Below, one piece after another: positions 1 through 64,000 of a stretch of DNA of 64,000 nt. How positions within the stretch are numbered: position 1 is the stretch's first letter; each line of letters begins with the position of its first letter. The stretch spans positions 1,364,001-1,428,000 of the forward strand of contig NZ_CP045245.1 of NCBI RefSeq assembly GCF_009720485.1, read 5' to 3'. Under the pieces are notes generated by a model that was not told where the DNA came from, ran no database searches, and saw nothing but the letters and a program-made list of their open reading frames with translations. This stretch comes from Cellulomonas sp. JZ18 (lineage in GTDB: Bacteria > Actinomycetota > Actinomycetes > Actinomycetales > Cellulomonadaceae). A program made the translations under genes and the position numbers.

Positions 1-2
1 TC

Positions 3-998
3 GGCGACCCGACGCGCCCGTGGCTGGCCGAGCGCCTCGCCGCGCACGGGGCGGACGTCGTCGTCGAGGTCCCCGCGGACGCCGACGCCGTCGTCCGGGA
101 GGCGCTCGGTGTGCTCGCCGGTGCGGCGCCGGCGCGCCCGGCGTCGGCGCCGGAGCCGGCTCCGGCCACCCGCCGCGGCGCGACCGTCGCGGTCTGGGGC
201 CCCACCGGAGCACCCGGCCGCACGTTCGTCGCGGTCAACCTCGCCGCGGAGCTCGCCGCGCTCGAGCACGACGCCCTGCTCGTCGACGCGGACACCTACG
301 GGGGCGTCGTCGCCCAGGTGCTCGGGGTCCTCGACGAGTCGCCCGGCCTGGCCGCCGCCGCCCGTGCCGCCGGCCAGGGCGCCCTGGACCTGCCGTCGCT
401 GGCACGTCTCGCGCCGGTCGTGCTGCCCCGGCTCAGGCTGCTCACGGGCGTCGCGCGCGCCGACCGCTGGCCCGAGCTGCCCGCCTCGTCCACGCAGGAG
501 GTGCTGCGGGTGGCGCGCGGCCTCGCGGACGTGACCGTCGTGGACACGGGGTTCTGCCTCGAGCAGGACGAGGTGCTGAGCTACGACACGCGTGCGCCTG
601 CGCGGAACGCCGCGACCCTCACCGTGCTCGAGCAGGCCGACCTCGTGGTCGTCGTCGGGGCGGCCGACCCCGTGGGCGTCCAGCGCCTCGTGCGTGCGCT
701 CGGCGAGCTCACGGACAGGGGTCTGGGCCTGCAGCGGACGGTCGTGGTCAACCGGCTGCGACCGACGGTGGCGGGAGCGCGGCCCGCGGACGCCGTGACG
801 GCGGCGCTCGCCCGCTACGCCGGCGTGCACGACGTGGTCCTCGTGCCCGACGACCGCGCCGCCGCGGACGCCGCCCTGCTGGAGGGACGCGCCCTGCGCG
901 AGATCGCGCCGGGCTCACCGGCGCGACGTGCGGTCGCGACGCTCGCAGCACGTGTGGCGTCGGAGCTCGCCGTGGAGGCGCGCGTCGCCGCCGTCTGA
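3..998 (+). CDS. CpaE/MinD-like P-loop ATPase, 5' end outside window
   Basis: The reading frame is open from base 3, so the true start lies before the window. The visible 331 residues hold an N-terminal part that may be the end of a CpaE-type receiver-like domain, an Ala/Pro-rich linker, then a ParA/MinD-type domain beginning VAVWGPTGAPGRTFVAVNL. The deviant Walker A is altered: both lysines expected in KGGxGKT are replaced (TGAPGRT). The LLVDADTYGG segment matches the Walker A'/switch region. Such proteins act in septum placement, chromosome or plasmid segregation, or pilus (Flp/Tad) localisation; nothing in the window shows which. The next gene starts 24 bases downstream. Confidence 0.7.
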   Translation, partial: GDPTRPWLAERLAAHGADVVVEVPADADAVVREALGVLAGAAPARPASAPEPAPATRRGATVAVWGPTGAPGRTFVAVNLAAELAALEHDALLVDADTYGGVVAQVLGVLDESPGLAAAARAAGQGALDLPSLARLAPVVLPRLRLLTGVARADRWPELPASSTQEVLRVARGLADVTVVDTGFCLEQDEVLSYDTRAPARNAATLTVLEQADLVVVVGAADPVGVQRLVRALGELTDRGLGLQRTVVVNRLRPTVAGARPADAVTAALARYAGVHDVVLVPDDRAAADAALLEGRALREIAPGSPARRAVATLAARVASELAVEARVAAV

Positions 999-1022
999 CG
1001 CGTGGGACGGCACACTGGGCAC

Positions 1023-1481
1023 GTGCGCGTCTACCTGCCCGTGACCCTCGACGAGCTGCAGGACCCCTCTCCGGTCCTCCTCGCCCCCCGGCCCGCCCAC
1101 GCCGTCACGCCCGCTCTGCGCGCGGCGTGGACCGACGAGGACGAGGAGGGGTGGGAGTACGCGGCGCAGGCGAGCGCCGCGGACGACAGCCTCGCGCTGC
1201 TGGCCGCGCGGCCCGACGCCCCCCGGCTGCGTGTGGTCGTGGCGGCCGACGTGCCCGACGCGTGCGTGGCCGCGGCGTCCGACCCGGCGGTCCCGTCCGC
1301 CGTGGAGGTGGTGTGCGGGGTCGGGCTCGACCAGGTCGCGTCGGTGCACGTCGACGAGCCCGAGGCGGCGGCCGACGTCGCCTCCGCCGCCGCGGGGGAC
1401 GAGGCAGCGGTCGAGCGTCTGGAGGAGCGCGACCTGCTCTGGTACGACGTCACGGAGGTGCGGGACATCCCGCGCGGGTGA
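1023..1481 (+). CDS. DUF6912-like conserved protein
   Basis: A 152-residue acidic soluble protein starting VRVYLPVTLDELQD, with no signal peptide or membrane segment. The opening resembles actinobacterial proteins I recall as DUF6912; the function is unknown. The GTG at 1023 is chosen over an upstream GTG because the conserved opening begins there. A CACACT hexamer ends 7 bases before the GTG, compatible with a leaderless transcript. It follows the CpaE-like gene closely, but that juxtaposition alone does not reveal a role. Confidence 0.6.
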   Translation: MRVYLPVTLDELQDPSPVLLAPRPAHAVTPALRAAWTDEDEEGWEYAAQASAADDSLALLAARPDAPRLRVVVAADVPDACVAAASDPAVPSAVEVVCGVGLDQVASVHVDEPEAAADVASAAAGDEAAVERLEERDLLWYDVTEVRDIPRG

Positions 1482-1527
1482 GGTCCGTCACGAACCGGCC
1501 GTACCGGCCCCGCAGAGACGGTGCCGG

Positions 1528-1558
1528 TTGGACCCGGCCCCCGTCGCTCGGGTAATGT
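1528..1558 (+). promoter_or_regulatory. Candidate promoter for tRNA-Gln
   Basis: TTGGAC at 1528-1533 and TAATGT at 1553-1558 with a 19-base spacer. The spacing is long and the tRNA begins about 118 bases downstream, so this is only a candidate. Confidence 0.3.
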
Positions 1559-1675
1559 TCACGGCCGGTGCGGCGCCCACGGGTGCGGCACCACGGAGCT
1601 GCGGACGCCACGGCGTGCGACCCGGACGCCGACCTCGTCGGCCGACGGCGGCGCATCGGTGCAGGTCACAGCCCC

Positions 1676-1747
1676 TGGGGTATGGTGTAATTGGCAGCAC
1701 GACTGATTCTGGTTCAGTTAGTCTAGGTTCGAGTCCTGGTACCCCAG
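1676..1747 (+). tRNA. tRNA-Gln (CTG anticodon)
   Basis: The acceptor stem TGGGGTA (1676-1682) pairs with TACCCCA (1740-1746). The anticodon stem ACTGA/TCAGT encloses the loop TTCTGGT, giving anticodon CTG (Gln). A GGTTCGAGTCC T-loop segment is present. CCA is not encoded. The length is 72 bases. Confidence 0.95.
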
Positions 1748-1821
1748 CGCAACCCGCGGAGCGATCCGTGGGTGGCTCGGACACCCGTCGTACGCGGCGG
1801 ACCGGGCGCCTCGGCCGAGTT

Positions 1822-1850
1822 TTCGACTCGGACGGGAAGTCCGGTAGAGT
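1822..1850 (+). promoter_or_regulatory. Probable promoter of tRNA-Glu
   Basis: TTCGAC (1822-1827) and TAGAGT (1845-1850) are separated by exactly 17 bases and lie 37 bases before the tRNA. This is a good housekeeping-type match for this GC-rich DNA. Confidence 0.55.
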
Positions 1851-1886
1851 GTCACCACGGCACACGGCCTACGGGTCGTGAGCAAG

Positions 1887-1959
1887 GCCCCCGTTGTGTA
1901 GCGGCCTAGCACGCCGCCCTCTCACGGCGGTAGCGCCGGTTCGAATCCGGTCGGGGGTA
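1887..1959 (+). tRNA. tRNA-Glu (CTC anticodon)
   Basis: The acceptor stem GCCCCCG (1887-1893) pairs with CGGGGGT (1952-1958), with discriminator A at 1959. The anticodon stem CCGCC/GGCGG encloses the loop CTCTCAC, giving anticodon CTC (Glu). The T arm GCCGGTTCGAATCCGGT is typical. Length 73 bases, no encoded CCA. Confidence 0.95.
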
Positions 1960-1964
1960 CGTCC

Positions 1965-1996
1965 GAGGCCCGGTCACCATCAGGTGACCGGGCCTC
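1965..1996 (+). terminator. Hairpin terminator after tRNA-Glu
   Basis: A perfect 14-bp inverted repeat (GAGGCCCGGTCACC and its complement) with an ATCA loop begins 5 bases after the tRNA. It is followed by TGTCGTTG, not a strong T run. The following 247 bases up to the ndgR stop show no gene I can support. Confidence 0.75.
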
Positions 1997-2243
1997 TGTC
2001 GTTGCGCCCGCCGTCCACCCTGAGGCTCCTGCGTGCGGGGCAGCGGAGGGCGGGACGGTGAGGGAGGGGGCGGGGTGTGTCGGTCGGGGCCCACCGGCGA
2101 ACCGCCTGCACGTGTCACTCCCCGCGGCCGGGGAGGGCTCCCGCGACGCGCAGCGGAGCGCCCCGGCCGTTCGTCGCCGGGACGCCCCGTCGTTCCTGCG
2201 CCGTGCCTCGCCGCGGGCGAGGGCCGCGTGCCGTGCCGCCCGG

Positions 2244-2963
2244 TCAGTCCGCCGTGCGGCGCAGCACCTCGGTGAGCCGGTTCGCGGCCGAGACGACCGC
2301 CGCGGCGTGCAGCCGGCCGGGCTGGCGCGAGAGGCGCTCGAGCGGGCCCGAGACCGACACGGCGGCGACGACACGGCCCGACGGCCCGCGGACGGGGGCC
2401 GAGACGGAGGCCACGCCGACCTCGCGCTCGGACACCGACTGGGCCCACCCGCGGCGGCGCACGCCGGACAGGATCGTCGCCGTGAACTTGGCGCCCTGCA
2501 GGCCGCGGTGCAGGCGGTCCGGCTCCTCCCACGCGAGCAGGACCTGCGCGGCGGAGCCGGCCTGCATGGTCAGCGTCGCGCCGACCGGGATCGAGTCGCG
2601 CAGCCCGATGGGCCGCTCGGCGGCGGCGACGCAGATGCGCTGGTCCCCCTGGCGGCGGTACAGCTGCGCGCTCTCGCCCGTGTGGTCGCGCAGCAGCGCC
2701 AGCACCGGTCCCGCGGCGGCGAGCAGGCGGTCCTCGCCGGCGGCCGTCGAGAGCTCCGACAGGCGCGGGCCGAGGATGAACCGGCCCTGCAGGTCGCGGG
2801 CGACGAGCCGGTGGTGCTCGAGCGCGACGGCGAGGCGGTGGGCGGTCGGACGCGCGAGGTGGGTGGCGGCGACGAGCTGGGCGAGCGTCGCCGGTCCGGC
2901 CTCGAGAGCGCTCAGCACCGAGGCGGCCTTGTCCAGCACGCCGACTCCGCTAGAGTTGTCCAT
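2244..2963 (-). CDS. ndgR: IclR-family regulator, NdgR/LtbR type
   Basis: A 239-residue protein with an N-terminal winged helix-turn-helix (residues about 8-65, including [19 protein letters not shown]) and a C-terminal IclR effector domain (about 75-235). Its position divergent from leuCD is the hallmark of NdgR of Streptomyces and LtbR of Corynebacterium, known regulators of leucine and other amino-acid biosynthesis; the functional assignment is inferred from family and synteny. The ATG has no ribosome binding site. A promoter with TTGCAT at 2993-2998 and CAATAT at 2970-2975 (minus strand, 17-base spacer) would start transcription at or next to this ATG, so the mRNA is probably leaderless. 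Confidence 0.9.
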
Positions 2964-2969
2964 GGTTCG

Positions 2970-2998
2970 ATATTGCCGTCTCGGTCAGTGAGATGCAA
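2970..2998 (-). promoter_or_regulatory. Leaderless ndgR promoter
   Basis: On the minus strand, -35 TTGCAT and -10 CAATAT with a 17-base spacer. The predicted start site coincides with the ndgR ATG at 2963. It lies inside the inverted repeat at 2974-3005, which fits autoregulation. Confidence 0.6.
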
Positions 2999-3005
2999 GA
3001 CGGCA
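2974..3005. promoter_or_regulatory. Candidate NdgR operator, inverted repeat
   Basis: TGCCGTCT at 2974-2981 and its exact complement AGACGGCA at 2998-3005, with half-site centres 24 bp apart. It lies in the short gap between divergent ndgR and leuC and overlaps the ndgR promoter. Binding by NdgR is inferred from position only. Confidence 0.5.
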
Positions 3006-3079
3006 CGCAGGACGCCCGCCCGAGACCCGGTCGCGGGCGACGACCGGGAGCCCCCGCCCGGAGGAGAGGAACTGAGGAC

Positions 3080-4543
3080 ATGGCCGGCACGCTGGCGGAG
3101 AAGGTCTGGGACGCGCACGTGGTGCGCCGCGGCACGAACGGCGCCCCCGACCTGCTGTACATCGACCTGCACCTGGTCCACGAGGTGACCAGCCCGCAGG
3201 CCTTCGAGGGCCTGCGGCTCGCGGGCCGCCCGGTCCGCCGTCCGGACCTCACGATCGCCACCGAGGACCACAACACCCCGACGCTCGACATCGACCGGCC
3301 GATCGCCGACACGACGAGCCGGACGCAGATCGAGACGCTGCGCCGCAACGCGGCCGAGTTCGGCGTGCGCATCCACTCCCTCGGCGACGCGGACCAGGGC
3401 ATCGTCCACCAGGTGGGCCCGCAGCTCGGCCTCACGCAGCCCGGCCTGACGGTGGTCTGCGGCGACTCGCACACGTCGACCCACGGCGCGTTCGGCGCGC
3501 TGGCGTTCGGCATCGGGACGAGCGAGGTCGAGCACGTGCTCGCCACGCAGACCCTCCCGCTGGCGCCCTTCAAGACCATGGCGATCACCGTCAACGGTCA
3601 GCTTCCCCCCGGTGCGACGGCCAAGGACATCATCCTCGCGATCATCGCGAAGATCGGCACGGGCGGCGGGCAGGGCTACGTCCTCGAGTACCGCGGCGAG
3701 GCCATCCGGTCCCTCTCGATGGAGGGCCGCATGACCATCTGCAACATGTCGATCGAGGCCGGTGCGCGCGCCGGCATGATCGCGCCCGACGAGACGACCT
3801 TCGAGTACCTCAAGGGCCGCCCGCACGCGCCCGAGGGCGCCGACTGGGACGCGGCGGTCGAGTACTGGCGCACGCTGCGCACGGACGACGACGCCGTCTT
3901 CGACGCCGAGGTCGTCCTGGAGGCGGCCGACCTCGAGCCGTTCGTCACGTGGGGCACGAACCCGGGCCAGGGCCTGCCGCTGTCGGGCTCGGTCCCGGTG
4001 CCCGAGGAGATCGCCGACGCGAACGAGCGCGTCGCGGCCGAGCGCGCCATCGAGTACATGGGTCTGACGCCCGGCCAGCCGCTGCGGTCGATCAAGGTGG
4101 ACACGGTCTTCATCGGCTCGTGCACCAACGGCCGCATCGAGGACCTGCGCGCGGTCGCCAAGCTCGTCGAGGGGCGCAAGAAGGCCGACGACGTGCGCGT
4201 GCTCGTCGTGCCGTCCTCGGCGCGCGTGCGCCTGCAGGCCGAGGCCGAGGGCCTGGACAAGATCTTCCTCGACTTCGGCGCCGAGTGGCGCAACGCGGGC
4301 TGCTCGATGTGCCTGGGCATGAACCCGGACCAGCTCGCGCCGGGGGAGCGCTCGGCCTCCACGTCGAACCGCAACTTCGAGGGCCGGCAGGGCAAGGGCG
4401 GCCGGACGCACCTGGTCTCGCCGATCGTCGCCGCCGCGACCGCGATCCGCGGCACGCTCTCGTCCGTCGCCGACCTCGGCCCGGACGTCCCCGTGCCCGA
4501 CGGCAGCCCGCTCGTGCGCACCGACGCGCTGCAGTCCGCCTGA
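3080..4543 (+). CDS. leuC: 3-isopropylmalate dehydratase large subunit
   Basis: A 487-residue aconitase-superfamily protein that, with LeuD, isomerises 2-isopropylmalate to 3-isopropylmalate in leucine biosynthesis. The aconitase signature [19 protein letters not shown] is present, and the [4Fe-4S] cysteines lie in IGSCTNGR and in [11 protein letters not shown]. The ATG at 3080 follows a GGAGAGGA ribosome binding site; the open frame upstream lacks family sequence. leuD follows after 30 bases, so the two form an operon, probably controlled by the divergent NdgR regulator. Confidence 0.98.
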
Positions 4544-4573
4544 CGCCTCTCGACCCCGGACAGGAACACCGCC

Positions 4574-5242
4574 ATGGAGAAGTTCACCCAGCACACCGGC
4601 GTCGGCGTCCCGCTGCGGCGCAGCAACGTCGACACCGACCAGATCATCCCGGCCGTCTACCTCAAGCGGGTCACGCGCACGGGCTTCGAGGACGCGCTGT
4701 TCGCGGCGTGGCGGGGCGACCCGTCGTTCGTCCTCAACCAGGACGCGTACCGTGCCGGCTCGGTCCTGGTGGCCGGCCCCGACTTCGGCACCGGGTCCTC
4801 GCGCGAGCACGCGGTGTGGGCGCTGAAGGACTACGGCTTCCGCGTCGTGATCTCCTCGCGCTTCGCGGACATCTTCCGCGGCAACTCGGGCAAGCAGGGC
4901 CTGCTCGCGGCGCAGGTCGCGCAGGAGGACGTCGAGCTGCTGTGGAAGGTCCTCGAGACCCGGCCGGGCACCGAGGTGACCGTCGACCTCGACGCGCGGA
5001 CGGTGACGTGCGACGACGTCGTCGTGCCGTTCCACGTCGACGACTACACGCGCTGGCGCCTCATGGAGGGCCTCGACGACATCGGCCTGACGCTCCAGCA
5101 CGCGGACGAGATCACCGCGTTCGAGGAGCGGCGCGAGGCGTGGCGCCCGCGCACGCTGCCGGCGAAGCACCTGCCGCCCGTCGAGGTGCGCCCTGCGCGT
5201 CCGGTGGTCGGGCTCGAGCTGGGTGCGACGCGCCGCGGGTGA
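4574..5242 (+). CDS. leuD: 3-isopropylmalate dehydratase small subunit
   Basis: A 222-residue swivel-domain subunit that assembles with LeuC. Family features include [17 protein letters not shown] near the N-terminus, [14 protein letters not shown] and the [17 protein letters not shown] segment. The length is slightly above the usual 195-200 residues because of a C-terminal extension rich in Arg and Pro. It is co-transcribed with leuC. Confidence 0.98.
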
Positions 5243-5286
5243 CGCGCCACCCCGACGCGTGACGGTGCACCTCCCGGACCCGCCGC

Positions 5287-5364
5287 TACCGTGGCCTCGT
5301 GCGCGGTGGTCGCGCGGGTCCGGGAGGAGCACGTCGCCCCCCCGGGTCCCCACGAGGGATGTGA
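5287..5364 (+). other. Possible 21-codon leaderless ORF upstream of murA
   Basis: TACCGT (5287-5292) lies 7 bases before a GTG at 5299, the same geometry as the leaderless genes here. The GTG opens a 21-codon frame (VRGGRAGPGGARRPPGSPRG and one Met) ending with TGA at 5362-5364, 73 bases before murA. It could be a leader peptide or chance; there is no homology evidence. Confidence 0.25.
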
Positions 5365-5437
5365 GAGTTTCGCGAGGACCGTGCACGCCGCGACCGCGGT
5401 GGCGCGGCGCGGTCGCGGCGTAGGGGAGCATGGGACC

Positions 5438-6769
5438 ATGACCGACCTGCTGTACGTCGACGGTGGCAACCCCCTGCGCGGGGAGATCACCGTCCGCGGC
5501 GCCAAGAACTTCGTCTCCAAGGCGATGGTCGCCGCGCTCCTGGGCGAGACCCCGAGCGAGCTGCGCAACGTCCCGCAGATCCGCGACGTGGCCGTCGTCA
5601 CCGGGCTGCTCGAGCTGCACGGCGTCCGGGTGCACGCGGACGCCGAGGCCGGCGTCCTGCGGCTCGACCCGACCGACGTCGAGCAGGCGCACGTCGCCGA
5701 CATCGACGCGCACGCGGGATCGAGCCGGATCCCGATCCTGTTCTGCGGCCCGCTGCTGCACCGGCTGGGCGAGGCGTTCATCCCGGACCTGGGCGGGTGT
5801 CGGATCGGCGACCGGCCGATCAACTACCACCTCGACATCCTGCGCCAGTTCGGTGCCGTCGTGGACAAGACGCACAACGGCATCCACATCCGCGCCCCGC
5901 GCCGGCTGCAGGGCACGAAGATCGCGCTGCCGTACCCGAGCGTCGGCGCCACCGAGCAGCTGCTGCTGACGGCGGTCCGCGCCGAGGGCATCACGGAGCT
6001 GTCGAACGCGGCGATCGAGCCCGAGATCATGGACCTGATCAACGTCCTGCAGAAGATGGGCGCGATCATCTCGGTCGCCACGGACCGCGTGATCCGGATC
6101 GAGGGCGTCGACCGCCTGGTCGGCTTCCAGCACACCGCGCTCGCGGACCGCATCGAGGCCGCGTCCTGGGCCTCGGCGGCGCTGGCGACCGGCGGCGACG
6201 TGTACGTGCGCGGCGCCACGCAGCCGGAGATGACGACGTTCCTCAACACCTTCCGCAAGGTCGGTGGCGAGTTCACGATCGACGACGAGGGCATCCGGTT
6301 CTTCCACCCGGGCGGCGACCTCAGCTCGATCCAGCTCGAGACGGACGTGCACCCCGGCTTCATGACCGACTGGCAGCAGCCGCTCGTCGTCGCGCTCACG
6401 CAGGCGCGCGGGCTGTCGATCGTGCACGAGACGGTGTACGAGAACCGGTTCGGCTTCGTCGACGCGCTGCTCGGCATGGGCGCGACGATCCAGGTCTACA
6501 AGGAGTGCCTGGGCGGGCGGCCCTGCCGCTTCGGCCAGCGGAACTTCTACCACTCCGCCGTGATCTCGGGACCGACGCCGCTGTCCGCGGCCGACATCGA
6601 GGTGCCGGACCTGCGTGGCGGGTTCAGCCACCTCATCGCGGCGCTCACGGCGAAGGGGCAGTCGTCCGTGCGCGGCATCAGCCTCATCGACCGCGGCTAC
6701 GAGCGCTTCACCGAGAAGCTCGAGGCGCTCGGCGCGCAGTTCAGCCGGGAGTCCGCGCCCGTGCACTGA
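5438..6769 (+). CDS. murA: UDP-N-acetylglucosamine 1-carboxyvinyltransferase
   Basis: A 443-residue EPSP-synthase-fold enzyme for the first committed step of peptidoglycan synthesis, transfer of enolpyruvate from PEP to UDP-GlcNAc. The N-terminal RGAKNFVSKAMVAALL carries the conserved Lys-Asn pair. LGGCRIGDRPINYHLD has the catalytic Cys (the fosfomycin target position), so intrinsic resistance by a Cys-to-Asp change is not expected. The ATG at 5438 is preceded by GGGGAG at 5423-5428; the longer open frame from 5291 lacks family sequence. A strong hairpin follows the stop. Confidence 0.97.
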   Translation: MTDLLYVDGGNPLRGEITVRGAKNFVSKAMVAALLGETPSELRNVPQIRDVAVVTGLLELHGVRVHADAEAGVLRLDPTDVEQAHVADIDAHAGSSRIPILFCGPLLHRLGEAFIPDLGGCRIGDRPINYHLDILRQFGAVVDKTHNGIHIRAPRRLQGTKIALPYPSVGATEQLLLTAVRAEGITELSNAAIEPEIMDLINVLQKMGAIISVATDRVIRIEGVDRLVGFQHTALADRIEAASWASAALATGGDVYVRGATQPEMTTFLNTFRKVGGEFTIDDEGIRFFHPGGDLSSIQLETDVHPGFMTDWQQPLVVALTQARGLSIVHETVYENRFGFVDALLGMGATIQVYKECLGGRPCRFGQRNFYHSAVISGPTPLSAADIEVPDLRGGFSHLIAALTAKGQSSVRGISLIDRGYERFTEKLEALGAQFSRESAPVH

Positions 6770-6782
6770 CCCACCGGCACCC

Positions 6783-6822
6783 GCACGGGGCCGGCCGCGC
6801 GTCCGCGTGGCCGGCCCCGTGC
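6783..6822 (+). terminator. Hairpin terminator after murA
   Basis: GCACGGGGCCGGCC (6783-6796) and its perfect complement (6809-6822) with a 12-base loop, just after the murA stop. No T run. It separates murA from the acyltransferase, which has its own -10. Confidence 0.65.
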
Positions 6823-6832
6823 GCGCGGCGGC

Positions 6833-6838
6833 TACGAT
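6833..6838 (+). promoter_or_regulatory. -10 of the acyltransferase/gpsA promoter
   Basis: TACGAT ends 9 bases before the GTG at 6847, implying a leader of only about 2 bases. No clear -35 was identified. Confidence 0.45.
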
Positions 6839-6846
6839 CCTGTCCC

Positions 6847-7568
6847 GTGCCGTCGCCGCTGCGCTCCAACCGTGCCTACCGCAACGTCGCGCGCATCGTG
6901 CGGCCGTTCCTGTTCGCGACGACGCGGGCCGACTGGCGCGGCGCGGAGCACCTGCCCTCGGACCGCGGGTTCATCGCGGCGTCCAACCACATGACCGAGG
7001 TCGACCCGCTGACCCTCGCGCACTTCCTGTGGGACCACGGGCACGTGCCGCGCATCCTGGCCAAGGCCTCGCTCTTCTCCGTGCCCGTCGTCGGGCCCGC
7101 GCTGCGCGCGACCGGGCAGATCCCCGTGCACCGCGAGACCGCCGCCGCGGGGGACTCGCTGCGCTCGGCCGTGGAGGCCCTGCAGGCCGGCGAGTGCGTG
7201 GCCGTCTTCCCGGAGGGCACGCTGACGCGCGACCCCGACCTGTGGCCCATGGTCGCCCGCACCGGCGTGGCGCGGCTCGCGCTGACCACGCGCGCCCCCG
7301 TCGTGCCCATCGCGCAGTGGGGGCCCCAGGACCTGCTCGCGCGGTACGGCAAGGTGCTGCGTCCCGTCCCCCGCAAGAAGGTCACGGTGGTCGCGGGACC
7401 GCCGGTCGACCTCGACGACCTCTACGACCGCCCCCAGGACGCGGCGACGCTGCGCGAGGCGACCGCGCGCGTCATGACCGCGATCACCCGGCAGCTCGAG
7501 CAGGTCCGCGGCGAGCAGGCGCCCGCGGAGCCGTTCGACGTCCGGCGCCGCCGCGCTGCGTCGGCTGA
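6847..7568 (+). CDS. Lysophospholipid acyltransferase (PlsC-like), 3' end in doubt
   Basis: A 1-acylglycerol-3-phosphate O-acyltransferase-like protein of glycerophospholipid synthesis. The NHMTEVDP segment is a variant of the NHxxxxD catalytic motif, and VFPEGTLTRD matches the substrate-binding FPEG motif. Oddly, the frame read from the GTG has no stop near the expected end: it stays open across all of gpsA to 9204, which would give about 785 residues, the latter part Arg/Gly-rich and meaningless. A TGA at 7566-7568 in the frame reached after one missing base would give about 240 residues, the usual size. I list that end; a consensus deletion between about 7535 and 7565 is likely. Confidence 0.75.
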
Positions 7569-7582
7569 GGGCAGGAGCAGGC

Positions 7583-8602
7583 GTGAGCGCGACGGGGGAG
7601 GGCCTGCACGCCGCCGTACTCGGCTCCGGCAGCTGGGGGACCACGTTCGCCGCGGTGATGGCCGACGCGGGCTGCTCCGTCACGGTCTGGGGACGGGACG
7701 CCGCGACCGTGCGCGAGATCGCCGAGGAGCGCCGCAACAGCCGCTACCTGCCGGGCATCGAGCTGCCCGCGGGCGTGACGGCGACGGCGGACCCCCGGGA
7801 GGCGGTGCGCGGGGCGGACGTCGTGGCGGTCGCCGTGCCCTCGCAGCAGGCCCGTGCGGTGCTCGTGCCGCTGGCGGACGCGATCGGCCCCGACACCGTC
7901 GTCGTCTCGCTGATGAAGGGTGTGGAGCTCGACACCGACCGCCGCATGAGCGAGGTCGTGGCCGAGAGCCTGCGGGTGCCGGCGGAGCGCGTCGCGGTGC
8001 TCTCCGGGCCCAACCTCGCGCGCGAGATCGCGCTGCGGCAGCCGACCGCGACCGTCGTCGCCTCGACGAGCGACGCGACCGCGCGGCTCGTCGCGCGGGC
8101 CTGCGCGTCCTCCTACTTCCGCCCGTACACGAACCCGGACGTGGTCGGGGTGGAGCTGTGCGGTGCGGTGAAGAACGTGATCGCGCTCGCCGTCGGGATC
8201 TCGCAGGGCCGCGGGATGGGCTACAACACCATGGCGACGGTCATCACGCGCGGGCTCGTCGAGATCACCCGGCTCGGTCTGGCCCTCGGCGCCGACGCCG
8301 ACACGTTCCCGGGCCTGGCGGGCATGGGCGACCTCATGGCCACGTGCGCGTCCCCGGACTCGCGCAACCACAGCCTGGGCGTGCACATCGGACGCGGCAT
8401 GAGCCTCGACGAGGCGCTGGTCGCGACCGGCGGCACGGCCGAGGGCGTGAAGTCGTGCCGCTCGGTGCTCGAGCTGGCCACGTCGCTCGGCGTCGACATG
8501 CCGATCACGGCCGCCGTCGTCCAGGTGCTCCACGAGGGGCTGCCGGTCGACCGGCTCGCCGGGCTGCTGCTCGCGCGGCCGCACAAGGCCGAGGGCGTCT
8601 GA
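7583..8602 (+). CDS. gpsA: NAD(P)-dependent glycerol-3-phosphate dehydrogenase
   Basis: A 339-residue enzyme reducing dihydroxyacetone phosphate to sn-glycerol 3-phosphate for phospholipids. The N-terminal nucleotide-binding motif is [17 protein letters not shown]. The catalytic-domain Lys lies in [13 protein letters not shown], and a [16 protein letters not shown] segment is conserved. GTG at 7583 is the start. It follows the acyltransferase after about 15 bases, so both glycerolipid genes are probably co-transcribed. Confidence 0.97.
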
Positions 8603-8632
8603 CCGGCGGGGCGGCGGCGGCCCACCCGAGGG

Positions 8633-9865
8633 TCAGCCCTCCGCACCTGCCGCGGTGGTCGCCTGCGCCGCCGCGAGCCCGGCCTCCAGGTCCGCCCACA
8701 GGTCGTCGACGTCCTCGATGCCGACGCTCATGCGCACGAGGTCCTCGGGCACGGTCAGCGACTCCGTGGCGAACCGGCGGCGCCGCTCGAGCATCGACTC
8801 GACCCCGCCGAGGCTCGTCGCCGGCACCCACAGGCGCACCGCCGCCACGAGCGCGTCGGCGCCGGCCGTGCCGCCCACGGGACGCACGCCGAGGACGGAG
8901 CCGTACCCGTCCATCTGGGCGGTGGCACGGGCGTGCCCGGGGTCGCCGGGCAGGCTCGGGTGGCGGACCTCGACGACGGCGGGGTGCGCGGCGAGGCGGT
9001 GCGCGAGCTCGGCGGCGTTGCGCTGCGCGCGCTCGACGCGCAGCGCGAGCGTGCGCAGCCCGCGCAGCGCGAGCCACACCTCGAACGGGCCGGCGATCGC
9101 CCCGTGGGTGGTGCGGTGCGCGACCACCCGGGCGTGCAGGTCCGGGTCGTCCGTCACGACGGCGCCCAGCACGACGTCGGAGTGCCCCGCGAGGTACTTG
9201 GTGACCGAGTGCACGACGAGGTCCGCACCGAGGGCGAGCGGACGCTGCACGAGCGGCGTCGCGAACGTGTTGTCGACGGCGACGAGCGTGCCCACCTCGT
9301 GCGCGGCCGCGACGAGCGCCGCGACGTCGGCCACCTCGAGCATCGGGTTGGTCGGCGACTCCAGCCACAGCAGGGCCGCGGGCGCCACGTCGCCCCCGCC
9401 CCGCACGGCCGCCGCGACGGCCTCGGTGTCCGCGACGTCGACCAGGTCGACGGTGAGGGCGCCGCGCTCCGCGAGCTCGCGCAGCAGCACGAGCGTCACC
9501 TGGTACGCGTGCCGCGGCACGACCACCCGTCCGCCCACCGGGACGAGCGCGAGGACCGCGGCGATGGCCGCCATCCCCGAGGCGAGCACGACCGCGGGGG
9601 GACCGTCGACGGGACGTCCGGCGTCGGCGTGCCCGGCGCGCTCGAGCGCCGCGAGCGCCTCCTCGAACGGCTCCCACGTCGGGCTGCCCGAGCGTCCGTA
9701 CAGGTGCTCGCCCGCGACCGGCGCGCCCTGGGACACGAACGTCGACGACAGCACGAGGGCGGGGTTCACGGCCCCGCCGGGCGCGCGGTCGGGACGGCCG
9801 GCGCTGACGGCGAGCGTGCCGGGGGAGAGGCGGGCGGGGTGCGACGGGGTGTGCGGACGGTCCAC
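8633..9865 (-). CDS. Cystathionine gamma-synthase/lyase family PLP enzyme
   Basis: A 410-residue Cys/Met-metabolism PLP enzyme. The PLP lysine is in [30 protein letters not shown] and [14 protein letters not shown] are typical of the fold. Substrate choice (synthase, lyase or O-acylhomoserine sulfhydrylase) cannot be read from the sequence. The GTG start at 9865 is 7 bases after a minus-strand TACCCT -10 (9872-9877), so translation is probably leaderless. The longer open frame to 10078 runs into ddl and lacks family sequence. It is divergent from ddl. Confidence 0.9.
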
Positions 9866-9871
9866 CCGCGC

Positions 9872-9917
9872 AGGGTAGCCCGCGCCCGGCCCCTCCCGCG
9901 CCGCGGCCCGGTAGGGT
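9872..9917. promoter_or_regulatory. Divergent promoters between the PLP enzyme and ddl
   Basis: Minus-strand TACCCT at 9872-9877 lies 7 bases from the GTG of the PLP enzyme; plus-strand TAGGGT at 9912-9917 lies 10 bases before the ddl ATG. Both imply no or very short leaders. No convincing -35 elements were found. Confidence 0.45.
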
Positions 9918-9926
9918 CGGTCGGCG

Positions 9927-11093
9927 ATGGACGCCACGAACTCCCCCCGCACCGACGCCACGGCCCCCGGCCACCCGGACGCGGGCGGAGGTCGACCCCG
10001 CGTGATGGTCCTGTTCGGCGGCCGCTCCGGCGAGCACGCGATCTCCTGCGCGACCGCCGGGGGCGTGCTGCGCGCCATCGACCGCGACCGCTACGACGTG
10101 GTCGCCGTCGGTATCACGCGCGCCGGCCAGTGGGTGCTGGCCGACGACGACCCCACCCGCTGGGCGATCACGGAGGGGCGGCTGCCCGAGGTCGAGGACA
10201 CGGCGACCCGTGTGCTGCTGCCGCAGGGCACGGTCGAGCGGGACGTGCAGGTGGTCGAGGACGGCCGCCTGGCGCGCTCGCTCGGTGCCGTCGACGTGGT
10301 GTTCCCGCTGCTGCACGGCCCGTTCGGGGAGGACGGGACGCTGCAGGGCCTGCTCGAGCTCGCCGACGTGCGCTACGTCGGCTCCGGCGTCCTCGCCTCG
10401 GCGGTCGGCATGGACAAGCACATGATGAAGCTCGTGCTGGCCGGCTCGGGCCTGCGCGTGGGGCCGTTCCGGGTGCTGCCCGGCGGCGCGCCCGCCGACG
10501 CGGCGACCCTCGACGGGTTCGTGGCCGACCTGGGCCTGCCGCTCTTCGTCAAGCCGGCCCGCGCGGGCTCGAGCCTCGGCATCTCCCGCGTCGACCACCG
10601 GGACCAGCTGGTGGCGGCCGTCGCCGAGGCGCGCCGGCACGACCCCAAGGTGGTCGTCGAGGCCGCGCTCACGGGCCGCGAGGTCGAGTGCGGCGTGCTC
10701 GGCGGCCGGGACGGGGCACCGGCGCGCGCGTCCCTGCCCGGCGAGATCGTCGTCACCGACGCCCGCCACACGTTCTACGACTTCGAGGCCAAGTACCTGG
10801 ACGAGGCGGGCGTGACGCTCTCCTGCCCGGCCGACCTGCCCGACGACGTCACGGCGCGGGTCCGCGAGGCGGCGGTCCGCGCCTTCGAGGCGGTCGGCTG
10901 CGAGGGCCTCGCCCGTGTCGACGTGTTCGTCACGCCCGACGACGAGGTCGTCGTCAACGAGATCAACACGATGCCCGGCTTCACGCCGTACTCCATGTAC
11001 CCGCGGATGTGGGAGGCGACGGGCATGTCGTACCCCGAGCTCGTCGACGAGCTCGTCGGCCTGGCGCTCGCACGCCCGACCGGTCTGCGCTGA
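9927..11093 (+). CDS. ddl: D-alanine--D-alanine ligase
   Basis: A 388-residue ATP-grasp enzyme making D-Ala-D-Ala for peptidoglycan. VLFGGRSGEHAISCATA at the N-terminus, LLHGPFGEDGTLQGLLEL, FVKPARAGSSLGISRV and the C-terminal metal site VVNEINTMPGFTPYSMYP are all in place. The end ligand segment MYPRMW is typical of D-Ala-D-Ala rather than D-Ala-D-lactate enzymes, though specificity was not tested. ddl followed by a DUF3515 gene and thiL is a conserved actinobacterial order. Confidence 0.97.
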   Translation: MDATNSPRTDATAPGHPDAGGGRPRVMVLFGGRSGEHAISCATAGGVLRAIDRDRYDVVAVGITRAGQWVLADDDPTRWAITEGRLPEVEDTATRVLLPQGTVERDVQVVEDGRLARSLGAVDVVFPLLHGPFGEDGTLQGLLELADVRYVGSGVLASAVGMDKHMMKLVLAGSGLRVGPFRVLPGGAPADAATLDGFVADLGLPLFVKPARAGSSLGISRVDHRDQLVAAVAEARRHDPKVVVEAALTGREVECGVLGGRDGAPARASLPGEIVVTDARHTFYDFEAKYLDEAGVTLSCPADLPDDVTARVREAAVRAFEAVGCEGLARVDVFVTPDDEVVVNEINTMPGFTPYSMYPRMWEATGMSYPELVDELVGLALARPTGLR

Positions 11094-11135
11094 CCCCGCA
11101 CCTCCGCCGGCGCCCGCCCGTGCGGCGCCGCCGCG

Positions 11136-11603
11136 TCACAGGCAGGAGCGGTCCTGCCGGGTCAGCGCGACGGCCGGCCCCAGCAGGTCGACGAACGACG
11201 TCGAGCTGAACTCGGTGACCTCCTCGGGGACGAGGACCTCCACCGCGGGCACGCGGCCGTAGGTGGTGAAGCGCCAGTCGCCGGACTCCTCCACGACGAC
11301 CCAGTCGATGGTCGGTCCGTTCGGTGTGCTCACCGACTGGCACCGGTCCGTCGTCGGGCCGAGCGGCTCCACCCCGCACCGCAGCACGACCGCGGCGTCC
11401 GGGCGGCCCCACGCGGTCGTCGCCTGCGCGTCCGTGTCGAGGCGCGGCAGGTCCTGCGACAGCTGGGCGGGCAGCGCGAGCACCACGGACGCGCAGACCG
11501 GGTCGGTCGCGTGCGGGGCGACGTCCACGGCGACGACCGGGGCGCAGGCCGTCAGGGTCAGGAGCGCCGCGGCGACGACGGGCAGGGCACGGCGGGCGGG
11601 CAC
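11136..11603 (-). CDS. DUF3515 family lipoprotein
   Basis: A 155-residue exported protein with a lipoprotein signal peptide: basic start, hydrophobic stretch, and lipobox LTAC at about residues 17-20. The mature part contains four further cysteines (near CASVVLAL, LRCGVEP, DRCQSVS and RSCL), probably two disulfides. Recognised as DUF3515 by content and by its position between ddl and thiL; function unknown. The GTG start at 11603 lies 7 bases after minus-strand TACGGT (11610-11615), a leaderless arrangement. Confidence 0.85.
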   Translation of the reverse strand: MPARRALPVVAAALLTLTACAPVVAVDVAPHATDPVCASVVLALPAQLSQDLPRLDTDAQATTAWGRPDAAVVLRCGVEPLGPTTDRCQSVSTPNGPTIDWVVVEESGDWRFTTYGRVPAVEVLVPEEVTEFSSTSFVDLLGPAVALTRQDRSCL

Positions 11604-11668
11604 GTGACCACCGTACCCGCCGCGGCGTCGCCGTCCGGGCGCGGCTGCGAGGCCGCCGCGGGAGCGTC

Positions 11669-11674
11669 TAGCGT
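11669..11674 (+). promoter_or_regulatory. -10 of a leaderless thiL promoter
   Basis: TAGCGT ends exactly 7 bases before the GTG at 11681. This supports 11681 rather than the GTG at 11675 as the thiL start. No clear -35. Confidence 0.45.
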
Positions 11675-11680
11675 GTGCGG

Positions 11681-12658
11681 GTGCCCGCCGAGAGTCCCCG
11701 CGTCCGTGACCTCGCCGAGCAGGACCTGCTCGACCGGATCTTCCCCCACCTTCCCGTCGGGTCGCGCACGCTCGTCCCGCCGGGGGACGACGCGGCGGTC
11801 GTGGCCGCAGCTGACGGCCGGGTCGTGATCACGTGCGACGTGCTGGTCGAGGACGTCCACTTCCGCCGCGCGTGGTCGACGGGGACCGCGGTGGGCCGCC
11901 GTGCCGCGATGCAGAACCTCGCCGACGTCGCCGCGATGGGGGCTCGGCCGACGGCGCTGGTGGTGGGTCTCGTCGTGCCCGGTGACACGCCCGTCAGCTG
12001 GGTGGAGGGTCTCGCGCAGGGTCTCGGCGACGCGTGCCGTCCCCTGGACGTCGGCGTGGTGGGGGGCGACCTCTCGTCGGGGCCGGTCCTCGTGGTGTCG
12101 GTGACCGCGCACGGGGACCTCGAGGGGCGTCCGCCGGTGCGACGGACGGGCACGCGCCCGGGCGACGTGCTCGCGCTCGCCGGCCGCTGCGGGTGGTCCG
12201 GCGCCGGCTGGGCCCTGCTCGCCGCCGGCCGCGAGGACGTCGACGCCGACCTCGTCGAGGCCTACCGGGTGCCGGAGCCGCCGGTGGCCGCGGGTCCGGC
12301 GGCCGCGCGGGCGGGTGCGACGGCCATGCTCGACGTGTCCGACGGGCTGCTGCGCGACGGGCGGCGGATGGCGCGCGCGAGCGGCGTCACGCTCGCGCTC
12401 GACGCGCCCGCGCGGGTCCTCGCGGACGACGTCCGGCGGCTGCGTCCGGCCGCGGAGGCGCTGGGCGTCGCCGTCGAGGACTGGCTGCTCGCCGGCGGTG
12501 AGGACCACGGCCTGCTCGCGACGTTCCCGCCGGACGTCGCGCTGCCGCCCGGGTTCCGCCCCGTCGGGTCCGTGCGTGAGCGCGGCGACGAGCTCGTGCT
12601 CGTCGACGGAGCGCCGCCCCGGCCGGGTTCGGTCGGCTGGGACCACTTCGGCGCCTGA
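11681..12658 (+). CDS. thiL: Thiamine-monophosphate kinase
   Basis: A 325-residue enzyme phosphorylating thiamine monophosphate to thiamine pyrophosphate. The fold is that of the PurM/ThiL family: GDDAAVV near residue 33, ITCDVLVEDVHFRR, QNLADVAAMGARPTALVVGL, GGDLSSGPVLVVSVTAHG and a C-terminal GGEDHGLLATF. The start at 11681 is chosen from the -10 geometry; a start at 11675 adds two residues. It diverges from the DUF3515 gene. Confidence 0.95.
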   Translation: MPAESPRVRDLAEQDLLDRIFPHLPVGSRTLVPPGDDAAVVAAADGRVVITCDVLVEDVHFRRAWSTGTAVGRRAAMQNLADVAAMGARPTALVVGLVVPGDTPVSWVEGLAQGLGDACRPLDVGVVGGDLSSGPVLVVSVTAHGDLEGRPPVRRTGTRPGDVLALAGRCGWSGAGWALLAAGREDVDADLVEAYRVPEPPVAAGPAAARAGATAMLDVSDGLLRDGRRMARASGVTLALDAPARVLADDVRRLRPAAEALGVAVEDWLLAGGEDHGLLATFPPDVALPPGFRPVGSVRERGDELVLVDGAPPRPGSVGWDHFGA

Positions 12659-12683
12659 CGCGGGCCGTGCGGTCCGCCGGTGC

Positions 12684-13208
12684 TCAGCCCCGTCGGTAGC
12701 GGATCTCGAGCAGCTGCGCGCCGCCCACGTCGTCGAGCCGCTCGACGCCGTCGGGCTGGAAGCCGTGGCGGCGGTAGAAGTGCCGCGCACGTTCGTTCGC
12801 GGCGAGCACCCACAGCGTGAGCGGGGTCTGCTCGCCGACCTCGGCGACGACGCTGCGGATCAGCTCGCGCGCCACGCCCTGTCCCCACGTCCCGGGGTCG
12901 AGGTAGAGGGAGTAGATCTCGCGTTCGCCGCGGCGTGCGTCCTCGTCCCGGGACGGTCCGTACGAGGCGAACCCGAGCAGCCGGTCGCCCGCGTGCGCCA
13001 CGAGCGTGTGCACGCGGTCCTCCGGGCCGGCCGCGAGCAGCTCACGCCAGCGGTGGGCGCGCTGCTGCGGGTCGAGCGAGCTCAGGTACTCGTCGGGCAC
13101 GATGCCCGCGTACGCCTCCTGCCAGGACCGCACGTGCACGTCGGCTATGTCGGGGGCGTCGTCGGGCGTGGCGGGGCGGATGGTGACCTCGTCGATGGGC
13201 TCGACCAT
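12684..13208 (-). CDS. GNAT-family N-acetyltransferase
   Basis: A 174-residue single-domain GNAT protein. TIRPATPDDAPDIADVHVRSW is the usual opening and YLDPGTWGQGVARELI is the acetyl-CoA binding motif A (the G-x-G/A position is GQGVA). The substrate is unknown. The ATG at 13208 is preceded, 7 bases away, by a CACCCT hexamer on the minus strand. The gene is convergent with thiL and lies beyond the terminator of rpmB. Confidence 0.85.
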   Translation of the reverse strand: MVEPIDEVTIRPATPDDAPDIADVHVRSWQEAYAGIVPDEYLSSLDPQQRAHRWRELLAAGPEDRVHTLVAHAGDRLLGFASYGPSRDEDARRGEREIYSLYLDPGTWGQGVARELIRSVVAEVGEQTPLTLWVLAANERARHFYRRHGFQPDGVERLDDVGGAQLLEIRYRRG

Positions 13209-13268
13209 GAGGTCAGGGTGCCACACGGCCCGAGGGGGCACGAGGCATACCGCCCGTTCCGGGCGCAG

Positions 13269-13306
13269 CACGAGGGCCCGCGAGCAGCTGCTCGCGGGCC
13301 CTCGTG
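13269..13306 (-). terminator. Perfect 38-bp palindrome, rpmB terminator
   Basis: Two 19-base arms (13269-13287 and 13288-13306) are exact complements without a spacer, so the hairpin has a minimal loop. It lies 46 bases after the rpmB stop on the minus strand. Being symmetric it could also stop transcription from the other side. Confidence 0.8.
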
Positions 13307-13351
13307 AGGTTCCTGCGTCGCGGACGCCCGACGGCGCCGCGGGGGTGCGTC

Positions 13352-13543
13352 TCAGACGGCGCGCTGGACCTTGCCGGCCTTGAGGCACGAGGTGCACACG
13401 TTGAGGCGCTTCGGGGTCCCCGCCACGACGACGCGCACCCGCTGGATGTTCGGGTTCCAGCGGCGCTTCGTGCGCACGTGCGAGTGCGAGATGCTGTGCC
13501 CGAAGCTCGGGCCCTTGGCGCAGACGTCGCAGTTGGCAGCCAC
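13352..13543 (-). CDS. rpmB: 50S ribosomal protein L28
   Basis: A 63-residue ribosomal protein with typical ANCDVCAKGPSFGHSISHSH, RTKRRWNPNIQRVRV and TPKRLNVCTSCLKAGKV. The two Cys pairs (CDVC and CTSC) are retained, as in the zinc-binding form. The GTG start is preceded by AGGAG. It is transcribed alone from a promoter about 160 bases upstream. Confidence 0.97.
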   Translation of the reverse strand: MAANCDVCAKGPSFGHSISHSHVRTKRRWNPNIQRVRVVVAGTPKRLNVCTSCLKAGKVQRAV

Positions 13544-13867
13544 GGTCTTCTCCTGGTTCTGGTCTGTCCCGGACCGGCGCGCGGCCCGGTTCGTGCACGA
13601 CCCGCGCACACGGCCTCGGCCGGGCCCGTCACCCGCAGGTGACCGGCCTCGACCGCACGACGGTGCGTCGGGAAGTCGGTGGGGATGCCGGACGGGGTCC
13701 GGGCAACCGGACAAGGCTAGCCCATCGACGGGGTGGCGCCCAAATGTGGGCGGTGTGAGGCACAGTGCTCCGGTGGTTCGCGCCGTGGACGCGACGGACC
13801 GGTGCCGTCGCGCGGCGGCACCATCGGGCGTGGGCCGGGCGGTCGGGCCGGACGACGGAGGGTGCGG
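13544..13867. other. Intergenic region between rpmB and the DAK2 gene
   Basis: 324 bases without a supported gene. It holds the minus-strand rpmB promoter (TTGGGC at 13738-13743, TAGCCT at 13714-13719, spacer 18) and hence an rpmB leader of about 160 bases. A plus-strand open frame begins at 13733 in front of the DAK2 start but lacks family character. Confidence 0.5.
13714..13743 (-). promoter_or_regulatory. rpmB promoter
   Basis: Minus-strand TTGGGC and TAGCCT with an 18-base spacer; the predicted start site near 13707 leaves a 160-base leader. Confidence 0.5.
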
Positions 13868-15544
13868 ATGGCGGTGCTGGGGGCGGACGACGCGCAGCGT
13901 GGCGCACCCGGGGCGTCGGCTGCGCCCGGTGCTCCGGGTGCGCCGGGGCGGGACGCCCTGCACGACCCCGAGGCGCTGCGCGCGTGGGCGGTCGGCGCGC
14001 GGGCCGCGTCGGCGGCCGCGCGCGAGCGGGTCGACGCGGTGAACGTCTTCCCGGTGGCCGACGCGGACACGGGCTCGAACGTCCACCTCACGCTCGCCGG
14101 CGGCGCCGACGCGGTCGCGCGGACCGGGCACGACGCCGACGCGGCCGCGGTCGCCCGCGCGCTCGCCACGGGCGCCGCCGAGGCGGCGCGCGGCAGCTCG
14201 GGCGTCATCGTGAGCCAGTGGCTCGGCGGTCTCGCCGCGGCGGTCGACGCGGGTGCGGACCTCGCGACCGCGCTCGGGCGCGCGGCGTCCGCGGCGCGTG
14301 CAGCGGTGGCGGACCCGCAGGAGGGGACGGTGCTGACGGTCGCGGGCGACGTGGCGCGGGAGGTCGCGCGTGCCACGTCGGCGGGCACCGGTCACGTCGA
14401 CGCGCTCACCGCGGCGACGGCCGCCGCACGCGCCGACCTCGGTCGGGTGAGCGCGGGGCACGAGGTGCTGCGCGCGGCCCGGGTCGTCGACGCGGGCGCC
14501 TGCGCGCTGCTGGTCCTGCTCGACGCCCTGGCCCACGCGCTGCGGACCCGGACGCCCGCGGCCGCCGCCGACCTCGACCTGTCGTGGCTGCCCGCCGACG
14601 GTCCGTCGCCCGCCGTCGCCGCGGCGCACGCGCACGGCGGCGACGGCGCCTACGAGGTGGTCCTGCAGGTCGTGCCCGGGCCCGGCGGGACGGACGCGCC
14701 GTCCGCGGACGCGGACGCCCTCGCGCAGGCGCTGGGCGGCGTCGGCGACGCGGTCGCGGTCGCCGCGGTGGGCGGGCGCCTGCACGCGCACGTGCACACC
14801 GACGACCCGGCGGCCGCCCTCGCCCTCGTGCCGGCACCGCAGCGGGCGCAGGTGGTCGTGCGGACGGTGGACGCGCGCGGTGACGACGGCGCGGCGCTGG
14901 TCGTGCTCACGCCGTCGCCCGGCCTGGCCGCGTGGTACGCGACCGCCGGGGCGGTGACCCTCGTGGCCGAGCCGGGCACCGTGGTCACGCCCGCGCACGT
15001 GGACCGCGCGGTCACGGACGCGGGGGAGGGGCCGGTGCTCGTGCTCGACGCCGCGGCCGCGCTGCCGGCCACAGTGCCGGCCACTCTGCCGGCCACGGTG
15101 CCGGCCACGGTGCCCGGACCGGTCCCGCCGGACGGCGCTCCCGGGGACGCGACGCGCCGCCTCGTCGTGCTGCCCGTACCGTCCGACGGCCCCGCGGTCG
15201 TGGCGTGCCTCGCGGTGCTGGCCGAGCCCGAGGCGGGCGCCCGCGCCGCACGGGCCGTGCTCCACCGGCTGCGCGAGGCGCGGCTGCCGGCGGACCCCGC
15301 CGCCACGGACCCGCCCGGGTCCGGCGACGCCGGAGGCGCCCCGCACACCGCCGTCGAGGCCGCGGTGGCCGCGCTCGTCCTCGACGCTCCCGAGGCGCAG
15401 TCCGTGACCCTCGTGCACGGCGCCGGCGCGCCGCCGGCGGCGGTGGACGCCACGGCCGCCGCCGTGCGCGCGGCGCACCCCGAGCAGGAGGTCGTCGTCG
15501 TCGGGCCCGCCGCGCAGGCGGGCTGGTGGGTCGGGGTGGACTGA
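13868..15544 (+). CDS. DAK2-domain protein (YloV/FakA-like kinase)
   Basis: A 558-residue protein related to the fatty-acid kinase FakA and dihydroxyacetone-kinase L domains. The metal/nucleotide motif NVFPVADADTGSN (Asp at alternate positions) and ARGSSGVIVSQWLGG are characteristic; a later Ala-rich part matches the DegV-like C-terminal half of YloV proteins. In Firmicutes FakA phosphorylates FakB-bound fatty acids; no FakB is seen here, so the substrate is open. The ATG at 13868 is chosen because homologous sequence begins just after. Near residue 400 lies a perfect 12-base repeat coding for Pro-Ala-Thr-Val/Leu. recG follows after 55 bases, a conserved order. Confidence 0.85.
   Translation: MAVLGADDAQRGAPGASAAPGAPGAPGRDALHDPEALRAWAVGARAASAAARERVDAVNVFPVADADTGSNVHLTLAGGADAVARTGHDADAAAVARALATGAAEAARGSSGVIVSQWLGGLAAAVDAGADLATALGRAASAARAAVADPQEGTVLTVAGDVAREVARATSAGTGHVDALTAATAAARADLGRVSAGHEVLRAARVVDAGACALLVLLDALAHALRTRTPAAAADLDLSWLPADGPSPAVAAAHAHGGDGAYEVVLQVVPGPGGTDAPSADADALAQALGGVGDAVAVAAVGGRLHAHVHTDDPAAALALVPAPQRAQVVVRTVDARGDDGAALVVLTPSPGLAAWYATAGAVTLVAEPGTVVTPAHVDRAVTDAGEGPVLVLDAAAALPATVPATLPATVPATVPGPVPPDGAPGDATRRLVVLPVPSDGPAVVACLAVLAEPEAGARAARAVLHRLREARLPADPAATDPPGSGDAGGAPHTAVEAAVAALVLDAPEAQSVTLVHGAGAPPAAVDATAAAVRAAHPEQEVVVVGPAAQAGWWVGVD
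15064..15111 (+). repeat. Four 12-bp tandem repeats inside the DAK2 gene
   Basis: Four units of GCCGGCCAC plus a variable triplet encode P-A-T-V/L repeats, making a linker of variable length in the C-terminal half. The repeat keeps the frame. Confidence 0.8.
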
Positions 15545-15599
15545 CGGTCGTGCGCACCGGGGACGCAGGAGCACGGACGGGACGAGAGGTGGGACGCGG

Positions 15600-17861
15600 A
15601 TGCTGACGACGGACCCCCTCGCGGTGCCGCTCGCGCGGGCGACGAACCCGCGCACGGGCAAGGCGCTCGCGAAGCTGGGCCTGGAGACGACGGCGGACCT
15701 GCTGCGGCACTACCCCCGGCGGTACGCGGAGCCCGGGACGCTGACCGACGTCTCGCGGCTCGCGGTGGGCGAGCACGTCACGGTCGTGGCGGAGGTGGTG
15801 CGCACGTCGCTACGGACCACGTCGCAGGGCAAGGGGCTGCTCCAGTCGACGATCACCGACGGCACGAGCCGCCTCGAGCTGACGTTCTTCGCCACGCACC
15901 GGCGCAAGCTCGAGTGGCGCGAGGCGCAGCTGCGCGCGGGGCGCCGCGGGCTGTTCACGGGTGTCGTGTCCCTCTACCGCCGGACGCTGCAGCTCATGCA
16001 CCCCGAGTGCCGCCTCTTCGGCAGCGAGGACGACGCGCACGACGAGGAGGAGGCGCTGCTCGACGCCAGCCGTCCGGTCCCGGTGTACCCCGCCCTCGCG
16101 GGCTTCGAGTCGTGGAAGGTGGGCCAGGCCGTGCGCACGGTGCTCGACCCGCTGCGCGAGGAGGACGTGCCCGACCCGGTCCCGGCGGACCTGCGGACCG
16201 CGCACGGGCTGCCCACCCTCCTCGAGGCGCTGCGCCTGGTGCACCTGCCCGCCGACGAGCACGACTGGCGGCGGGGACGCGACCGGCTGCGCTACGAGGA
16301 GGCGCTGGTGCTGCAGGCCGAGCTCGCGCGCCGGCGCGCCCGCGTCGCGCGGGAGGAGGCCGTGGCGCGGCCGCGGCGGAGCGGCGGGCTGCTCGACGCG
16401 TTCGACGCCCGGTTGCCGTTCACGCTGACGGCGGGGCAGCGGGCGGTCGGGGAGGAGATCGCCGCGGAGCTCGCCGCGCCCCGTCCGATGCAGCGGCTGC
16501 TGCAGGGCGAGGTCGGGTCCGGCAAGACGGTGGTCGCGCTGCGCGCGATGTTGCAGGTGGTCGACGCGGGCGGGCAGGCGGCGCTGCTCGCCCCGACCGA
16601 GGTGCTGGCCGCGCAGCACGCCCGGACGCTGCGCGCCCTGCTCGGCGACCTCGCGGAGGACGGGTTCCTCGGCGGGGCCGAGCAGGCGACGCGAGTGGCG
16701 CTGCTCACGGGTTCGCTGCCCGCCGCGGCGCGGCGCGAGGCGCTGCTCGACGCGGCCAGCGGGCGCGCGGGCATCGTCGTGGGCACGCACGCGCTGCTGT
16801 CCGAGACGGTGCAGCTCGCGGACCTCGGCCTCGTCGTCGTCGACGAGCAGCACCGGTTCGGCGTCGAGCAGCGCGACGCGCTGCGCGCGAAGGCCGCGCG
16901 CACCCCGCACACGCTGGTCATGACCGCGACGCCGATCCCGCGCACGGTCGCCATGACGGTGTTCGGCGACCTCGAGACGTCGGTGCTGGACCAGGTGCCG
17001 GCCGGGCGGCAGGGCATCACCACGCACACGGTCCCGGCGGACAACCCCCGCTGGACCGACCGCACGTGGCAGCGCGTGCGCGAGGAGGTCGACCGCGGCG
17101 GGCGCGCCTACGTCGTCTGCCCGCGCATCGACGCCGACGACGCCCCCGACGGCGACGCGGCGGGCACCGGCGCCGGTGACGACGAGGGCGCCGACCTGCT
17201 CGCCGTCGCGGTCGACACCGTCGGCGCGCAGGCCCCGCCGCGCCGGCCGCTGCGCGCGGTGACCGAGGTCGCCGAGCAGCTGCGCGCCCGGCCGGACCTG
17301 GCGGGGGTGGGCGTCGGGATCCTGCACGGGCGCCTGAGCCCCGAGGAGAAGGACCGCGCGTTCGCGGCGTTCGCGTCGGGCGCGGCACCCGTCCTCGTGT
17401 CGACGACGGTCGTCGAGGTCGGTGTCGACGTGCCGGAGGCGACCGTGATGGTCGTGCTCGACGCGGACCGCTTCGGGCTGTCGCAGCTGCACCAGCTGCG
17501 TGGACGCGTGGGGCGTGGCACGCGACCGGGGCTGTGCCTGCTCGTGAGCGCCGCCGAGCCCGGCACCGACGCCCACACGCGCCTGGAGACCCTCGCGAGC
17601 ACGACCGACGGCTTCCGCCTCGCGGCGCTCGACCTCGAGCTGCGGCACGAGGGCGACGTGCTCGGCGCCGCGCAGCACGGGCGCGGCAGCTCGCTGCGGC
17701 TGCTGCGCGTGACGCGCGACGCGGACGTCATCGACCGGGCCCGGGCGGACGCCCGTGCGCTCGTCGAGCAGGACGGCGACCTGAGCGCGTGGCCCGCGCT
17801 CGTCGCGGCGATCGAGGAGCAGCTGGCGGGGGAGCGCGAGGAGTACCTCGACCGGACGTGA
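15600..17861 (+). CDS. recG: ATP-dependent DNA helicase RecG
   Basis: A 753-residue superfamily 2 helicase that remodels stalled forks and Holliday junctions. An N-terminal wedge/OB domain (about residues 1-250) precedes helicase motifs: LQGEVGSGKTVVALRAML (Walker A), VVDEQHRFGVEQR (a DEQH box), MTATPIPRTVAMTVFGD and the C-terminal QLHQLRGRVGRG. A low-complexity Gly/Asp insert lies near residues 515-545, in a region of variable length. The ATG at 15600 follows GAGAGGTGGGA. Confidence 0.97.
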   Translation: MLTTDPLAVPLARATNPRTGKALAKLGLETTADLLRHYPRRYAEPGTLTDVSRLAVGEHVTVVAEVVRTSLRTTSQGKGLLQSTITDGTSRLELTFFATHRRKLEWREAQLRAGRRGLFTGVVSLYRRTLQLMHPECRLFGSEDDAHDEEEALLDASRPVPVYPALAGFESWKVGQAVRTVLDPLREEDVPDPVPADLRTAHGLPTLLEALRLVHLPADEHDWRRGRDRLRYEEALVLQAELARRRARVAREEAVARPRRSGGLLDAFDARLPFTLTAGQRAVGEEIAAELAAPRPMQRLLQGEVGSGKTVVALRAMLQVVDAGGQAALLAPTEVLAAQHARTLRALLGDLAEDGFLGGAEQATRVALLTGSLPAAARREALLDAASGRAGIVVGTHALLSETVQLADLGLVVVDEQHRFGVEQRDALRAKAARTPHTLVMTATPIPRTVAMTVFGDLETSVLDQVPAGRQGITTHTVPADNPRWTDRTWQRVREEVDRGGRAYVVCPRIDADDAPDGDAAGTGAGDDEGADLLAVAVDTVGAQAPPRRPLRAVTEVAEQLRARPDLAGVGVGILHGRLSPEEKDRAFAAFASGAAPVLVSTTVVEVGVDVPEATVMVVLDADRFGLSQLHQLRGRVGRGTRPGLCLLVSAAEPGTDAHTRLETLASTTDGFRLAALDLELRHEGDVLGAAQHGRGSSLRLLRVTRDADVIDRARADARALVEQDGDLSAWPALVAAIEEQLAGEREEYLDRT

Positions 17862-17922
17862 CCCGGCTCGGCGCGGCCCGGCGCGGGCACCGGGACGGCA
17901 CGGGCGCGCTCGCGGGCCCAAC

Positions 17923-17928
17923 TACCCT
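17923..17928 (+). promoter_or_regulatory. -10 of the ABC ATPase gene
   Basis: TACCCT ends 8 bases before the ATG at 17936, compatible with a leader of about one base. No ribosome binding site is present. Confidence 0.45.
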
Positions 17929-17935
17929 GACCCGC

Positions 17936-18624
17936 ATGGCGACACCCGTGGTCCGGCTCGAGGACGTCACCGTGGGCTACGGGTCGGCGCCCGTGTGCCC
18001 GCCGGTCTCCTTCACCCTCGACCCGGGCAGCGCGCTCGCGCTCGTCGGCGCCAACGGCTCGGGCAAGTCCACGGTGCTCAAGACCGTGCTCGGTCTGCTC
18101 CCGCCGATGTCGGGGCGTGTGCAGGTGCTGGGCCGGGACGTCGACGAGCGCGAGGCGGACTTCCGCCGCGCGGTGGCGGGCGTCCTGGACGACGACGCGT
18201 ACTTCCCCGCCCTCACGGTCGCCGAGCACCTCTACCTGACGGCGCGCGGTCACGGCGTGCTCGCGGCGCGCGAGCGGGTCGCCGAGCTGCTGGAGGAGTT
18301 CGGGCTGACCGACCACGCGCAGGCGCTGCCTGTCGCGCTGTCGTCCGGGCAGCGGCGCCGGCTGCTGCTCGCCGCCGGCCTCGTGCGGCCGCGGTCGCTG
18401 CTCGTCCTCGACGAGCCCGAGCAGCGCCTCGACCAGCGCATGCGCACGCGCCTGGCCGCGCGCCTGCGCGACGAGACCGCCGGCGGCGGTGCGGTGCTGC
18501 TCGCGACCCACGACCCCGACCTCGTCGTGGAGGTGTGCGACGCCGCCGTGCACGTGGGGGAGCAGGCCGTCGAGGTGCTCACCCCGCGGAGGCGGCGGCG
18601 CGGATCGCGCGGGTCGTGCTGTGA
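17936..18624 (+). CDS. ABC transporter ATP-binding protein, frameshift near its end
   Basis: A stand-alone ATPase domain of about 229 residues when the frame is restored. Walker A is VGANGSGKSTVLK, the signature is LSSGQRRRLLLAAGL, Walker B is LLVLDEPEQRLD and the switch His is in LLATHDPDL. After EVLTP the frame becomes Arg-rich; adding one C to the C4 run at 18582-18585 yields TPAEAAARIARVVL and a TGA at 18622-18624 that overlaps the GTG of the next gene. That overlap supports a consensus error rather than a pseudogene. Its partner is the membrane protein encoded next; the transported substrate is unknown. Confidence 0.85.
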
Positions 18625-20244
18625 CGGCCGTCCGCACGTTCGACCTCGGCGCCGTCCCCGCCGCCCGGTCCATCCGCCGGTTCACCGCGCAGGCACCCCG
18701 TGCACGCGCCGAGGGCCGGGTGGGCGCGCTGCTCGGCGACCTGTACACCGCGCTGCTGTGCGTCGCCGTGTCGGTCGGCGTGGGGCTCGGCGCCGTGCAG
18801 CAGCTGCGCGTCGCGCTGCCGCCACCCCCGAGGTCGCCCCGCCCGTGGGGCTGAGCCTGCCCGTCGTCGTGGCCGTCGTGCTCCTCGGCGCGACCGGGGC
18901 GCTGCTGTCGCTGGCGGGGCGGCTCGGGCCGGTCGGGGCCGGTGGTGCGGAGGCGGCGTGGTGGCTGACGCTCCCGGTGGCCCGGCGCGGTCTGCTGCGG
19001 CCCGCGGCACGCCGTCTGCCGCTGCTGGCGGCGCCCGCGGCCGCCGTGCTCGTCGTGCTCCTGTCCGCGGGGCTGCTCGTGCAGGGCGGCGCGGGGCTGG
19101 TGCGGTCGGCCCTCGTGGGTGCGCTCGTGGCGGCCGCCGTGGTGCTGGCTGCCGGCCTCGTGCAGTCGGCCGGCGTGCCGCGTCGCGCGACGGCGCTCGT
19201 CGGGGACCTGCTGCTGGTCGCGGCGCCCGTCGGCGCCGCGGTGCTGGCGTTCTCCGGGGCCGCCCCACGACGCTGCCGGTGCCGGGCTGGGCCGTCGTGG
19301 CGGCCGCCGCGCTCGTGGTCGCCGTGCTCGCCGTCCTCCTCGACACCCGGCTCGAGCGGCTGCCGGCCCGCACGGTCCGTGACAGCGGGTCGGTCGCGGC
19401 GCAGGCGGTCGGCGCGGTCGTGGCCCTCGACTCGCGTGAGCTGGGCCGCGCTCTGGCGGGGGCCGTGCTGCGGCCCGCGCGGCGGTGGTCGTCGCGGCTG
19501 CGGACCGTGCGCGGGCCTGCGTCCGCGCTCGTCACCGCCGACCTCGTGCTGCTGCGTCGCTCGCCGCGGCACCTCGTGCAGCTCGCCGTCGCCGTGCTGG
19601 TGCCCGTCCTCGCGACCGTCGTCCCGCAGCTGGCGAGCCCCGTCGGCGTGCTGCTCGCCACCGTCGTCGGCGGGGCCGCCGCCGTGAGCGCGGGCGCCGA
19701 GGGGGCGCGCTGGGCGCAGATGGCGCCCGTCCTCGACCGTGCGCTGCCGCTTGGGCACACCGCCGTGCGCCGCCTGCGCATGGTCCTGCCCGGGCTGGTG
19801 GCGCTGGTGTGGACGACCGCGACGCTGACGGCGGTCGCGCTCTGGTCGGACGGAGCCCTCGTGGACTGGCTCGTCCTGGGTGTCGTGTCGGTGCCCGTGT
19901 GGGCGGCGGCAGCGGTGCGGGCGGCGTACCGCCCCGCCCCGGAGTGGGGCAGGGGTCTCGTCGTGACGGAGGCGGGCGCGGTGCCGCTCGGTGCGCTGGC
20001 CGTGCTCTCGCGCGGGCCCGACCTCGTGGCGCTGTGCCTGCTGCCGCTGTGGGTCGCGATCGGGCTGGCCGCCGTGACGACCCCGGTCGTGTACGCCCAG
20101 CTCGTGCTGTCCGCGGTCGCGGTCGCCGTCGGCTCGTCGACGCACGAGAAGGGCTGGCTGGAGCGCAGCCTCGAGGGGGACGCACGGACCGGGGACGCAC
20201 GGACCGGGGACGCGCGCACCGGGGACGCGGGGAGGACGCCGTGA
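18621..20244 (+). CDS. Polytopic membrane protein (DUF6297-like), two frameshifts
   Basis: The coding signal passes through three frames: TAVRTFDLGAVPAARSIRRF at the start, a hydrophobic middle, and a C-terminal half ending in a repeat. Restoring one C at the C5 run 18825-18829 and one G at the G4 run 19256-19259 gives one 541-residue protein with many hydrophobic segments. It resembles actinobacterial proteins I recall as DUF6297, probably the membrane subunit for the preceding ATPase. The GTG start overlaps the ATPase stop (GTGA), and the stop overlaps the rsmD GTG. The C-terminus holds three DARTG repeats. Confidence 0.7.
20176..20232 (+). repeat. 15-bp tandem repeats at the 3' end of the membrane protein gene
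   Basis: Three near-identical 15-base units (GGGGACGCACGGACC type) plus a partial one encode G-DARTG repeats and keep the frame up to the stop. Copy number could vary between strains. Confidence 0.8.
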
Positions 20245-20813
20245 CGCGCATCGTGGCCGGCACCGCCGGCGGCCGGACGCTCGTCGTCCCCGCCAAGGGC
20301 ACGCGTCCGACGAGCGAGCGCGTCCGGGAGGCGCTGTTCTCGCGCCTGGAGCACCTCGACGCGGTCGAGGGTGCGCGCGTGCTGGACCTCTACGCCGGCT
20401 CGGGCGCCCTCGGGCTCGAGGCCGCGAGCCGCGGTGCCGCGCACGTCGTGCTGGTCGACAGCGCTCGGGTGGCGGTCGACGCGTGCCGACGCAACGTGCG
20501 CGCGCTCGGGATGGCGGGGCGGGTGGACGTCGTCGCCGACACGGTGGACCGGTACGTGGCGCGGCTCGACGGGCCGGCGTTCGACCTCGTCCTCCTCGAC
20601 CCGCCGTACGACCTCGGGGACGGCGCGCTCGCGGCGGCGCTCGAGGGCGTGGCGCGCGGGACGGCGCCCGGGGCGGTCGTCGTCGTCGAGCGCTCCGCGC
20701 GCGCGTCCGCCCCCGTCTGGCCGGCGCCGCTCGTGCCGCTCGACGACCGGCGCTACGGCGAGACGCAGGTGTGGTTCGCGGAGCACGCGGCCGCGCAGGA
20801 GGCACCGGCCTGA
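20241..20813 (+). CDS. rsmD: 16S rRNA (guanine(966)-N2)-methyltransferase
   Basis: A 190-residue SAM-dependent methyltransferase modifying 16S rRNA. RIVAGTAGGRTLVVPAKGTR and RPTSERVREALFSRLEHL are the family opening; LDLYAGSGALGLEAASRGA binds SAM; LLDPPYDL is the N6/N2-adenine/guanine-type catalytic motif. The GTG at 20241 overlaps the previous stop by four bases, implying translational coupling. Confidence 0.95.
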   Translation: MTRIVAGTAGGRTLVVPAKGTRPTSERVREALFSRLEHLDAVEGARVLDLYAGSGALGLEAASRGAAHVVLVDSARVAVDACRRNVRALGMAGRVDVVADTVDRYVARLDGPAFDLVLLDPPYDLGDGALAAALEGVARGTAPGAVVVVERSARASAPVWPAPLVPLDDRRYGETQVWFAEHAAAQEAPA

Positions 20814-20835
20814 CCGGGACGCCCTGGTGGCGTGC

Positions 20836-21474
20836 TCAGCCGCGCCCGTGCATGACGGTCAGGCGCGGTCCGTCCGAGCCGAGCGTGAACGCACCCGCCG
20901 GGGCGAACCCGTGCCGGGCGTAGAACGGCACGTTCGCCGGGTCGCTCGTCGCGAGCCAGGGGGTCCCGCGCCACGGCGTGCCGGCCAGCGCGCGCAGCCC
21001 GTGCCGCAGGAGCGCGCCGCCGAGGCCGCGGCGCTGGTAGGCCGGGTGCACGGCGAGGTAGTTGAGGTACGCACCCGGACGGGCGGGGGCGTGGGCGCCG
21101 GTCGCGGCGAGGGCGGACAGCACCTCGTCGGCCCGCGAGGGCCCGACGAGGGCGCGCAGGACGCCGCCCGGGCGCGGCAGCCGCAGCGGGGGCTCGGGCG
21201 CGCCGTCGGCTGCCCGGGGCCGCCACGCCGCGACCGCCACCACCTCGTCGACGTCCCCGGCGGGTGCGCCGACCGCCCCGGCCGTCAGCACGTCGACGTG
21301 CCCGACCGCGAGGTGGCGCTCGAGCGCCGGGCCGAGCCACGCCGCGCACGCGTCCTCGCGGGTCGAGCGCACGGGCAGCACCCACGCCATCAGGGGGTCC
21401 TCCGCGTACGCCAGGGCGCACACGGTCCGGATGGCGGGCAGGTCCTCGGCCCGTGCCGGTCGCGGGTCGTCCAT
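20836..21474 (-). CDS. GNAT-family N-acetyltransferase
   Basis: A 212-residue protein with a C-terminal GNAT domain: LNYLAVHPAYQRRGLGGALL is the acetyl-CoA motif A (RRGLGG) and NVPFYARHGFAPAG is motif B. The N-terminal half has a weakly conserved LAYAEDPLMAWVLP. The substrate is unknown. The ATG at 21474 lies 9 bases after a minus-strand TACGGT, so a very short leader is likely. It is convergent with rsmD and divergent from coaD. Confidence 0.85.
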   Translation of the reverse strand: MDDPRPARAEDLPAIRTVCALAYAEDPLMAWVLPVRSTREDACAAWLGPALERHLAVGHVDVLTAGAVGAPAGDVDEVVAVAAWRPRAADGAPEPPLRLPRPGGVLRALVGPSRADEVLSALAATGAHAPARPGAYLNYLAVHPAYQRRGLGGALLRHGLRALAGTPWRGTPWLATSDPANVPFYARHGFAPAGAFTLGSDGPRLTVMHGRG

Positions 21475-21573
21475 GCGTCCGGACCGTAGCGCCGGTGCCC
21501 GTCGGGCACGACGACCGCGCGGGTGGCGCGCCGCGCCGACGCCGAGCGCGCGTGCCGTCACGGGTCCGTGACG

Positions 21574-21579
21574 TAGGTT
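21574..21579 (+). promoter_or_regulatory. -10 of the coaD promoter
   Basis: TAGGTT ends 8 bases before the coaD GTG at 21587, supporting that start and a leader of at most one or two bases. No good -35. Confidence 0.45.
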
Positions 21580-21586
21580 GGCGTGC

Positions 21587-22090
21587 GTGAGGATCGCGGT
21601 GTGCCCCGGGTCGTTCGACCCGCTGACGCTCGGTCACGTGGACGTCGTGCGACGCGCGCGCACCCTCTTCGACGAGGTCGTGGTCGCCGTGGCGCACAAC
21701 TCCCGCAAGCAGCCCCTGCTCGGTGCGGACGAGCGCGTGGCCCTGGCCGCGCAGGTCCTCGCGGACGTCGACGGCGTGCGCGTCGTCGGCACGCAGGGCC
21801 TGCTGGTCGACCTCGTGCGGGACGTGGGGGCCTGTGCGGTGGTCAAGGGCCTGCGCGGCGGGGCGGACGTGGACGCCGAGGTGCCGATGGCGCTGATGAA
21901 CCGGCACCTGTCGGGCGTGGAGACGGTCTTCGTGCTGGGGGACCCGGCGCTGGCGCACGTCGCGTCGTCGCTGGTGAAGGACGTGGCGCGGCACGGGGGT
22001 CGCATCGACGACCTGGTGCCCGCGCCGGTGGCCGCGGCGGTGCACCGCGCTCTCGCGGGGCCCGACCGCCAGGGAGGGGACGGACGATGA
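21587..22090 (+). CDS. coaD: Phosphopantetheine adenylyltransferase
   Basis: A 167-residue nucleotidyltransferase of coenzyme A biosynthesis. RIAVCPGSFDPLTLGHVDVV contains the TxGH-like nucleotide motif (T-L-G-H), KGLRGGADVDAE and VASSLVKDVARHGG are conserved. The GTG at 21587 gives the usual start; a TTG at 21578 would add three residues. Its TGA overlaps the ATG of sepIVA. Confidence 0.97.
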   Translation: MRIAVCPGSFDPLTLGHVDVVRRARTLFDEVVVAVAHNSRKQPLLGADERVALAAQVLADVDGVRVVGTQGLLVDLVRDVGACAVVKGLRGGADVDAEVPMALMNRHLSGVETVFVLGDPALAHVASSLVKDVARHGGRIDDLVPAPVAAAVHRALAGPDRQGGDGR

Positions 22091-22602
22091 CGGAGCACGT
22101 GGACGGCACGGTGCACGAGGGGGACGAGGAGCGCACGGGCGGGGTCGCCGGCGTGCTCGACGCGATCGAGCAGGCCGTGCTCGCGGCGCGGGCCATGCCG
22201 ATGTCGTCCTCGGTCCTCGTGAACCGGGCGGAGATCCTCGAGCTCGTGGAGCAGGTGCGCGCCGCGCTGCCGACCCAGCTGCACCGCGCGGACGCGGTGC
22301 TCGCCGACGCCGACGCGGCGCGGGCGGCCGCGCACGCCGAGGCGGAGGGGGTCCTCGCCCGCGCACGCGCCCGCGCGGCCGAGCTGGTCGAGCAGGAGGC
22401 CGTCGTCGCCGAGGCGCGCAGCCGCGCGGCCCAGATCGTCGCCGAGGCGCAGGAGAACGCGGAGGCGCTGCGCCGCGACGCCGACGACTACTGCGACCGG
22501 CGGCTGGCCGACTTCGAGATCGACCTCGGCAAGGTCCTGAGCCAGGTGCAGGCGGGCCGCGCGAAGCTGGCCGGCCGTCTGCAGCCCGGCGAGGGCGCCT
22601 GA
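22087..22602 (+). CDS. sepIVA: SepIVA-like coiled-coil cell-division protein
   Basis: A 171-residue Ala/Glu/Arg-rich protein that is almost entirely coiled coil from about residue 45 on (for example ARSRAAQIVAEAQENAEAL). In Mycobacterium the DivIVA-like SepIVA precedes the DUF177 gene and rnc; the same order and the same character here support orthology. SepIVA is known to act in septation and polar cell-envelope assembly. The ATG overlaps the coaD stop by four bases. A hairpin follows the stop. Confidence 0.75.
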   Translation: MTEHVDGTVHEGDEERTGGVAGVLDAIEQAVLAARAMPMSSSVLVNRAEILELVEQVRAALPTQLHRADAVLADADAARAAAHAEAEGVLARARARAAELVEQEAVVAEARSRAAQIVAEAQENAEALRRDADDYCDRRLADFEIDLGKVLSQVQAGRAKLAGRLQPGEGA

Positions 22603-22616
22603 CCGGTGCTGCCCGG

Positions 22617-22641
22617 CACCCCGGCACGTCCTGCCGGGGTG
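22617..22641 (+). terminator. Hairpin after sepIVA
   Basis: CACCCCGGCA and TGCCGGGGTG with a five-base loop, 14 bases after the stop; no T run. It separates coaD-sepIVA from the DUF177-rpmF-rnc-mutM genes. Confidence 0.6.
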
Positions 22642-22684
22642 CACCGCGCGCCCCCGGGCCGGCACGACGTCACAGGACCCGCGG

Positions 22685-22714
22685 TTTGGGGCGCCCGCTC
22701 CGGTGCCGTACAGT
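22685..22714 (+). promoter_or_regulatory. Promoter of the DUF177-rpmF-rnc-mutM genes
   Basis: TTTGGG (22685-22690) and TACAGT (22709-22714) with an 18-base spacer; the start near 22721 leaves about 100 bases of leader. Confidence 0.45.
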
Positions 22715-22824
22715 TGACGGTTGGTCCGGCCGGTCGCGGCGGGGCCGACTCGTCATGACATCGCACCCGACCGTCCGGCGCGCCTGCGCGCCGGCGGTCA
22801 CCCAGGAACGAGGGGGACCGCACC

Positions 22825-23400
22825 GTGCGCCCGACCCACCTCGATCCCCGCTCGCCGTTCGTGCTCGACACCCACGAGCTCGGCCGACGTCCGGGATCGA
22901 CGCGGACCGTGCAGCGGACGCTCCCCGCGCCTGACGAGCTCGGCACCGGCATGATCGGCGTCCCCTCCGGGAGCGACCTCGAGCTGGACCTGCGGCTCGA
23001 GGCGGTCATGGAGGGCGTCCTGGTCACCGGCTCGATCCGCGGCGAGGCCGTCGGGGAGTGCGTGCGGTGCCTGGAGAAGGTCGTCGAGCCGATCGACGTC
23101 CCGCTGCAGGAGCTGTACGTCTACCCCGAGCGTGCCGAGGCGGCGGTCGAGGAGGGCGACGAGGACGAGGACGTGCGCGAGCTGGAGGACGACCTGGTCG
23201 ACCTCGAGCCCGCGCTGCGGGACGCGGTCGTGACCGCGCTGCCGTTCCGGCCCCTGTGCGGGCCGGACTGCCCGGGCCTGTGCCCGCAGTGCGGCGCGCG
23301 GCTCGCGGACGACCCGGACCACCAGCACGAGACGATCGACCCTCGGTGGGCGGCCCTCGGCGGCCTGCTGAGCACTGACGACGAACAGAGAGAGAGCTGA
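22825..23400 (+). CDS. yceD: YceD/DUF177 family protein
   Basis: A 191-residue protein of the DUF177 family, found next to rpmF in most bacteria and linked with 23S rRNA accumulation in some. [13 protein letters not shown] and the C-terminal [16 protein letters not shown] provide the cysteine clusters, a probable zinc site. A Glu/Asp-rich segment lies near residues 105-130. GTG at 22825 is the start; rpmF follows after two bases. Confidence 0.92.
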
Positions 23401-23402
23401 CC

Positions 23403-23600
23403 GTGGCGGTTCCCAAGCGCAAGATGTCGCGCAGCAACACCCGTGCGCGTCGGTCGCAGTGGAAGACCACTGCCACGACGCTCACGACGTGCCCCCAGTG
23501 CAAGTCGCAGACGAAGCCGCACGTCGCCTGCCCGTCCTGCGGTGCCTACAACGGCCGCCGGTACGCGGAGGCCGTGCGCAGCGAGCACGAGGCGCACTGA
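23403..23600 (+). CDS. rpmF: 50S ribosomal protein L32
   Basis: A 65-residue protein: [19 protein letters not shown] is the typical start, followed by a zinc ribbon with CPQC and CPSC. Translated from a GTG just after the DUF177 stop. The paired zinc-binding Cys suggest the zinc-dependent paralogue. Confidence 0.97.
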
Positions 23601-23613
23601 CCCTCGCGGCCCG

Positions 23614-24390
23614 ATGACCGGCACACCTGACGCCCAGCGTGGCGCGCGTGCGGTCTCGGCTGCCGACTCGCTCCTCGAGAAGCTCGGGGTCCGCCTGGAC
23701 CCCGAGCTTCTCGTGCTGGCGCTGACGCACCGGTCGTTCGCGCACGAGGCGGGTGGCATCCCGACCAACGAGCGCCTCGAGTTCCTCGGGGACACCGTCC
23801 TCGGTCTCGTCGTGACCGAGCACCTGTACCGGGCGTACCCCGACCTGTCCGAGGGCGACCTCGCGAAGATGCGGGCGGCGACCGTCTCGCAGCGCGCGCT
23901 GGCGCGCGTCGCCCGCACCCTCGACCTCGGCGCGTACCTGCTGCTCGGCAAGGGCGAGCTCGCCACGGGCGGTGCCGACAAGGACTCGATCCTGTCGGAC
24001 ACGCTCGAGGCGCTGTTCGGCGCGGTCTACCTCTCGCACGGGCTGGAGACGGCGCGCGAGCTCGTCGACCGCCTCGTCAGCCCCACCCTCGAGGCGGCGG
24101 CCGACCTCGGCGCCGGCCTCGACTGGAAGACCTCGCTCCAGGAGCTGTCCGCGCTCCTCGGTCTCGGCGCGCCGACCTACGACGTGACCGGCGAGGGGCC
24201 GGACCACGCGCGCACGTTCACGGCGCACGCCGTGGTGGGCGGCGAGGTGCGCGGGACGGGCACGGGCACCGCCAAGAAGCTCGCCGAGCAGGAGGCCGCC
24301 GCTGCCGCGTACGCGGCCCTGTCGGCGGCGCGCGACGCCACGGCGACCGCCCCGGCACCCGACCTCGACGGCAGCGCCGCCGGGGCCTGA
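23614..24390 (+). CDS. rnc: Ribonuclease III
   Basis: A 258-residue double-strand RNA endonuclease for rRNA and mRNA processing. The signature [16 protein letters not shown] and the second acidic site [13 protein letters not shown] are intact; a C-terminal dsRNA-binding domain runs from about residue 165 ([14 protein letters not shown] through [16 protein letters not shown]). An Ala/Pro-rich tail follows. The ATG at 23614 lies 13 bases after rpmF. Confidence 0.97.
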
Positions 24391-24394
24391 GCGC

Positions 24395-25380
24395 GTGCCC
24401 GAGCTCCCCGAGGTCGAGACCGTCCGGGACGGGCTGGCGCGCCACGTGCTGGGCCGCACGGTCGTCGACGTCGCGGTGCACCGGGACTACTCGGTGCGCC
24501 GCCACGAGGGCGGTCCCGCGGACTTCGCGGCGCGGCTGACCGGTCGCCGGCTCGAGGCCGCGGTGCGGCGCGGAAAGTTCCTGTGGCTCCTGCTCGACGA
24601 GGGTGCGGGTCGCGGCGACGACGCGCTCATGGCGCACCTCGGCATGAGCGGCCAGCTCCTCGTGCGCGGACCGGCGGCCGCGCCCGCGCCCGTCGTCCGC
24701 ACGGGCCGGGCCGTGCGCCCGCCGACCCCGTCGCCGCGCCGGGACCGGCCGGCTGGGTGGACCACCCGCACCTGCGCGTGCGTCTCGTGCTCGACGACGG
24801 CTCCGCGCTCGACTTCGTCGACCAGCGCACGTTCGGCCACCTCTCGGTGCCGGACCTCGTGCCGACGGCCGACGGGCGCCCGGGCGGGCAGGGGTCGCAG
24901 CGCGCCGTCGTGCCCGCACCGGTCGCGCACATCGCGCGCGACCTGCTGGACCCCGCGCTCGACCGGCCGGCGCTCGTGGAGGCGGTGCGGCGCCGGCGCA
25001 CCGGGCTCAAGCGCGCGCTGCTCGACCAGACGCTCGTCTCCGGCGTCGGCAACATCTACGCCGACGAGGGCCTGTGGCGGGCCCGCCTGCACTACGCGCG
25101 CGCGACCGACACCCTGCGCCGGCCCGAGGTCGCCCGCGCGCTCGACGGCGCCGCGGAGGTCATGACGGCGGCGCTCGCGGCGGGCGGCACGAGCTTCGAC
25201 GCGCTGTACGTGGACGTGAACGGCGCGTCGGGCTACTTCGACCGGTCGCTCGCCGTGTACGGGCAGGAGGGCCGTCCGTGCCCGCGCTGCGGCACCCCCG
25301 TGCGTCGCGACGAGTTCATGAACCGCTCGTCGTACACGTGCCCGCGCTGCCAGCCGCGGCCCCGCAACGGGCGCTGGTAG
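24395..25380 (+). CDS. mutM: Formamidopyrimidine-DNA glycosylase, one frameshift
   Basis: A base-excision enzyme removing 8-oxoguanine. After the start codon come the catalytic Pro and Glu ([13 protein letters not shown]); [10 protein letters not shown] and [10 protein letters not shown] follow. The frame then changes near 24718-24729, where adding one C to a short C run gives a continuous [21 protein letters not shown]. The C-terminal half has [15 protein letters not shown] and the zinc finger CPRCGTP-to-YTCPRCQ. The restored length is 328 residues, a little long because of a Pro/Ala-rich insert. Start GTG at 24395, four bases after rnc. Confidence 0.88.
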
Positions 25381-25392
25381 CGACCGCGGCTG

Positions 25393-26333
25393 TCATCGCT
25401 CGACGACGTTGCGCAGCGGCTCCCCGGCGACCCAGCGCGCGGCGTTGTCGGCGACCAGGTCCGCCCAGCCCACGGGCCGGCCGCCCGCGGCGTGCGGGCT
25501 GACCAGGACGCGGGGGTGGTCCCACAGCGGGGAGTCCGCCGGGAGCGGCTCGGTGGCGAACACGTCGAGCGCGGCGCCGCCGAGCCCGTCCGCCAGGGCG
25601 GCGAGCAGCGCGTCCTCGTCCAGGGTGCTGCCCCGGCCGGCGTTCACGACCCAGGCGCCGGGGGGAGCAGGGCGAGGACCCGGGCGTCGATCGCGTGCCG
25701 CGTCGCCGGCAGGTCCGGCAGCAGCCCGACGAGCACGTCCGTGCCGGGCAGCACCGCGGGCAGGTCGTCCGCGGTGACGACGCGCGTCCCGTTGCGCTCG
25801 CCGGCCGTGCGCGCCACGCCCGTGACCTCGGCGCCGAGGGCCCGCAGCACCGGGGCCAGCCGCGCCGCGATCGAGCCGAAGCCCCACACGGTGACGTGCG
25901 CCCCGAGCAGGGTGCGCACCTCGCCCGCCGGGTGCAGCGGCTGCAGCCCGCCGAGCTCGCCCGCCCAGCGGTGCTCCTGCTGCGCCCGCACGAGGTCGGG
26001 CACGCGCCGCAGGCCTGCCAGGACGAGCGCGAGGACGTGCTCGGTGACGGTCGCGTCGTGCAGCCCGCGGCCCGAGGTCACGACCGCGTCGTCGGGGAAG
26101 CCCGCGGCCAGGACGGCGTCCGGCCCGGCCATGAGCGTCTGCACCCAGCGCACGCGCCGCGCGGCGGCGGCGAGCTCGTGGAGCCGGTGACGCGGGTTGC
26201 CCCACACGACCAGCGCCTGCGCGTCCGCCGCCTCGGGCGGAGCAGGCGCGTCGACGTCGTACCGGACGGCGCGCAGGCCCTCCGGCAGGCGCGGCGCGCC
26301 GTCGACCGACGTGGGCAGCAGGATCGTCCTCAT
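25393..26333 (-). CDS. D-2-hydroxyacid dehydrogenase, one frameshift
   Basis: A NAD-binding oxidoreductase of the D-isomer 2-hydroxyacid family, about 313 residues once repaired. The Rossmann motif is TVWGFGSIAARLAPVLRALG; the catalytic Arg lies in NAGRGSTLDEDALLAAL, Glu in DVFATEPLP and His in VLVSPHAAGG. The frame breaks in the run of six G (plus strand) at 25660-25665: a seventh base restores LLPPGAWVVNAGRG. The substrate is not deducible. The minus-strand ATG at 26333 shares the sequence CATG with a plus-strand ATG upstream of the response regulator. Confidence 0.85.
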
Positions 26334-26340
26334 GGCTCGA

Positions 26341-26346
26341 TACGAT
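26341..26346 (+). promoter_or_regulatory. -10 of the DevR-like regulator
   Basis: TACGAT ends exactly 7 bases before GTG 26353, supporting a leaderless transcript and this start over ATG 26332, which lies upstream of the -10. Confidence 0.45.
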
Positions 26347-26352
26347 GCCACC

Positions 26353-27042
26353 GTGCCCGCGACCAGCCACTCGACGCAGCCCTCGCCGGGGACGCGCCAG
26401 GCCCCCGTGTCCGTGATGATCGTCGACGACCACGAGGTCGTGCGGCGGGGGATCGCGGAGGTCGTGGAGCGCACCGACGGCATGACCGTCGTGGCCGAGG
26501 CGGGCTCGGTGGCCGACGGCGTGCGGCGCGCCTCGCTCGTGCGGCCCCAGGTGCTGCTCGTCGACCTGCAGCTGCCGGACGGCACGGGCATCGACCTCAT
26601 CACGGCGCTGCGCGAGCAGCTGCCGACCGCGCGGGCGATCGTGCTGACGTCGTTCGACGACGACGACGCGCTGGCGGCGGCGCTCGAGGCGGGCGCCGTC
26701 GCGTACCTGCTCAAGAGCGTGCGCGGCGCGGAGATCACGGACGTCATCCGCGCGGTCGCCGCGGGCCGCACGCTGCTCGACGAGCGCACGGTGGCGCGCC
26801 GCCGCGCGGGTCACGAGGACCCGACCGAGGGCCTGACCCCCAGCGAGCTGCGCGTGCTGGACCTCATCGGCGAGGGGTTGTCGAACCGCGAGATCGCCGA
26901 GCGCCTGGGCGTGGCGGAGAAGACCGTGAAGAACCACATCACGTCGCTGCTGTCGAAGATGGGCCTGCAGCGGCGCACGCAGGTCGCCGCGTGGGTGGCC
27001 TCGCGCAAGCACGCGGGCTGGCGGTCCGAGCCCGGGCACTGA
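26353..27042 (+). CDS. NarL/DevR-family response regulator
   Basis: A 229-residue regulator with an N-terminal receiver (VMIVDDHEVVRRGIAEVVER; phosphoacceptor Asp in LLVDLQLPDGTGI; Thr/Ser at LTSFDD and Lys in YLLKSV) and a C-terminal LuxR-type helix-turn-helix (LTPSELRVLDLIGEGLSN, EIAERLGVAEKTVKNHITSL). It resembles DevR/DosR of mycobacteria. Its convergent neighbour is a DevS-like kinase 71 bases away, so they probably form a pair. An upstream ATG at 26332 would add seven residues. A matching binding site is seen at the cydA promoter. Confidence 0.9.
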   Translation: MPATSHSTQPSPGTRQAPVSVMIVDDHEVVRRGIAEVVERTDGMTVVAEAGSVADGVRRASLVRPQVLLVDLQLPDGTGIDLITALREQLPTARAIVLTSFDDDDALAAALEAGAVAYLLKSVRGAEITDVIRAVAAGRTLLDERTVARRRAGHEDPTEGLTPSELRVLDLIGEGLSNREIAERLGVAEKTVKNHITSLLSKMGLQRRTQVAAWVASRKHAGWRSEPGH

Positions 27043-27113
27043 CCGCCCGAGCGAGGGCACCGCCGCCCGAGCCCGGGCACCGACGTCCGCGCGCCGGGCC
27101 GTCAGGCGAGCCG

Positions 27114-28886
27114 TCAGGCGAGCGGCACCTGCCAGGTCAGCAGCGCACCGCGCCCGCTCGGCGCGGCACCGAGGGTGAACGTGCCGCCGTGGCGCCGCGC
27201 CCGCGAGGCGAGGTTTCCCGTGCCGGAGCTGCGGTCGCGGACCGCGGGCAGACCGGCGCCGTCGTCCTCGACCTCCACCTCGACCGACCCGGTCGGGCCG
27301 CGCCCGCGCACGGCGACGCGCACCGCGACGGAGGACGCGTGGGCGTGCCGGGCGGCGTTCGCCAGCCCCTCGCGCACCACCGCCACGACGTCGTCCGTGA
27401 GGTCGGCGTCCAGCCGCTCGTCGAGCAGGTCCTCCGCCTCCCCGTCGCCGGGCGTCAGCGACGCGCCGTCGAGCGTGAGGACGAGCGACGGGGCGAAGCC
27501 CAGACCGGTGCGCGCGAGCGACGCCTCGCGCCGCAGCCGCTCGACGAGACCCGTCGCCGCGTCGGGGTCGCGCAGCGCGTGCACGATCTGACGGATCTGG
27601 CGCACGGAGCTGTCGACGTTGTCGAGCGCCGCCTCCACGATGTCCGTCAGCTCGGTCGCGTCGACGCCGCGCGCCGCGCGCCGGCGCACCGTCTCCAGCT
27701 GCATGCCCGTCGCGAACAGCTGCTGGATCGCCAGGTCGTGCAGGTCGCGCGCGATCCGCTCGCGCTCGTCGAGCAGGGCGGCGACGTCCTGCGCGTGCCG
27801 CGCCTCGGCCAGCACGTACGCGAGGGCGGCCTGCGACGCGAAGGACTCCGCCGTGGCCAGGTCGCTCTCGTCGAACGGGGTCGAGCCGATGCGGCGCAGC
27901 AGCACGAGCACGCCGACGCCGCGGCCGGAGGACTGCAGCGGCGCGTACATGGCGGGGCCGAACGCGCGCATCTGCTCGACCTTCACCGTGCGCGAGGCGC
28001 TCAGGGACGGCGTCAGCAGCCCCACGCCCTCCTCGAGGGCCGTCCACGCGCGGCCGTCGCGCGGCATCACGAGGCCGGTGAGCTCCTCGGCGCGGTAGCC
28101 GTCGGCGAGCTCGACGAACAGCTCGCCGCCGAGACCGGGCAGCGCGAGGGCGGCCGTGTCCGCGTTCGCGACCTGCCGCGCGGTGCGGGCGATGTGCGCG
28201 AGCGCGTCCTCCTCGTCCACGCCCTCGAGCAGCATCGTCGTGATGTCCTGCCCCGCGCGCAGCCAGTGCTCGCGGCGCTCGGCGTCGGCGTACAGCCGGG
28301 CGTTCGCGACCGCGACGCCGGCGGCCGCGGCGAGCGCGACGACCATCTCCTCGTCGTGCGCGTCGAAGGGGCCGCCCTCCTTCTCGGACAGGTACAGCTG
28401 CCCGTACACCTGCTCGCCGACCCGCACCGACGCCCCGAGGAACGAGCCCATCGGCGGGTGGTGCGCCGGCCAGCCGCGGAACGCGGGGTGCTGCGTGAGG
28501 TCGTCGAGGCGCAGCGCACCGTCCACGGGGATCTGCCCGAGCACGCCCTGCGCGTGCGGCGGGTGGTCGAGCATCCGGGCGACCGCGGTCGGCACACCGG
28601 TGTAGACGAACGTGGTGGACGCGCCGCCCTCGTCGAGGACGTTGATCGCGCCGTAGCGGGCCCGCGTGAGCTCCGCGCTCACCTGCACGAACCGGTCGAG
28701 CACCGCGGGCAGCTCGAGCTGGCCCGCGACGGCCAGGATCGCGTTGAGCAGGTCGGTCAGGGCGTCGCCGGTCAGGGGCGAGGGCACCGGCTCGACCTCG
28801 ACCAGCTCGCCGCCCGCGAAGGGGGCCGCGGGGGGCGCGTCCCGGCCGGGCGCGTCCCGGGGCGGCTCGACGTGCCGCGCGCTCAC
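27114..28886 (-). CDS. DevS/DosT-like GAF-GAF sensor histidine kinase
   Basis: A 590-residue soluble kinase without membrane segments. Two GAF domains (about residues 55-205 and 220-375) are followed by a HisKA_3 dimerisation/phosphoacceptor segment (ERERIARDLHDLAIQQLFA) and a HATPase_c domain (REGLANAARHAHASSVAVRV; GAGLPAVRDRSSGTGNL). GAF-1 contains HPAFRGWPAHHPPMGSFLG, matching the region that carries the haem-ligating His in mycobacterial DevS and DosT, so it may sense oxygen, NO or CO; haem binding is inferred. The GTG start overlaps the cydC stop (GTGA), so kinase synthesis is coupled to the cytochrome bd operon. Confidence 0.92.
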   Translation of the reverse strand: MSARHVEPPRDAPGRDAPPAAPFAGGELVEVEPVPSPLTGDALTDLLNAILAVAGQLELPAVLDRFVQVSAELTRARYGAINVLDEGGASTTFVYTGVPTAVARMLDHPPHAQGVLGQIPVDGALRLDDLTQHPAFRGWPAHHPPMGSFLGASVRVGEQVYGQLYLSEKEGGPFDAHDEEMVVALAAAAGVAVANARLYADAERREHWLRAGQDITTMLLEGVDEEDALAHIARTARQVANADTAALALPGLGGELFVELADGYRAEELTGLVMPRDGRAWTALEEGVGLLTPSLSASRTVKVEQMRAFGPAMYAPLQSSGRGVGVLVLLRRIGSTPFDESDLATAESFASQAALAYVLAEARHAQDVAALLDERERIARDLHDLAIQQLFATGMQLETVRRRAARGVDATELTDIVEAALDNVDSSVRQIRQIVHALRDPDAATGLVERLRREASLARTGLGFAPSLVLTLDGASLTPGDGEAEDLLDERLDADLTDDVVAVVREGLANAARHAHASSVAVRVAVRGRGPTGSVEVEVEDDGAGLPAVRDRSSGTGNLASRARRHGGTFTLGAAPSGRGALLTWQVPLA

Positions 28887-30775
28887 GCCACGCCCCCGGA
28901 CGCAGGGACGGGCTGGGTGGTCCGCTCGCTCCGCACCGCCTCACGGTAGCCGGGGACGTCCCGCAGGAGGCGCGCGTGCGTCCCGCGGGCCACCACGTGC
29001 CCGTCCTGCACCCACAGCACCTCGTCGGCGGCGGCGAGCGTCGCGAGCCGGTGCGTGACGACGAGCACGCCGCGCGCGTCCCCGCGGCGGGTCGGCGGCA
29101 GTTGCCACAGGCGGTCGAGCAGGGCGTCGGCGGTGGCGGTGTCGAGGTGCTCGGCCGGCTCGTCGACGAGCAGCAGCGGTGCGTCCGCGACGAGGGCGCG
29201 GGCGAGCAGCAGGCGCCGGCGCTCACCGCCCGAGACCGTGCGTCCGTCGGGCCCGAGGAGCGTGCCGAGCCCGTCCGGCAGGCCGGCGAGCCAGCCGCCC
29301 AGACCCGCCCGCTCGAGCGCGTCCGCCGCCTCGGCGGCGCTCACGTCGCCCCGGGCGACCCGCAGGTTCTCCAGCACGCTCGTGCCGAACAGGTGCGCGT
29401 CCTCGGTCGTGGCGACCGCGGCCGCGACGACACGGTCGCGGGGGAGCGCGGCGACGTCCTCGCCGTCGAGGCGGACGCTGCCCGCGACGGGCGGCAGGAG
29501 ACCGGCGAGCGTGAGCAGGAGCGTCGTCTTGCCGGCGCCGCTCGGCCCCGCCACGGCGACGCGCCGCCCCGGCGCGAGGACGACGTCCACCGCGGTGAGC
29601 GCCGGCGGACGCCCGGGCCAGCCGCACGTCAGGTCCGTGGCGCGCAGCACCGGACCCGCGTCGGCGGTTTCGGCGTCCGCGGTGGTGCGCCCGGTCCGCG
29701 GTGTCGCCGCGGCACCGCCCGACGGGCCAGGGTCCGGACCGGCCGCGTCGAGGAGCGCCAGGACGCGGGCCGCGGCCGCGCGCGAGCGCTGCACCTGGAC
29801 CGCGGCGGCCGGCAGCACCGACGTCGCCTCGAAGGCCGCGAGCGGGGTCAGCACGACGACCGCCAGCTCGACCGGCGCGAGCAGGCCCGCGCCCACCGCC
29901 GGGACGCCGGTGACGAGCGCGGCCACCACGGCGAGACCGACCGCGAGCTGCCCGAGGGCGGCGCCCAGCGCGGCGGGTCGCGCCCCGGCGTCCGCCGCCG
30001 CGGCGAGCCGGTGGTCCGCGTCGCGCAGGGCGCCCAGCTCGCGGTCCAGCCGCCCCGCCACCGTCAGCGGGCCGGCGTCCTCCAGCACGCCGAGCACGGT
30101 GGCCGTCATGTCGGCCCGCGCCCGCACCCCGCGCTCCTCGGCGCGGCGTGCGCCGGTGGCCGTCGCCCACGGCGCGACGACGCCCGCGAGGACGAGGCAC
30201 ACGGCGAGCGTGATCCCGGCCGGCGGCCAGAACAGCGCCATCGCGGCGCTGGCGCCGACGCCGAGCACGGCCGCGACCGCCGCGGGCAGCAGCCCGCGGA
30301 CCACGACGTCGCCGACGGCGTCGACGTCCGCGCCGACGCGCGCGAGCAGGTCCCCGCGGCGCACCGCGAGGACCGCCTGCGGCCGTCCGGCCGCCAGTCG
30401 CGCGTACAGGGTCGTGCGCAGCGCGACCATGCCCCGCAGCGCGACGTCGTGCGACACCAGGCGCTCCAGGTAGCGCAGCAGCCCCCGCCCGATGCCGAAC
30501 GTCCGCACGGCCACCGTCGCGACCGACAGCGTGAGCACGGGCGGCATCTGCGACGCGCGCGCGATGAGCCACGCGGAGACGGCGGCCAGCGCGACCGCGC
30601 ACCCGAGGGCGAGGGTCCCGAGCAGCACGGCGAGCGCCACGCGGCGCGCGTCGACGTCCAGCAGCCGCACGGCGCGGCGCAGCGTGCCGCGTGGCGGCCG
30701 GGTCGCGGTGCCGGCGCGCGCGGGCGGGGTGCCGGGCCCCCGGCCCCGCGCCGACGCCGCCGGGTGCGCGCTCAC
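28883..30775 (-). CDS. cydC: ABC transporter CydC, cytochrome bd assembly
   Basis: A 630-residue half-transporter with an N-terminal six-helix membrane domain (about residues 40-330; LLDVDARRVALAVLLGTLAL onward) and a C-terminal ATPase: VAGPSGAGKTTLLLTLAGLL, signature VSGGERRRLLLARALV and LLLVDEPAEHLD. CydDC exports thiols/haem-related compounds needed to mature cytochrome bd. The GTG at 30775 overlaps the cydD stop; its own stop overlaps the kinase start. The long open frame further upstream is a shadow within cydD. Confidence 0.93.
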   Translation of the reverse strand: MSAHPAASARGRGPGTPPARAGTATRPPRGTLRRAVRLLDVDARRVALAVLLGTLALGCAVALAAVSAWLIARASQMPPVLTLSVATVAVRTFGIGRGLLRYLERLVSHDVALRGMVALRTTLYARLAAGRPQAVLAVRRGDLLARVGADVDAVGDVVVRGLLPAAVAAVLGVGASAAMALFWPPAGITLAVCLVLAGVVAPWATATGARRAEERGVRARADMTATVLGVLEDAGPLTVAGRLDRELGALRDADHRLAAAADAGARPAALGAALGQLAVGLAVVAALVTGVPAVGAGLLAPVELAVVVLTPLAAFEATSVLPAAAVQVQRSRAAAARVLALLDAAGPDPGPSGGAAATPRTGRTTADAETADAGPVLRATDLTCGWPGRPPALTAVDVVLAPGRRVAVAGPSGAGKTTLLLTLAGLLPPVAGSVRLDGEDVAALPRDRVVAAAVATTEDAHLFGTSVLENLRVARGDVSAAEAADALERAGLGGWLAGLPDGLGTLLGPDGRTVSGGERRRLLLARALVADAPLLLVDEPAEHLDTATADALLDRLWQLPPTRRGDARGVLVVTHRLATLAAADEVLWVQDGHVVARGTHARLLRDVPGYREAVRSERTTQPVPASGGVA

Positions 30776-32436
30776 GCCGCCCCCGCCGGGACCGCTGCGG
30801 GCGAGGGCGCCACGGTGACGACGTCGTCGGCGCGCGCCACGAGGGCCGGGCGGTGGGCCACGAGCAGCACCGCGCAGCCGCGTGCACGCAGCGCGTCGAC
30901 GGTGTCGAGGACGACCCGCTCGCCGGCCGCGTCGAGGTGCGCTGTCGGCTCGTCGAGCACGACGACGGGGGTCGGGCGCAGCAGCGCGCGCGTGAGCGCC
31001 AGGCGCTGCCGCTGGCCGACGCTGAGCCCGCTGCCGCCCGCACCGAGCACCGTGCCCCAGCCGTCCGGCAGGCCCGCCACGACCGCGTCGAGGCCGGTGC
31101 GGGCCGCCGCCCGGTCGCGCTCGGCGGGGGCGGGCGACCCGAGCAGCGCGTCGAGGGTGCCGGGCTCGAGCACCGGGCGCTGCGGCAGCCAGGTGACCTG
31201 CCGCCGGTAGCTGCCGGGGTCCACGTCGGCCACGTCCACGGCCGCGCCGTCGGCGCCGACGAGCCGCACGGTCCCGGCGTCGGCGGGCAGCAGCCCCAGC
31301 AGCGCCTCGACCGTCGTCGTCTTGCCCGCGCCCGACGGCCCGACCAGGGCGACGGCACGCCCCGGCCGCAGGTCCAGGTCGACGTGCCGCGGCGCCCAGC
31401 CGCCGCGGGTGCGCACGCCGAGCCCGCGCACCTCGACCCGGCCGCGCGCGAGGTCCGGGGCCGGGCGCGTGCCCGGCTCGGGCAGCGGTGCGTCGAGGAC
31501 GGCGAACGCGCGCTCGGCGGCGGCCACGCCGTCGGTCGACGCGTGGAACTGCGCGCCGACCTGCCGCAGCGGCGCGTACACCTCGGGGGCGAGCACCAGC
31601 ACGGCGAGGCCGGTCACGAGGTCCATCCCGCCGTACACGAGCCGCAGGCCGACGCCGACGGCGACGACCGCGACGGACAGCGTCGTGAGCAGCTCCAGGA
31701 CCATGCCCGACAGGAACGCGATGCGCAGCGTGCCCGTGGTGGCCCGTCGGTGCGCGTCGCCCAGGGCCCGGACCCGCACCTCGGGGCCGCGCTCGCGGCC
31801 GAACGCCCGCAGCGTCGGCAGCCCGGCGAGCAGGTCGAGCACCTGGGAGCCCAGGCGCTCCATGGTCGCCAGGCCGCGGGCGGACCGGCCCTGCGTCATG
31901 ACGCCGACGAGCCACATGAACACCGGCACGAGCGGCAGCGTCCCGAGCAGCACCGCGAACGAGACCAGGTCCAGCCCGAGCACGACGAGCAGCGTCGCGG
32001 GAGTGAGGGTCGCCGCGAGGACGAGCTGCGGCAGGTACCGGACGAAGTACGGCTCGAGCGCCTCGAGGCCCCGCGTCGCGAGCGTGGCGAGCGCCGCGCC
32101 GTCCTCGCCCGTGCGCCGCGGTGCGCCGGCGGCGGCGTGCACGACCACGCGCTCGCGCAGCTCACCGACGGCGCGCGTCGCGGCCCGGTGCGCGTACCGC
32201 TCCTGCACGCCCGCGACGAGCGTGCGCGCCACGACGACGGCGAGCAGGCCGCCGACGAGCGGCGCGACGTCCGGCAGCGACGCGCCGTCCGCGACCGCCG
32301 AGCCCAGCGCGTGCGCCAGCAGCAGCGCCTGCGCCACCACGAGGGCGCCGGTCACCAGCCCCAGGGCGACGGTCAGGGCGAGGTAGCCGCGGGCCGAGCG
32401 CGCGTACCGCAGCAGGCGGGGGTCGAGCGGCTTCAC
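30772..32436 (-). CDS. cydD: ABC transporter CydD, cytochrome bd assembly
   Basis: A 554-residue half-transporter, partner of CydC. Membrane domain at residues about 15-310 (LALTVALGLVTGALVVAQAL and others), ATPase with VGPSGAGKTTTVEALLGLL, signature LSVGQRQRLALTRALL and VVLDEPTAHLD. CydD and CydC form the heterodimer. The GTG start at 32436 is overlapped by the stop of a tiny upstream reading frame (see 32433-32489). Confidence 0.93.
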   Translation of the reverse strand: MKPLDPRLLRYARSARGYLALTVALGLVTGALVVAQALLLAHALGSAVADGASLPDVAPLVGGLLAVVVARTLVAGVQERYAHRAATRAVGELRERVVVHAAAGAPRRTGEDGAALATLATRGLEALEPYFVRYLPQLVLAATLTPATLLVVLGLDLVSFAVLLGTLPLVPVFMWLVGVMTQGRSARGLATMERLGSQVLDLLAGLPTLRAFGRERGPEVRVRALGDAHRRATTGTLRIAFLSGMVLELLTTLSVAVVAVGVGLRLVYGGMDLVTGLAVLVLAPEVYAPLRQVGAQFHASTDGVAAAERAFAVLDAPLPEPGTRPAPDLARGRVEVRGLGVRTRGGWAPRHVDLDLRPGRAVALVGPSGAGKTTTVEALLGLLPADAGTVRLVGADGAAVDVADVDPGSYRRQVTWLPQRPVLEPGTLDALLGSPAPAERDRAAARTGLDAVVAGLPDGWGTVLGAGGSGLSVGQRQRLALTRALLRPTPVVVLDEPTAHLDAAGERVVLDTVDALRARGCAVLLVAHRPALVARADDVVTVAPSPAAVPAGAA

Positions 32437-32489
32437 GCCCGCCGGCCCGTCACGCCCGTCCTCATGCCCGTCCTCACGCCCGTCCTCAT
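32433..32489 (-). CDS. Possible 18-codon coupling ORF between cydB and cydD
   Basis: On the minus strand an ATG at 32489 opens the in-frame peptide MRTGVRTGMRTGVTGRRA. It is built from 12-base repeats, each holding a start codon and a GAGGAC ribosome-binding-like element. Its TGA overlaps the cydD GTG as GTGA. It could serve translational coupling from cydB to cydD; there is no homology evidence and it may be chance. Confidence 0.3.
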   Translation of the reverse strand: MRTGVRTGMRTGVTGRRA

Positions 32490-32500
32490 GCCCGCCTCAC
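32448..32500 (-). repeat. 12-bp tandem repeats between cydB and cydD
   Basis: Three perfect units of CGTCCTCAYGCC (plus strand; 32457-32492) with degenerate copies at both edges. They fill the whole gap between cydB and cydD. On the coding strand each unit provides GAGGAC and ATG or GTG. Confidence 0.75.
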
Positions 32501-33543
32501 GACCGCGACGTGACGCGGGCGAACGTCAGGCCCGTCGCCTCGGGGATGTGCTCGAGGGTCAGACGCTTGCGGAACACCCAGTACGTCCACCCCTGGTACA
32601 GCAGCACGAGCGGCGTGAGGACCGCCGCGACCCACGTCATGACGGTGAGCGTGTAGTCCGTCGACGACGCGTTCTCGACCGTGAGCGAGTTCGCGGGGTC
32701 GAGCGCCGGCATCACGGCCGGGAACATCGAGCCGAAGATCAGCACCACGGCCGCGACGATCGCGACGGCCGAGGCGGTGAACGCGATCCCCTCGCGGCGC
32801 ACGCGCGTCGCACGCACGACCGTCAGCAGGGCGACGGCGGCGACGAGGACCGCGGCCCACGTCCACGCCACCGAGTGGGCGACCTGCGCCCACAGCGCCC
32901 ACACCCCGGCGGCGACGAGGGTGACGACCGAGCTGCGCTCCGCGAACGTCGCGGCGCGCTCGCGCATCTCGCCGTCGACCTTCATCGCGAGGAACACCGC
33001 GCCGTGGGTGAGGAACAGGCTGAGCGTGACGAGCCCGCCGAGCAGGGCGAACGGCGACAGCAGCGCGAGGAGGCCGCCGACGTACTGGTGGTCGGCGTCC
33101 AGCTCCACGCCGCGCACGAGGTTCGCGAACGCGACCCCCCACAGCAGCGACGGCACGAACGAGCCCACCATGAGCGCGCGGTCCGCCCACGCGCGCCAGC
33201 GGTCGTCGTCGATCTTGCCGCGCCACTCGAACGCGACGACGCGCACGATGAGCGCGAGCAGGATGAGGAACAGCGGCAGGTAGAACCCGGAGAACAGCGT
33301 GGCGTACCACTCGGGGAACGCCGCGAACGTCGCGCCGCCGGCGGTGAGCAGCCACACCTCGTTCCCGTCCCACACCGGCCCCACCGTGTTGATGAGCAGG
33401 CGCCGCTCCTTCTCGCGCCGCGCACGGTCGCCGCGGGGGAGGACGGCCAGCAGCATGCCGACGCCAAAGTCGAAGCCCTCGAGCACGAGGTACCCGGTCC
33501 ACAGGACCGCGATGAGGAGGAACCAGATGACGGGGAGGTCCAT
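32497..33543 (-). CDS. cydB: Cytochrome bd ubiquinol/menaquinol oxidase subunit II
   Basis: A 348-residue polytopic membrane protein. It opens MDLPVIWFLLIAVLWTGYLV with LEGFDFGVGMLL, a hallmark of CydB, and contains INTVGPVWDGNEVWLLTAGG and about eight or nine hydrophobic segments. Together with CydA it forms the high-affinity quinol oxidase. It starts 11 bases after the cydA stop. Confidence 0.97.
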   Translation of the reverse strand: MDLPVIWFLLIAVLWTGYLVLEGFDFGVGMLLAVLPRGDRARREKERRLLINTVGPVWDGNEVWLLTAGGATFAAFPEWYATLFSGFYLPLFLILLALIVRVVAFEWRGKIDDDRWRAWADRALMVGSFVPSLLWGVAFANLVRGVELDADHQYVGGLLALLSPFALLGGLVTLSLFLTHGAVFLAMKVDGEMRERAATFAERSSVVTLVAAGVWALWAQVAHSVAWTWAAVLVAAVALLTVVRATRVRREGIAFTASAVAIVAAVVLIFGSMFPAVMPALDPANSLTVENASSTDYTLTVMTWVAAVLTPLVLLYQGWTYWVFRKRLTLEHIPEATGLTFARVTSRS

Positions 33544-33554
33544 GGCGGGTCTCC

Positions 33555-35081
33555 TCAGTAGGCGAAGGACAGCGGGCGGGCGGTGCCGTCGACGTCGTCG
33601 TCGGCGGGCGGGTTCGCGTCGGGGCTGGGGTCCCGCTCGGTGTCGGCGACGCCCTCGACGGCGTACCGCCGCATGAGCCGGAACCACACGACCATGAGCA
33701 CGCCGTACAGCAGCGTGAAGCCGACCATCGAGAAGACGACCATGCCCGGGCTGACGACCTCGCTGACGCCGCGCGCGGTGAGCAGCCACACGCCGTCGAC
33801 GCCCGAGGCGTCCGGGTTGGGGGCCACGACCCACGGCTGGCGGCCCATCTCGGTGAAGACCCAGCCGAAGGCGGACGCGAGGAAGGGGGTGGGGATCGCG
33901 GCGAGGCCCAGCGTCGCGAACCACGGCCGGTCGGTGACGGACCCCGAGCGCCGCAGCAGCCACAGCGCGGCGAGCGCGAGCGCCGCGGACCCGGCGCCGA
34001 GGCCGATCATGAGCCGGAAGGACCAGTACGTGACCGCGAGGTTCGGGTAGAAGCGGGTGTCCTCGTCGAAGGTCGGCGGGACGCCGTTCTCCTCCTCCCA
34101 GTCGCCGACCCACTGCGCGTAGTGCTCCTGCAGCTCCTCGACGCCGCGGATGGGGGCGCTGAAGTCGCCGGTCGCGAGGTAGGACGTGACGCCGGGCAGC
34201 TCGATGAGGTGCCGCACGCCCTCGCAGTCGTTCGTCAGGTCGCCGATCGCCAGGATCGAGAAGGGCGCCCCGTCCTGGGACTCGCACAGTCCCTCCGCGG
34301 CAGCCATCTTGGCGGGCTGCTGCTGGAACATGAGCTTGGCCTGCCAGTCGCCGCTGACGGCGACGCCGGCACCGGCGACCAGCATCGTGACGAGGCCGAG
34401 GACGACCGCGGGGCGGTAGACGTCCCGCGCCGTGTCCGCCTGGCCCGAGCGCACCAGCCGCACCATCCACCAGGCCGCGATGCCGGCGACGAACGTGCCG
34501 GCGGTGAGGAACGCCGCGGCGATGGTGTGCGGGAACGCGGCGAGCACCGTGGGGTTCGTCAGCACGGCGACGACGTCGGTCATCTCCGCGCGACCGGTCT
34601 CGAAGTTGAACGTCGTGCCCACGGGGTGCTGCATCCACGAGTTCGCGGCGAGGATGAAGAAGGCCGACAGGTTCGTCGCGATCGCGACCGCCCAGATGCA
34701 CGCGAGGTGGATCCGCTTCGGCAGCTTGTCCCAGCCGAAGATCCACAGGCCGAGGAACGTCGACTCGACGAAGAACGCGGCGAGCGCCTCCATCGCGAGC
34801 GGCGCGCCGAACACGTCGCCGACGAACCGCGAGTACTCGGACCAGTTCATGCCGAACTGGAACTCCTGCACGATGCCCGTCGCGACGCCGATCGCGAAGT
34901 TGATGAGCAGGAGCTTGCCGAAGAACTTGGTCAGGCGCAGCCACCGCTCGTTGCCGGTGCGCACCCACGCGGTCTGCATGATCGCGACGAGGGGCGACAG
35001 GCCGATCGTCAGCGGCACGAACACGAAGTGGTAGACGGTCGTGATGCCGAACTGCCACCGGGCCAGGTCGAGGGCGTCCAC
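33555..35081 (-). CDS. cydA: Cytochrome bd ubiquinol/menaquinol oxidase subunit I
   Basis: A 508-residue subunit carrying all haems. ALDLARWQFGITTVYHFVFV has the N-terminal His ligand (haem b595/d region), ANSWMQHPVG carries the b558 His, and several typical helices follow. The Q-loop region looks like the short form; the length agrees with that. The GTG at 35081 follows GGAGACC. It heads the cydABDC-kinase operon; its promoter region has a -10 TACGGT at 35152-35157 and a DosR-box-like palindrome just upstream of the poor -35. Confidence 0.97.
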   Translation of the reverse strand: MDALDLARWQFGITTVYHFVFVPLTIGLSPLVAIMQTAWVRTGNERWLRLTKFFGKLLLINFAIGVATGIVQEFQFGMNWSEYSRFVGDVFGAPLAMEALAAFFVESTFLGLWIFGWDKLPKRIHLACIWAVAIATNLSAFFILAANSWMQHPVGTTFNFETGRAEMTDVVAVLTNPTVLAAFPHTIAAAFLTAGTFVAGIAAWWMVRLVRSGQADTARDVYRPAVVLGLVTMLVAGAGVAVSGDWQAKLMFQQQPAKMAAAEGLCESQDGAPFSILAIGDLTNDCEGVRHLIELPGVTSYLATGDFSAPIRGVEELQEHYAQWVGDWEEENGVPPTFDEDTRFYPNLAVTYWSFRLMIGLGAGSAALALAALWLLRRSGSVTDRPWFATLGLAAIPTPFLASAFGWVFTEMGRQPWVVAPNPDASGVDGVWLLTARGVSEVVSPGMVVFSMVGFTLLYGVLMVVWFRLMRRYAVEGVADTERDPSPDANPPADDDVDGTARPLSFAY

Positions 35082-35151
35082 TGCGGTCTCCGACGGTGCG
35101 AGGAGGGCGGCTCGGGCAAGGCGAGCGGGGCGGGGTCGGCCGCCTGGCTCG

Positions 35152-35180
35152 ACCGTAGGAAGGGGGGTCCCGCGCCACGG
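35152..35180 (-). promoter_or_regulatory. cydA promoter
   Basis: Minus-strand -10 TACGGT (35152-35157) with a 17-base spacer to CCGTGG (35175-35180), a poor -35 that suggests an activator-dependent promoter. Predicted start near 35145, leader about 64 bases. Confidence 0.5.
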
Positions 35181-35194
35181 GGGACCAAGGTCCC
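35181..35194. promoter_or_regulatory. DosR/DevR-box-like palindrome at cydA
   Basis: GGGACCAAGGTCCC, a perfect palindrome. The mycobacterial DosR consensus core is GGGACTWWAGTCCC: 12 of 14 positions agree and the two changes are symmetric; the adjoining G on each side also fits. Its centre lies about 42.5 bp upstream of the predicted cydA start. Confidence 0.6.
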
Positions 35195-35533
35195 GAGTGC
35201 TGACACGACGTCGTCACGTCGGGGACGCGCCGCGGTGCGGGCGCAGCCCGGGCGTCGGCGCGTCGCTGTGCGATACTCGTCCCGGTCCTGGCGCCACACC
35301 GCCGGGGCCGACGGCCGCCGCACCGGCGGTCCGTGCAGCCTCACCGCCGCCCTCCTCGGCGCCGCTCCCACCCGGAGCCCCGAGACGGCCCGGCCGGCGA
35401 TGGCGCCGGACACCGTGCGGCCGCCGCGACCGACGACTTCCGTCGCCGTACCGGCAGACCCGGACGAGCGACGACGACCGCCCGGGGGCGCACGACGTGT
35501 GGACGGGGCCTCCGGTACACAGGAGCACCGCGC

Positions 35534-39216
<3,683 letters not shown>

Positions 39217-39243
39217 CGCGGTCCGCGTCACGTCCGGGCCCGT

Positions 39244-39272
39244 TTGACCCGGCGGAGCGGGTTCCGTACCCT
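39244..39272 (+). promoter_or_regulatory. Strong rplU-rpmA promoter
   Basis: TTGACC (39244-39249) and TACCCT (39267-39272) with exactly 17 bases between, the best -35/-10 pair in the window. Predicted start near 39279 gives a leader of about 174 bases before rplU. Confidence 0.75.
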
Positions 39273-39452
39273 AGAACGTCGGTGCGCCGCGTGCGCACCG
39301 GTGTCCGACGGCCCCGAGGCCGCGTCACCGGTGCCGGTGCACGCGCCGTCGTCCGCCGACGCGAACCCCCGAGGCCCTGTGGCCGGGTGGTGCGCGGGCA
39401 CCGGCGGGGGCGAGGCACCGTACGAGCAGTACCGAAGGTCCGACGAGCAGAG

Positions 39453-39773
39453 ATGAGCAGCAACGTGGTGTACGCGATCGTGAAGGCCGGCGGCCGCCAG
39501 GAGAAGGTCGCCGTGGGCGACGTCGTCGTCGTCGACCGCCTCTCCGCGGAGACGGGGTCGACGGTCCAGCTGCCGGCGCTCCTGCTCGTCGACGGCGAGA
39601 AGGTCACGACCGACGCCGCGGCCCTGGCCGCGGTGACGGTGACGGCGGAGGTCGTCCGGGACGAGAAGGGCCCGAAGATCGACATCCTCAAGTACAAGAA
39701 CAAGACCGGCTACCGCAAGCGCCAGGGTCACCGCCAGAAGCTGACCCGCCTGAAGGTCACCGGCATCCAGTGA
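39453..39773 (+). CDS. rplU: 50S ribosomal protein L21
   Basis: A 106-residue ribosomal protein: [20 protein letters not shown] at the start and [20 protein letters not shown] with the typical RQGHRQ end signature. The ATG at 39453 adds four residues before the usual VVYAIVK opening; GTG 39465 or 39468 are alternatives. Followed by rpmA after 56 bases. Confidence 0.96.
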
Positions 39774-39829
39774 GCGGGGCCGCGCGAGCGGCTCTCCCCG
39801 TCGTCCCGTAGCAAGAGAGCAGGTCAGTC

Positions 39830-40084
39830 ATGGCACACAAGAAGGGCGCGAGCTCCTCGCGCAACGGTCGCGACTCGAACGCGCAGCGCCTCGGCGTCAA
39901 GCGCTTCGGCGGTCAGGTCGTCAAGGCCGGCGAGATCCTCGTCCGCCAGCGCGGCACGCACTTCCACCCGGGCGCCAACGTGGGCCGTGGCGGCGACGAC
40001 ACGCTGTTCGCGCTGACCGCCGGTGCGGTCGCCTTCGGCACCCGTCGCGGCCGCAAGGTCGTCGACGTCGTCGCGGACCTCTGA
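39830..40084 (+). CDS. rpmA: 50S ribosomal protein L27
   Basis: An 84-residue protein beginning [20 protein letters not shown], with [22 protein letters not shown]. There is no N-terminal extension needing cleavage, unlike in Firmicutes. A good AGAGAGCAGG site precedes the ATG. A strong hairpin follows. Confidence 0.98.
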
Positions 40085-40105
40085 GGCGCGACACACCCGA
40101 TCGCT

Positions 40106-40142
40106 GACGAAGGGGCGCACCGGTGCGGTGCGCCCCTTCGTC
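40106..40142 (+). terminator. 16-bp perfect hairpin between rpmA and obg
   Basis: GACGAAGGGGCGCACC (40106-40121) and its exact complement (40127-40142) around a five-base loop, 22 bases after rpmA. Without a T run it may be a partial terminator that lowers obg relative to the ribosomal proteins; obg starts 122 bases later and no obvious separate promoter was found. Confidence 0.65.
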
Positions 40143-40264
40143 GTGTGTGACGATCGAGGAGGCGGAGCGGCACCCGCCGCCCCCTCACCCGCACGTGGAC
40201 CGGGCCCGACCGAGGGCGCCGGCCAGGACGAGGCAGGCGCACCCGCGCCGGAGGAGGACACACC

Positions 40265-41779
40265 GTGGCGACGTTCGTCGACCGGGTCGTGCTGCACGCG
40301 GCCGGCGGTGACGGGGGGCACGGCTGCGCGTCCGTCCACCGCGAGAAGTTCAAGCCCCTGGCGGGCCCCGACGGCGGGAACGGGGGCAACGGCGGCTCCG
40401 TGATCCTCGAGGTCGACCCGCAGGTCACGACCCTCCTGCCGTTCCACCACCTGCCGCACCGCCACGCGGGCAACGGCACCCAGGGCATGGGGGACCACCG
40501 CAACGGCGCGACGGCGGAGGACCTCGTCCTCGGCGTGCCGGACGGCACGGTCGTGAAGTCGACCGACGGGCGCGTCCTGGCCGACCTCGTCGGCGCCGGC
40601 GCGCGCTACGTGGTCGCGGCCGGTGGGCGGGGCGGGCTGGGCAACGCGGCGCTCGCGTCGCCGCGGCGCAAGGCCCCGGGCTTCGCCCTGCTCGGCGAGC
40701 CGGGCGAGGAGGCGGACGTCGTCCTCGAGCTCAAGACGATCGCCGACGTCGCGCTCGTCGGCTTCCCGAGCGCCGGCAAGTCGAGCCTGGTCGCGGCGAT
40801 CTCGGCCGCGCGGCCCAAGATCGCGGACTACCCGTTCACGACGCTCGTGCCGAACCTCGGCGTCGTGCAGGCGGGTGACGCGCGCTTCACGGTCGCCGAC
40901 GTCCCCGGGCTCATCCCCGGCGCGTCGCAGGGCAAGGGCCTGGGCCTGGAGTTCCTGCGGCACATCGAGCGCTGCGCCGTCGTCGTGCACGTGCTCGACT
41001 GCGCGACCCTCGAGCCCGGCCGCGACCCGCTGACCGACCTCGACGTGATCGAGGCCGAGCTCGCGGCCTACGCGGAGGACCTCGAGGTGGCCGCCGGCGG
41101 CGTGCCGCTCGCGCAGCGTCCGCGCGTCGTGGTGCTCAACAAGATCGACGTCCCCGAGGCGCGCGAGCTCGCCGACCTGGTCCGGCCCGAGCTCGAGGCC
41201 CGTGGCCTGCCGGTGCTCGAGGTCTCCACCGCGAGCCACGAGGGCCTGCGCCCGCTGACGTTCGCGCTCGCCGAGCGCGTCGAGGCGGCGCGACGCGCGG
41301 CGCCCGCGCCCGAGCCCACGCGGGTCGTGCTGCGTCCGCGTGCCGTCGACGAGTCCGGGTTCACCGTCACCCGGCGCGAGGCGGGCGGGCAGGTCTGGTT
41401 CGCGGTGCGCGGTGAGAAGCCCGAGCGCTGGGTCCGTCAGACCGACTTCTCCAACGACGAGGCCGTGGGCTACCTCGCCGACCGGCTCGCCCGGCTCGGC
41501 GTCGAGGACAAGCTCTACGAGGCGGGCGCCGTGGCCGGCGACGAGGTGCGCATCGGCCCGGAGGAGAACGCCGTCGTCTTCGACTGGGAGCCGACGCTGC
41601 TCACCGGCTCGGAGCTGCTCGGCGGGCCGCGCGGGTCCGACCTGCGGCTCGAGGAGCGCGCGCGTCCGACGCGCGGCGAGAAGCGCCAGGAGTACAAGGA
41701 GCGGATGGACGCCAAGGCGGCCGCGCGCGCCGAGCTGTGGACGGAGCGCGAGCAGGGCGTCTGGACCGAGCCCGAGTGA
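40265..41779 (+). CDS. obg: GTPase ObgE/CgtA
   Basis: A 504-residue large-subunit ribosome-assembly GTPase. The glycine-rich Obg fold occupies residues 1-158 ([15 protein letters not shown] and [10 protein letters not shown]), followed by the G domain: [15 protein letters not shown] (P-loop), [20 protein letters not shown] (switch II) and NKID. A C-terminal OCT domain (about 340-430) and a charged tail follow, the standard actinobacterial architecture. The GTG at 40265 follows GGAGGA. Confidence 0.97.
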
Positions 41780-41847
41780 CGCACGCCGCGCGTCCGGGCA
41801 CCGGAAAGGCGTCGGGTCGCGCGGCGGTGGGGCGGCATCATGGCCGG

Positions 41848-42987
41848 GTGAGCTCCGCCGCCCTGCAGGGCCGTGACCAGCTGCCGGCCGCGGGCCGGCT
41901 CGTCGTCAAGGTCGGGTCGTCGTCCCTGACGACGCCCGACGGTCACCTCGACCCCGAGCGGCTGCGCGCCGTCGTCGACGTCCTGGCCGAGCGCCGCGCC
42001 GCCGGCACCCAGGTCGTGCTCGTCTCGTCCGGCGCGATCGCCGCCGGCATCGGACCGCTCGGCCTGGCCGCGCGCCCCCGGGACCTGGCGACCCAGCAGG
42101 CCGCCGCGTCCGTGGGTCAGGGGCTGCTCGTCGCGCACTACACGCGGGCGTTCGGCGCGCACGGGCTGCGCGTCGCGCAGGTGCTGCTCACCGCCGAGGA
42201 CACGTGGCGGCGCGGGCAGTACCGCAACGCCCACCGCGCGCTCACGCGCCTGCTCGACCTCGGCGTCGTGCCGATCATCAACGAGAACGACGCGGTCGCC
42301 ACGGACGAGATCCGGTTCGGCGACAACGACCGGCTGGCGGCGCTCGTGTCCCACCTCGTGCACGCGGACGCGCTCGCGCTGCTCACGGACGTCGACGCGC
42401 TGTACACGGGCCCGCCGTCGCGGCCGGGGTCCCGGCGCATCGCGGAGGTGCGCGGGCCGGCGGACGTCGCGGGCGTGGACGTGTCGTCCCGGGGGAGCGC
42501 GGTCGGCACGGGCGGCATGGTGACCAAGCTGGACTCGGTGGCCATCGCCACGCAGTCGGGCATCCCGGTCGTGCTCACCTCGGCCGTGCTGGCGCGGCAG
42601 GCGCTGGCCGGGGAGGACGTCGGCACGTGGTTCGCGGCGACGGGGCGGCGGTCGTCGATCCGTCGGCTGTGGCTCGCGCACGCGGCCCGCACGCACGGGC
42701 GGCTCGTGCTGGACGACGGGGCGGTGCGCGCCGTCGTCGAGCGCGGCACGTCGCTGCTGCCGGCCGGCGTCACCGGCGTCGAGGGTGCGTTCGAGGCGGG
42801 GGACCCCGTGGAGCTGGTGGACGGCGCCGGCGCCGTGGTGGCGCGGGGCCTGGTGTCGTACGCGGCCGACGAGGTGCCGCAGCTGCTGGGGCGCTCGACG
42901 GGGGACCTGCGGGACGCGCTCGGCCCGGGCTACGACCGTGAGCTCGTCCACCGGGACGACCTCGTCCTCGTCCGCCGCCGGCGCTGA
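41848..42987 (+). CDS. proB: Glutamate 5-kinase
   Basis: A 379-residue amino-acid kinase for the first step of proline synthesis, with a C-terminal PUA domain (from about residue 290). [53 protein letters not shown] and [19 protein letters not shown] are all characteristic. The GTG at 41848 lies 7 bases after a CATCAT hexamer, so the transcript may be leaderless. proA follows after 56 bases. Confidence 0.97.
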
Positions 42988-43031
42988 CGGCCACCCGCCG
43001 GACGGCCCCCGGCCGGCCCCCGCCCGCGGAC

Positions 43032-43037
43032 TACCCT
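43032..43037 (+). promoter_or_regulatory. -10 of a leaderless proA promoter
   Basis: TACCCT ends exactly 7 bases before the proA ATG at 43044; no ribosome binding site precedes the start. It suggests proA can be transcribed separately from proB. Confidence 0.45.
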
Positions 43038-43043
43038 GGCCTC

Positions 43044-44378
43044 ATGACGACGCAGCTCGAGCCCACGGCACCGTCGACCGCGTCCGGCGCGGCGCCGGCA
43101 CCGGGTGCGGCGGGCGGTGCGCAGGAGGCGGTGCTCGCGGTCGCGCGCCGTGCGAAGGTCGCCGCGCGCAGCCTCGCGACCGCCACCCGGGCGACCAAGG
43201 ACGCCGCCCTGCACGCGATGGCGGACGCGCTGGTGGCCGCGGCGGACCCGATCGTCGCCGCGAACGCGGACGACCTCGCGCGTGGCCGTGCCGCCGGCAT
43301 GTCGCCCGGGCTGCTCGACCGGCTCGCCCTCGACCCGGCGCGCATCGGTGCGATCGCGGACGCGCTGCGCGAGCTGGCGGGCCTGCCGGACCCCGTGGGC
43401 GAGGTCGTGCGCGGCGCGACGCTGCCGAACGGGCTGCGGCTGCGCCAGCTGCGGGTCCCGATGGGCGTGGTCGGGATGATCTACGAGGCGCGGCCGAACG
43501 TGACCGTCGACGCCGCGGGCCTGGCGCTGAAGAGCGGGAACGCGGTCGTGCTGCGCGGCGGGTCCGCCGCGGCGAGCAGCAACGCGGCGATCGTGGCGGT
43601 CCTCGCCGGCGCGCTCGAGGCCCGGGGGCTGCCGGGCGACCTCGTGCAGTCGATCGACGGGTGGGGCCGCGAGGGCGCCGTCGCGCTCATGCACGCGCGC
43701 GGGCTGGTCGACGTCCTGGTGCCGCGCGGCGGCGCCGACCTCATCGCCACCGTGGTGCGCGAGTCCACCGTGCCCGTCATCGAGACGGGGGTCGGGAACG
43801 TGCACGTGTACGTCGACGCATCCGCCGACCCGGCCGTCGCGCTGCCGATCCTGCTCAACGCGAAGACGCAGCGCGTGGGCGTGTGCAACGCGGCGGAGAC
43901 GCTGCTCGTCCACCGGGACGCGGCCGAGGGCTTCCTCCCGTCCGCGCTGACGGCGCTCGCCGAGGCGGGCGTCACGCTGCACGGGGACGCGCGCACGCAG
44001 GAGCTGGCCCCCGCGGGCGTCGCCGTCGTCCCCGCCACCGACCACGACTGGGCGACCGAGTACCTCGCGCTCGACCTGGCCGTGCGCGTCGTCGACGACC
44101 TCGACGAGGCGCTCGAGCACATCCGCACGTGGAGCTCGGGCCACACGGAGGCGATCGTCACGCGTGACCTCGCGGCGAGCGAGCGGTTCGTCGCCGAGGT
44201 CGACTCGGCCGCGGTCATGGTCAACGCGTCCACCCGCTTCACGGACGGCGGCCAGCTGGGGCTGGGCGCCGAGATCGGCATCTCCACGCAGAAGCTCCAC
44301 GCGCGTGGCCCTATGGGCCTGGCCGAGCTCACCACCACCAAGTGGGTGGTGCACGGCGACGGGCACGTGCGGCCCTGA
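43044..44378 (+). CDS. proA: Gamma-glutamyl phosphate reductase
   Basis: A 444-residue NADPH-dependent aldehyde-dehydrogenase-fold enzyme, second step of proline synthesis. The catalytic Cys is in [44 protein letters not shown] and [20 protein letters not shown] are conserved. Slightly long because of an Ala-rich N-terminus. Confidence 0.97.
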
Positions 44379-44483
44379 CCGACAGGCCGCGGCGCCCGTG
44401 CGACACTGGGACGCCGTGGCGCCGACCGCCGGCCGGGCCACGACGCACCGGCCACCGCCACCCGACGACCCCAGGAGGACGAC

Positions 44484-44639
44484 GTGCACGCCACCCTGAT
44501 CGCTGCGGCCGAGGAGGCCGCCGCCCACGGGACCGAGCTCCCCTTCCCGCCCGTCGTCTTCGGCGTCGGGGGCTTCGTGGGGCTGCTCGCGCTGCTGCTC
44601 ATCACGTACGCCTTCCGCAGCGTCGGGTCGCGCCACTGA
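44484..44639 (+). CDS. Small conserved membrane protein (51 residues)
   Basis: A short gene with a perfect AGGAGG at 44473-44478 and GTG start at 44484. The protein begins [15 protein letters not shown] after the start and has one transmembrane segment ([20 protein letters not shown]) followed by a basic tail SVGSRH. Small proteins of this kind between proA and nadD are familiar in Actinobacteria; function unknown. nadD begins two bases after its stop. Confidence 0.8.
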
Positions 44640-44641
44640 CG

Positions 44642-45256
44642 GTGCTGTCCGCAGCCGAGGGTCACGCGCCGCGCATCGGGGTGATGGGCGGCACGTTCGA
44701 CCCCATCCACCACGGTCACCTCGTCGCGGCGAGCGAGGTCGCCGCGCGCTTCGCGCTCGACGAGGTCGTGTTCGTGCCCACCGGCCAGCCGTCGTTCAAG
44801 CAGGACACGGCGGTCACGGCGGCCGAGCACCGCTACCTCATGACGGTGATCGCCACGGCGTCGAACCCGCGCTTCACCGTGAGCCGCGTGGACGTCGACC
44901 GTCCGGGGCTCACCTACACGGTCGACACGCTGCGGGACCTCAAGGCGGAGCGTCCGGACGCCGACCTCTACTTCATCACCGGAGCCGACGCGATCGCCCA
45001 GATCCTCACGTGGAAGGATGCTGCCGAGCTCTTCGACATGGCGCGGTTCGTGGCGGTCACCCGTCCCGGCCACGCGTTGTCGGTCGCCGGCCTGCCCGCG
45101 GGGCGGGTCGACGTGTCGGAGGTCCCCGCCCTGGCGATCTCCTCGACCGACGTCCGTGCACGTGCTCGTGCGGGGGAGCCGGTGTGGTACCTCGTCCCGG
45201 ACGGGGTGGTCCAGTACATCGCCAAGCACAGGTTGTATCGAGGTCGTGATGAGTGA
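44642..45256 (+). CDS. nadD: Nicotinate-nucleotide adenylyltransferase
   Basis: A 204-residue NAD-biosynthesis nucleotidyltransferase. [19 protein letters not shown] carries the GTFDPxHxGH motif, the C-terminal [13 protein letters not shown] the ISSTxxR motif. GTG 44642 is taken as the start; homologous sequence begins near residue 10. Its end overlaps the next gene. Confidence 0.96.
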
Positions 45257-46469
45257 ACCCGGAGAGCGTCGCCGCCGTCGCGAGATGGAGCGGGCCGCCC
45301 TGGAGGGCGCGCCCACGACCGCGCCGGGCGGTCCGGCCCCGGTGAGCACGCCGGGCGGCGAGTCGCCCGCACCGGGGTCGCGGCGCGCCATGCGCAGTCG
45401 CCTGGTCACCCCGCCCGCGGGGACGAGCGCGACCCCGCCGCAGGGCGGCACGCCGTCGTGGAGCGCCGGTCCGCCGGCGCCGTCCGCACCGGCCCCGCGC
45501 GGTCCGGTCCCGGCGCCGCAGCCCGCGCCCGGCCCAGGCGGCGCCGCCGACGCGGCCGCCCGTTCCCGACGCTCCTACCGGGACCCCTCGCTGGACCCGA
45601 CGTCGCCCGCGCGGCCGGCGCCCGGCACGTGGCAGGCCTCCGCGCCGCCGCCCGCGGCCGCACCGCGCCCGGAGGCTCGTCCTCGTCCGACGGCCGCGCC
45701 CGGCGGGCCGGTGCCGGCCCCGGGCGCCCCGGGGGCCGGCGCGCCCCGCGGCTGGGCTCCGACCAGCGCACCCGAGGCGCGACCGACGGCGGCGCCCGAC
45801 GCGCGTCCCTGGGGCCCGCGGGACGGCGGGACGCCCGCCGGCCCGAGCTGGGCCTCGTCCGCGCCGCCGGCCGCCCAGCCCACCCCGCCCCGCACCTCGG
45901 CGTGGGGTGGCACGGGGGGCAGCGGCGGGGCGAGCGGCACATGGACGCCGACGGAGGCGCCGCCCGCGGCGGCGCCCTCGGCGCCGACGGGCGGGCGCAC
46001 CGCGTCGTCCGCGCCGCGTCCCGTCCCGGCGCCCGCGCAGCCGGGGCCGGTGTGGGGGGCGAGCGCCGGCACGACGGCCTCCGCGGCACCGGGTCCGCAG
46101 GGCCTCGCCGGCGCCGGCGCGCGCCCCGAGGCGGCAGCCGCGGCCGGCGCGCCGGCACCGGCCGCGCCGTCCCGGACGCCTGCCGGCGCGCCGGATCCGG
46201 TCGTCCCCGTGCGGGACGAGGCGTCGACGCCGTGGGGCCGCCCGGCCGCCCCCGCGGACGAGCACCACGACGACGAGGACGACCTCGAGGACGAGCGGGA
46301 GCGCCGCCGCCACCCGTACACGTGGCTGCACCTGCTGGTCCTCGCGCTGGTCGCGTTCGTCCTCGGCTTCCTCATCATGCTGCTGCTCATCAGGGCGCGC
46401 GGCGACGAGACGGCGGCTGTCGTCCCGGCGCTGTCGCTGCTGCTGGGCGGGGGCGCACCACCGCTCTGA
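45249..46469 (+). CDS. Pro/Ala-rich protein with C-terminal membrane anchor
   Basis: A 406-residue protein of unknown function. The N-terminal 350 residues are low-complexity Pro/Ala/Gly with a basic start ([18 protein letters not shown]), then an acidic/basic [17 protein letters not shown] patch, one hydrophobic segment ([20 protein letters not shown]) and a short outside or membrane-associated end. The topology suggests a cytoplasmic disordered domain anchored at the C-terminus. It overlaps nadD by eight bases and precedes rsfS, so it sits in the nadD-rsfS operon. Confidence 0.75.
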
Positions 46470-46539
46470 CCGTCGCGCGGGCGCACGTCGCCCGCCACCG
46501 ACCCGGCGCCGCCCGGCACCGACGACCCCGAGGAGACCC

Positions 46540-46926
46540 GTGCCCGCGAGCACCCGTGCGATCGAGCTGGCCCACGCGGCCGCCCGTGCCGCGTCCGACC
46601 TGAAGGCGCAGGAGATCATCGCGCTCGACGTCAGCGAGCAGCTCGTGCTGACCGACGTCTTCCTCATCGCCTCCGGGACCAACGAGCGGCAGGTCGGCGC
46701 GATCGTCGACGCCGTCGAGGAGGCCCTGCACAAGATCGGCGCCAAGCCCGTGCGGCGCGAGGGCAAGGGGCAGGGGCGCTGGGTGCTGATCGACTTCGGT
46801 GACGTGGTCGTGCACGTGCAGCACGCCGAGGACCGCGTCTACTACGCGCTCGAGCGGCTGTGGAAGGACTGCCCGGTCATCGAGCTGCCGGCGGACGAGC
46901 GGGGCGCGCAGGACGGCGAGGCGTGA
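46540..46926 (+). CDS. rsfS: Ribosome silencing factor RsfS
   Basis: A 128-residue Iojap/RsfS protein that binds L14 and blocks subunit joining when nutrients are low. DLKAQEIIALDVSEQLVLTD, FLIASGTNERQVGAIVDAVE, GRWVLIDFGDVVVHV and RVYYALERLWKDCP match the family. GTG start preceded by AGGAG. Its TGA overlaps the GTG of the next gene. Confidence 0.96.
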   Translation: MPASTRAIELAHAAARAASDLKAQEIIALDVSEQLVLTDVFLIASGTNERQVGAIVDAVEEALHKIGAKPVRREGKGQGRWVLIDFGDVVVHVQHAEDRVYYALERLWKDCPVIELPADERGAQDGEA

Positions 46927-47639
46927 GCACCGCCGGCGCCCGCGCCGGACGTCTCCTGCTGTGGCGGCACGGCCGCACGGCGTACAACGCGACCGCCCGC
47001 CTGCAGGGGCAGGTCGACATCCCGCTCGACGACGCCGGCCGGTGGCAGGCGCGCACGGCGGCGGCCCGGATCGCCGCCCGCTACACCCCGACGCTGGTCG
47101 TCAGCTCCGACCTGTCCCGCGCGGCCGAGACGGCCGACGCGCTCGGACGCGTCCTCGACATGCCCGTCGAGCGCGACCCGCGGGTGCGTGAGCGCGGCTT
47201 CGGCGTGTGGGAGGGCCTGACGGGGCACGAGATCGAGGCGCGCTGGCCCGAGGAGTTCGCCGTGTGGCGCGCCGGGGGCGACCCGGCCGGGGTCGGCGCG
47301 GAGAGCCGGGCGGAGGTCGCGTCGCGGGTGGGCGCCGCCGTGCGCGAGCACGCGGCCCGCGTGGGCCGGGAGGGGACCGTCGTCGTCGTGTCGCACGGCG
47401 CCGCGATCGGCTCGGTCGTCGCGGACCTGCTCGGGCAGCCGCCGCACTGGCGCGGTGTCGTCGGCATGCTCAACGCGCACTGGGCCGAGCTCGCGGCCGA
47501 CCGCTCCGACGCCGAGCCGGGCTGGCGCCTGCACGGCTACAACCTCGGGCCGACGGACGCGTCCTCCGACTGGAACGCGGGACCGGACCTGCCGGCCGCC
47601 GACGAGGGCGCCGACGCCGAGACGCGCGACCCCGATTAG
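46923..47639 (+). CDS. Histidine phosphatase family protein
   Basis: A 238-residue phosphoglycerate-mutase-like phosphatase. The catalytic motif is LLLWRHGRTAYNATARLQG, with the second His in VVVSHGAAIGSVV and a conserved SSDLSRAAETA. Family members after rsfS are common in Actinobacteria; the substrate is not established. GTG overlaps the rsfS stop. Confidence 0.92.
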   Translation: MSTAGARAGRLLLWRHGRTAYNATARLQGQVDIPLDDAGRWQARTAAARIAARYTPTLVVSSDLSRAAETADALGRVLDMPVERDPRVRERGFGVWEGLTGHEIEARWPEEFAVWRAGGDPAGVGAESRAEVASRVGAAVREHAARVGREGTVVVVSHGAAIGSVVADLLGQPPHWRGVVGMLNAHWAELAADRSDAEPGWRLHGYNLGPTDASSDWNAGPDLPAADEGADAETRDPD

Positions 47640-47708
47640 CGTTTCGGGGCCAAGACGTCCTATGCTTCCTGAGCGCCTCACGGGGCGCACGGGGTCCGCG
47701 AGGACCAC

Positions 47709-47781
47709 GGGGCTGTGGCGCAGCTGGTAGCGCACCTGCATGGCATGCAGGGGGTCAGGGGTTCGAGTCCCCTCAGCTCCA
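47709..47781 (+). tRNA. tRNA-Ala (GGC anticodon)
   Basis: Acceptor arm GGGGCTG (47709-47715) pairs with CAGCTCC (47774-47780), one G-T pair; discriminator A at 47781. The anticodon stem CCTGC/GCAGG encloses ATGGCAT, anticodon GGC (Ala). A -10 like TATGCT at 47661-47666 lies upstream. No encoded CCA. Confidence 0.95.
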
Positions 47782-47798
47782 CCGAAAGAGCAGGTCAG

Positions 47799-47828
47799 AG
47801 GCCGTTCCTCCGTACGGAGGGGCGGCCT
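47799..47828 (+). terminator. Terminator after tRNA-Ala
   Basis: AGGCCG-TT-CCTCCG, TA, CGGAGG-GG-CGGCCT forms a long hairpin with one internal mismatch, followed by TTG. Confidence 0.7.
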
Positions 47829-48223
47829 TTGTGCTGCTGTGGACGGAAGATGGACGCGGATGGCGGTGTGCCCGCATACGTGTCTGCCTAGGTGAGCCCG
47901 GAACTCGTCGGGTAACAGCAGCGCAGGTGCGCAGGAGGTCCGCGTCCGCCCGGCGCCCGCATCGGCGTGGAGCGCGTCGCAGCGGGTCACGAGACCGAAG
48001 ACTCGAACTGCTGGTCGAAACGCGCGGCGCCGATGAGTGGCGACGGCCCGCCCCCGGCCGCCACGGCCCGGTCGCACGCGCGGGAAGAGGTCTCGCCGGG
48101 GCTCTTGAGACGTTTCAAACCCATGCTTCCCGTGGGCGTGGTCGCGCCGCTACCGTCGGTCGCACGCCCGGAGTGGACGCGCACTGACGCGCGTCGCGGT
48201 GCGTCGCGATCGGGGGAGCAGAC
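47829..48223. other. Intergenic region upstream of the putative glycosidase
   Basis: 395 bases without a supported gene; small open frames on both strands look like noise. It contains a LacI-type operator candidate at 48105-48118, TACCGT at 48151-48156 as a possible -10, and the GGGGGAG ribosome binding site at 48211-48217. No att-like repeat of the tRNA-Ala end was seen. Confidence 0.5.
48105..48118. promoter_or_regulatory. LacI-type operator candidate
   Basis: TTGAGACGTTTCAA, palindromic except for one pair, with the ACGT-type centre common among LacI-family operators that control carbohydrate genes. It lies 119 bases before the next start and 32 bases before a possible -10. No LacI regulator gene is in the window. 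Confidence 0.45.
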
Positions 48224-50377
48224 ATGGCGCGAGCGCGTCACGAGGCGGGCGTCGCGTCGGGGGCCGACGCCCGCGACACGGAACGCCGCGTGAGTGGCGA
48301 GGCCCTCCGCGCGACGTCGCCCGTCACGCTCGTGGACGCGTCGCTGCGGGTCGAGATCGACCCCGTCACCGGTGCGGTGACGCGGCTGGAGATGCCCGAC
48401 GACCCGCACGCGATGAACTGGGTGACCGGCCCCGACGACCCGTGGCAGCCGGCCGGGCACGGGTGGGGCCTCGGCTACGTCAGCGAGCCGCTGCGGGAGC
48501 AGGTGCTCCTGCGGCGCTGGCAGCGCGCCGTCCACGTCGAGCGCACGTCCCGCGACGAGGTGGTGTCGCGCTACCGGGTCGCCGGCGTCGCCGTCGACGT
48601 CACTCGGACACTCGAGGACGGCGTGCTGCGCGAGCGCTACGACCTGCGCACCACCTCGGCGCCGCTCGACGTCGGGCGGCTCGCCGTCTACGTGCCGTTC
48701 CGCACCGACCTGGTCGCGGGCGCGGCGGGCCTAGACACGCACGCGCACGCCCACGTGCACGCGGCGGGCGGTCGTTCCTGGGTCCGGGCCGGGCGCATGT
48801 CCGGCCGCGGCGACCATCTGGGGCTGGCGCTGACCGAGGGAGCCGTCGCGGGGTACGCGCTCGACGGCGCGGGCGTCCTGACCGGCTCCGCCGTCCGCGG
48901 GGACCTCGCGCTCGTCGTGCGGGACTCGATGCAGCCGGCGGGCAGCCCTGGAGCGGAGCCCGTCGTGCTCCAGCCCGGCGGCGTGCTGACCCTGGCCTGG
49001 GCCGTCTTCCGGCACACAGGCCCGGACGACTTCCACCGGCGGCGCCGCACCATCGCGGGCAGTCCGGACCTCGTGCTCGCGGACGGCGCGACGACGACCG
49101 TGGGCTCGCGCCTCGTCGTCGAGGCGCCGGTGGACGTCCCCGCGCACGTCCGGCCGGTCGGCGCGGAGCGCTGGACGCCCGCGACGACCGCCGACGACGG
49201 TCGGATCGTCCTCGAGGCCGATGCGCCGGGGCTGGTCGAGGTCGCGCTCGGCGACCCGTCGGCGCCGGACGCGGTCGCGACGGTCGGCTTCCTGCCCGAC
49301 CTCGACGACCTGGTCGCGCGCCGGGCGACGTTCGTCGCCGACCGCCAGCAGGTCGACGAGCCGTCCACCCCGCTGCACGGGGCCCTCCTGCCGTACGACA
49401 ACCGGGCCGGCGGCATGGTGCGCAGCACGCGCGCCGACCTCAACGAGGGCCGGGAGCGCCTCGGCATGGGGGTGCTGCTCGCGCAGGCCGTCGCCGCGGG
49501 GCACGACACGCTCCGCCCCGCGCTCGAGCGCTACACCGGCTTCGTCGCCGGGTACCTGCAGGACCCCGACGGCACCGTGCACGACTCGTCGACGGACCGG
49601 ACCTTCGTGCGGCTGTACAACTACCCGTGGGTCGCCCGCCTGTGGTTGGAGTGCTTCGAGCTCGACGGCTCGACGGAGCACCTCGACCGCTTCCTGCGCA
49701 CCGTGCGGGCCTTCTACGCACGCGGCGGCACGCACTTCTACCCGATCGCGCTGCCTGTGCTGCGCGGGGTCGAGGCGGTGCGGCGCGCCGGCCGGACCGA
49801 CGCCGAGGCCGAGCTCCTGGACCTGTTCCGCCGGCACGGGGACGCCCTGCTCGCCCACGGGACGTCGTACCCGACGTCCGAGGTGCCGTACGAGCAGTCG
49901 ATCGTGGCGCCGGCGGCCGCCGTCCTCCTCGAGGTCGCGCTCGCGACGGGGGACCGGGCGTACGCAGACGGTGCCCGGGAGCACGTGCACCTGCTCGAGC
50001 AGTTCGACGGCGACCAGCCCGACGCCCGCACGCACGGCGTGCCGATCCGGCACTGGGACGGCTACTGGTTCGGCATCGACCCGATCTGGGGCGACACGAT
50101 GCCGCACCACTGGGCGGCCCAGAGCGCGTGGGTGCAGGGGCTCGCCTCGCGCGCGTGGGGCGAGCCGGAACGGGCCGACCGGGCCCGGGCGACCTCGCGT
50201 GCCACGCTCCTGACGTTCTTCGCCGACGGCTCGGCCAGCTGCGCGTACTCCAACCCGCTGAGCGTCGACGGGGTGCGCGGGGCCCGGTGGGACCCGCTGG
50301 CGAACGACCAGGACTGGGCGCTGGTCACGGCGCTCGACCTGCGCGAGCTCCTTTACGGGCGCGAACCGCGCCGCTGA
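48224..50377 (+). CDS. Putative carbohydrate-active enzyme, helical-barrel type
   Basis: A 717-residue soluble protein without signal peptide. The N-terminal 380 residues look like beta-sandwich (TLVDASLRVEIDPVTGAVTR onward). The C-terminal half is helical with spaced aromatic/acidic motifs (PYDNRAGGMV; VRLYNYPWVARLWLECFEL; SEVPYEQSIVAPAA; WDGYWFGIDPIWGDTMPHHW), the pattern of an (alpha/alpha)6 'six-hairpin' glycosidase or polysaccharide lyase. I do not recognise the family. The LacI-like operator upstream fits a carbohydrate role; inference only. ATG 48224 follows GGGGGAG. Confidence 0.6.
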   Translation: MARARHEAGVASGADARDTERRVSGEALRATSPVTLVDASLRVEIDPVTGAVTRLEMPDDPHAMNWVTGPDDPWQPAGHGWGLGYVSEPLREQVLLRRWQRAVHVERTSRDEVVSRYRVAGVAVDVTRTLEDGVLRERYDLRTTSAPLDVGRLAVYVPFRTDLVAGAAGLDTHAHAHVHAAGGRSWVRAGRMSGRGDHLGLALTEGAVAGYALDGAGVLTGSAVRGDLALVVRDSMQPAGSPGAEPVVLQPGGVLTLAWAVFRHTGPDDFHRRRRTIAGSPDLVLADGATTTVGSRLVVEAPVDVPAHVRPVGAERWTPATTADDGRIVLEADAPGLVEVALGDPSAPDAVATVGFLPDLDDLVARRATFVADRQQVDEPSTPLHGALLPYDNRAGGMVRSTRADLNEGRERLGMGVLLAQAVAAGHDTLRPALERYTGFVAGYLQDPDGTVHDSSTDRTFVRLYNYPWVARLWLECFELDGSTEHLDRFLRTVRAFYARGGTHFYPIALPVLRGVEAVRRAGRTDAEAELLDLFRRHGDALLAHGTSYPTSEVPYEQSIVAPAAAVLLEVALATGDRAYADGAREHVHLLEQFDGDQPDARTHGVPIRHWDGYWFGIDPIWGDTMPHHWAAQSAWVQGLASRAWGEPERADRARATSRATLLTFFADGSASCAYSNPLSVDGVRGARWDPLANDQDWALVTALDLRELLYGREPRR

Positions 50378-50441
50378 CCGTGAGGAGCGGCCGGCCGCGA
50401 TGTCGGCGTCGTTCGGTCGCCGCGGGCCCGCGCACGCGGGC

Positions 50442-50474
50442 GGCGGCGCGGACCGAGGGAGGGTCCGCGCCGCC
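50442..50474. terminator. Bidirectional terminator hairpin
   Basis: GGCGGCGCGGACC (50442-50454) and its exact complement (50462-50474) with a seven-base loop, between the convergent glycosidase-like and DUF3500 genes. Confidence 0.7.
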
Positions 50475-50496
50475 GCTGAGGTGCTCGAGTGCCGGC

Positions 50497-51849
50497 TCAG
50501 CCCTCTGTCGCAGGCAGGTCCGCGCCCGGCCCCGGCGGCGTGCCGCCGGGGCCGCCGGCCGGGGGAGTGCCGCCGCCGGCGGGCCCTCCGCCCGCCGGTG
50601 CGCCGCCGCCCATGCCGCCCGTGGCCTCCTGCTGCTCGACGCTGTTCGCGTAGTCGTTGCCCGGGTCGCGGTAGATGGTGTGGACGTGGCCCCAGCCGGA
50701 GGTCACCACGCCCTCGACGTCGGCGCCGGCCGAGCCCTGCTGGGAGGCGAACTCGATGTAGACGTCCGGGCCGGAGATCTGGAAGGAGATGCCGTCGCCC
50801 TGCGTCATGTCGTAGACCGTGGCACCGGACCAGCTGACGTACGTCTGGTCGAGGGTGGCCTCGATCTCGGCGAGGGCGGCCGCGGTGGTCTGCTCGTCGG
50901 CCAGGCCGACCCAGTTGGCGACGACGTCGAGCAGCAGCTGCTTCTGCTCGTCGGTCAGGCTGGAACCGGCCAGGCCGGTGCCGGTCGGGTACGTGCAGGT
51001 GCTGCCGGGGGCGCAGACCATGGCCTGGACGTCCTCGCCCTGGTAGAGGGCGGCCTTCTGCTCGTCGGTCAGGCTGTCGTAGAACGCGAACGCGGTCGTG
51101 TACATGGTGCCGAAGGTCTCGACCTGGGTGCCGTCGGCGCTCGTCCAGACCTCGGGCTGGGTGCCCAGGTGCGTGGGGGCGAACGTGATGGCGTCCGCGC
51201 CGGCGTCGAGGGTGGCGTTGATGCCGAGGTGGTGGCCACCGAACTGGACCTCGTAGGCGCTGCCGGAGGACGCGTCGCCGAAGACCGCGAGGTAGTACTG
51301 GCCGAGGGAGTCCTCGGTGCTGCTGCTGGCGTCCGCGAGGTACTGGTCGCCGGCGATGATGTTCGACACCGTCGCGTAGCCCTCGTCGCTGAGCAGCGCC
51401 TCGAGGACCTGCAGCGCGGCGACCTGCTGTTCCTCGGTCAGGTCGGCGACGTTGAGGCCGGCCCGGTCGACGAACGTGACGGGGAAGTTCGACCACGACG
51501 TGGACTTGGTCGGGTCGTCGTAGTCGTAGGTCACCGCCTCGACCTGCTCGTCCGACAGGGTCGCCAGGAACGCCTCGACCGCGGCGGAGGTGTTCGTGAT
51601 CGTCTCGGCGGTCGTGCTCGCGGTCGAGCTGGTGACCTGCCGGGCGGCGGCCGCGACCGTCGAGCCGGAGCTCGAGCCGGACGCCGTCGTGGCGGAGGTC
51701 GTCGTGCTCGACGTCGAGGTCGAGGAGGCGGCCGTCTCGGTGGCGCAGCCGCTGAGCAGGAGGCCGCCCAGGAGGAGCAGGCTGGTCGCACCTGCGAGGG
51801 CCCTGGTCGTGCGCCGGGGGCGCTGGGTGGGTTCGGTGTTCGTCGTCAT
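50497..51849 (-). CDS. DUF3500 family lipoprotein
   Basis: A 450-residue exported lipoprotein: signal peptide with lipobox LLSGC at about residues 31-35, then a Ser/Thr-rich linker (residues 36-75). The DUF3500 region spans about 85-400: VEAFLATLSDEQVEAVTYDY, EVQFGGHHLGINATL and APTHLGTQPEVW. It ends with a Gly/Pro-rich tail of about 40 residues. DUF3500 function is unknown; I recognise the family from the FGGHHLxxN and PTHxGxxP motifs. The ATG at 51849 follows a CACGAT -10-like hexamer by 7 bases. Divergent from the response regulator. Confidence 0.85.
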   Translation of the reverse strand: MTTNTEPTQRPRRTTRALAGATSLLLLGGLLLSGCATETAASSTSTSSTTTSATTASGSSSGSTVAAAARQVTSSTASTTAETITNTSAAVEAFLATLSDEQVEAVTYDYDDPTKSTSWSNFPVTFVDRAGLNVADLTEEQQVAALQVLEALLSDEGYATVSNIIAGDQYLADASSSTEDSLGQYYLAVFGDASSGSAYEVQFGGHHLGINATLDAGADAITFAPTHLGTQPEVWTSADGTQVETFGTMYTTAFAFYDSLTDEQKAALYQGEDVQAMVCAPGSTCTYPTGTGLAGSSLTDEQKQLLLDVVANWVGLADEQTTAAALAEIEATLDQTYVSWSGATVYDMTQGDGISFQISGPDVYIEFASQQGSAGADVEGVVTSGWGHVHTIYRDPGNDYANSVEQQEATGGMGGGAPAGGGPAGGGTPPAGGPGGTPPGPGADLPATEG

Positions 51850-51882
51850 GGCTCGATCGTGCGGATCCTCTCTTGGTGCCTC

Positions 51883-51898
51883 CTGTGGGACGGGTGTG
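51883..51898 (-). promoter_or_regulatory. Degenerate CACAG repeat pair, DUF3500 side
   Basis: Minus-strand CACAC (51894-51898) and CACAG (51883-51887), 11 bp apart, beside the DUF3500 -35 region. One base deviates from the better sites, so it is less certain. Confidence 0.3.
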
Positions 51899-51955
51899 CG
51901 ACGTCGGTGAGAGCCGCGGTGCGCGTCGAGGCCGACGACGCCGCGGGAGGTGAGG

Positions 51956-51979
51956 CACAGGTCCACAGCCGTTTCACAG
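51956..51979 (+). promoter_or_regulatory. CACAG direct repeats upstream of the OmpR-type regulator
   Basis: CACAG at 51956, 51964 and 51975; the last two are 11 bp apart and lie in TCCACAGCC-N4-CACAG, the same form as the site at 55137. The first C of this pair (51964) is 48 bp from a weak -10 CAGGCT at 52012-52017. Eleven-bp direct repeats are typical of OmpR/PhoB regulators. Confidence 0.5.
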
Positions 51980-52024
51980 GGACGACCCAGGCGGCGCACC
52001 GGCCGGACCAGCAGGCTGGGCGGC

Positions 52025-52795
52025 ATGACCGCGAACACCCGCGCCGCCGCCCGCCGGACGGACGTGCGCCCCGACGGATCGCCTGTCCAGGCCCTCGTCG
52101 TCGACGACGAGCCGGCGATCGGGGACCTGCTGGCCACCGTCCTGCGGTACGAGGGGTGGCAGGTGCAGACGGCGGCGACCGGCCAGGCGGCCCTGCGGGC
52201 GGCGCGTGGGGAGCGCCCCGACGTCATCGTCCTGGACGTGATGCTGCCCGACATGACGGGGCTGCAGGTGCTGCACCGCATCCGCCAGGTGCACCCGGAC
52301 GTCCCGGTGCTGTTCCTGACGGCGAAGGACGCGATCGAGGACCGTGTCGCGGGCCTGACCGCCGGCGGGGACGACTACGTGACGAAGCCGTTCAGCCTGG
52401 AGGAGGTCGTCGCCCGGCTGCGGGCTCTGCTGCGCCGGTCCGGGGCGACGGCCCCCGCGGAGGACACCGACCTGGTGGTCGGCGGTCTGCGGATGGACGA
52501 GGACGGTCACGAGGTGTGGCGCGACGGTGAGCCGGTCCACCTGACCGCCACGGAGTTCGAGCTCCTGCGGTTCTTCCTGCGCAACCCGCGTCGGGTGCTG
52601 TCCAAGGCGCAGATCCTCGACCGGGTGTGGCAGTACGACTTCGGCGGTCAGGCCAACATCGTCGAGCTGTACGTCTCCTACCTGCGGCGCAAGATCGACG
52701 CCGGACGCGCCCCGATGATCCACACCGTGCGCGGCGTCGGGTACGTCCTGCGTCCCGCCGAGCCGGCGACGGGCGACGCCGTCCCGTCGACGTGA
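52025..52795 (+). CDS. OmpR/PhoB-family response regulator
   Basis: A 256-residue regulator: receiver with ALVVDDEPAIGDLLATVLRY, phosphoacceptor Asp in VIVLDVMLPDMTGL, LFLTAKD and the conserved Lys in YVTKPFSLEEV; then a winged-helix effector (LTATEFELLRFFLRNPRRVL; VELYVSYLRRKID; HTVRGVGYVLR). Similar in layout to MprA/TrcR-type regulators. Its TGA overlaps the kinase GTG (GTGA). It probably controls the nearby exporter and itself; the sites are listed separately. Confidence 0.95.
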   Translation: MTANTRAAARRTDVRPDGSPVQALVVDDEPAIGDLLATVLRYEGWQVQTAATGQAALRAARGERPDVIVLDVMLPDMTGLQVLHRIRQVHPDVPVLFLTAKDAIEDRVAGLTAGGDDYVTKPFSLEEVVARLRALLRRSGATAPAEDTDLVVGGLRMDEDGHEVWRDGEPVHLTATEFELLRFFLRNPRRVLSKAQILDRVWQYDFGGQANIVELYVSYLRRKIDAGRAPMIHTVRGVGYVLRPAEPATGDAVPST

Positions 52796-54294
52796 CGCGC
52801 TGGACGCTCCGGCGCCGGCTCGTCACCGTCCTCGTCGCCCTGCTCGTGGGCGTCACGGCGGCCACGGGCGCCATCTCCACCCTCGCGCTGCGTGCCACGC
52901 TCGTGGCGCAGCTCGACGACCAGGTGCGCGCCGCGGGGCAGCGGGCCGGTGGCGTGCGCGCCGGGCCGGGCGCCGGCGTCCCGTGGTCGCCGGACCCGCA
53001 GGCCGTCGACGGCACGCAGGCGCGCCGCCCACCTCCGGGCCTGGGCGCGCCGGGGCAGGCGGCGGGCACGATCGCCCTCGAGGTCGTCGACGGCACGACG
53101 AGGGCCGCCTACATCGACGACGACGGCGAGTACCGGTCGTTGACCGCCGAGCAGGCGGACGTCCTCGGGGGCGTCCCGACCGACGGCGAGCCGCGGGCGG
53201 TCGACCTGCCGGGGCTGGGTCGCTACCGCGTCGTCGGCGCCACGACGAGCGACGGGCGCCTGGTCGTGACCGGTCTGTCGCTGCGGGACGCCCTCGGCAC
53301 GGTCGAGGACTTCGTCGCCGCCGAGGTGGTGATCGCGGCGCTCGGCATCCTGCTCGCAGCGGTCGCAGGCGGAGTGCTGGTGCGCCGTGAGCTGCGCCCG
53401 CTGGACCGGGTCGCCGCGACCGCGACACGCGTGTCCGACGTGCCCCTGCACCGCGGGGAGGTCGCCGTCCTCGAGCGTGTCCCCGATGCGGACACCGACC
53501 GTGCGACGGAGGTCGGGCAGGTCGGCCTCGCGCTCAACCGGCTCCTCGGCCACGTCGAGGGCGCGCTGGCGGCCCGGCACGAGAGCGAGACCCACGTCCG
53601 TCAGTTCGTCGCCGACGCCAGCCACGAGCTGCGCACCCCGCTCGCCTCGATCCGTGGGTACGCCGAGCTGGTCCGGCGGATGCCCGACGAGCTCCCTGCC
53701 GACGCGGTGCGCGCGCTGGAGCGGGTCGAGTCCGAGTCGCGTCGCATGACCACGCTGGTGGAGGACATGCTCCTGCTCGCCCGCCTCGACGCCGGGCGTC
53801 CCCTGGAGGAGGCGCCGGTCGACCTGACGGCGCTCGCCCTCGACGCGGTGTCGGACGCGCACGCTGCCGGGCCCGACCACGTGTGGCGCCTCGAGCTGCC
53901 CGACCCGGAGGACGAGGGCTCTGCCGGCACCGTGGTGCTCGGTGACGAGCACCGGCTCCGTCAGGTCCTGGTCAACCTGCTCGCCAACGCCCGCGTGCAC
54001 ACCCCACCCGGGACGACGGTGGTCACCTCCGTCGCCCCGGGTGCGCAGGGATGCGTCGAGCTGAGTGTCCGCGACGACGGCCCCGGGATCCCCGACGAGC
54101 TGCGGCACCGGCTCTTCCAGCGCTTCGCGCGCGGCGACGCCGCCCGGTCCCCGGGGTCGGGGTCCAGCGGTCTCGGGCTGGCGATCGTCGACGCCGTCGT
54201 GCGCGCCCACGGTGGCCGGGTCGACGTCGGACAAGGGCCGGGAGCCGCCTTCACCGTCGCACTGCCCGCGGCCCCACCAGGTCCACCGGCCTGA
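52792..54294 (+). CDS. Sensor histidine kinase, HAMP-HisKA-HATPase
   Basis: A 500-residue membrane kinase. Two membrane segments (about residues 10-32 and 175-198) flank an extracytoplasmic domain of about 140 residues with a Gly/Pro-rich loop; then HAMP (RRELRPLDRVAATATRVSD), HisKA with FVADASHELRTPLASIRGYA (phosphoacceptor His) and HATPase_c (NLLANARVHTPPGTTV; DDGPGIPDELRHRLFQRF; SGLGLAIVDAVVRAHGG). The signal sensed is unknown. Translationally coupled to the regulator. Confidence 0.95.
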   Translation: MTRWTLRRRLVTVLVALLVGVTAATGAISTLALRATLVAQLDDQVRAAGQRAGGVRAGPGAGVPWSPDPQAVDGTQARRPPPGLGAPGQAAGTIALEVVDGTTRAAYIDDDGEYRSLTAEQADVLGGVPTDGEPRAVDLPGLGRYRVVGATTSDGRLVVTGLSLRDALGTVEDFVAAEVVIAALGILLAAVAGGVLVRRELRPLDRVAATATRVSDVPLHRGEVAVLERVPDADTDRATEVGQVGLALNRLLGHVEGALAARHESETHVRQFVADASHELRTPLASIRGYAELVRRMPDELPADAVRALERVESESRRMTTLVEDMLLLARLDAGRPLEEAPVDLTALALDAVSDAHAAGPDHVWRLELPDPEDEGSAGTVVLGDEHRLRQVLVNLLANARVHTPPGTTVVTSVAPGAQGCVELSVRDDGPGIPDELRHRLFQRFARGDAARSPGSGSSGLGLAIVDAVVRAHGGRVDVGQGPGAAFTVALPAAPPGPPA

Positions 54295-54340
54295 GCCGCG
54301 GCCGGAAGGACGACCCCGGCGCAGCACGACGGTGCGACAC

Positions 54341-54378
54341 GCGACGGCCCGGTACGCCCACGCGCACCGGGCCGTCGC
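54341..54378. terminator. Bidirectional terminator
   Basis: GCGACGGCCCGGT (54341-54353) and its exact complement (54366-54378) with a 12-base loop, between the convergent kinase and secreted-protein genes. Confidence 0.7.
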
Positions 54379-54384
54379 ACTGAC

Positions 54385-54998
54385 TCAGGAGGCGGTGCCG
54401 TCGGTCGCCGGCTCGTCCGCCGCGGCGCCGTCCGACCGCTCACCGCCGCGCGGGCCGTGCCCGCGCCCCCGGGTCCGGCCTCCTCCTCGACGAGGGCGGC
54501 GACCCGCTCGGGCAGCGCCGCGACCCGCTCGTCGGCCTCCGCCTGGGTGAGGTCGCCGTCCGCGACCTCCTGCGCCAGGCGCTCGGTGTGCGCGGCGACC
54601 AGGGCCTCCACCAGCGCGGACGTCTCGACGTCCTGCGCCGCGGCGACGTCGGCGAGGGAGGTGCCGTCGACCTCCAGCGCCGTGCGCAGCTCGTCCTGCG
54701 TCATGCCGAGCGCCGTGGCCGCAGCGGCGAGGTCGACGTGGCGGCCACCGGCGCGGCCGTGCCCGCCGCGCAGCGCGTCGGACGCGTCGAGCGTGGTGGC
54801 GACCGCGTCGGCCTGGTCCTGGGTGAGCGTCCCGTCCTCGATCAGCCCCGACAGCGCCTCGACGACGGCCTGCGCCCGCGTGGTGACGGTCCCGTCCTCG
54901 GGGGCGGCCGCCGAGACCGGCGCCGCCAGCACGGCGACGCACGCCACGGCCAGGGCACCGGCCACACCGGCCGTCGCGATCCTCGTCGTGATCCTCAT
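54385..54998 (-). CDS. Secreted Ala-rich helical protein, one frameshift
   Basis: About 204 residues after repair. A Sec-type signal peptide (TTRIATAGVAGALAVACVAV, then PVSAAA) is followed by helical segments with repeated L-T-Q-D/A-x-A-D pattern (DGTLTQDQADAVATTL; LGMTQDELRTAL; DGDLTQAEADERVAAL). Adding one base at the C5 run 54466-54470 (plus strand) gives a C-terminus GPGGRGHGPRGGERSDGAAA and the TGA at 54385; without it the frame runs into the kinase gene. GGAGAGGA precedes the ATG. Function unknown; its place beside the two-component system suggests it may be a target or an accessory. Confidence 0.75.
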
Positions 54999-55059
54999 GG
55001 TCGTGTCCTCTCCGGCCGGTGACCCCCACCGACCTCGCGGTCCACGGTCCGGGCCGCGG

Positions 55060-55075
55060 CTGTGCCGCCGCTGTG
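55060..55075 (-). promoter_or_regulatory. CACAG direct repeats, secreted-protein side
   Basis: On the minus strand, CACAG (55071-55075) and CACAG (55060-55064), 11 bp apart, oriented toward the secreted-protein gene and located 62-77 bases from its ATG. Confidence 0.5.
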
Positions 55076-55136
55076 ACGGGCATGTCGACGCGCCCTGAGT
55101 CCGCAGCGGCGACCCGTCCCGCGCCGGCGTTCCCTC

Positions 55137-55152
55137 CACAGCCCGCGCACAG
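55137..55152 (+). promoter_or_regulatory. CACAG direct repeats upstream of the exporter operon
   Basis: CACAG at 55137-55141 and 55148-55152, 11 bp apart, in TCCACAGCC-N4-CACAG, identical in form to the site before the regulator. The first C is 48 bp from the -10 TAGCGT at 55185-55190, the same distance as there. Confidence 0.55.
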
Positions 55153-55184
55153 CGGCGGCTGACGGCGGCCCCAGGCGCGCTCCC

Positions 55185-55190
55185 TAGCGT
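55185..55190 (+). promoter_or_regulatory. -10 of the exporter operon
   Basis: TAGCGT, about 57 bases before the adaptor ATG. No good -35 at 17 bases, fitting an activator-dependent promoter. Confidence 0.4.
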
Positions 55191-55247
55191 CCTCGACGGC
55201 CGGACCCCACCGGCCGGGACCAGCCCTGCGGGGCGGGGAGGGAGATC

Positions 55248-56492
55248 ATGGTCGGCGTCTGGAGGAGGAGCCGCCCGCGCACCCGCGTCGTTGCGGGCGT
55301 CGTGGCGCTCGCCGCGGTGGGTGCGCTGGTGTGGTGGCTGTGGTGGCGCGGCGGCACGGACGCGAGCGCGCAGGAGGCTCCGGCCACGCGCACGGTCGCG
55401 GCATCGCTGTCGACGCTGGAGAAGACGGTCACGACGACCGGCACGCTCACGCCCGCCGTCCACGAGGACGTGTCGTTCACCGTGGCGGGCACGGTCACCG
55501 CTGTGGGCGTCGCCGCCGGCGACACGGTCACCGCCGGCCAGACGCTGGCCACCGTCGACACGCTGCGCCTCGACGCCGCCGTGCTGCAGGCACGGGCCAC
55601 GCTCGCCGCGGCGCAGGCGGACCTCGACGCGGCGCAGGACGCCGACGACGGCACGGACGCCGCGCAGGCGGCCGTCGACGCGGCCGCGGCACAGGTCGCG
55701 GTCGCGCAGGCCGACGTCGACGCCGCCGTGGCCGACGTCTCGGCCGCGACGCTCGTCTCGCCCGTCGCGGGCGTCGTCACGTCGGTCGGCGTGGCGGTCG
55801 GCGACAGCGTCGGCTCCGGCTCCGGGTCCGGGACGGGATCGGCGAGCTCGTCCACCGCGGCGCCGGGCGGCACGTCGGGCACCTCCACGACCTCGACGGC
55901 GGCATTCACAGTCGTCGGGACGGACGGCTGGCAGGTGGACGCCACCGTCGGCGAGGCGGACGTCGCGCACGTCGACGTCGGCGACCAGGTGGAGATCACC
56001 TCCGACGACCTCGACGGCACGGTCTTCGGCACGGTCGCGGAGGTCGGGCTGGTCTCCACGAGCACGTCCGGCACCGCGGCGTACCCCGTGACGGTGGCGG
56101 TGACCGGCGCGCCGGCGGGCCTGCACGACGGCGTCCAGGTCGACGTCGCGATCGTCTACGAGCGGCGCACCGACGTGCTGACGGTCCCCTCGGCCGCCGT
56201 GGCCACGGCGGACGACGGCACGACGACCGTCACGCGCGTCGCCGCCGACGGGACGCAGGAGGACGTCACCGTCGAGGTCGGCGAGGCGTCGGGGGACGTG
56301 GTCGAGGTCGTGTCCGGGCTGGCCGAGGGCGACGAGGTCGTCGTGACCGTCTTCACCGGCCGTGCCGGGCAGACCGGCGGCGGCACCGACGGCGGTCAGG
56401 GCCAGGCGCCGGGCGCGCCGCCCGAGGGCTGGACCCCACCCGACGGCGGGGCCGGGTTCCCGGGCGGCCGGACGGGCGGCGGCGATGACTGA
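55248..56492 (+). CDS. HlyD/MacA-type adaptor of an ABC exporter
   Basis: A 414-residue membrane-anchored adaptor: one N-terminal segment ([20 protein letters not shown]), lipoyl halves ([20 protein letters not shown] and [20 protein letters not shown]), an Ala-rich coiled-coil hairpin between them, then beta-barrel and membrane-proximal domains, and a Gly/Pro/Asp tail. In Gram-positives such proteins partner with MacB-like permeases (YknX of Bacillus). GGGAGGGAG precedes the ATG. It ends overlapping the ATPase start. Confidence 0.9.
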
Positions 56493-57227
56493 GCTGCTCC
56501 TCGCCCCTCACGTCCACGGCGACGTCACCGGCGCCCCCGTCATCGAGCTCGCCGGCGCGCGCAAGACGTACCGCACGGGTGCGGTCGAGTTCGAGGCGCT
56601 GCGCGGGGTGGACCTGCGCATCACGGCGGGGGAGTACGTCGCCGTCGTCGGTCCGTCCGGGTCGGGCAAGTCGACGCTGATGAACGTCCTCGGCTGCCTC
56701 GACACCCTCACCGCCGGCACCTACCGGCTCGCCGGGGAGGACGTGTCCGCGCTGGACGAGGTCGAGCTGGCCGGCATCCGGAACCGGCACATCGGCTTCG
56801 TGTTCCAGCAGTTCCACCTGCTGCCCGCGCTGCCTGCTTGGCGCAACGTCGAGCTGCCCCTCGTCTACGCCGGCGTGCCGGCCCCGAGCGCCGCGAGCGC
56901 GCGCACGCCGCGCTCGCGGACGTCGGCCTCGGTGATCGCGTCGACAACCGTCCCGGGGAGCTCTCCGGCGGCCAGCAGCAGCGGGTCGCGGTCGCCCGGG
57001 CGCTCGTCGGGGACCCGGCACTCGTGCTGGCCGACGAGCCGACGGGCAACCTCGACTCGACGTCCACCGCCGACGTGCTGGGCCTGCTCGACGCGCTGCA
57101 CGCGGCCGGTCGCACGGTCGTGCTCATCACGCACGAGCACGACGTCGCCGCCCGAGCGGAACGGGTCGTGCGCGTCGCGGACGGCGAGGTCGTCGCCGAC
57201 GGGCCGGGCGGGGCGGTGGCGCCGTGA
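56485..57227 (+). CDS. MacB/LolD-type ABC ATPase, one frameshift
   Basis: About 247 residues after repair. Walker A is [21 protein letters not shown]-loop in [20 protein letters not shown], signature [16 protein letters not shown], Walker [13 protein letters not shown], switch VLITHEHD. The frame changes at the C4 run 56882-56885: one additional C joins VYAGVPAP to [15 protein letters not shown]. The ATG at 56485 overlaps the adaptor stop and its TGA overlaps the permease GTG, supporting a functional gene. Confidence 0.9.
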
Positions 57228-58456
57228 GCTGGACGGAGACCCTGCGCACCGGCCTCGCGGCGGTCCGCGCGCACGCGCTGCGCTCGACCCTGACGGTCCT
57301 CGGCATCCTCATCGGCATCGCCGCGGTCGTGCTCACCGTGGGCCTCGGGCTGGGCACGCAGAAGGACGTGAGCGCGCAGATCAGCGCGCTCGGGTCGGAC
57401 CTGCTCATCGTCACGCCCGGGTCGAGCACCGACGCCTCCGGCGTGCGCGGCGGGTTCGGCAGCGGCACCACGCTGACCCGCGCCGACGCGGAGGCGATCG
57501 ACTCGTCCGTCGTCGCGCCGGACGTCGCCGGCGTCGCGGCCGAGAAGACCGCGCAGCTGACGCTCGAGTCGGGCGACAGCAACTGGACGACGTCCGTCAC
57601 CGGCACGACCGACGCGTGGCTCGACGTGCGGGGGCGGGAGGTCGCGTCCGGCCGCTTCCTCACCGGGGACGACGACCTCGACCGGGCGGGTGTCGTCGTG
57701 CTCGGCCCCGAGACCGCCACCCAGCTGTTCGGCACCACACGTGTGGTCGGGCAGGTCGTCTCGGTCGGCGGCACCGACCTCACGGTCGTCGGCGTGCTGG
57801 CCGAGGCCGGCGCGAGCGGGTCCAGCGACCTCGACGACGTGGCCCTCGTGCCGCTGTCGACAGCAGCCGAGCGGCTCGTCGGCGGGTCGTCGCGGACCGC
57901 CGTCTCGACGATCTACGTGCAGGCGGCGTCCGGCGACCGGCTGTCCGCCGCGGCGCAGGAGGTCGAGCAGCTGCTGCTCGCGCTGCACGGCGCCGCCGAC
58001 GCGGACGCCGCCGACTTCACCGTCGCCTCGCAGGACGCGCTCGTCTCGACCGCCACCGCGGTCTACCGCACGCTGACCGTCCTGCTCACGGGCGTCGCAG
58101 CGCTGTCCCTGCTGGTCGGGGGCATCGGCGTCATGAACATCATGCTCGTGTCCGTCACCGAGCGGACCCGGGAGATCGGCCTGCGCAAGGCGCTCGGCGC
58201 CCCGCCGGGCGCGATCCGGCGGCAGTTCCTCGTCGAGGCGTCCGTGCTCGGACTGACCGGGGGCGTGCTCGGCGTCGCCCTCGGCGTCGTCGCCGCGCAC
58301 GTGCTGCCGTCCGTCCTCGGCTCGTCCGTCGTCGTCTCCGGCCTCGCCGTCGCCGGCTCGGTCGTCGTCGCGGTGGCGATCGGCCTCGTCTTCGGCGTCT
58401 ACCCCGCGGCCCGCGCCGCCCGCCTCGCGCCCATCGACGCCCTGCGCGCGCAGTGA
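57224..58456 (+). CDS. MacB-type ABC permease (FtsX-like)
   Basis: A 410-residue permease with four membrane segments: one at residues about 18-42 ([20 protein letters not shown]), a large extracytoplasmic domain (about 45-275), then three C-terminal segments with [20 protein letters not shown], the FtsX-domain signature. GTG start overlaps the ATPase stop. Its substrate is unknown; YknZ-type relatives act in toxin or peptide export or resistance. Confidence 0.94.
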
Positions 58457-58512
58457 CGTCGGCGCGCACCCACCGTCCTGCCCGTCCGGGCCCGTCCCTC
58501 GAGGAGACCCCC

Positions 58513-59433
58513 ATGCACCCGACCACCCGGCGCCGTGCCGCGGTGCCTGCAGCGGTCAGCGCCGCCGTCCTCGCGGTCCTGCTCGCCGGCTGCGGCCAGC
58601 AGGCCACCGCCGCCGACGACCCCACCGCCGCGCCCACCTCCGACACCGCCGCCGACGCGCCGGCCGGCGAGGTGCCGGCCGGCGACGCGCCCCGCGGAGA
58701 CGGGGGCGTGCGCGGTGAGGTCGTCGCCGTCGACGGCACGACCGCCCAGGTCCAGGGCGCCGACAGCCAGACGGCCGTCACGTGGACCGACGCGACGACG
58801 TTCACCACGACCGCGGTCGCGACGCTCGGCGACGTGACGACCGGCGCGTGCGTCACCGTGACGACCGGGACGGCGGGGGAGGACGCGGACGCCACGACCC
58901 GGACCGCGACCGCGGTGACCGTCAGCGACCCGGTCGACGGTTCCTGCGCCGCCGGGTTCGCCGGCGGTCCCGGCGGCACGCCGCCCGCAGGCGGAGTCCC
59001 CGACGGCGCCCCGACGGACCGGCCGACCGACGCCCCGCAGCCGCCCGCCGACGCACCGGACGGAGCCGACGGCGCGGGCTCCGGCGGCCGCGGCGGCCGG
59101 CCGGGCGGCACGACGGGCACGGTCACCGCCGTGGCGGGCACGGTGCTCACGGTGTCCGTCACGGCGACCGACGGGACGTCGACCTCGCAGGACGTGACCG
59201 TCGACGACCGGACGACCTACACGCGCACCGTGACCGCCGACGCCTCGGCACTGACGGTCGGGCGCTGCGCGACCGTCCGCGGTGAGGCCGACGACGCCGG
59301 CGCGGTCACCGCGACCTCCGTGGCGCTCACGGACCCCGGCTCCGAGGGCTGCAGTACCGCACCGGGCGGCCCCGGCGGGTTCGGCGGCGGCCGTGGCGAC
59401 GACACGACGGCGGGGGAGGGCACCGATGCGTGA
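58513..59433 (+). CDS. DUF5666-like lipoprotein with two repeats
   Basis: A 306-residue lipoprotein: signal peptide with lipobox LLAGC at about residues 23-27. Two related beta-rich domains follow (about 65-140: [19 protein letters not shown] with DATTFTTT; about 195-275: [20 protein letters not shown] with DDRTTYTRT), each ending in a Cys-containing segment ([18 protein letters not shown]), joined by a Gly/Pro-rich linker. The repeats resemble DUF5666. It has GAGGAG before ATG 58513 and overlaps the next gene by eight bases. A role as an envelope accessory to the exporter is inferred. Confidence 0.75.
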
Positions 59434-61579
59434 GCCGGGGACGGGCGTCGTCGGTCGGTCGGCGCCGGTGGCGGGCACGGGCCTGGATCGCGGCGCGCGC
59501 CGGGACCGCCGCCGTGGGAGTCGGCGGGTCGTCGTCGCGGTGACGGCGGGCGTGCTCGCGCTCGCGGTCGCCGGCGGCGGCACGGCCGTCGCGCTCGGCC
59601 GCGGGGACGACACCGGCAGGTACCGCACCGCCACCGCCGCGACGGGCACGGTCACCCAGACGGTCACCGCCGTCGGCACGGTCTCGTCCGCGACCCGCCG
59701 GGACGCCGCCTTCGCCGTGGCCGGCACGGTCGCGACCGTGGACGTCGCCGTCGGCGACGCCGTGACCGCCGGGCAGACCCTCGCGACGCTCGACCCGAGC
59801 GGTCTCACGGCCGCGGTCGAGGACGCCGAGGCCGCGCTCGCGGACGCCCAGCAGCGGCTCGAGGACGACCTGACGTCGCAGGCCACCGGCACGCCGTCGG
59901 CGAGCGCGTCGACGGGCGGCGGCTCGAGCTCCCGGTCGACCGGGACGAGCACCGCGACGTCGGCGACGACGGTCGCTCCGGCCGCCGCGACCGCCGCCGA
60001 CGCCGCCGTCATCCGCACCCTCGCGGCGACGACCGACCCGGCATCGGTCGCCTCCGTGGCCACCACGGCGGACGGGACGCAGGTCGTGACAGCCGCCGAG
60101 ACGCAGGTCGTGACAGCCGCCGAGACGCCGGCGACCGGCGCTGCGACGTCGTCGCGGACGAGCGCCGTCACCGACGCGCGGGCGGCCGTCACGGCGGCGC
60201 AGGAGCGGCTCCTCGCCGCGTACGACGCGCTGGAGGCGGCGGTCACGGGCGTGTCCGACGCCTGGTCGGGCGACACGTGCACGGCGTTCCTCGCGCTCGA
60301 CCCGGACGCGGTGGTCACGTCCGCCGACGACGCGCCGGCCGAGGAGTCCGACGTCACGACGCCGGGCGAGGCGGGCTCGACGGCCGAGCCGGGCGGCGAG
60401 ACGGCGGAGGCGTCGAACCCCGCGGCGGCGCCCGGTGCGGTCACGGTCGACGACGCGCAGGCGCTGCTGGCCGCGTGCCAGACGGCCCTCGCCTCGGCCG
60501 GGGACGCGCTCGCCGAGCCGCTCGCGGCGCTCGACGAGGCCGGCGCCGCGCTCGACTCCGCCGTGCAGGACCTCGCCACGGCGGTCGGCGCGGCGGCCGA
60601 GGAAGGCACCGCCGCGGGCGCCGGGGCCGGTGCGGGGACCGGTACCGGCTCGGCAGGCGGCGCGGGCGCCACGGCCGCTGCCGGCTCCGGCCGCAGCGAC
60701 ACCTCCGCCCCGGACGCGACCACGGGCACGGGAGGCACCGCGGGCGCGGCCGGCAGCACCGGGTCCGCGGGCGGCACGTCGGGGAGCGCCGCGGCAGGTA
60801 CCGCGTCCGGCGTCGCGACCGCCGCCACGGTGCTCGCGGACCGCGCCCAGGTCGCGCTGCGTGAGCAGGAGCTCGCCGTCGCTCAGCACGAGGCCACGCT
60901 CGCCACCCTGACCAGTCCTGTCGCGGGCACGGTCGGCGCCGTGGCGATCGCACCGGGCGACGGCGTGAGCGCGTCGTCCACCACCCAGGTCGTCACCGTG
61001 CTCGGCGGCCACGGGTTCGTCGTCACGGTGACCGTTCCGCTGCGGTCGGTCGACGCGGTCGCCGTCGGTCAGGACGCGCGCGTGCGCGTCGGCACCACCG
61101 ACGCGGACCTGACCGGCACGGTCAGCAGCGTCGGCGTCCTCGACGTCTCCGAGACGTCCACGCCCGCGTACACGGTGCTGGTCACGCTCGACCCGACCGA
61201 GGAGCGCGTGCTCGACGGCGCGTCCGCGCAGGTCGACGTCGCGGTCGCGGCAGCAGAGGACGTCCTCACGGTGCCGACCTCGGCCCTTCGGACGTCCGCG
61301 GGCACGGCCTCGGTCCAGGTCCTCGCCGACGACGGCACCGTGCGCACCGCCGAGGTGGAGGTCGGCGCGATCGGCAGCGAGCTCACCGAGGTGACGTCCG
61401 GCCTGGACGCCGGCGCCCGCGTGGTGCTCGCCGACCTCGCCGCGACCCTCGACGCGGGCGACGAGCAGCAGGGCAGTGGCCTGTCCGGCCTCGGAGGCGA
61501 CGACGCACAGGTGCCCGGAGGCGGGCGGCCGGCGGGTGGCCCACCGGCGGGACAGCGCGGGGCGCAGACGGGAGGGTGA
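59426..61579 (+). CDS. Second HlyD-type adaptor, expanded hairpin
   Basis: A 717-residue adaptor with one N-terminal membrane segment ([20 protein letters not shown]), lipoyl halves far apart ([20 protein letters not shown] at about residue 95 and [20 protein letters not shown] at about 495), and barrel and membrane-proximal domains at the end. Between the lipoyl halves is an unusual Ala/Ser/Gly-rich insert of about 390 residues with a Cys pair ([22 protein letters not shown]). It ends with a Gly/Pro tail. It is the last gene of the exporter operon. Confidence 0.85.
60077..60124 (+). repeat. 24-bp perfect tandem duplication in the second adaptor
   Basis: Two identical 24-base units encoding TQVVTAAE, at 60077-60100 and 60101-60124. 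In frame; a recent duplication. Confidence 0.85.
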
Positions 61580-61710
61580 TCGCGTCCGGGGCCCCGCGTA
61601 GCGGCGCGCTGTGCTGTCGCTCCGCTCCCTGCCCGGCCGGCAGAGCAGCTGACCTCGCGGGTCACTCCAGCCGAGGTGCCCACTCCCGAACTCCACGGCC
61701 GTCACGACGG

Positions 61711-62562
61711 TCAGCTCGCGCGGAGGAAGTCCTCGAGCGTCGTCGGAGCGGTGCCGGTGACGCGCTCCACCACGTCCGACGGCTGCGCCATCACGTTGCT
61801 GGCGATGGCGGTGTAGGTGCTGACCCAGGCGTCCAGCTCCCAGGGCGGTGCGCCGTAGGACGCGCGGGAGGCGTACGCCTCCTCGAGCGTCTCGTCCTGG
61901 AACGAGACGGAGTGCCCGCGGACCTCGCTGATGGTCCGTGCGACGTCGGCGAGCGACAGCGACTCCGGACCGGTGACGTCGTAGGTGCGTCCCGCGTGCG
62001 CGTCGGGCGCCGTGAGCACCGCGGCGGCGACGCGGGCGACGTCGGCGCGCGCCACGACGGCGCAGCGTCCGTCGCGGGCGGGACCCCGGATCACGCCGTC
62101 GGCGCCGACGAGCTCCTCCATGAAGTCGATGTAGAAGGTGTTGCGCAGGAAGGTCCACGCCATGCCGGACGCCGCGATGTGCTCCTCGGTGGCGTGGTGG
62201 TCGCGGGCGAGGGTGAACGTGGCCGCTGGGCCGGCCCCGGCGAACGAGGTGTAGACGACGTGCCGGACACCGGCCGCGGCGGCGGCGTCGACGAACGTGG
62301 CGTGGTCGGCGGCGCGGGTGGGGCTCTCGTGCGCGGAGACCATGAAGAGCACGTCGACCCCGCGCAGCGCGGCGAGGGACAGGTCGTGGTCGGCGTAGTC
62401 GACGCGGCCGACGTCGGTGACCGTCGTGAACGCGGGGAGCCGCGGGCTGGACGGGTCGCGCACGAGCAGTCGCTGTCCTCGGCCCACGGCGTCCAGGTGG
62501 GAGGCGACGAGCCGACCGACGTGGCCGGTCGCGCCGGTGACGGCGATGGTGTCCTGCGGCAT
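61711..62562 (-). CDS. NmrA-like NAD(P)-binding reductase
   Basis: A 283-residue atypical SDR. IAVTGATGHVGRLVASHLDA is the Rossmann motif; the NmrA/QorB-type pattern continues with GVDVLFMVSAHE, VVYTSFAGAGP, and TYDVTGPESLSLADVA. Relatives include NAD(P)H-quinone reductases and sensor proteins. ATG 62562 follows GAGGAG. It lies 77 bases after the CatE-like gene on the same strand, so quinone or aromatic detoxification is plausible by context. Confidence 0.85.
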   Translation of the reverse strand: MPQDTIAVTGATGHVGRLVASHLDAVGRGQRLLVRDPSSPRLPAFTTVTDVGRVDYADHDLSLAALRGVDVLFMVSAHESPTRAADHATFVDAAAAAGVRHVVYTSFAGAGPAATFTLARDHHATEEHIAASGMAWTFLRNTFYIDFMEELVGADGVIRGPARDGRCAVVARADVARVAAAVLTAPDAHAGRTYDVTGPESLSLADVARTISEVRGHSVSFQDETLEEAYASRASYGAPPWELDAWVSTYTAIASNVMAQPSDVVERVTGTAPTTLEDFLRAS

Positions 62563-62639
62563 GCGGTGCTCCTCGGCTCGCTCGGTCCATGCTGCTCGGG
62601 TCGCGTGCGCGCGGCCACCCCTCGGGCCGGACGTGGCGG

Positions 62640-63635
62640 TCACCGTGCGCCGGGCGCCACCGACACGAGGACCTCGGTGCCCCAGGGGTCGGCGACGGAC
62701 AGCCCGGCGGCCGTCCGCTCGTGCGCGAGCCCGGCGGCGGTCAGGCGCTCGGCCAGGGCGTCGATCTCCCCGGCCGTGGCAGCCAGCACCGAGAAGGACC
62801 CGAGCCCGGCGGTGGTCGAGCGGGTGCCGGCGCCGCGGCTCGACCACGTGTTGGCGGCCAGGTGGTGGTGGTAGCCGCCGGCGGACATGAACAGGGCGCC
62901 GTCGGTCTCGCTGGTGATCTCGAAGCCGAGGACGTCCACGTAGAAGCGTCGTGCCTGCGTCAGGTCGCCGACCTTGAGGTGCACGTGGCCGACCGTCGGC
63001 GTGCCGGCCGCCGAAGCGCTGCCGTGCCGGGCGATGAACGCGTTCGGGTCCAGCGGTGCGCTGCCCATCTCGACGCGGTCACCGCGCCACCGCCAGTCGC
63101 TGCGGGGGCGGTCGACGTAGAGCTCGACGCCGTTGCCCTCGGGGTCGCTGAGGTAGAACGCCTGGCTGACCGAGTGGTCGGAGGCGCCCTGGTAGGAGCC
63201 GGGCGCCGTGGCCGCGACCTGCCGGAGCACGGCGGCGAGGGAGGCGGCGTCCGGGTACAGGATCGCCGAGTGGTACAGACCCGCCTCGCGCGGGGACGGT
63301 GCGGGGGCGTCCGTGCGGACGAGCCTGACGAGCTCCTGGCCGTCGGCACCGAGGCTGAGGCGGCCGTCCTGCTCGTCGAGGACCTCCAGGCCGAGCGTGC
63401 CGGCGTAGAAGGACCGCTGCGCGTCGAGGTCGCGTACGTGCAGCTCGACGGCACCGAGCCGCGTGTCGGCGTGCAGGGGCTGGGCGGAGCCGTCCTCGCT
63501 GCCGCGCGTGCCGATCCCGACGGCCACCGCCACGACGGCGAGCGACGCAGCCGCGGCGGCGCCGACCAGGGTGTGACGACGCCGCCGCCGGCGGTCGTCG
63601 GCCGTCGAGGTCCGACGGAGGGCGTTCTTCGGCAT
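62640..63635 (-). CDS. catE: CatE-like extradiol dioxygenase (VOC), membrane anchored
   Basis: A 331-residue protein with two glyoxalase/VOC modules (about residues 57-170 and 215-325). Metal-ligand-type positions occur in GAVELHVRDLD, EGNGVELYVDR and VGHVHLKVGDL, as in CatE of Bacillus, a catechol-2,3-dioxygenase. Unlike CatE it has an N-terminal extension with six Arg followed by a hydrophobic segment (HTLVGAAAAASLAVVAVAVG), so it may be exported or anchored. GGGAGA five bases before ATG 63635 supports this start. A catD-type gene precedes it, as in the catDE operon. Confidence 0.8.
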   Translation of the reverse strand: MPKNALRRTSTADDRRRRRRHTLVGAAAAASLAVVAVAVGIGTRGSEDGSAQPLHADTRLGAVELHVRDLDAQRSFYAGTLGLEVLDEQDGRLSLGADGQELVRLVRTDAPAPSPREAGLYHSAILYPDAASLAAVLRQVAATAPGSYQGASDHSVSQAFYLSDPEGNGVELYVDRPRSDWRWRGDRVEMGSAPLDPNAFIARHGSASAAGTPTVGHVHLKVGDLTQARRFYVDVLGFEITSETDGALFMSAGGYHHHLAANTWSSRGAGTRSTTAGLGSFSVLAATAGEIDALAERLTAAGLAHERTAAGLSVADPWGTEVLVSVAPGAR

Positions 63636-63658
63636 GGCTTCTCCCGGTTGCTGGGACG

Positions 63659-64000
63659 TCAGGGGCGTCCGGCGGTCGTCCGCCGGGCCAGGAGCTCGTC
63701 GATGCTGAACCGGCCCGCGCCGAGCGCGAGGACGAGGAGCAGCCCGGCGATCAGCGCGAGCACGAGCTCGTACCCGCCGTCGTCGACGAAGACGCCGTTG
63801 CCCGCGTGCACGAGGACGAGCGCGCCGAGCAGGTTGACGACGTTCAGGGCCGCGGCGACGGGCGTGAGCAGCCCGAGGATCAGCAGGACGCCGCCGACGA
63901 CCTCGACGACGGTGGCGAACAGGGCAGCCGCGCCGGGGGCGGGCACGCCCATGTCGGTGAAGGCGGCCGTCGTGCCGTCGAGCGTGTACTCGTCGTACTT
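63659..64000 (-). CDS. catD: DoxX-family membrane protein (CatD-like), cut by window end
   Basis: The frame stays open to base 64000, so the N-terminus is outside; 113 residues are visible. KYDEYTLDGTTAAFTDMGVP leads into hydrophobic helices (ALFATVVEVVGGVLLILGLL; LVLALIAGLLLVLALGAG), the DoxX pattern. A start at 63952 is only an internal Met. In Bacillus catD encodes a DoxX protein cotranscribed with catE; the same arrangement occurs here, 23 bases apart. Confidence 0.8.
   Translation of the reverse strand, partial: KYDEYTLDGTTAAFTDMGVPAPGAAALFATVVEVVGGVLLILGLLTPVAAALNVVNLLGALVLVHAGNGVFVDDGGYELVLALIAGLLLVLALGAGRFSIDELLARRTTAGRP

Follow-up and report, generated by a model that had tools for sequence, protein, structure and literature searches.

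What does a sensor kinase and response regulator pair resembling the mycobacterial DevS-DevR system do at the end of a cytochrome bd operon? In Cellulomonas sp. JZ18, the stretch of 64,000 nucleotides analysed here (contig NZ_CP045245.1, hereafter the window) carries on its minus strand, from 35081 to 27114, cydA for cytochrome bd subunit I (33555..35081, GTG start; Pfam PF01654 Cyt_bd_oxida_I, 1e-162), cydB for subunit II (32497..33543, ATG start), cydD and cydC for the subunits of an ABC exporter (30772..32436, NCBIfam TIGR02857 with 550 bits at a cut-off of 435, and 28883..30775, TIGR02868 with 576 bits at a cut-off of 329, respectively), and finally a gene for a soluble DevS-type sensor kinase (27114..28886). 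The open frame of cydB agrees in place and similarity with cydB of the best 80 cydA loci among the matches listed (tblastn). As a first-pass annotation had described, the cydC stop and the kinase gene overlap in GTGA, and a DevR-type response regulator gene on the plus strand (26353..27042) is convergent with that of the kinase. On the other side of the operon, a divergent RNase E/G gene shares its intergenic stretch with cydA, and a DevR-type box is located between both genes. Gene order, protein domains, haem-pocket residues, box conservation, a fixed -10 spacing and a further box at nrdD are all read directly from the DNA, and they point to a DevS-type, putatively haem-binding kinase and a convergent DevR-type regulator that likely activate cydABDC from a box centred 42.5 bp before the predicted start. 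In the same region, a D-2-hydroxyacid-dehydrogenase-like gene (25393-26333, minus strand; named by reading) is split across two frames near a G run, which may reflect a sequencing error or a pseudogene.

The domain order of the kinase (GAF-A, GAF-B, HisKA_3 and HATPase in Pfam) is that of the DevS/DosS type. When compared with solved structures, GAF-1 (residues 58-193; 28308..28715, minus strand) matches DosT GAF-A at 1e-33 and DosS GAF-A at 5e-33, and the HHPPM motif that had been noted in this domain lies at residues 142-146. Within it, His143 (codon 28458-28460) and, further on, Tyr165 align to the proximal His149 and the distal Tyr171 of DosS, and this pair of residues is invariant in 9 aligned kinases and in all 30 genus kinases read. 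The distal-channel position occupied by Glu87 in DosS and Gly85 in DosT is Asn here and in 30/30 genus kinases, whereas certain more distant kinases carry Gly, Ala or Ser there. When Foldseek matches are ranked by E-value, phytochromes and PDEs come out on top and DosT is 22nd; the structure table for the whole kinase consists mostly of GAF-2 rows, so that the absence of other families from it is uninformative. No NCBIfam model naming the kinase or the regulator scored over its cut-off. The kinase is predicted to detect low oxygen via haem.

The regulator, composed of receiver (Response_reg) and GerE domains, has DevR (3c3w, 7e-51) as its closest solved structure. Its alignment with 3c3w reveals the AEKTVKN helix, which we take to be the DNA-recognition helix of DevR and which is also found in the regulators of Lentzea, Amycolatopsis and Nocardioides. 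In its own genome, the protein scores 474 bits against itself and the next-best of 39 matches reaches 115 bits; judged by these scores, it is the genome's only close DevR relative. At an E-value of 1e-60, a regulator match is present in 76 of 81 genus genomes, one in each, the exceptions being G039, G042 and G080 plus the incomplete G053 and G071. Across the genus genomes, a GGGAC-N4-GTCCC palindrome accompanies the regulator, and genomes devoid of the regulator contain few copies. No box was found in the 450 nt before the regulator gene, even when two mismatches were allowed. Instead, a predicted -10, TACGAT (26341..26346, plus strand), sits 6 nt before the GTG start and is kept at the same place in 29/30 genus loci read, and this arrangement of promoter and start (26341-26358) makes a leaderless message likely. 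The regulator promoter is probably constitutive and leaderless, without a box of its own.

The palindrome that the first-pass annotation had placed before cydA, GGGACCAAGGTCCC, is indeed present at 35181-35194, where it is the single exact match across the 4.04 Mb genome, and the minus-strand -10 TACGGT is likewise found at 35152-35157. In the 64-kb window alone, shuffling the sequence yields just as many sites of the box class; the evidence for the importance of the box comes from relatives. When a single mismatch is tolerated, 66/78 genus genomes have the box in the 300 nt before cydA, 39 of them as an exact copy, compared with about 3.4 genomes after letter shuffles of the same upstream stretches; as a further control, 17 of 786 tiles of 300 nt from the kinase and regulator loci contain a site under this criterion, in no case an exact copy. 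The count of 78 genomes omits G034, whose contig holds only the C-terminal end of cydA, as well as G053 and G064, which have no cydA match, and retains G013 with its distant cydA (46 %). Patterns read backwards gave counts in the same direction, both in the genome of the window (GGGACCNNGGTCCC, one mismatch allowed, 46 vs 14) and across 81 genomes (GGGACSWWSGTCCC, 427 vs 13), and receive little weight because this control does not keep base-step content.

As for the position of the box, TAnnnT starts 22-24 nt after it in 64 of the 66 boxed genus promoters, and promoter conservation in the genus peaks at the box, at the -10 and at a dyad just upstream of the box. The fixed spacing and these peaks back a placement at -42.5: the claim that the box centre lies 42.5 bp upstream fits the comparison, with the transcription start at 35145, 7 nt beyond the -10, being an assumption. 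The dyad, GACGAC-N4-TGTCAG (35200..35215, minus strand), has its single exact match in the window at this place, and its genus form, GACGAC-N4-YGTCAG, is about as conserved as the -10 when columns are read across 42 non-redundant genus promoters. It departs from the box pattern in that 5 nt rather than 4 separate GAC from GTC. Paired boxes were considered too, as a second, weaker box is located 20-24 bp downstream in several named loci among the matches listed, and the window has a two-mismatch box at 35158-35171; the idea was dropped for this window because the genus promoters have no conserved columns in the stretch from box to -10.

The adjacency of kinase and oxidase genes is equally stable. 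In all 61 genus genomes in which both lie on one contig and the linkage claimed by the first-pass annotation can be checked, cydA and the kinase are less than 9 kb apart; 13 more genomes have them on different contigs, and five genomes with cydA have no such kinase. The 12 of 78 genomes without a cydA box of at most one mismatch differ among themselves. Three (G047, G067 and G069) have a two-mismatch site before cydA, and G013 has none. G039, G042 and G080 are without regulator, linked kinase and cydA box altogether, and contain 0, 2 and 1 exact copies of GGGACSWWSGTCCC, compared with a median of 5 in 71 others; in the genomes without the regulator, the usual -10 of the cydA promoter is lost together with the box. 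The remaining five (G025, G038, G041, G043 and G074) have a more diverged linked kinase-regulator pair and cydA upstream stretches resembling those of G039, G042 and G080. Given these similar upstream stretches in eight genomes, the loss of box and pair may represent one event in one clade.

The original proposal was that kinase, regulator and operon form a self-contained switch. This part did not survive, since the same box also stands before nrdD, in this genome as elsewhere, and, in relatives, before an orphan DevS-like kinase. The genome of the window has four exact places of GGGACSWWSGTCCC, one of which is located about 130 nt before nrdD (anaerobic ribonucleotide reductase in Pfam). Across the genus, the 400 nt upstream of nrdD contain a box in 53/59 cases, 37 of them exact. 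For class I ribonucleotide reductase, a box within 1.5 kb was found in 3 of 30 loci, one exact, with distances measured from the Pfam domain and 39 of 40 genomes matched, 30 with a locus. Class I ribonucleotide reductase is the aerobic counterpart of NrdD. Since NrdD itself is sensitive to oxygen and serves anaerobic growth, its box lends separate support to low oxygen as the signal. A second DevS-like kinase (L286, L294-L313), examined at 20 places of at least 495 bits, has a box within 150 nt in 14, exact in 10, when distances are taken from the start of the match rather than from the start codon. Genomes with this second kinase have no second close DevR, which leaves the kinase an orphan; under the box, it would be a DosT-like second input. 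Thus, the box at nrdD and at the orphan kinase makes the whole resemble a regulon for low oxygen centred on cyd rather than an isolated switch, and a DevS-DevR pair wired into the cytochrome bd operon as part of such a wider regulon is partly supported by these comparisons of sequence. The DosR dormancy regulon has universal stress proteins, hspX, tgs1 and similar genes under its box. When the genes next to the box were read at 68 box loci here, some resembled, judged by reading, a thiolase, phosphoketolase, alcohol dehydrogenase, membrane pyrophosphatase, geranylgeranyl reductase and TerC (L240, L282, L283, L217, L219, L231, L290, L012, L237 and L279), all of them possible further members of the regulon.

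Beyond the genus, box, kinase and convergent regulator after cydC recur in further Micrococcales and neighbours, such as Demequina and Bowdeniella, and also in Lentzea, Amycolatopsis anabasis and Prauserella. Named cydA loci were the best 80 among the matches listed; 16 of them on short contigs were left out of the regulator count, leaving 64 with at least 9 kb downstream, and counting was done by regulator, as the kinase-motif pattern misses true kinases, for instance that of L022. Among these 64, 13 have box and regulator, 10 the box only, five the regulator only and 36 neither, an association with a Fisher p of 0.0003 that is inflated by kinship, since a large share of the loci with neither comes from mycobacteria, Rhodococcus and Gordonia. 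In Lentzea, Amycolatopsis anabasis, Prauserella and Dermabacter (L066, L068, L069, L070 and L072), the linked kinase has no haem GAF and aligns only from residue 209 or later, the PDB matches of the Lentzea kinase being kinase-domain chains only; regulator and box are kept despite this. Of two Actinomyces loci, L073 has lost the haem His and has no box, and L084 has the His and no box of at most one mismatch. Amycolatopsis vancoresmycina (L079) and Nocardioides (L085 and L091) have a DevR-like regulator next to cyd, with the genes arranged differently. Unlike most mycobacterial cydA loci seen, those of M. stellerae and M. rhizamassiliense (L053 and L057) show a box-like site 94 bp ahead of the gene.

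What follows on haem and its signal, on phosphotransfer, on binding of the regulator to DNA and on activation rather than repression is inferred from the features described so far. Activation would begin with the loss of oxygen from the ferrous haem of GAF-1, or with the binding of NO or CO to that haem. The kinase would then phosphorylate the DevR-type regulator, and phosphorylated dimers would occupy the box beside the -35 region, from where they would recruit RNA polymerase. As more oxidase and more kinase would be made, a positive loop could arise. With nrdD switched on by the same regulator, the high-affinity oxidase and the anaerobic route to DNA precursors would come together.

In one alternative, the linked kinase is not itself the direct oxygen sensor. 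The box and the regulator could control cyd with the linked kinase reading redox, NO/CO or some other GAF ligand, and another kinase giving the oxygen signal. The Asn at the place of DosS Glu87 and DosT Gly85 would suit such an arrangement, as would the several Pseudonocardiales and Dermabacter that keep box and regulator with a linked kinase devoid of the haem GAF, and the second DevS-like kinase found under the same box in many relatives. However, the proximal His and the distal Tyr are present in all 30 genus kinases, and this genome has no other DevS-like kinase among the matches listed, a second kinase match being weak and lying outside them, and we consider a linked kinase blind to oxygen unlikely.

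The sign of regulation and the ownership of the box also admit other readings. A site next to -35 can, by inference, work either way, and so the regulator might be a repressor holding cyd down in air, with low oxygen bringing relief. In M. tuberculosis, however, DevR activates from start-proximal sites that overlap the -35 and binds cooperatively (PMC3029386, available portion), and in the genomes without regulator both the box and the usual -10 are gone as well, so that repression appears quite improbable. It is extremely unlikely that the box belongs to another NarL/LuxR-type regulator, or serves the divergent RNase E, with the neighbouring pair controlling something else: it is towards cydA that a -10 follows with constant spacing, the next-best regulator reaches 115 bits against 474, and the box recurs at nrdD and at orphan DevS-like kinases. 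These points outweigh the 38 further, weaker regulator matches in the genome, the intergenic stretch shared with the RNase E/G gene on the other strand, and the 10 of 64 named loci, among the matches listed, with a box and no DevR-like regulator in the locus. Activation of cydABDC by the predicted haem kinase and its convergent regulator is the reading preferred here. Against it stand the five genus genomes with a linked pair but no cydA box, the named loci with box or regulator alone, the linked kinases devoid of the haem GAF, the Asn in the distal channel and the report on M. smegmatis described below.

This reading can be set beside several known systems. In OsdK-OsdR of Streptomyces coelicolor, the regulator is likewise of the DevR type, its palindrome is related and its regulon overlaps. 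The OsdR consensus is AGGGCCGATCGGCCCT, which differs from the box described here, and the word cydA does not occur in the accessible text of the OsdR paper (PMC5069765). Among the matches listed, with most subscription journals outside the scope, no titles or opening lines of abstracts report control of cyd or nrdD by DevR/DosR. To our knowledge, the cyd operons of Corynebacterium and M. smegmatis have no DevS-type kinase inside. Control of cyd linked to respiration or haem is exerted in Corynebacterium by HrrSA (PMC7337898, in part) and in M. smegmatis by CRP (PMC7739888, in part), in both cases with other regulators and sensors.

The DosS/DosT-DosR (DevS-DevR) system of Mycobacterium shares with the Cellulomonas locus the kinase architecture, the haem-ligand His, the regulator and a box next to -35, whose core is presumably near-identical to the mycobacterial DosR consensus. 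For M. smegmatis, the consulted portion of one paper reports that cydAB is not among 49 genes of the DevR regulon and that a devR mutant reportedly still induces cydA, with data not shown there (PMC7739888). A study of carbon monoxide states, in the sections available, that cytochrome bd mattered for growth and DosR did not (PMC8125079), and for M. tuberculosis an early rise of the cyd genes under hypoxia is described (PMC8044303, in part). Since cydAB of M. smegmatis is reportedly outside DevR control, Cellulomonas would represent a different wiring of a known system. One can speculate, tentatively, that DevS-DevR originally served as an oxygen switch governing the high-affinity oxidase together with the anaerobic synthesis of DNA precursors and was part of the cyd operon in several orders of actinobacteria, that the dormancy regulon of tubercle bacilli is derived and dropped the cyd target, and that some lineages later lost the haem GAF and kept regulator, box and target. 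On the preferred reading, an oxygen/NO-sensing pair known mainly from mycobacterial dormancy would be tied to a terminal oxidase and an anaerobic ribonucleotide reductase, and direct control of cyd and nrdD placed in ordinary environmental bacteria. The Cellulomonas locus could serve as a harmless model for DevS-type signalling and as a testable case of one regulator rewired between lineages: in Mycobacterium the pair is known for a dormancy regulon, whereas here the kinase gene closes the cyd series and the box precedes both cydA and nrdD.
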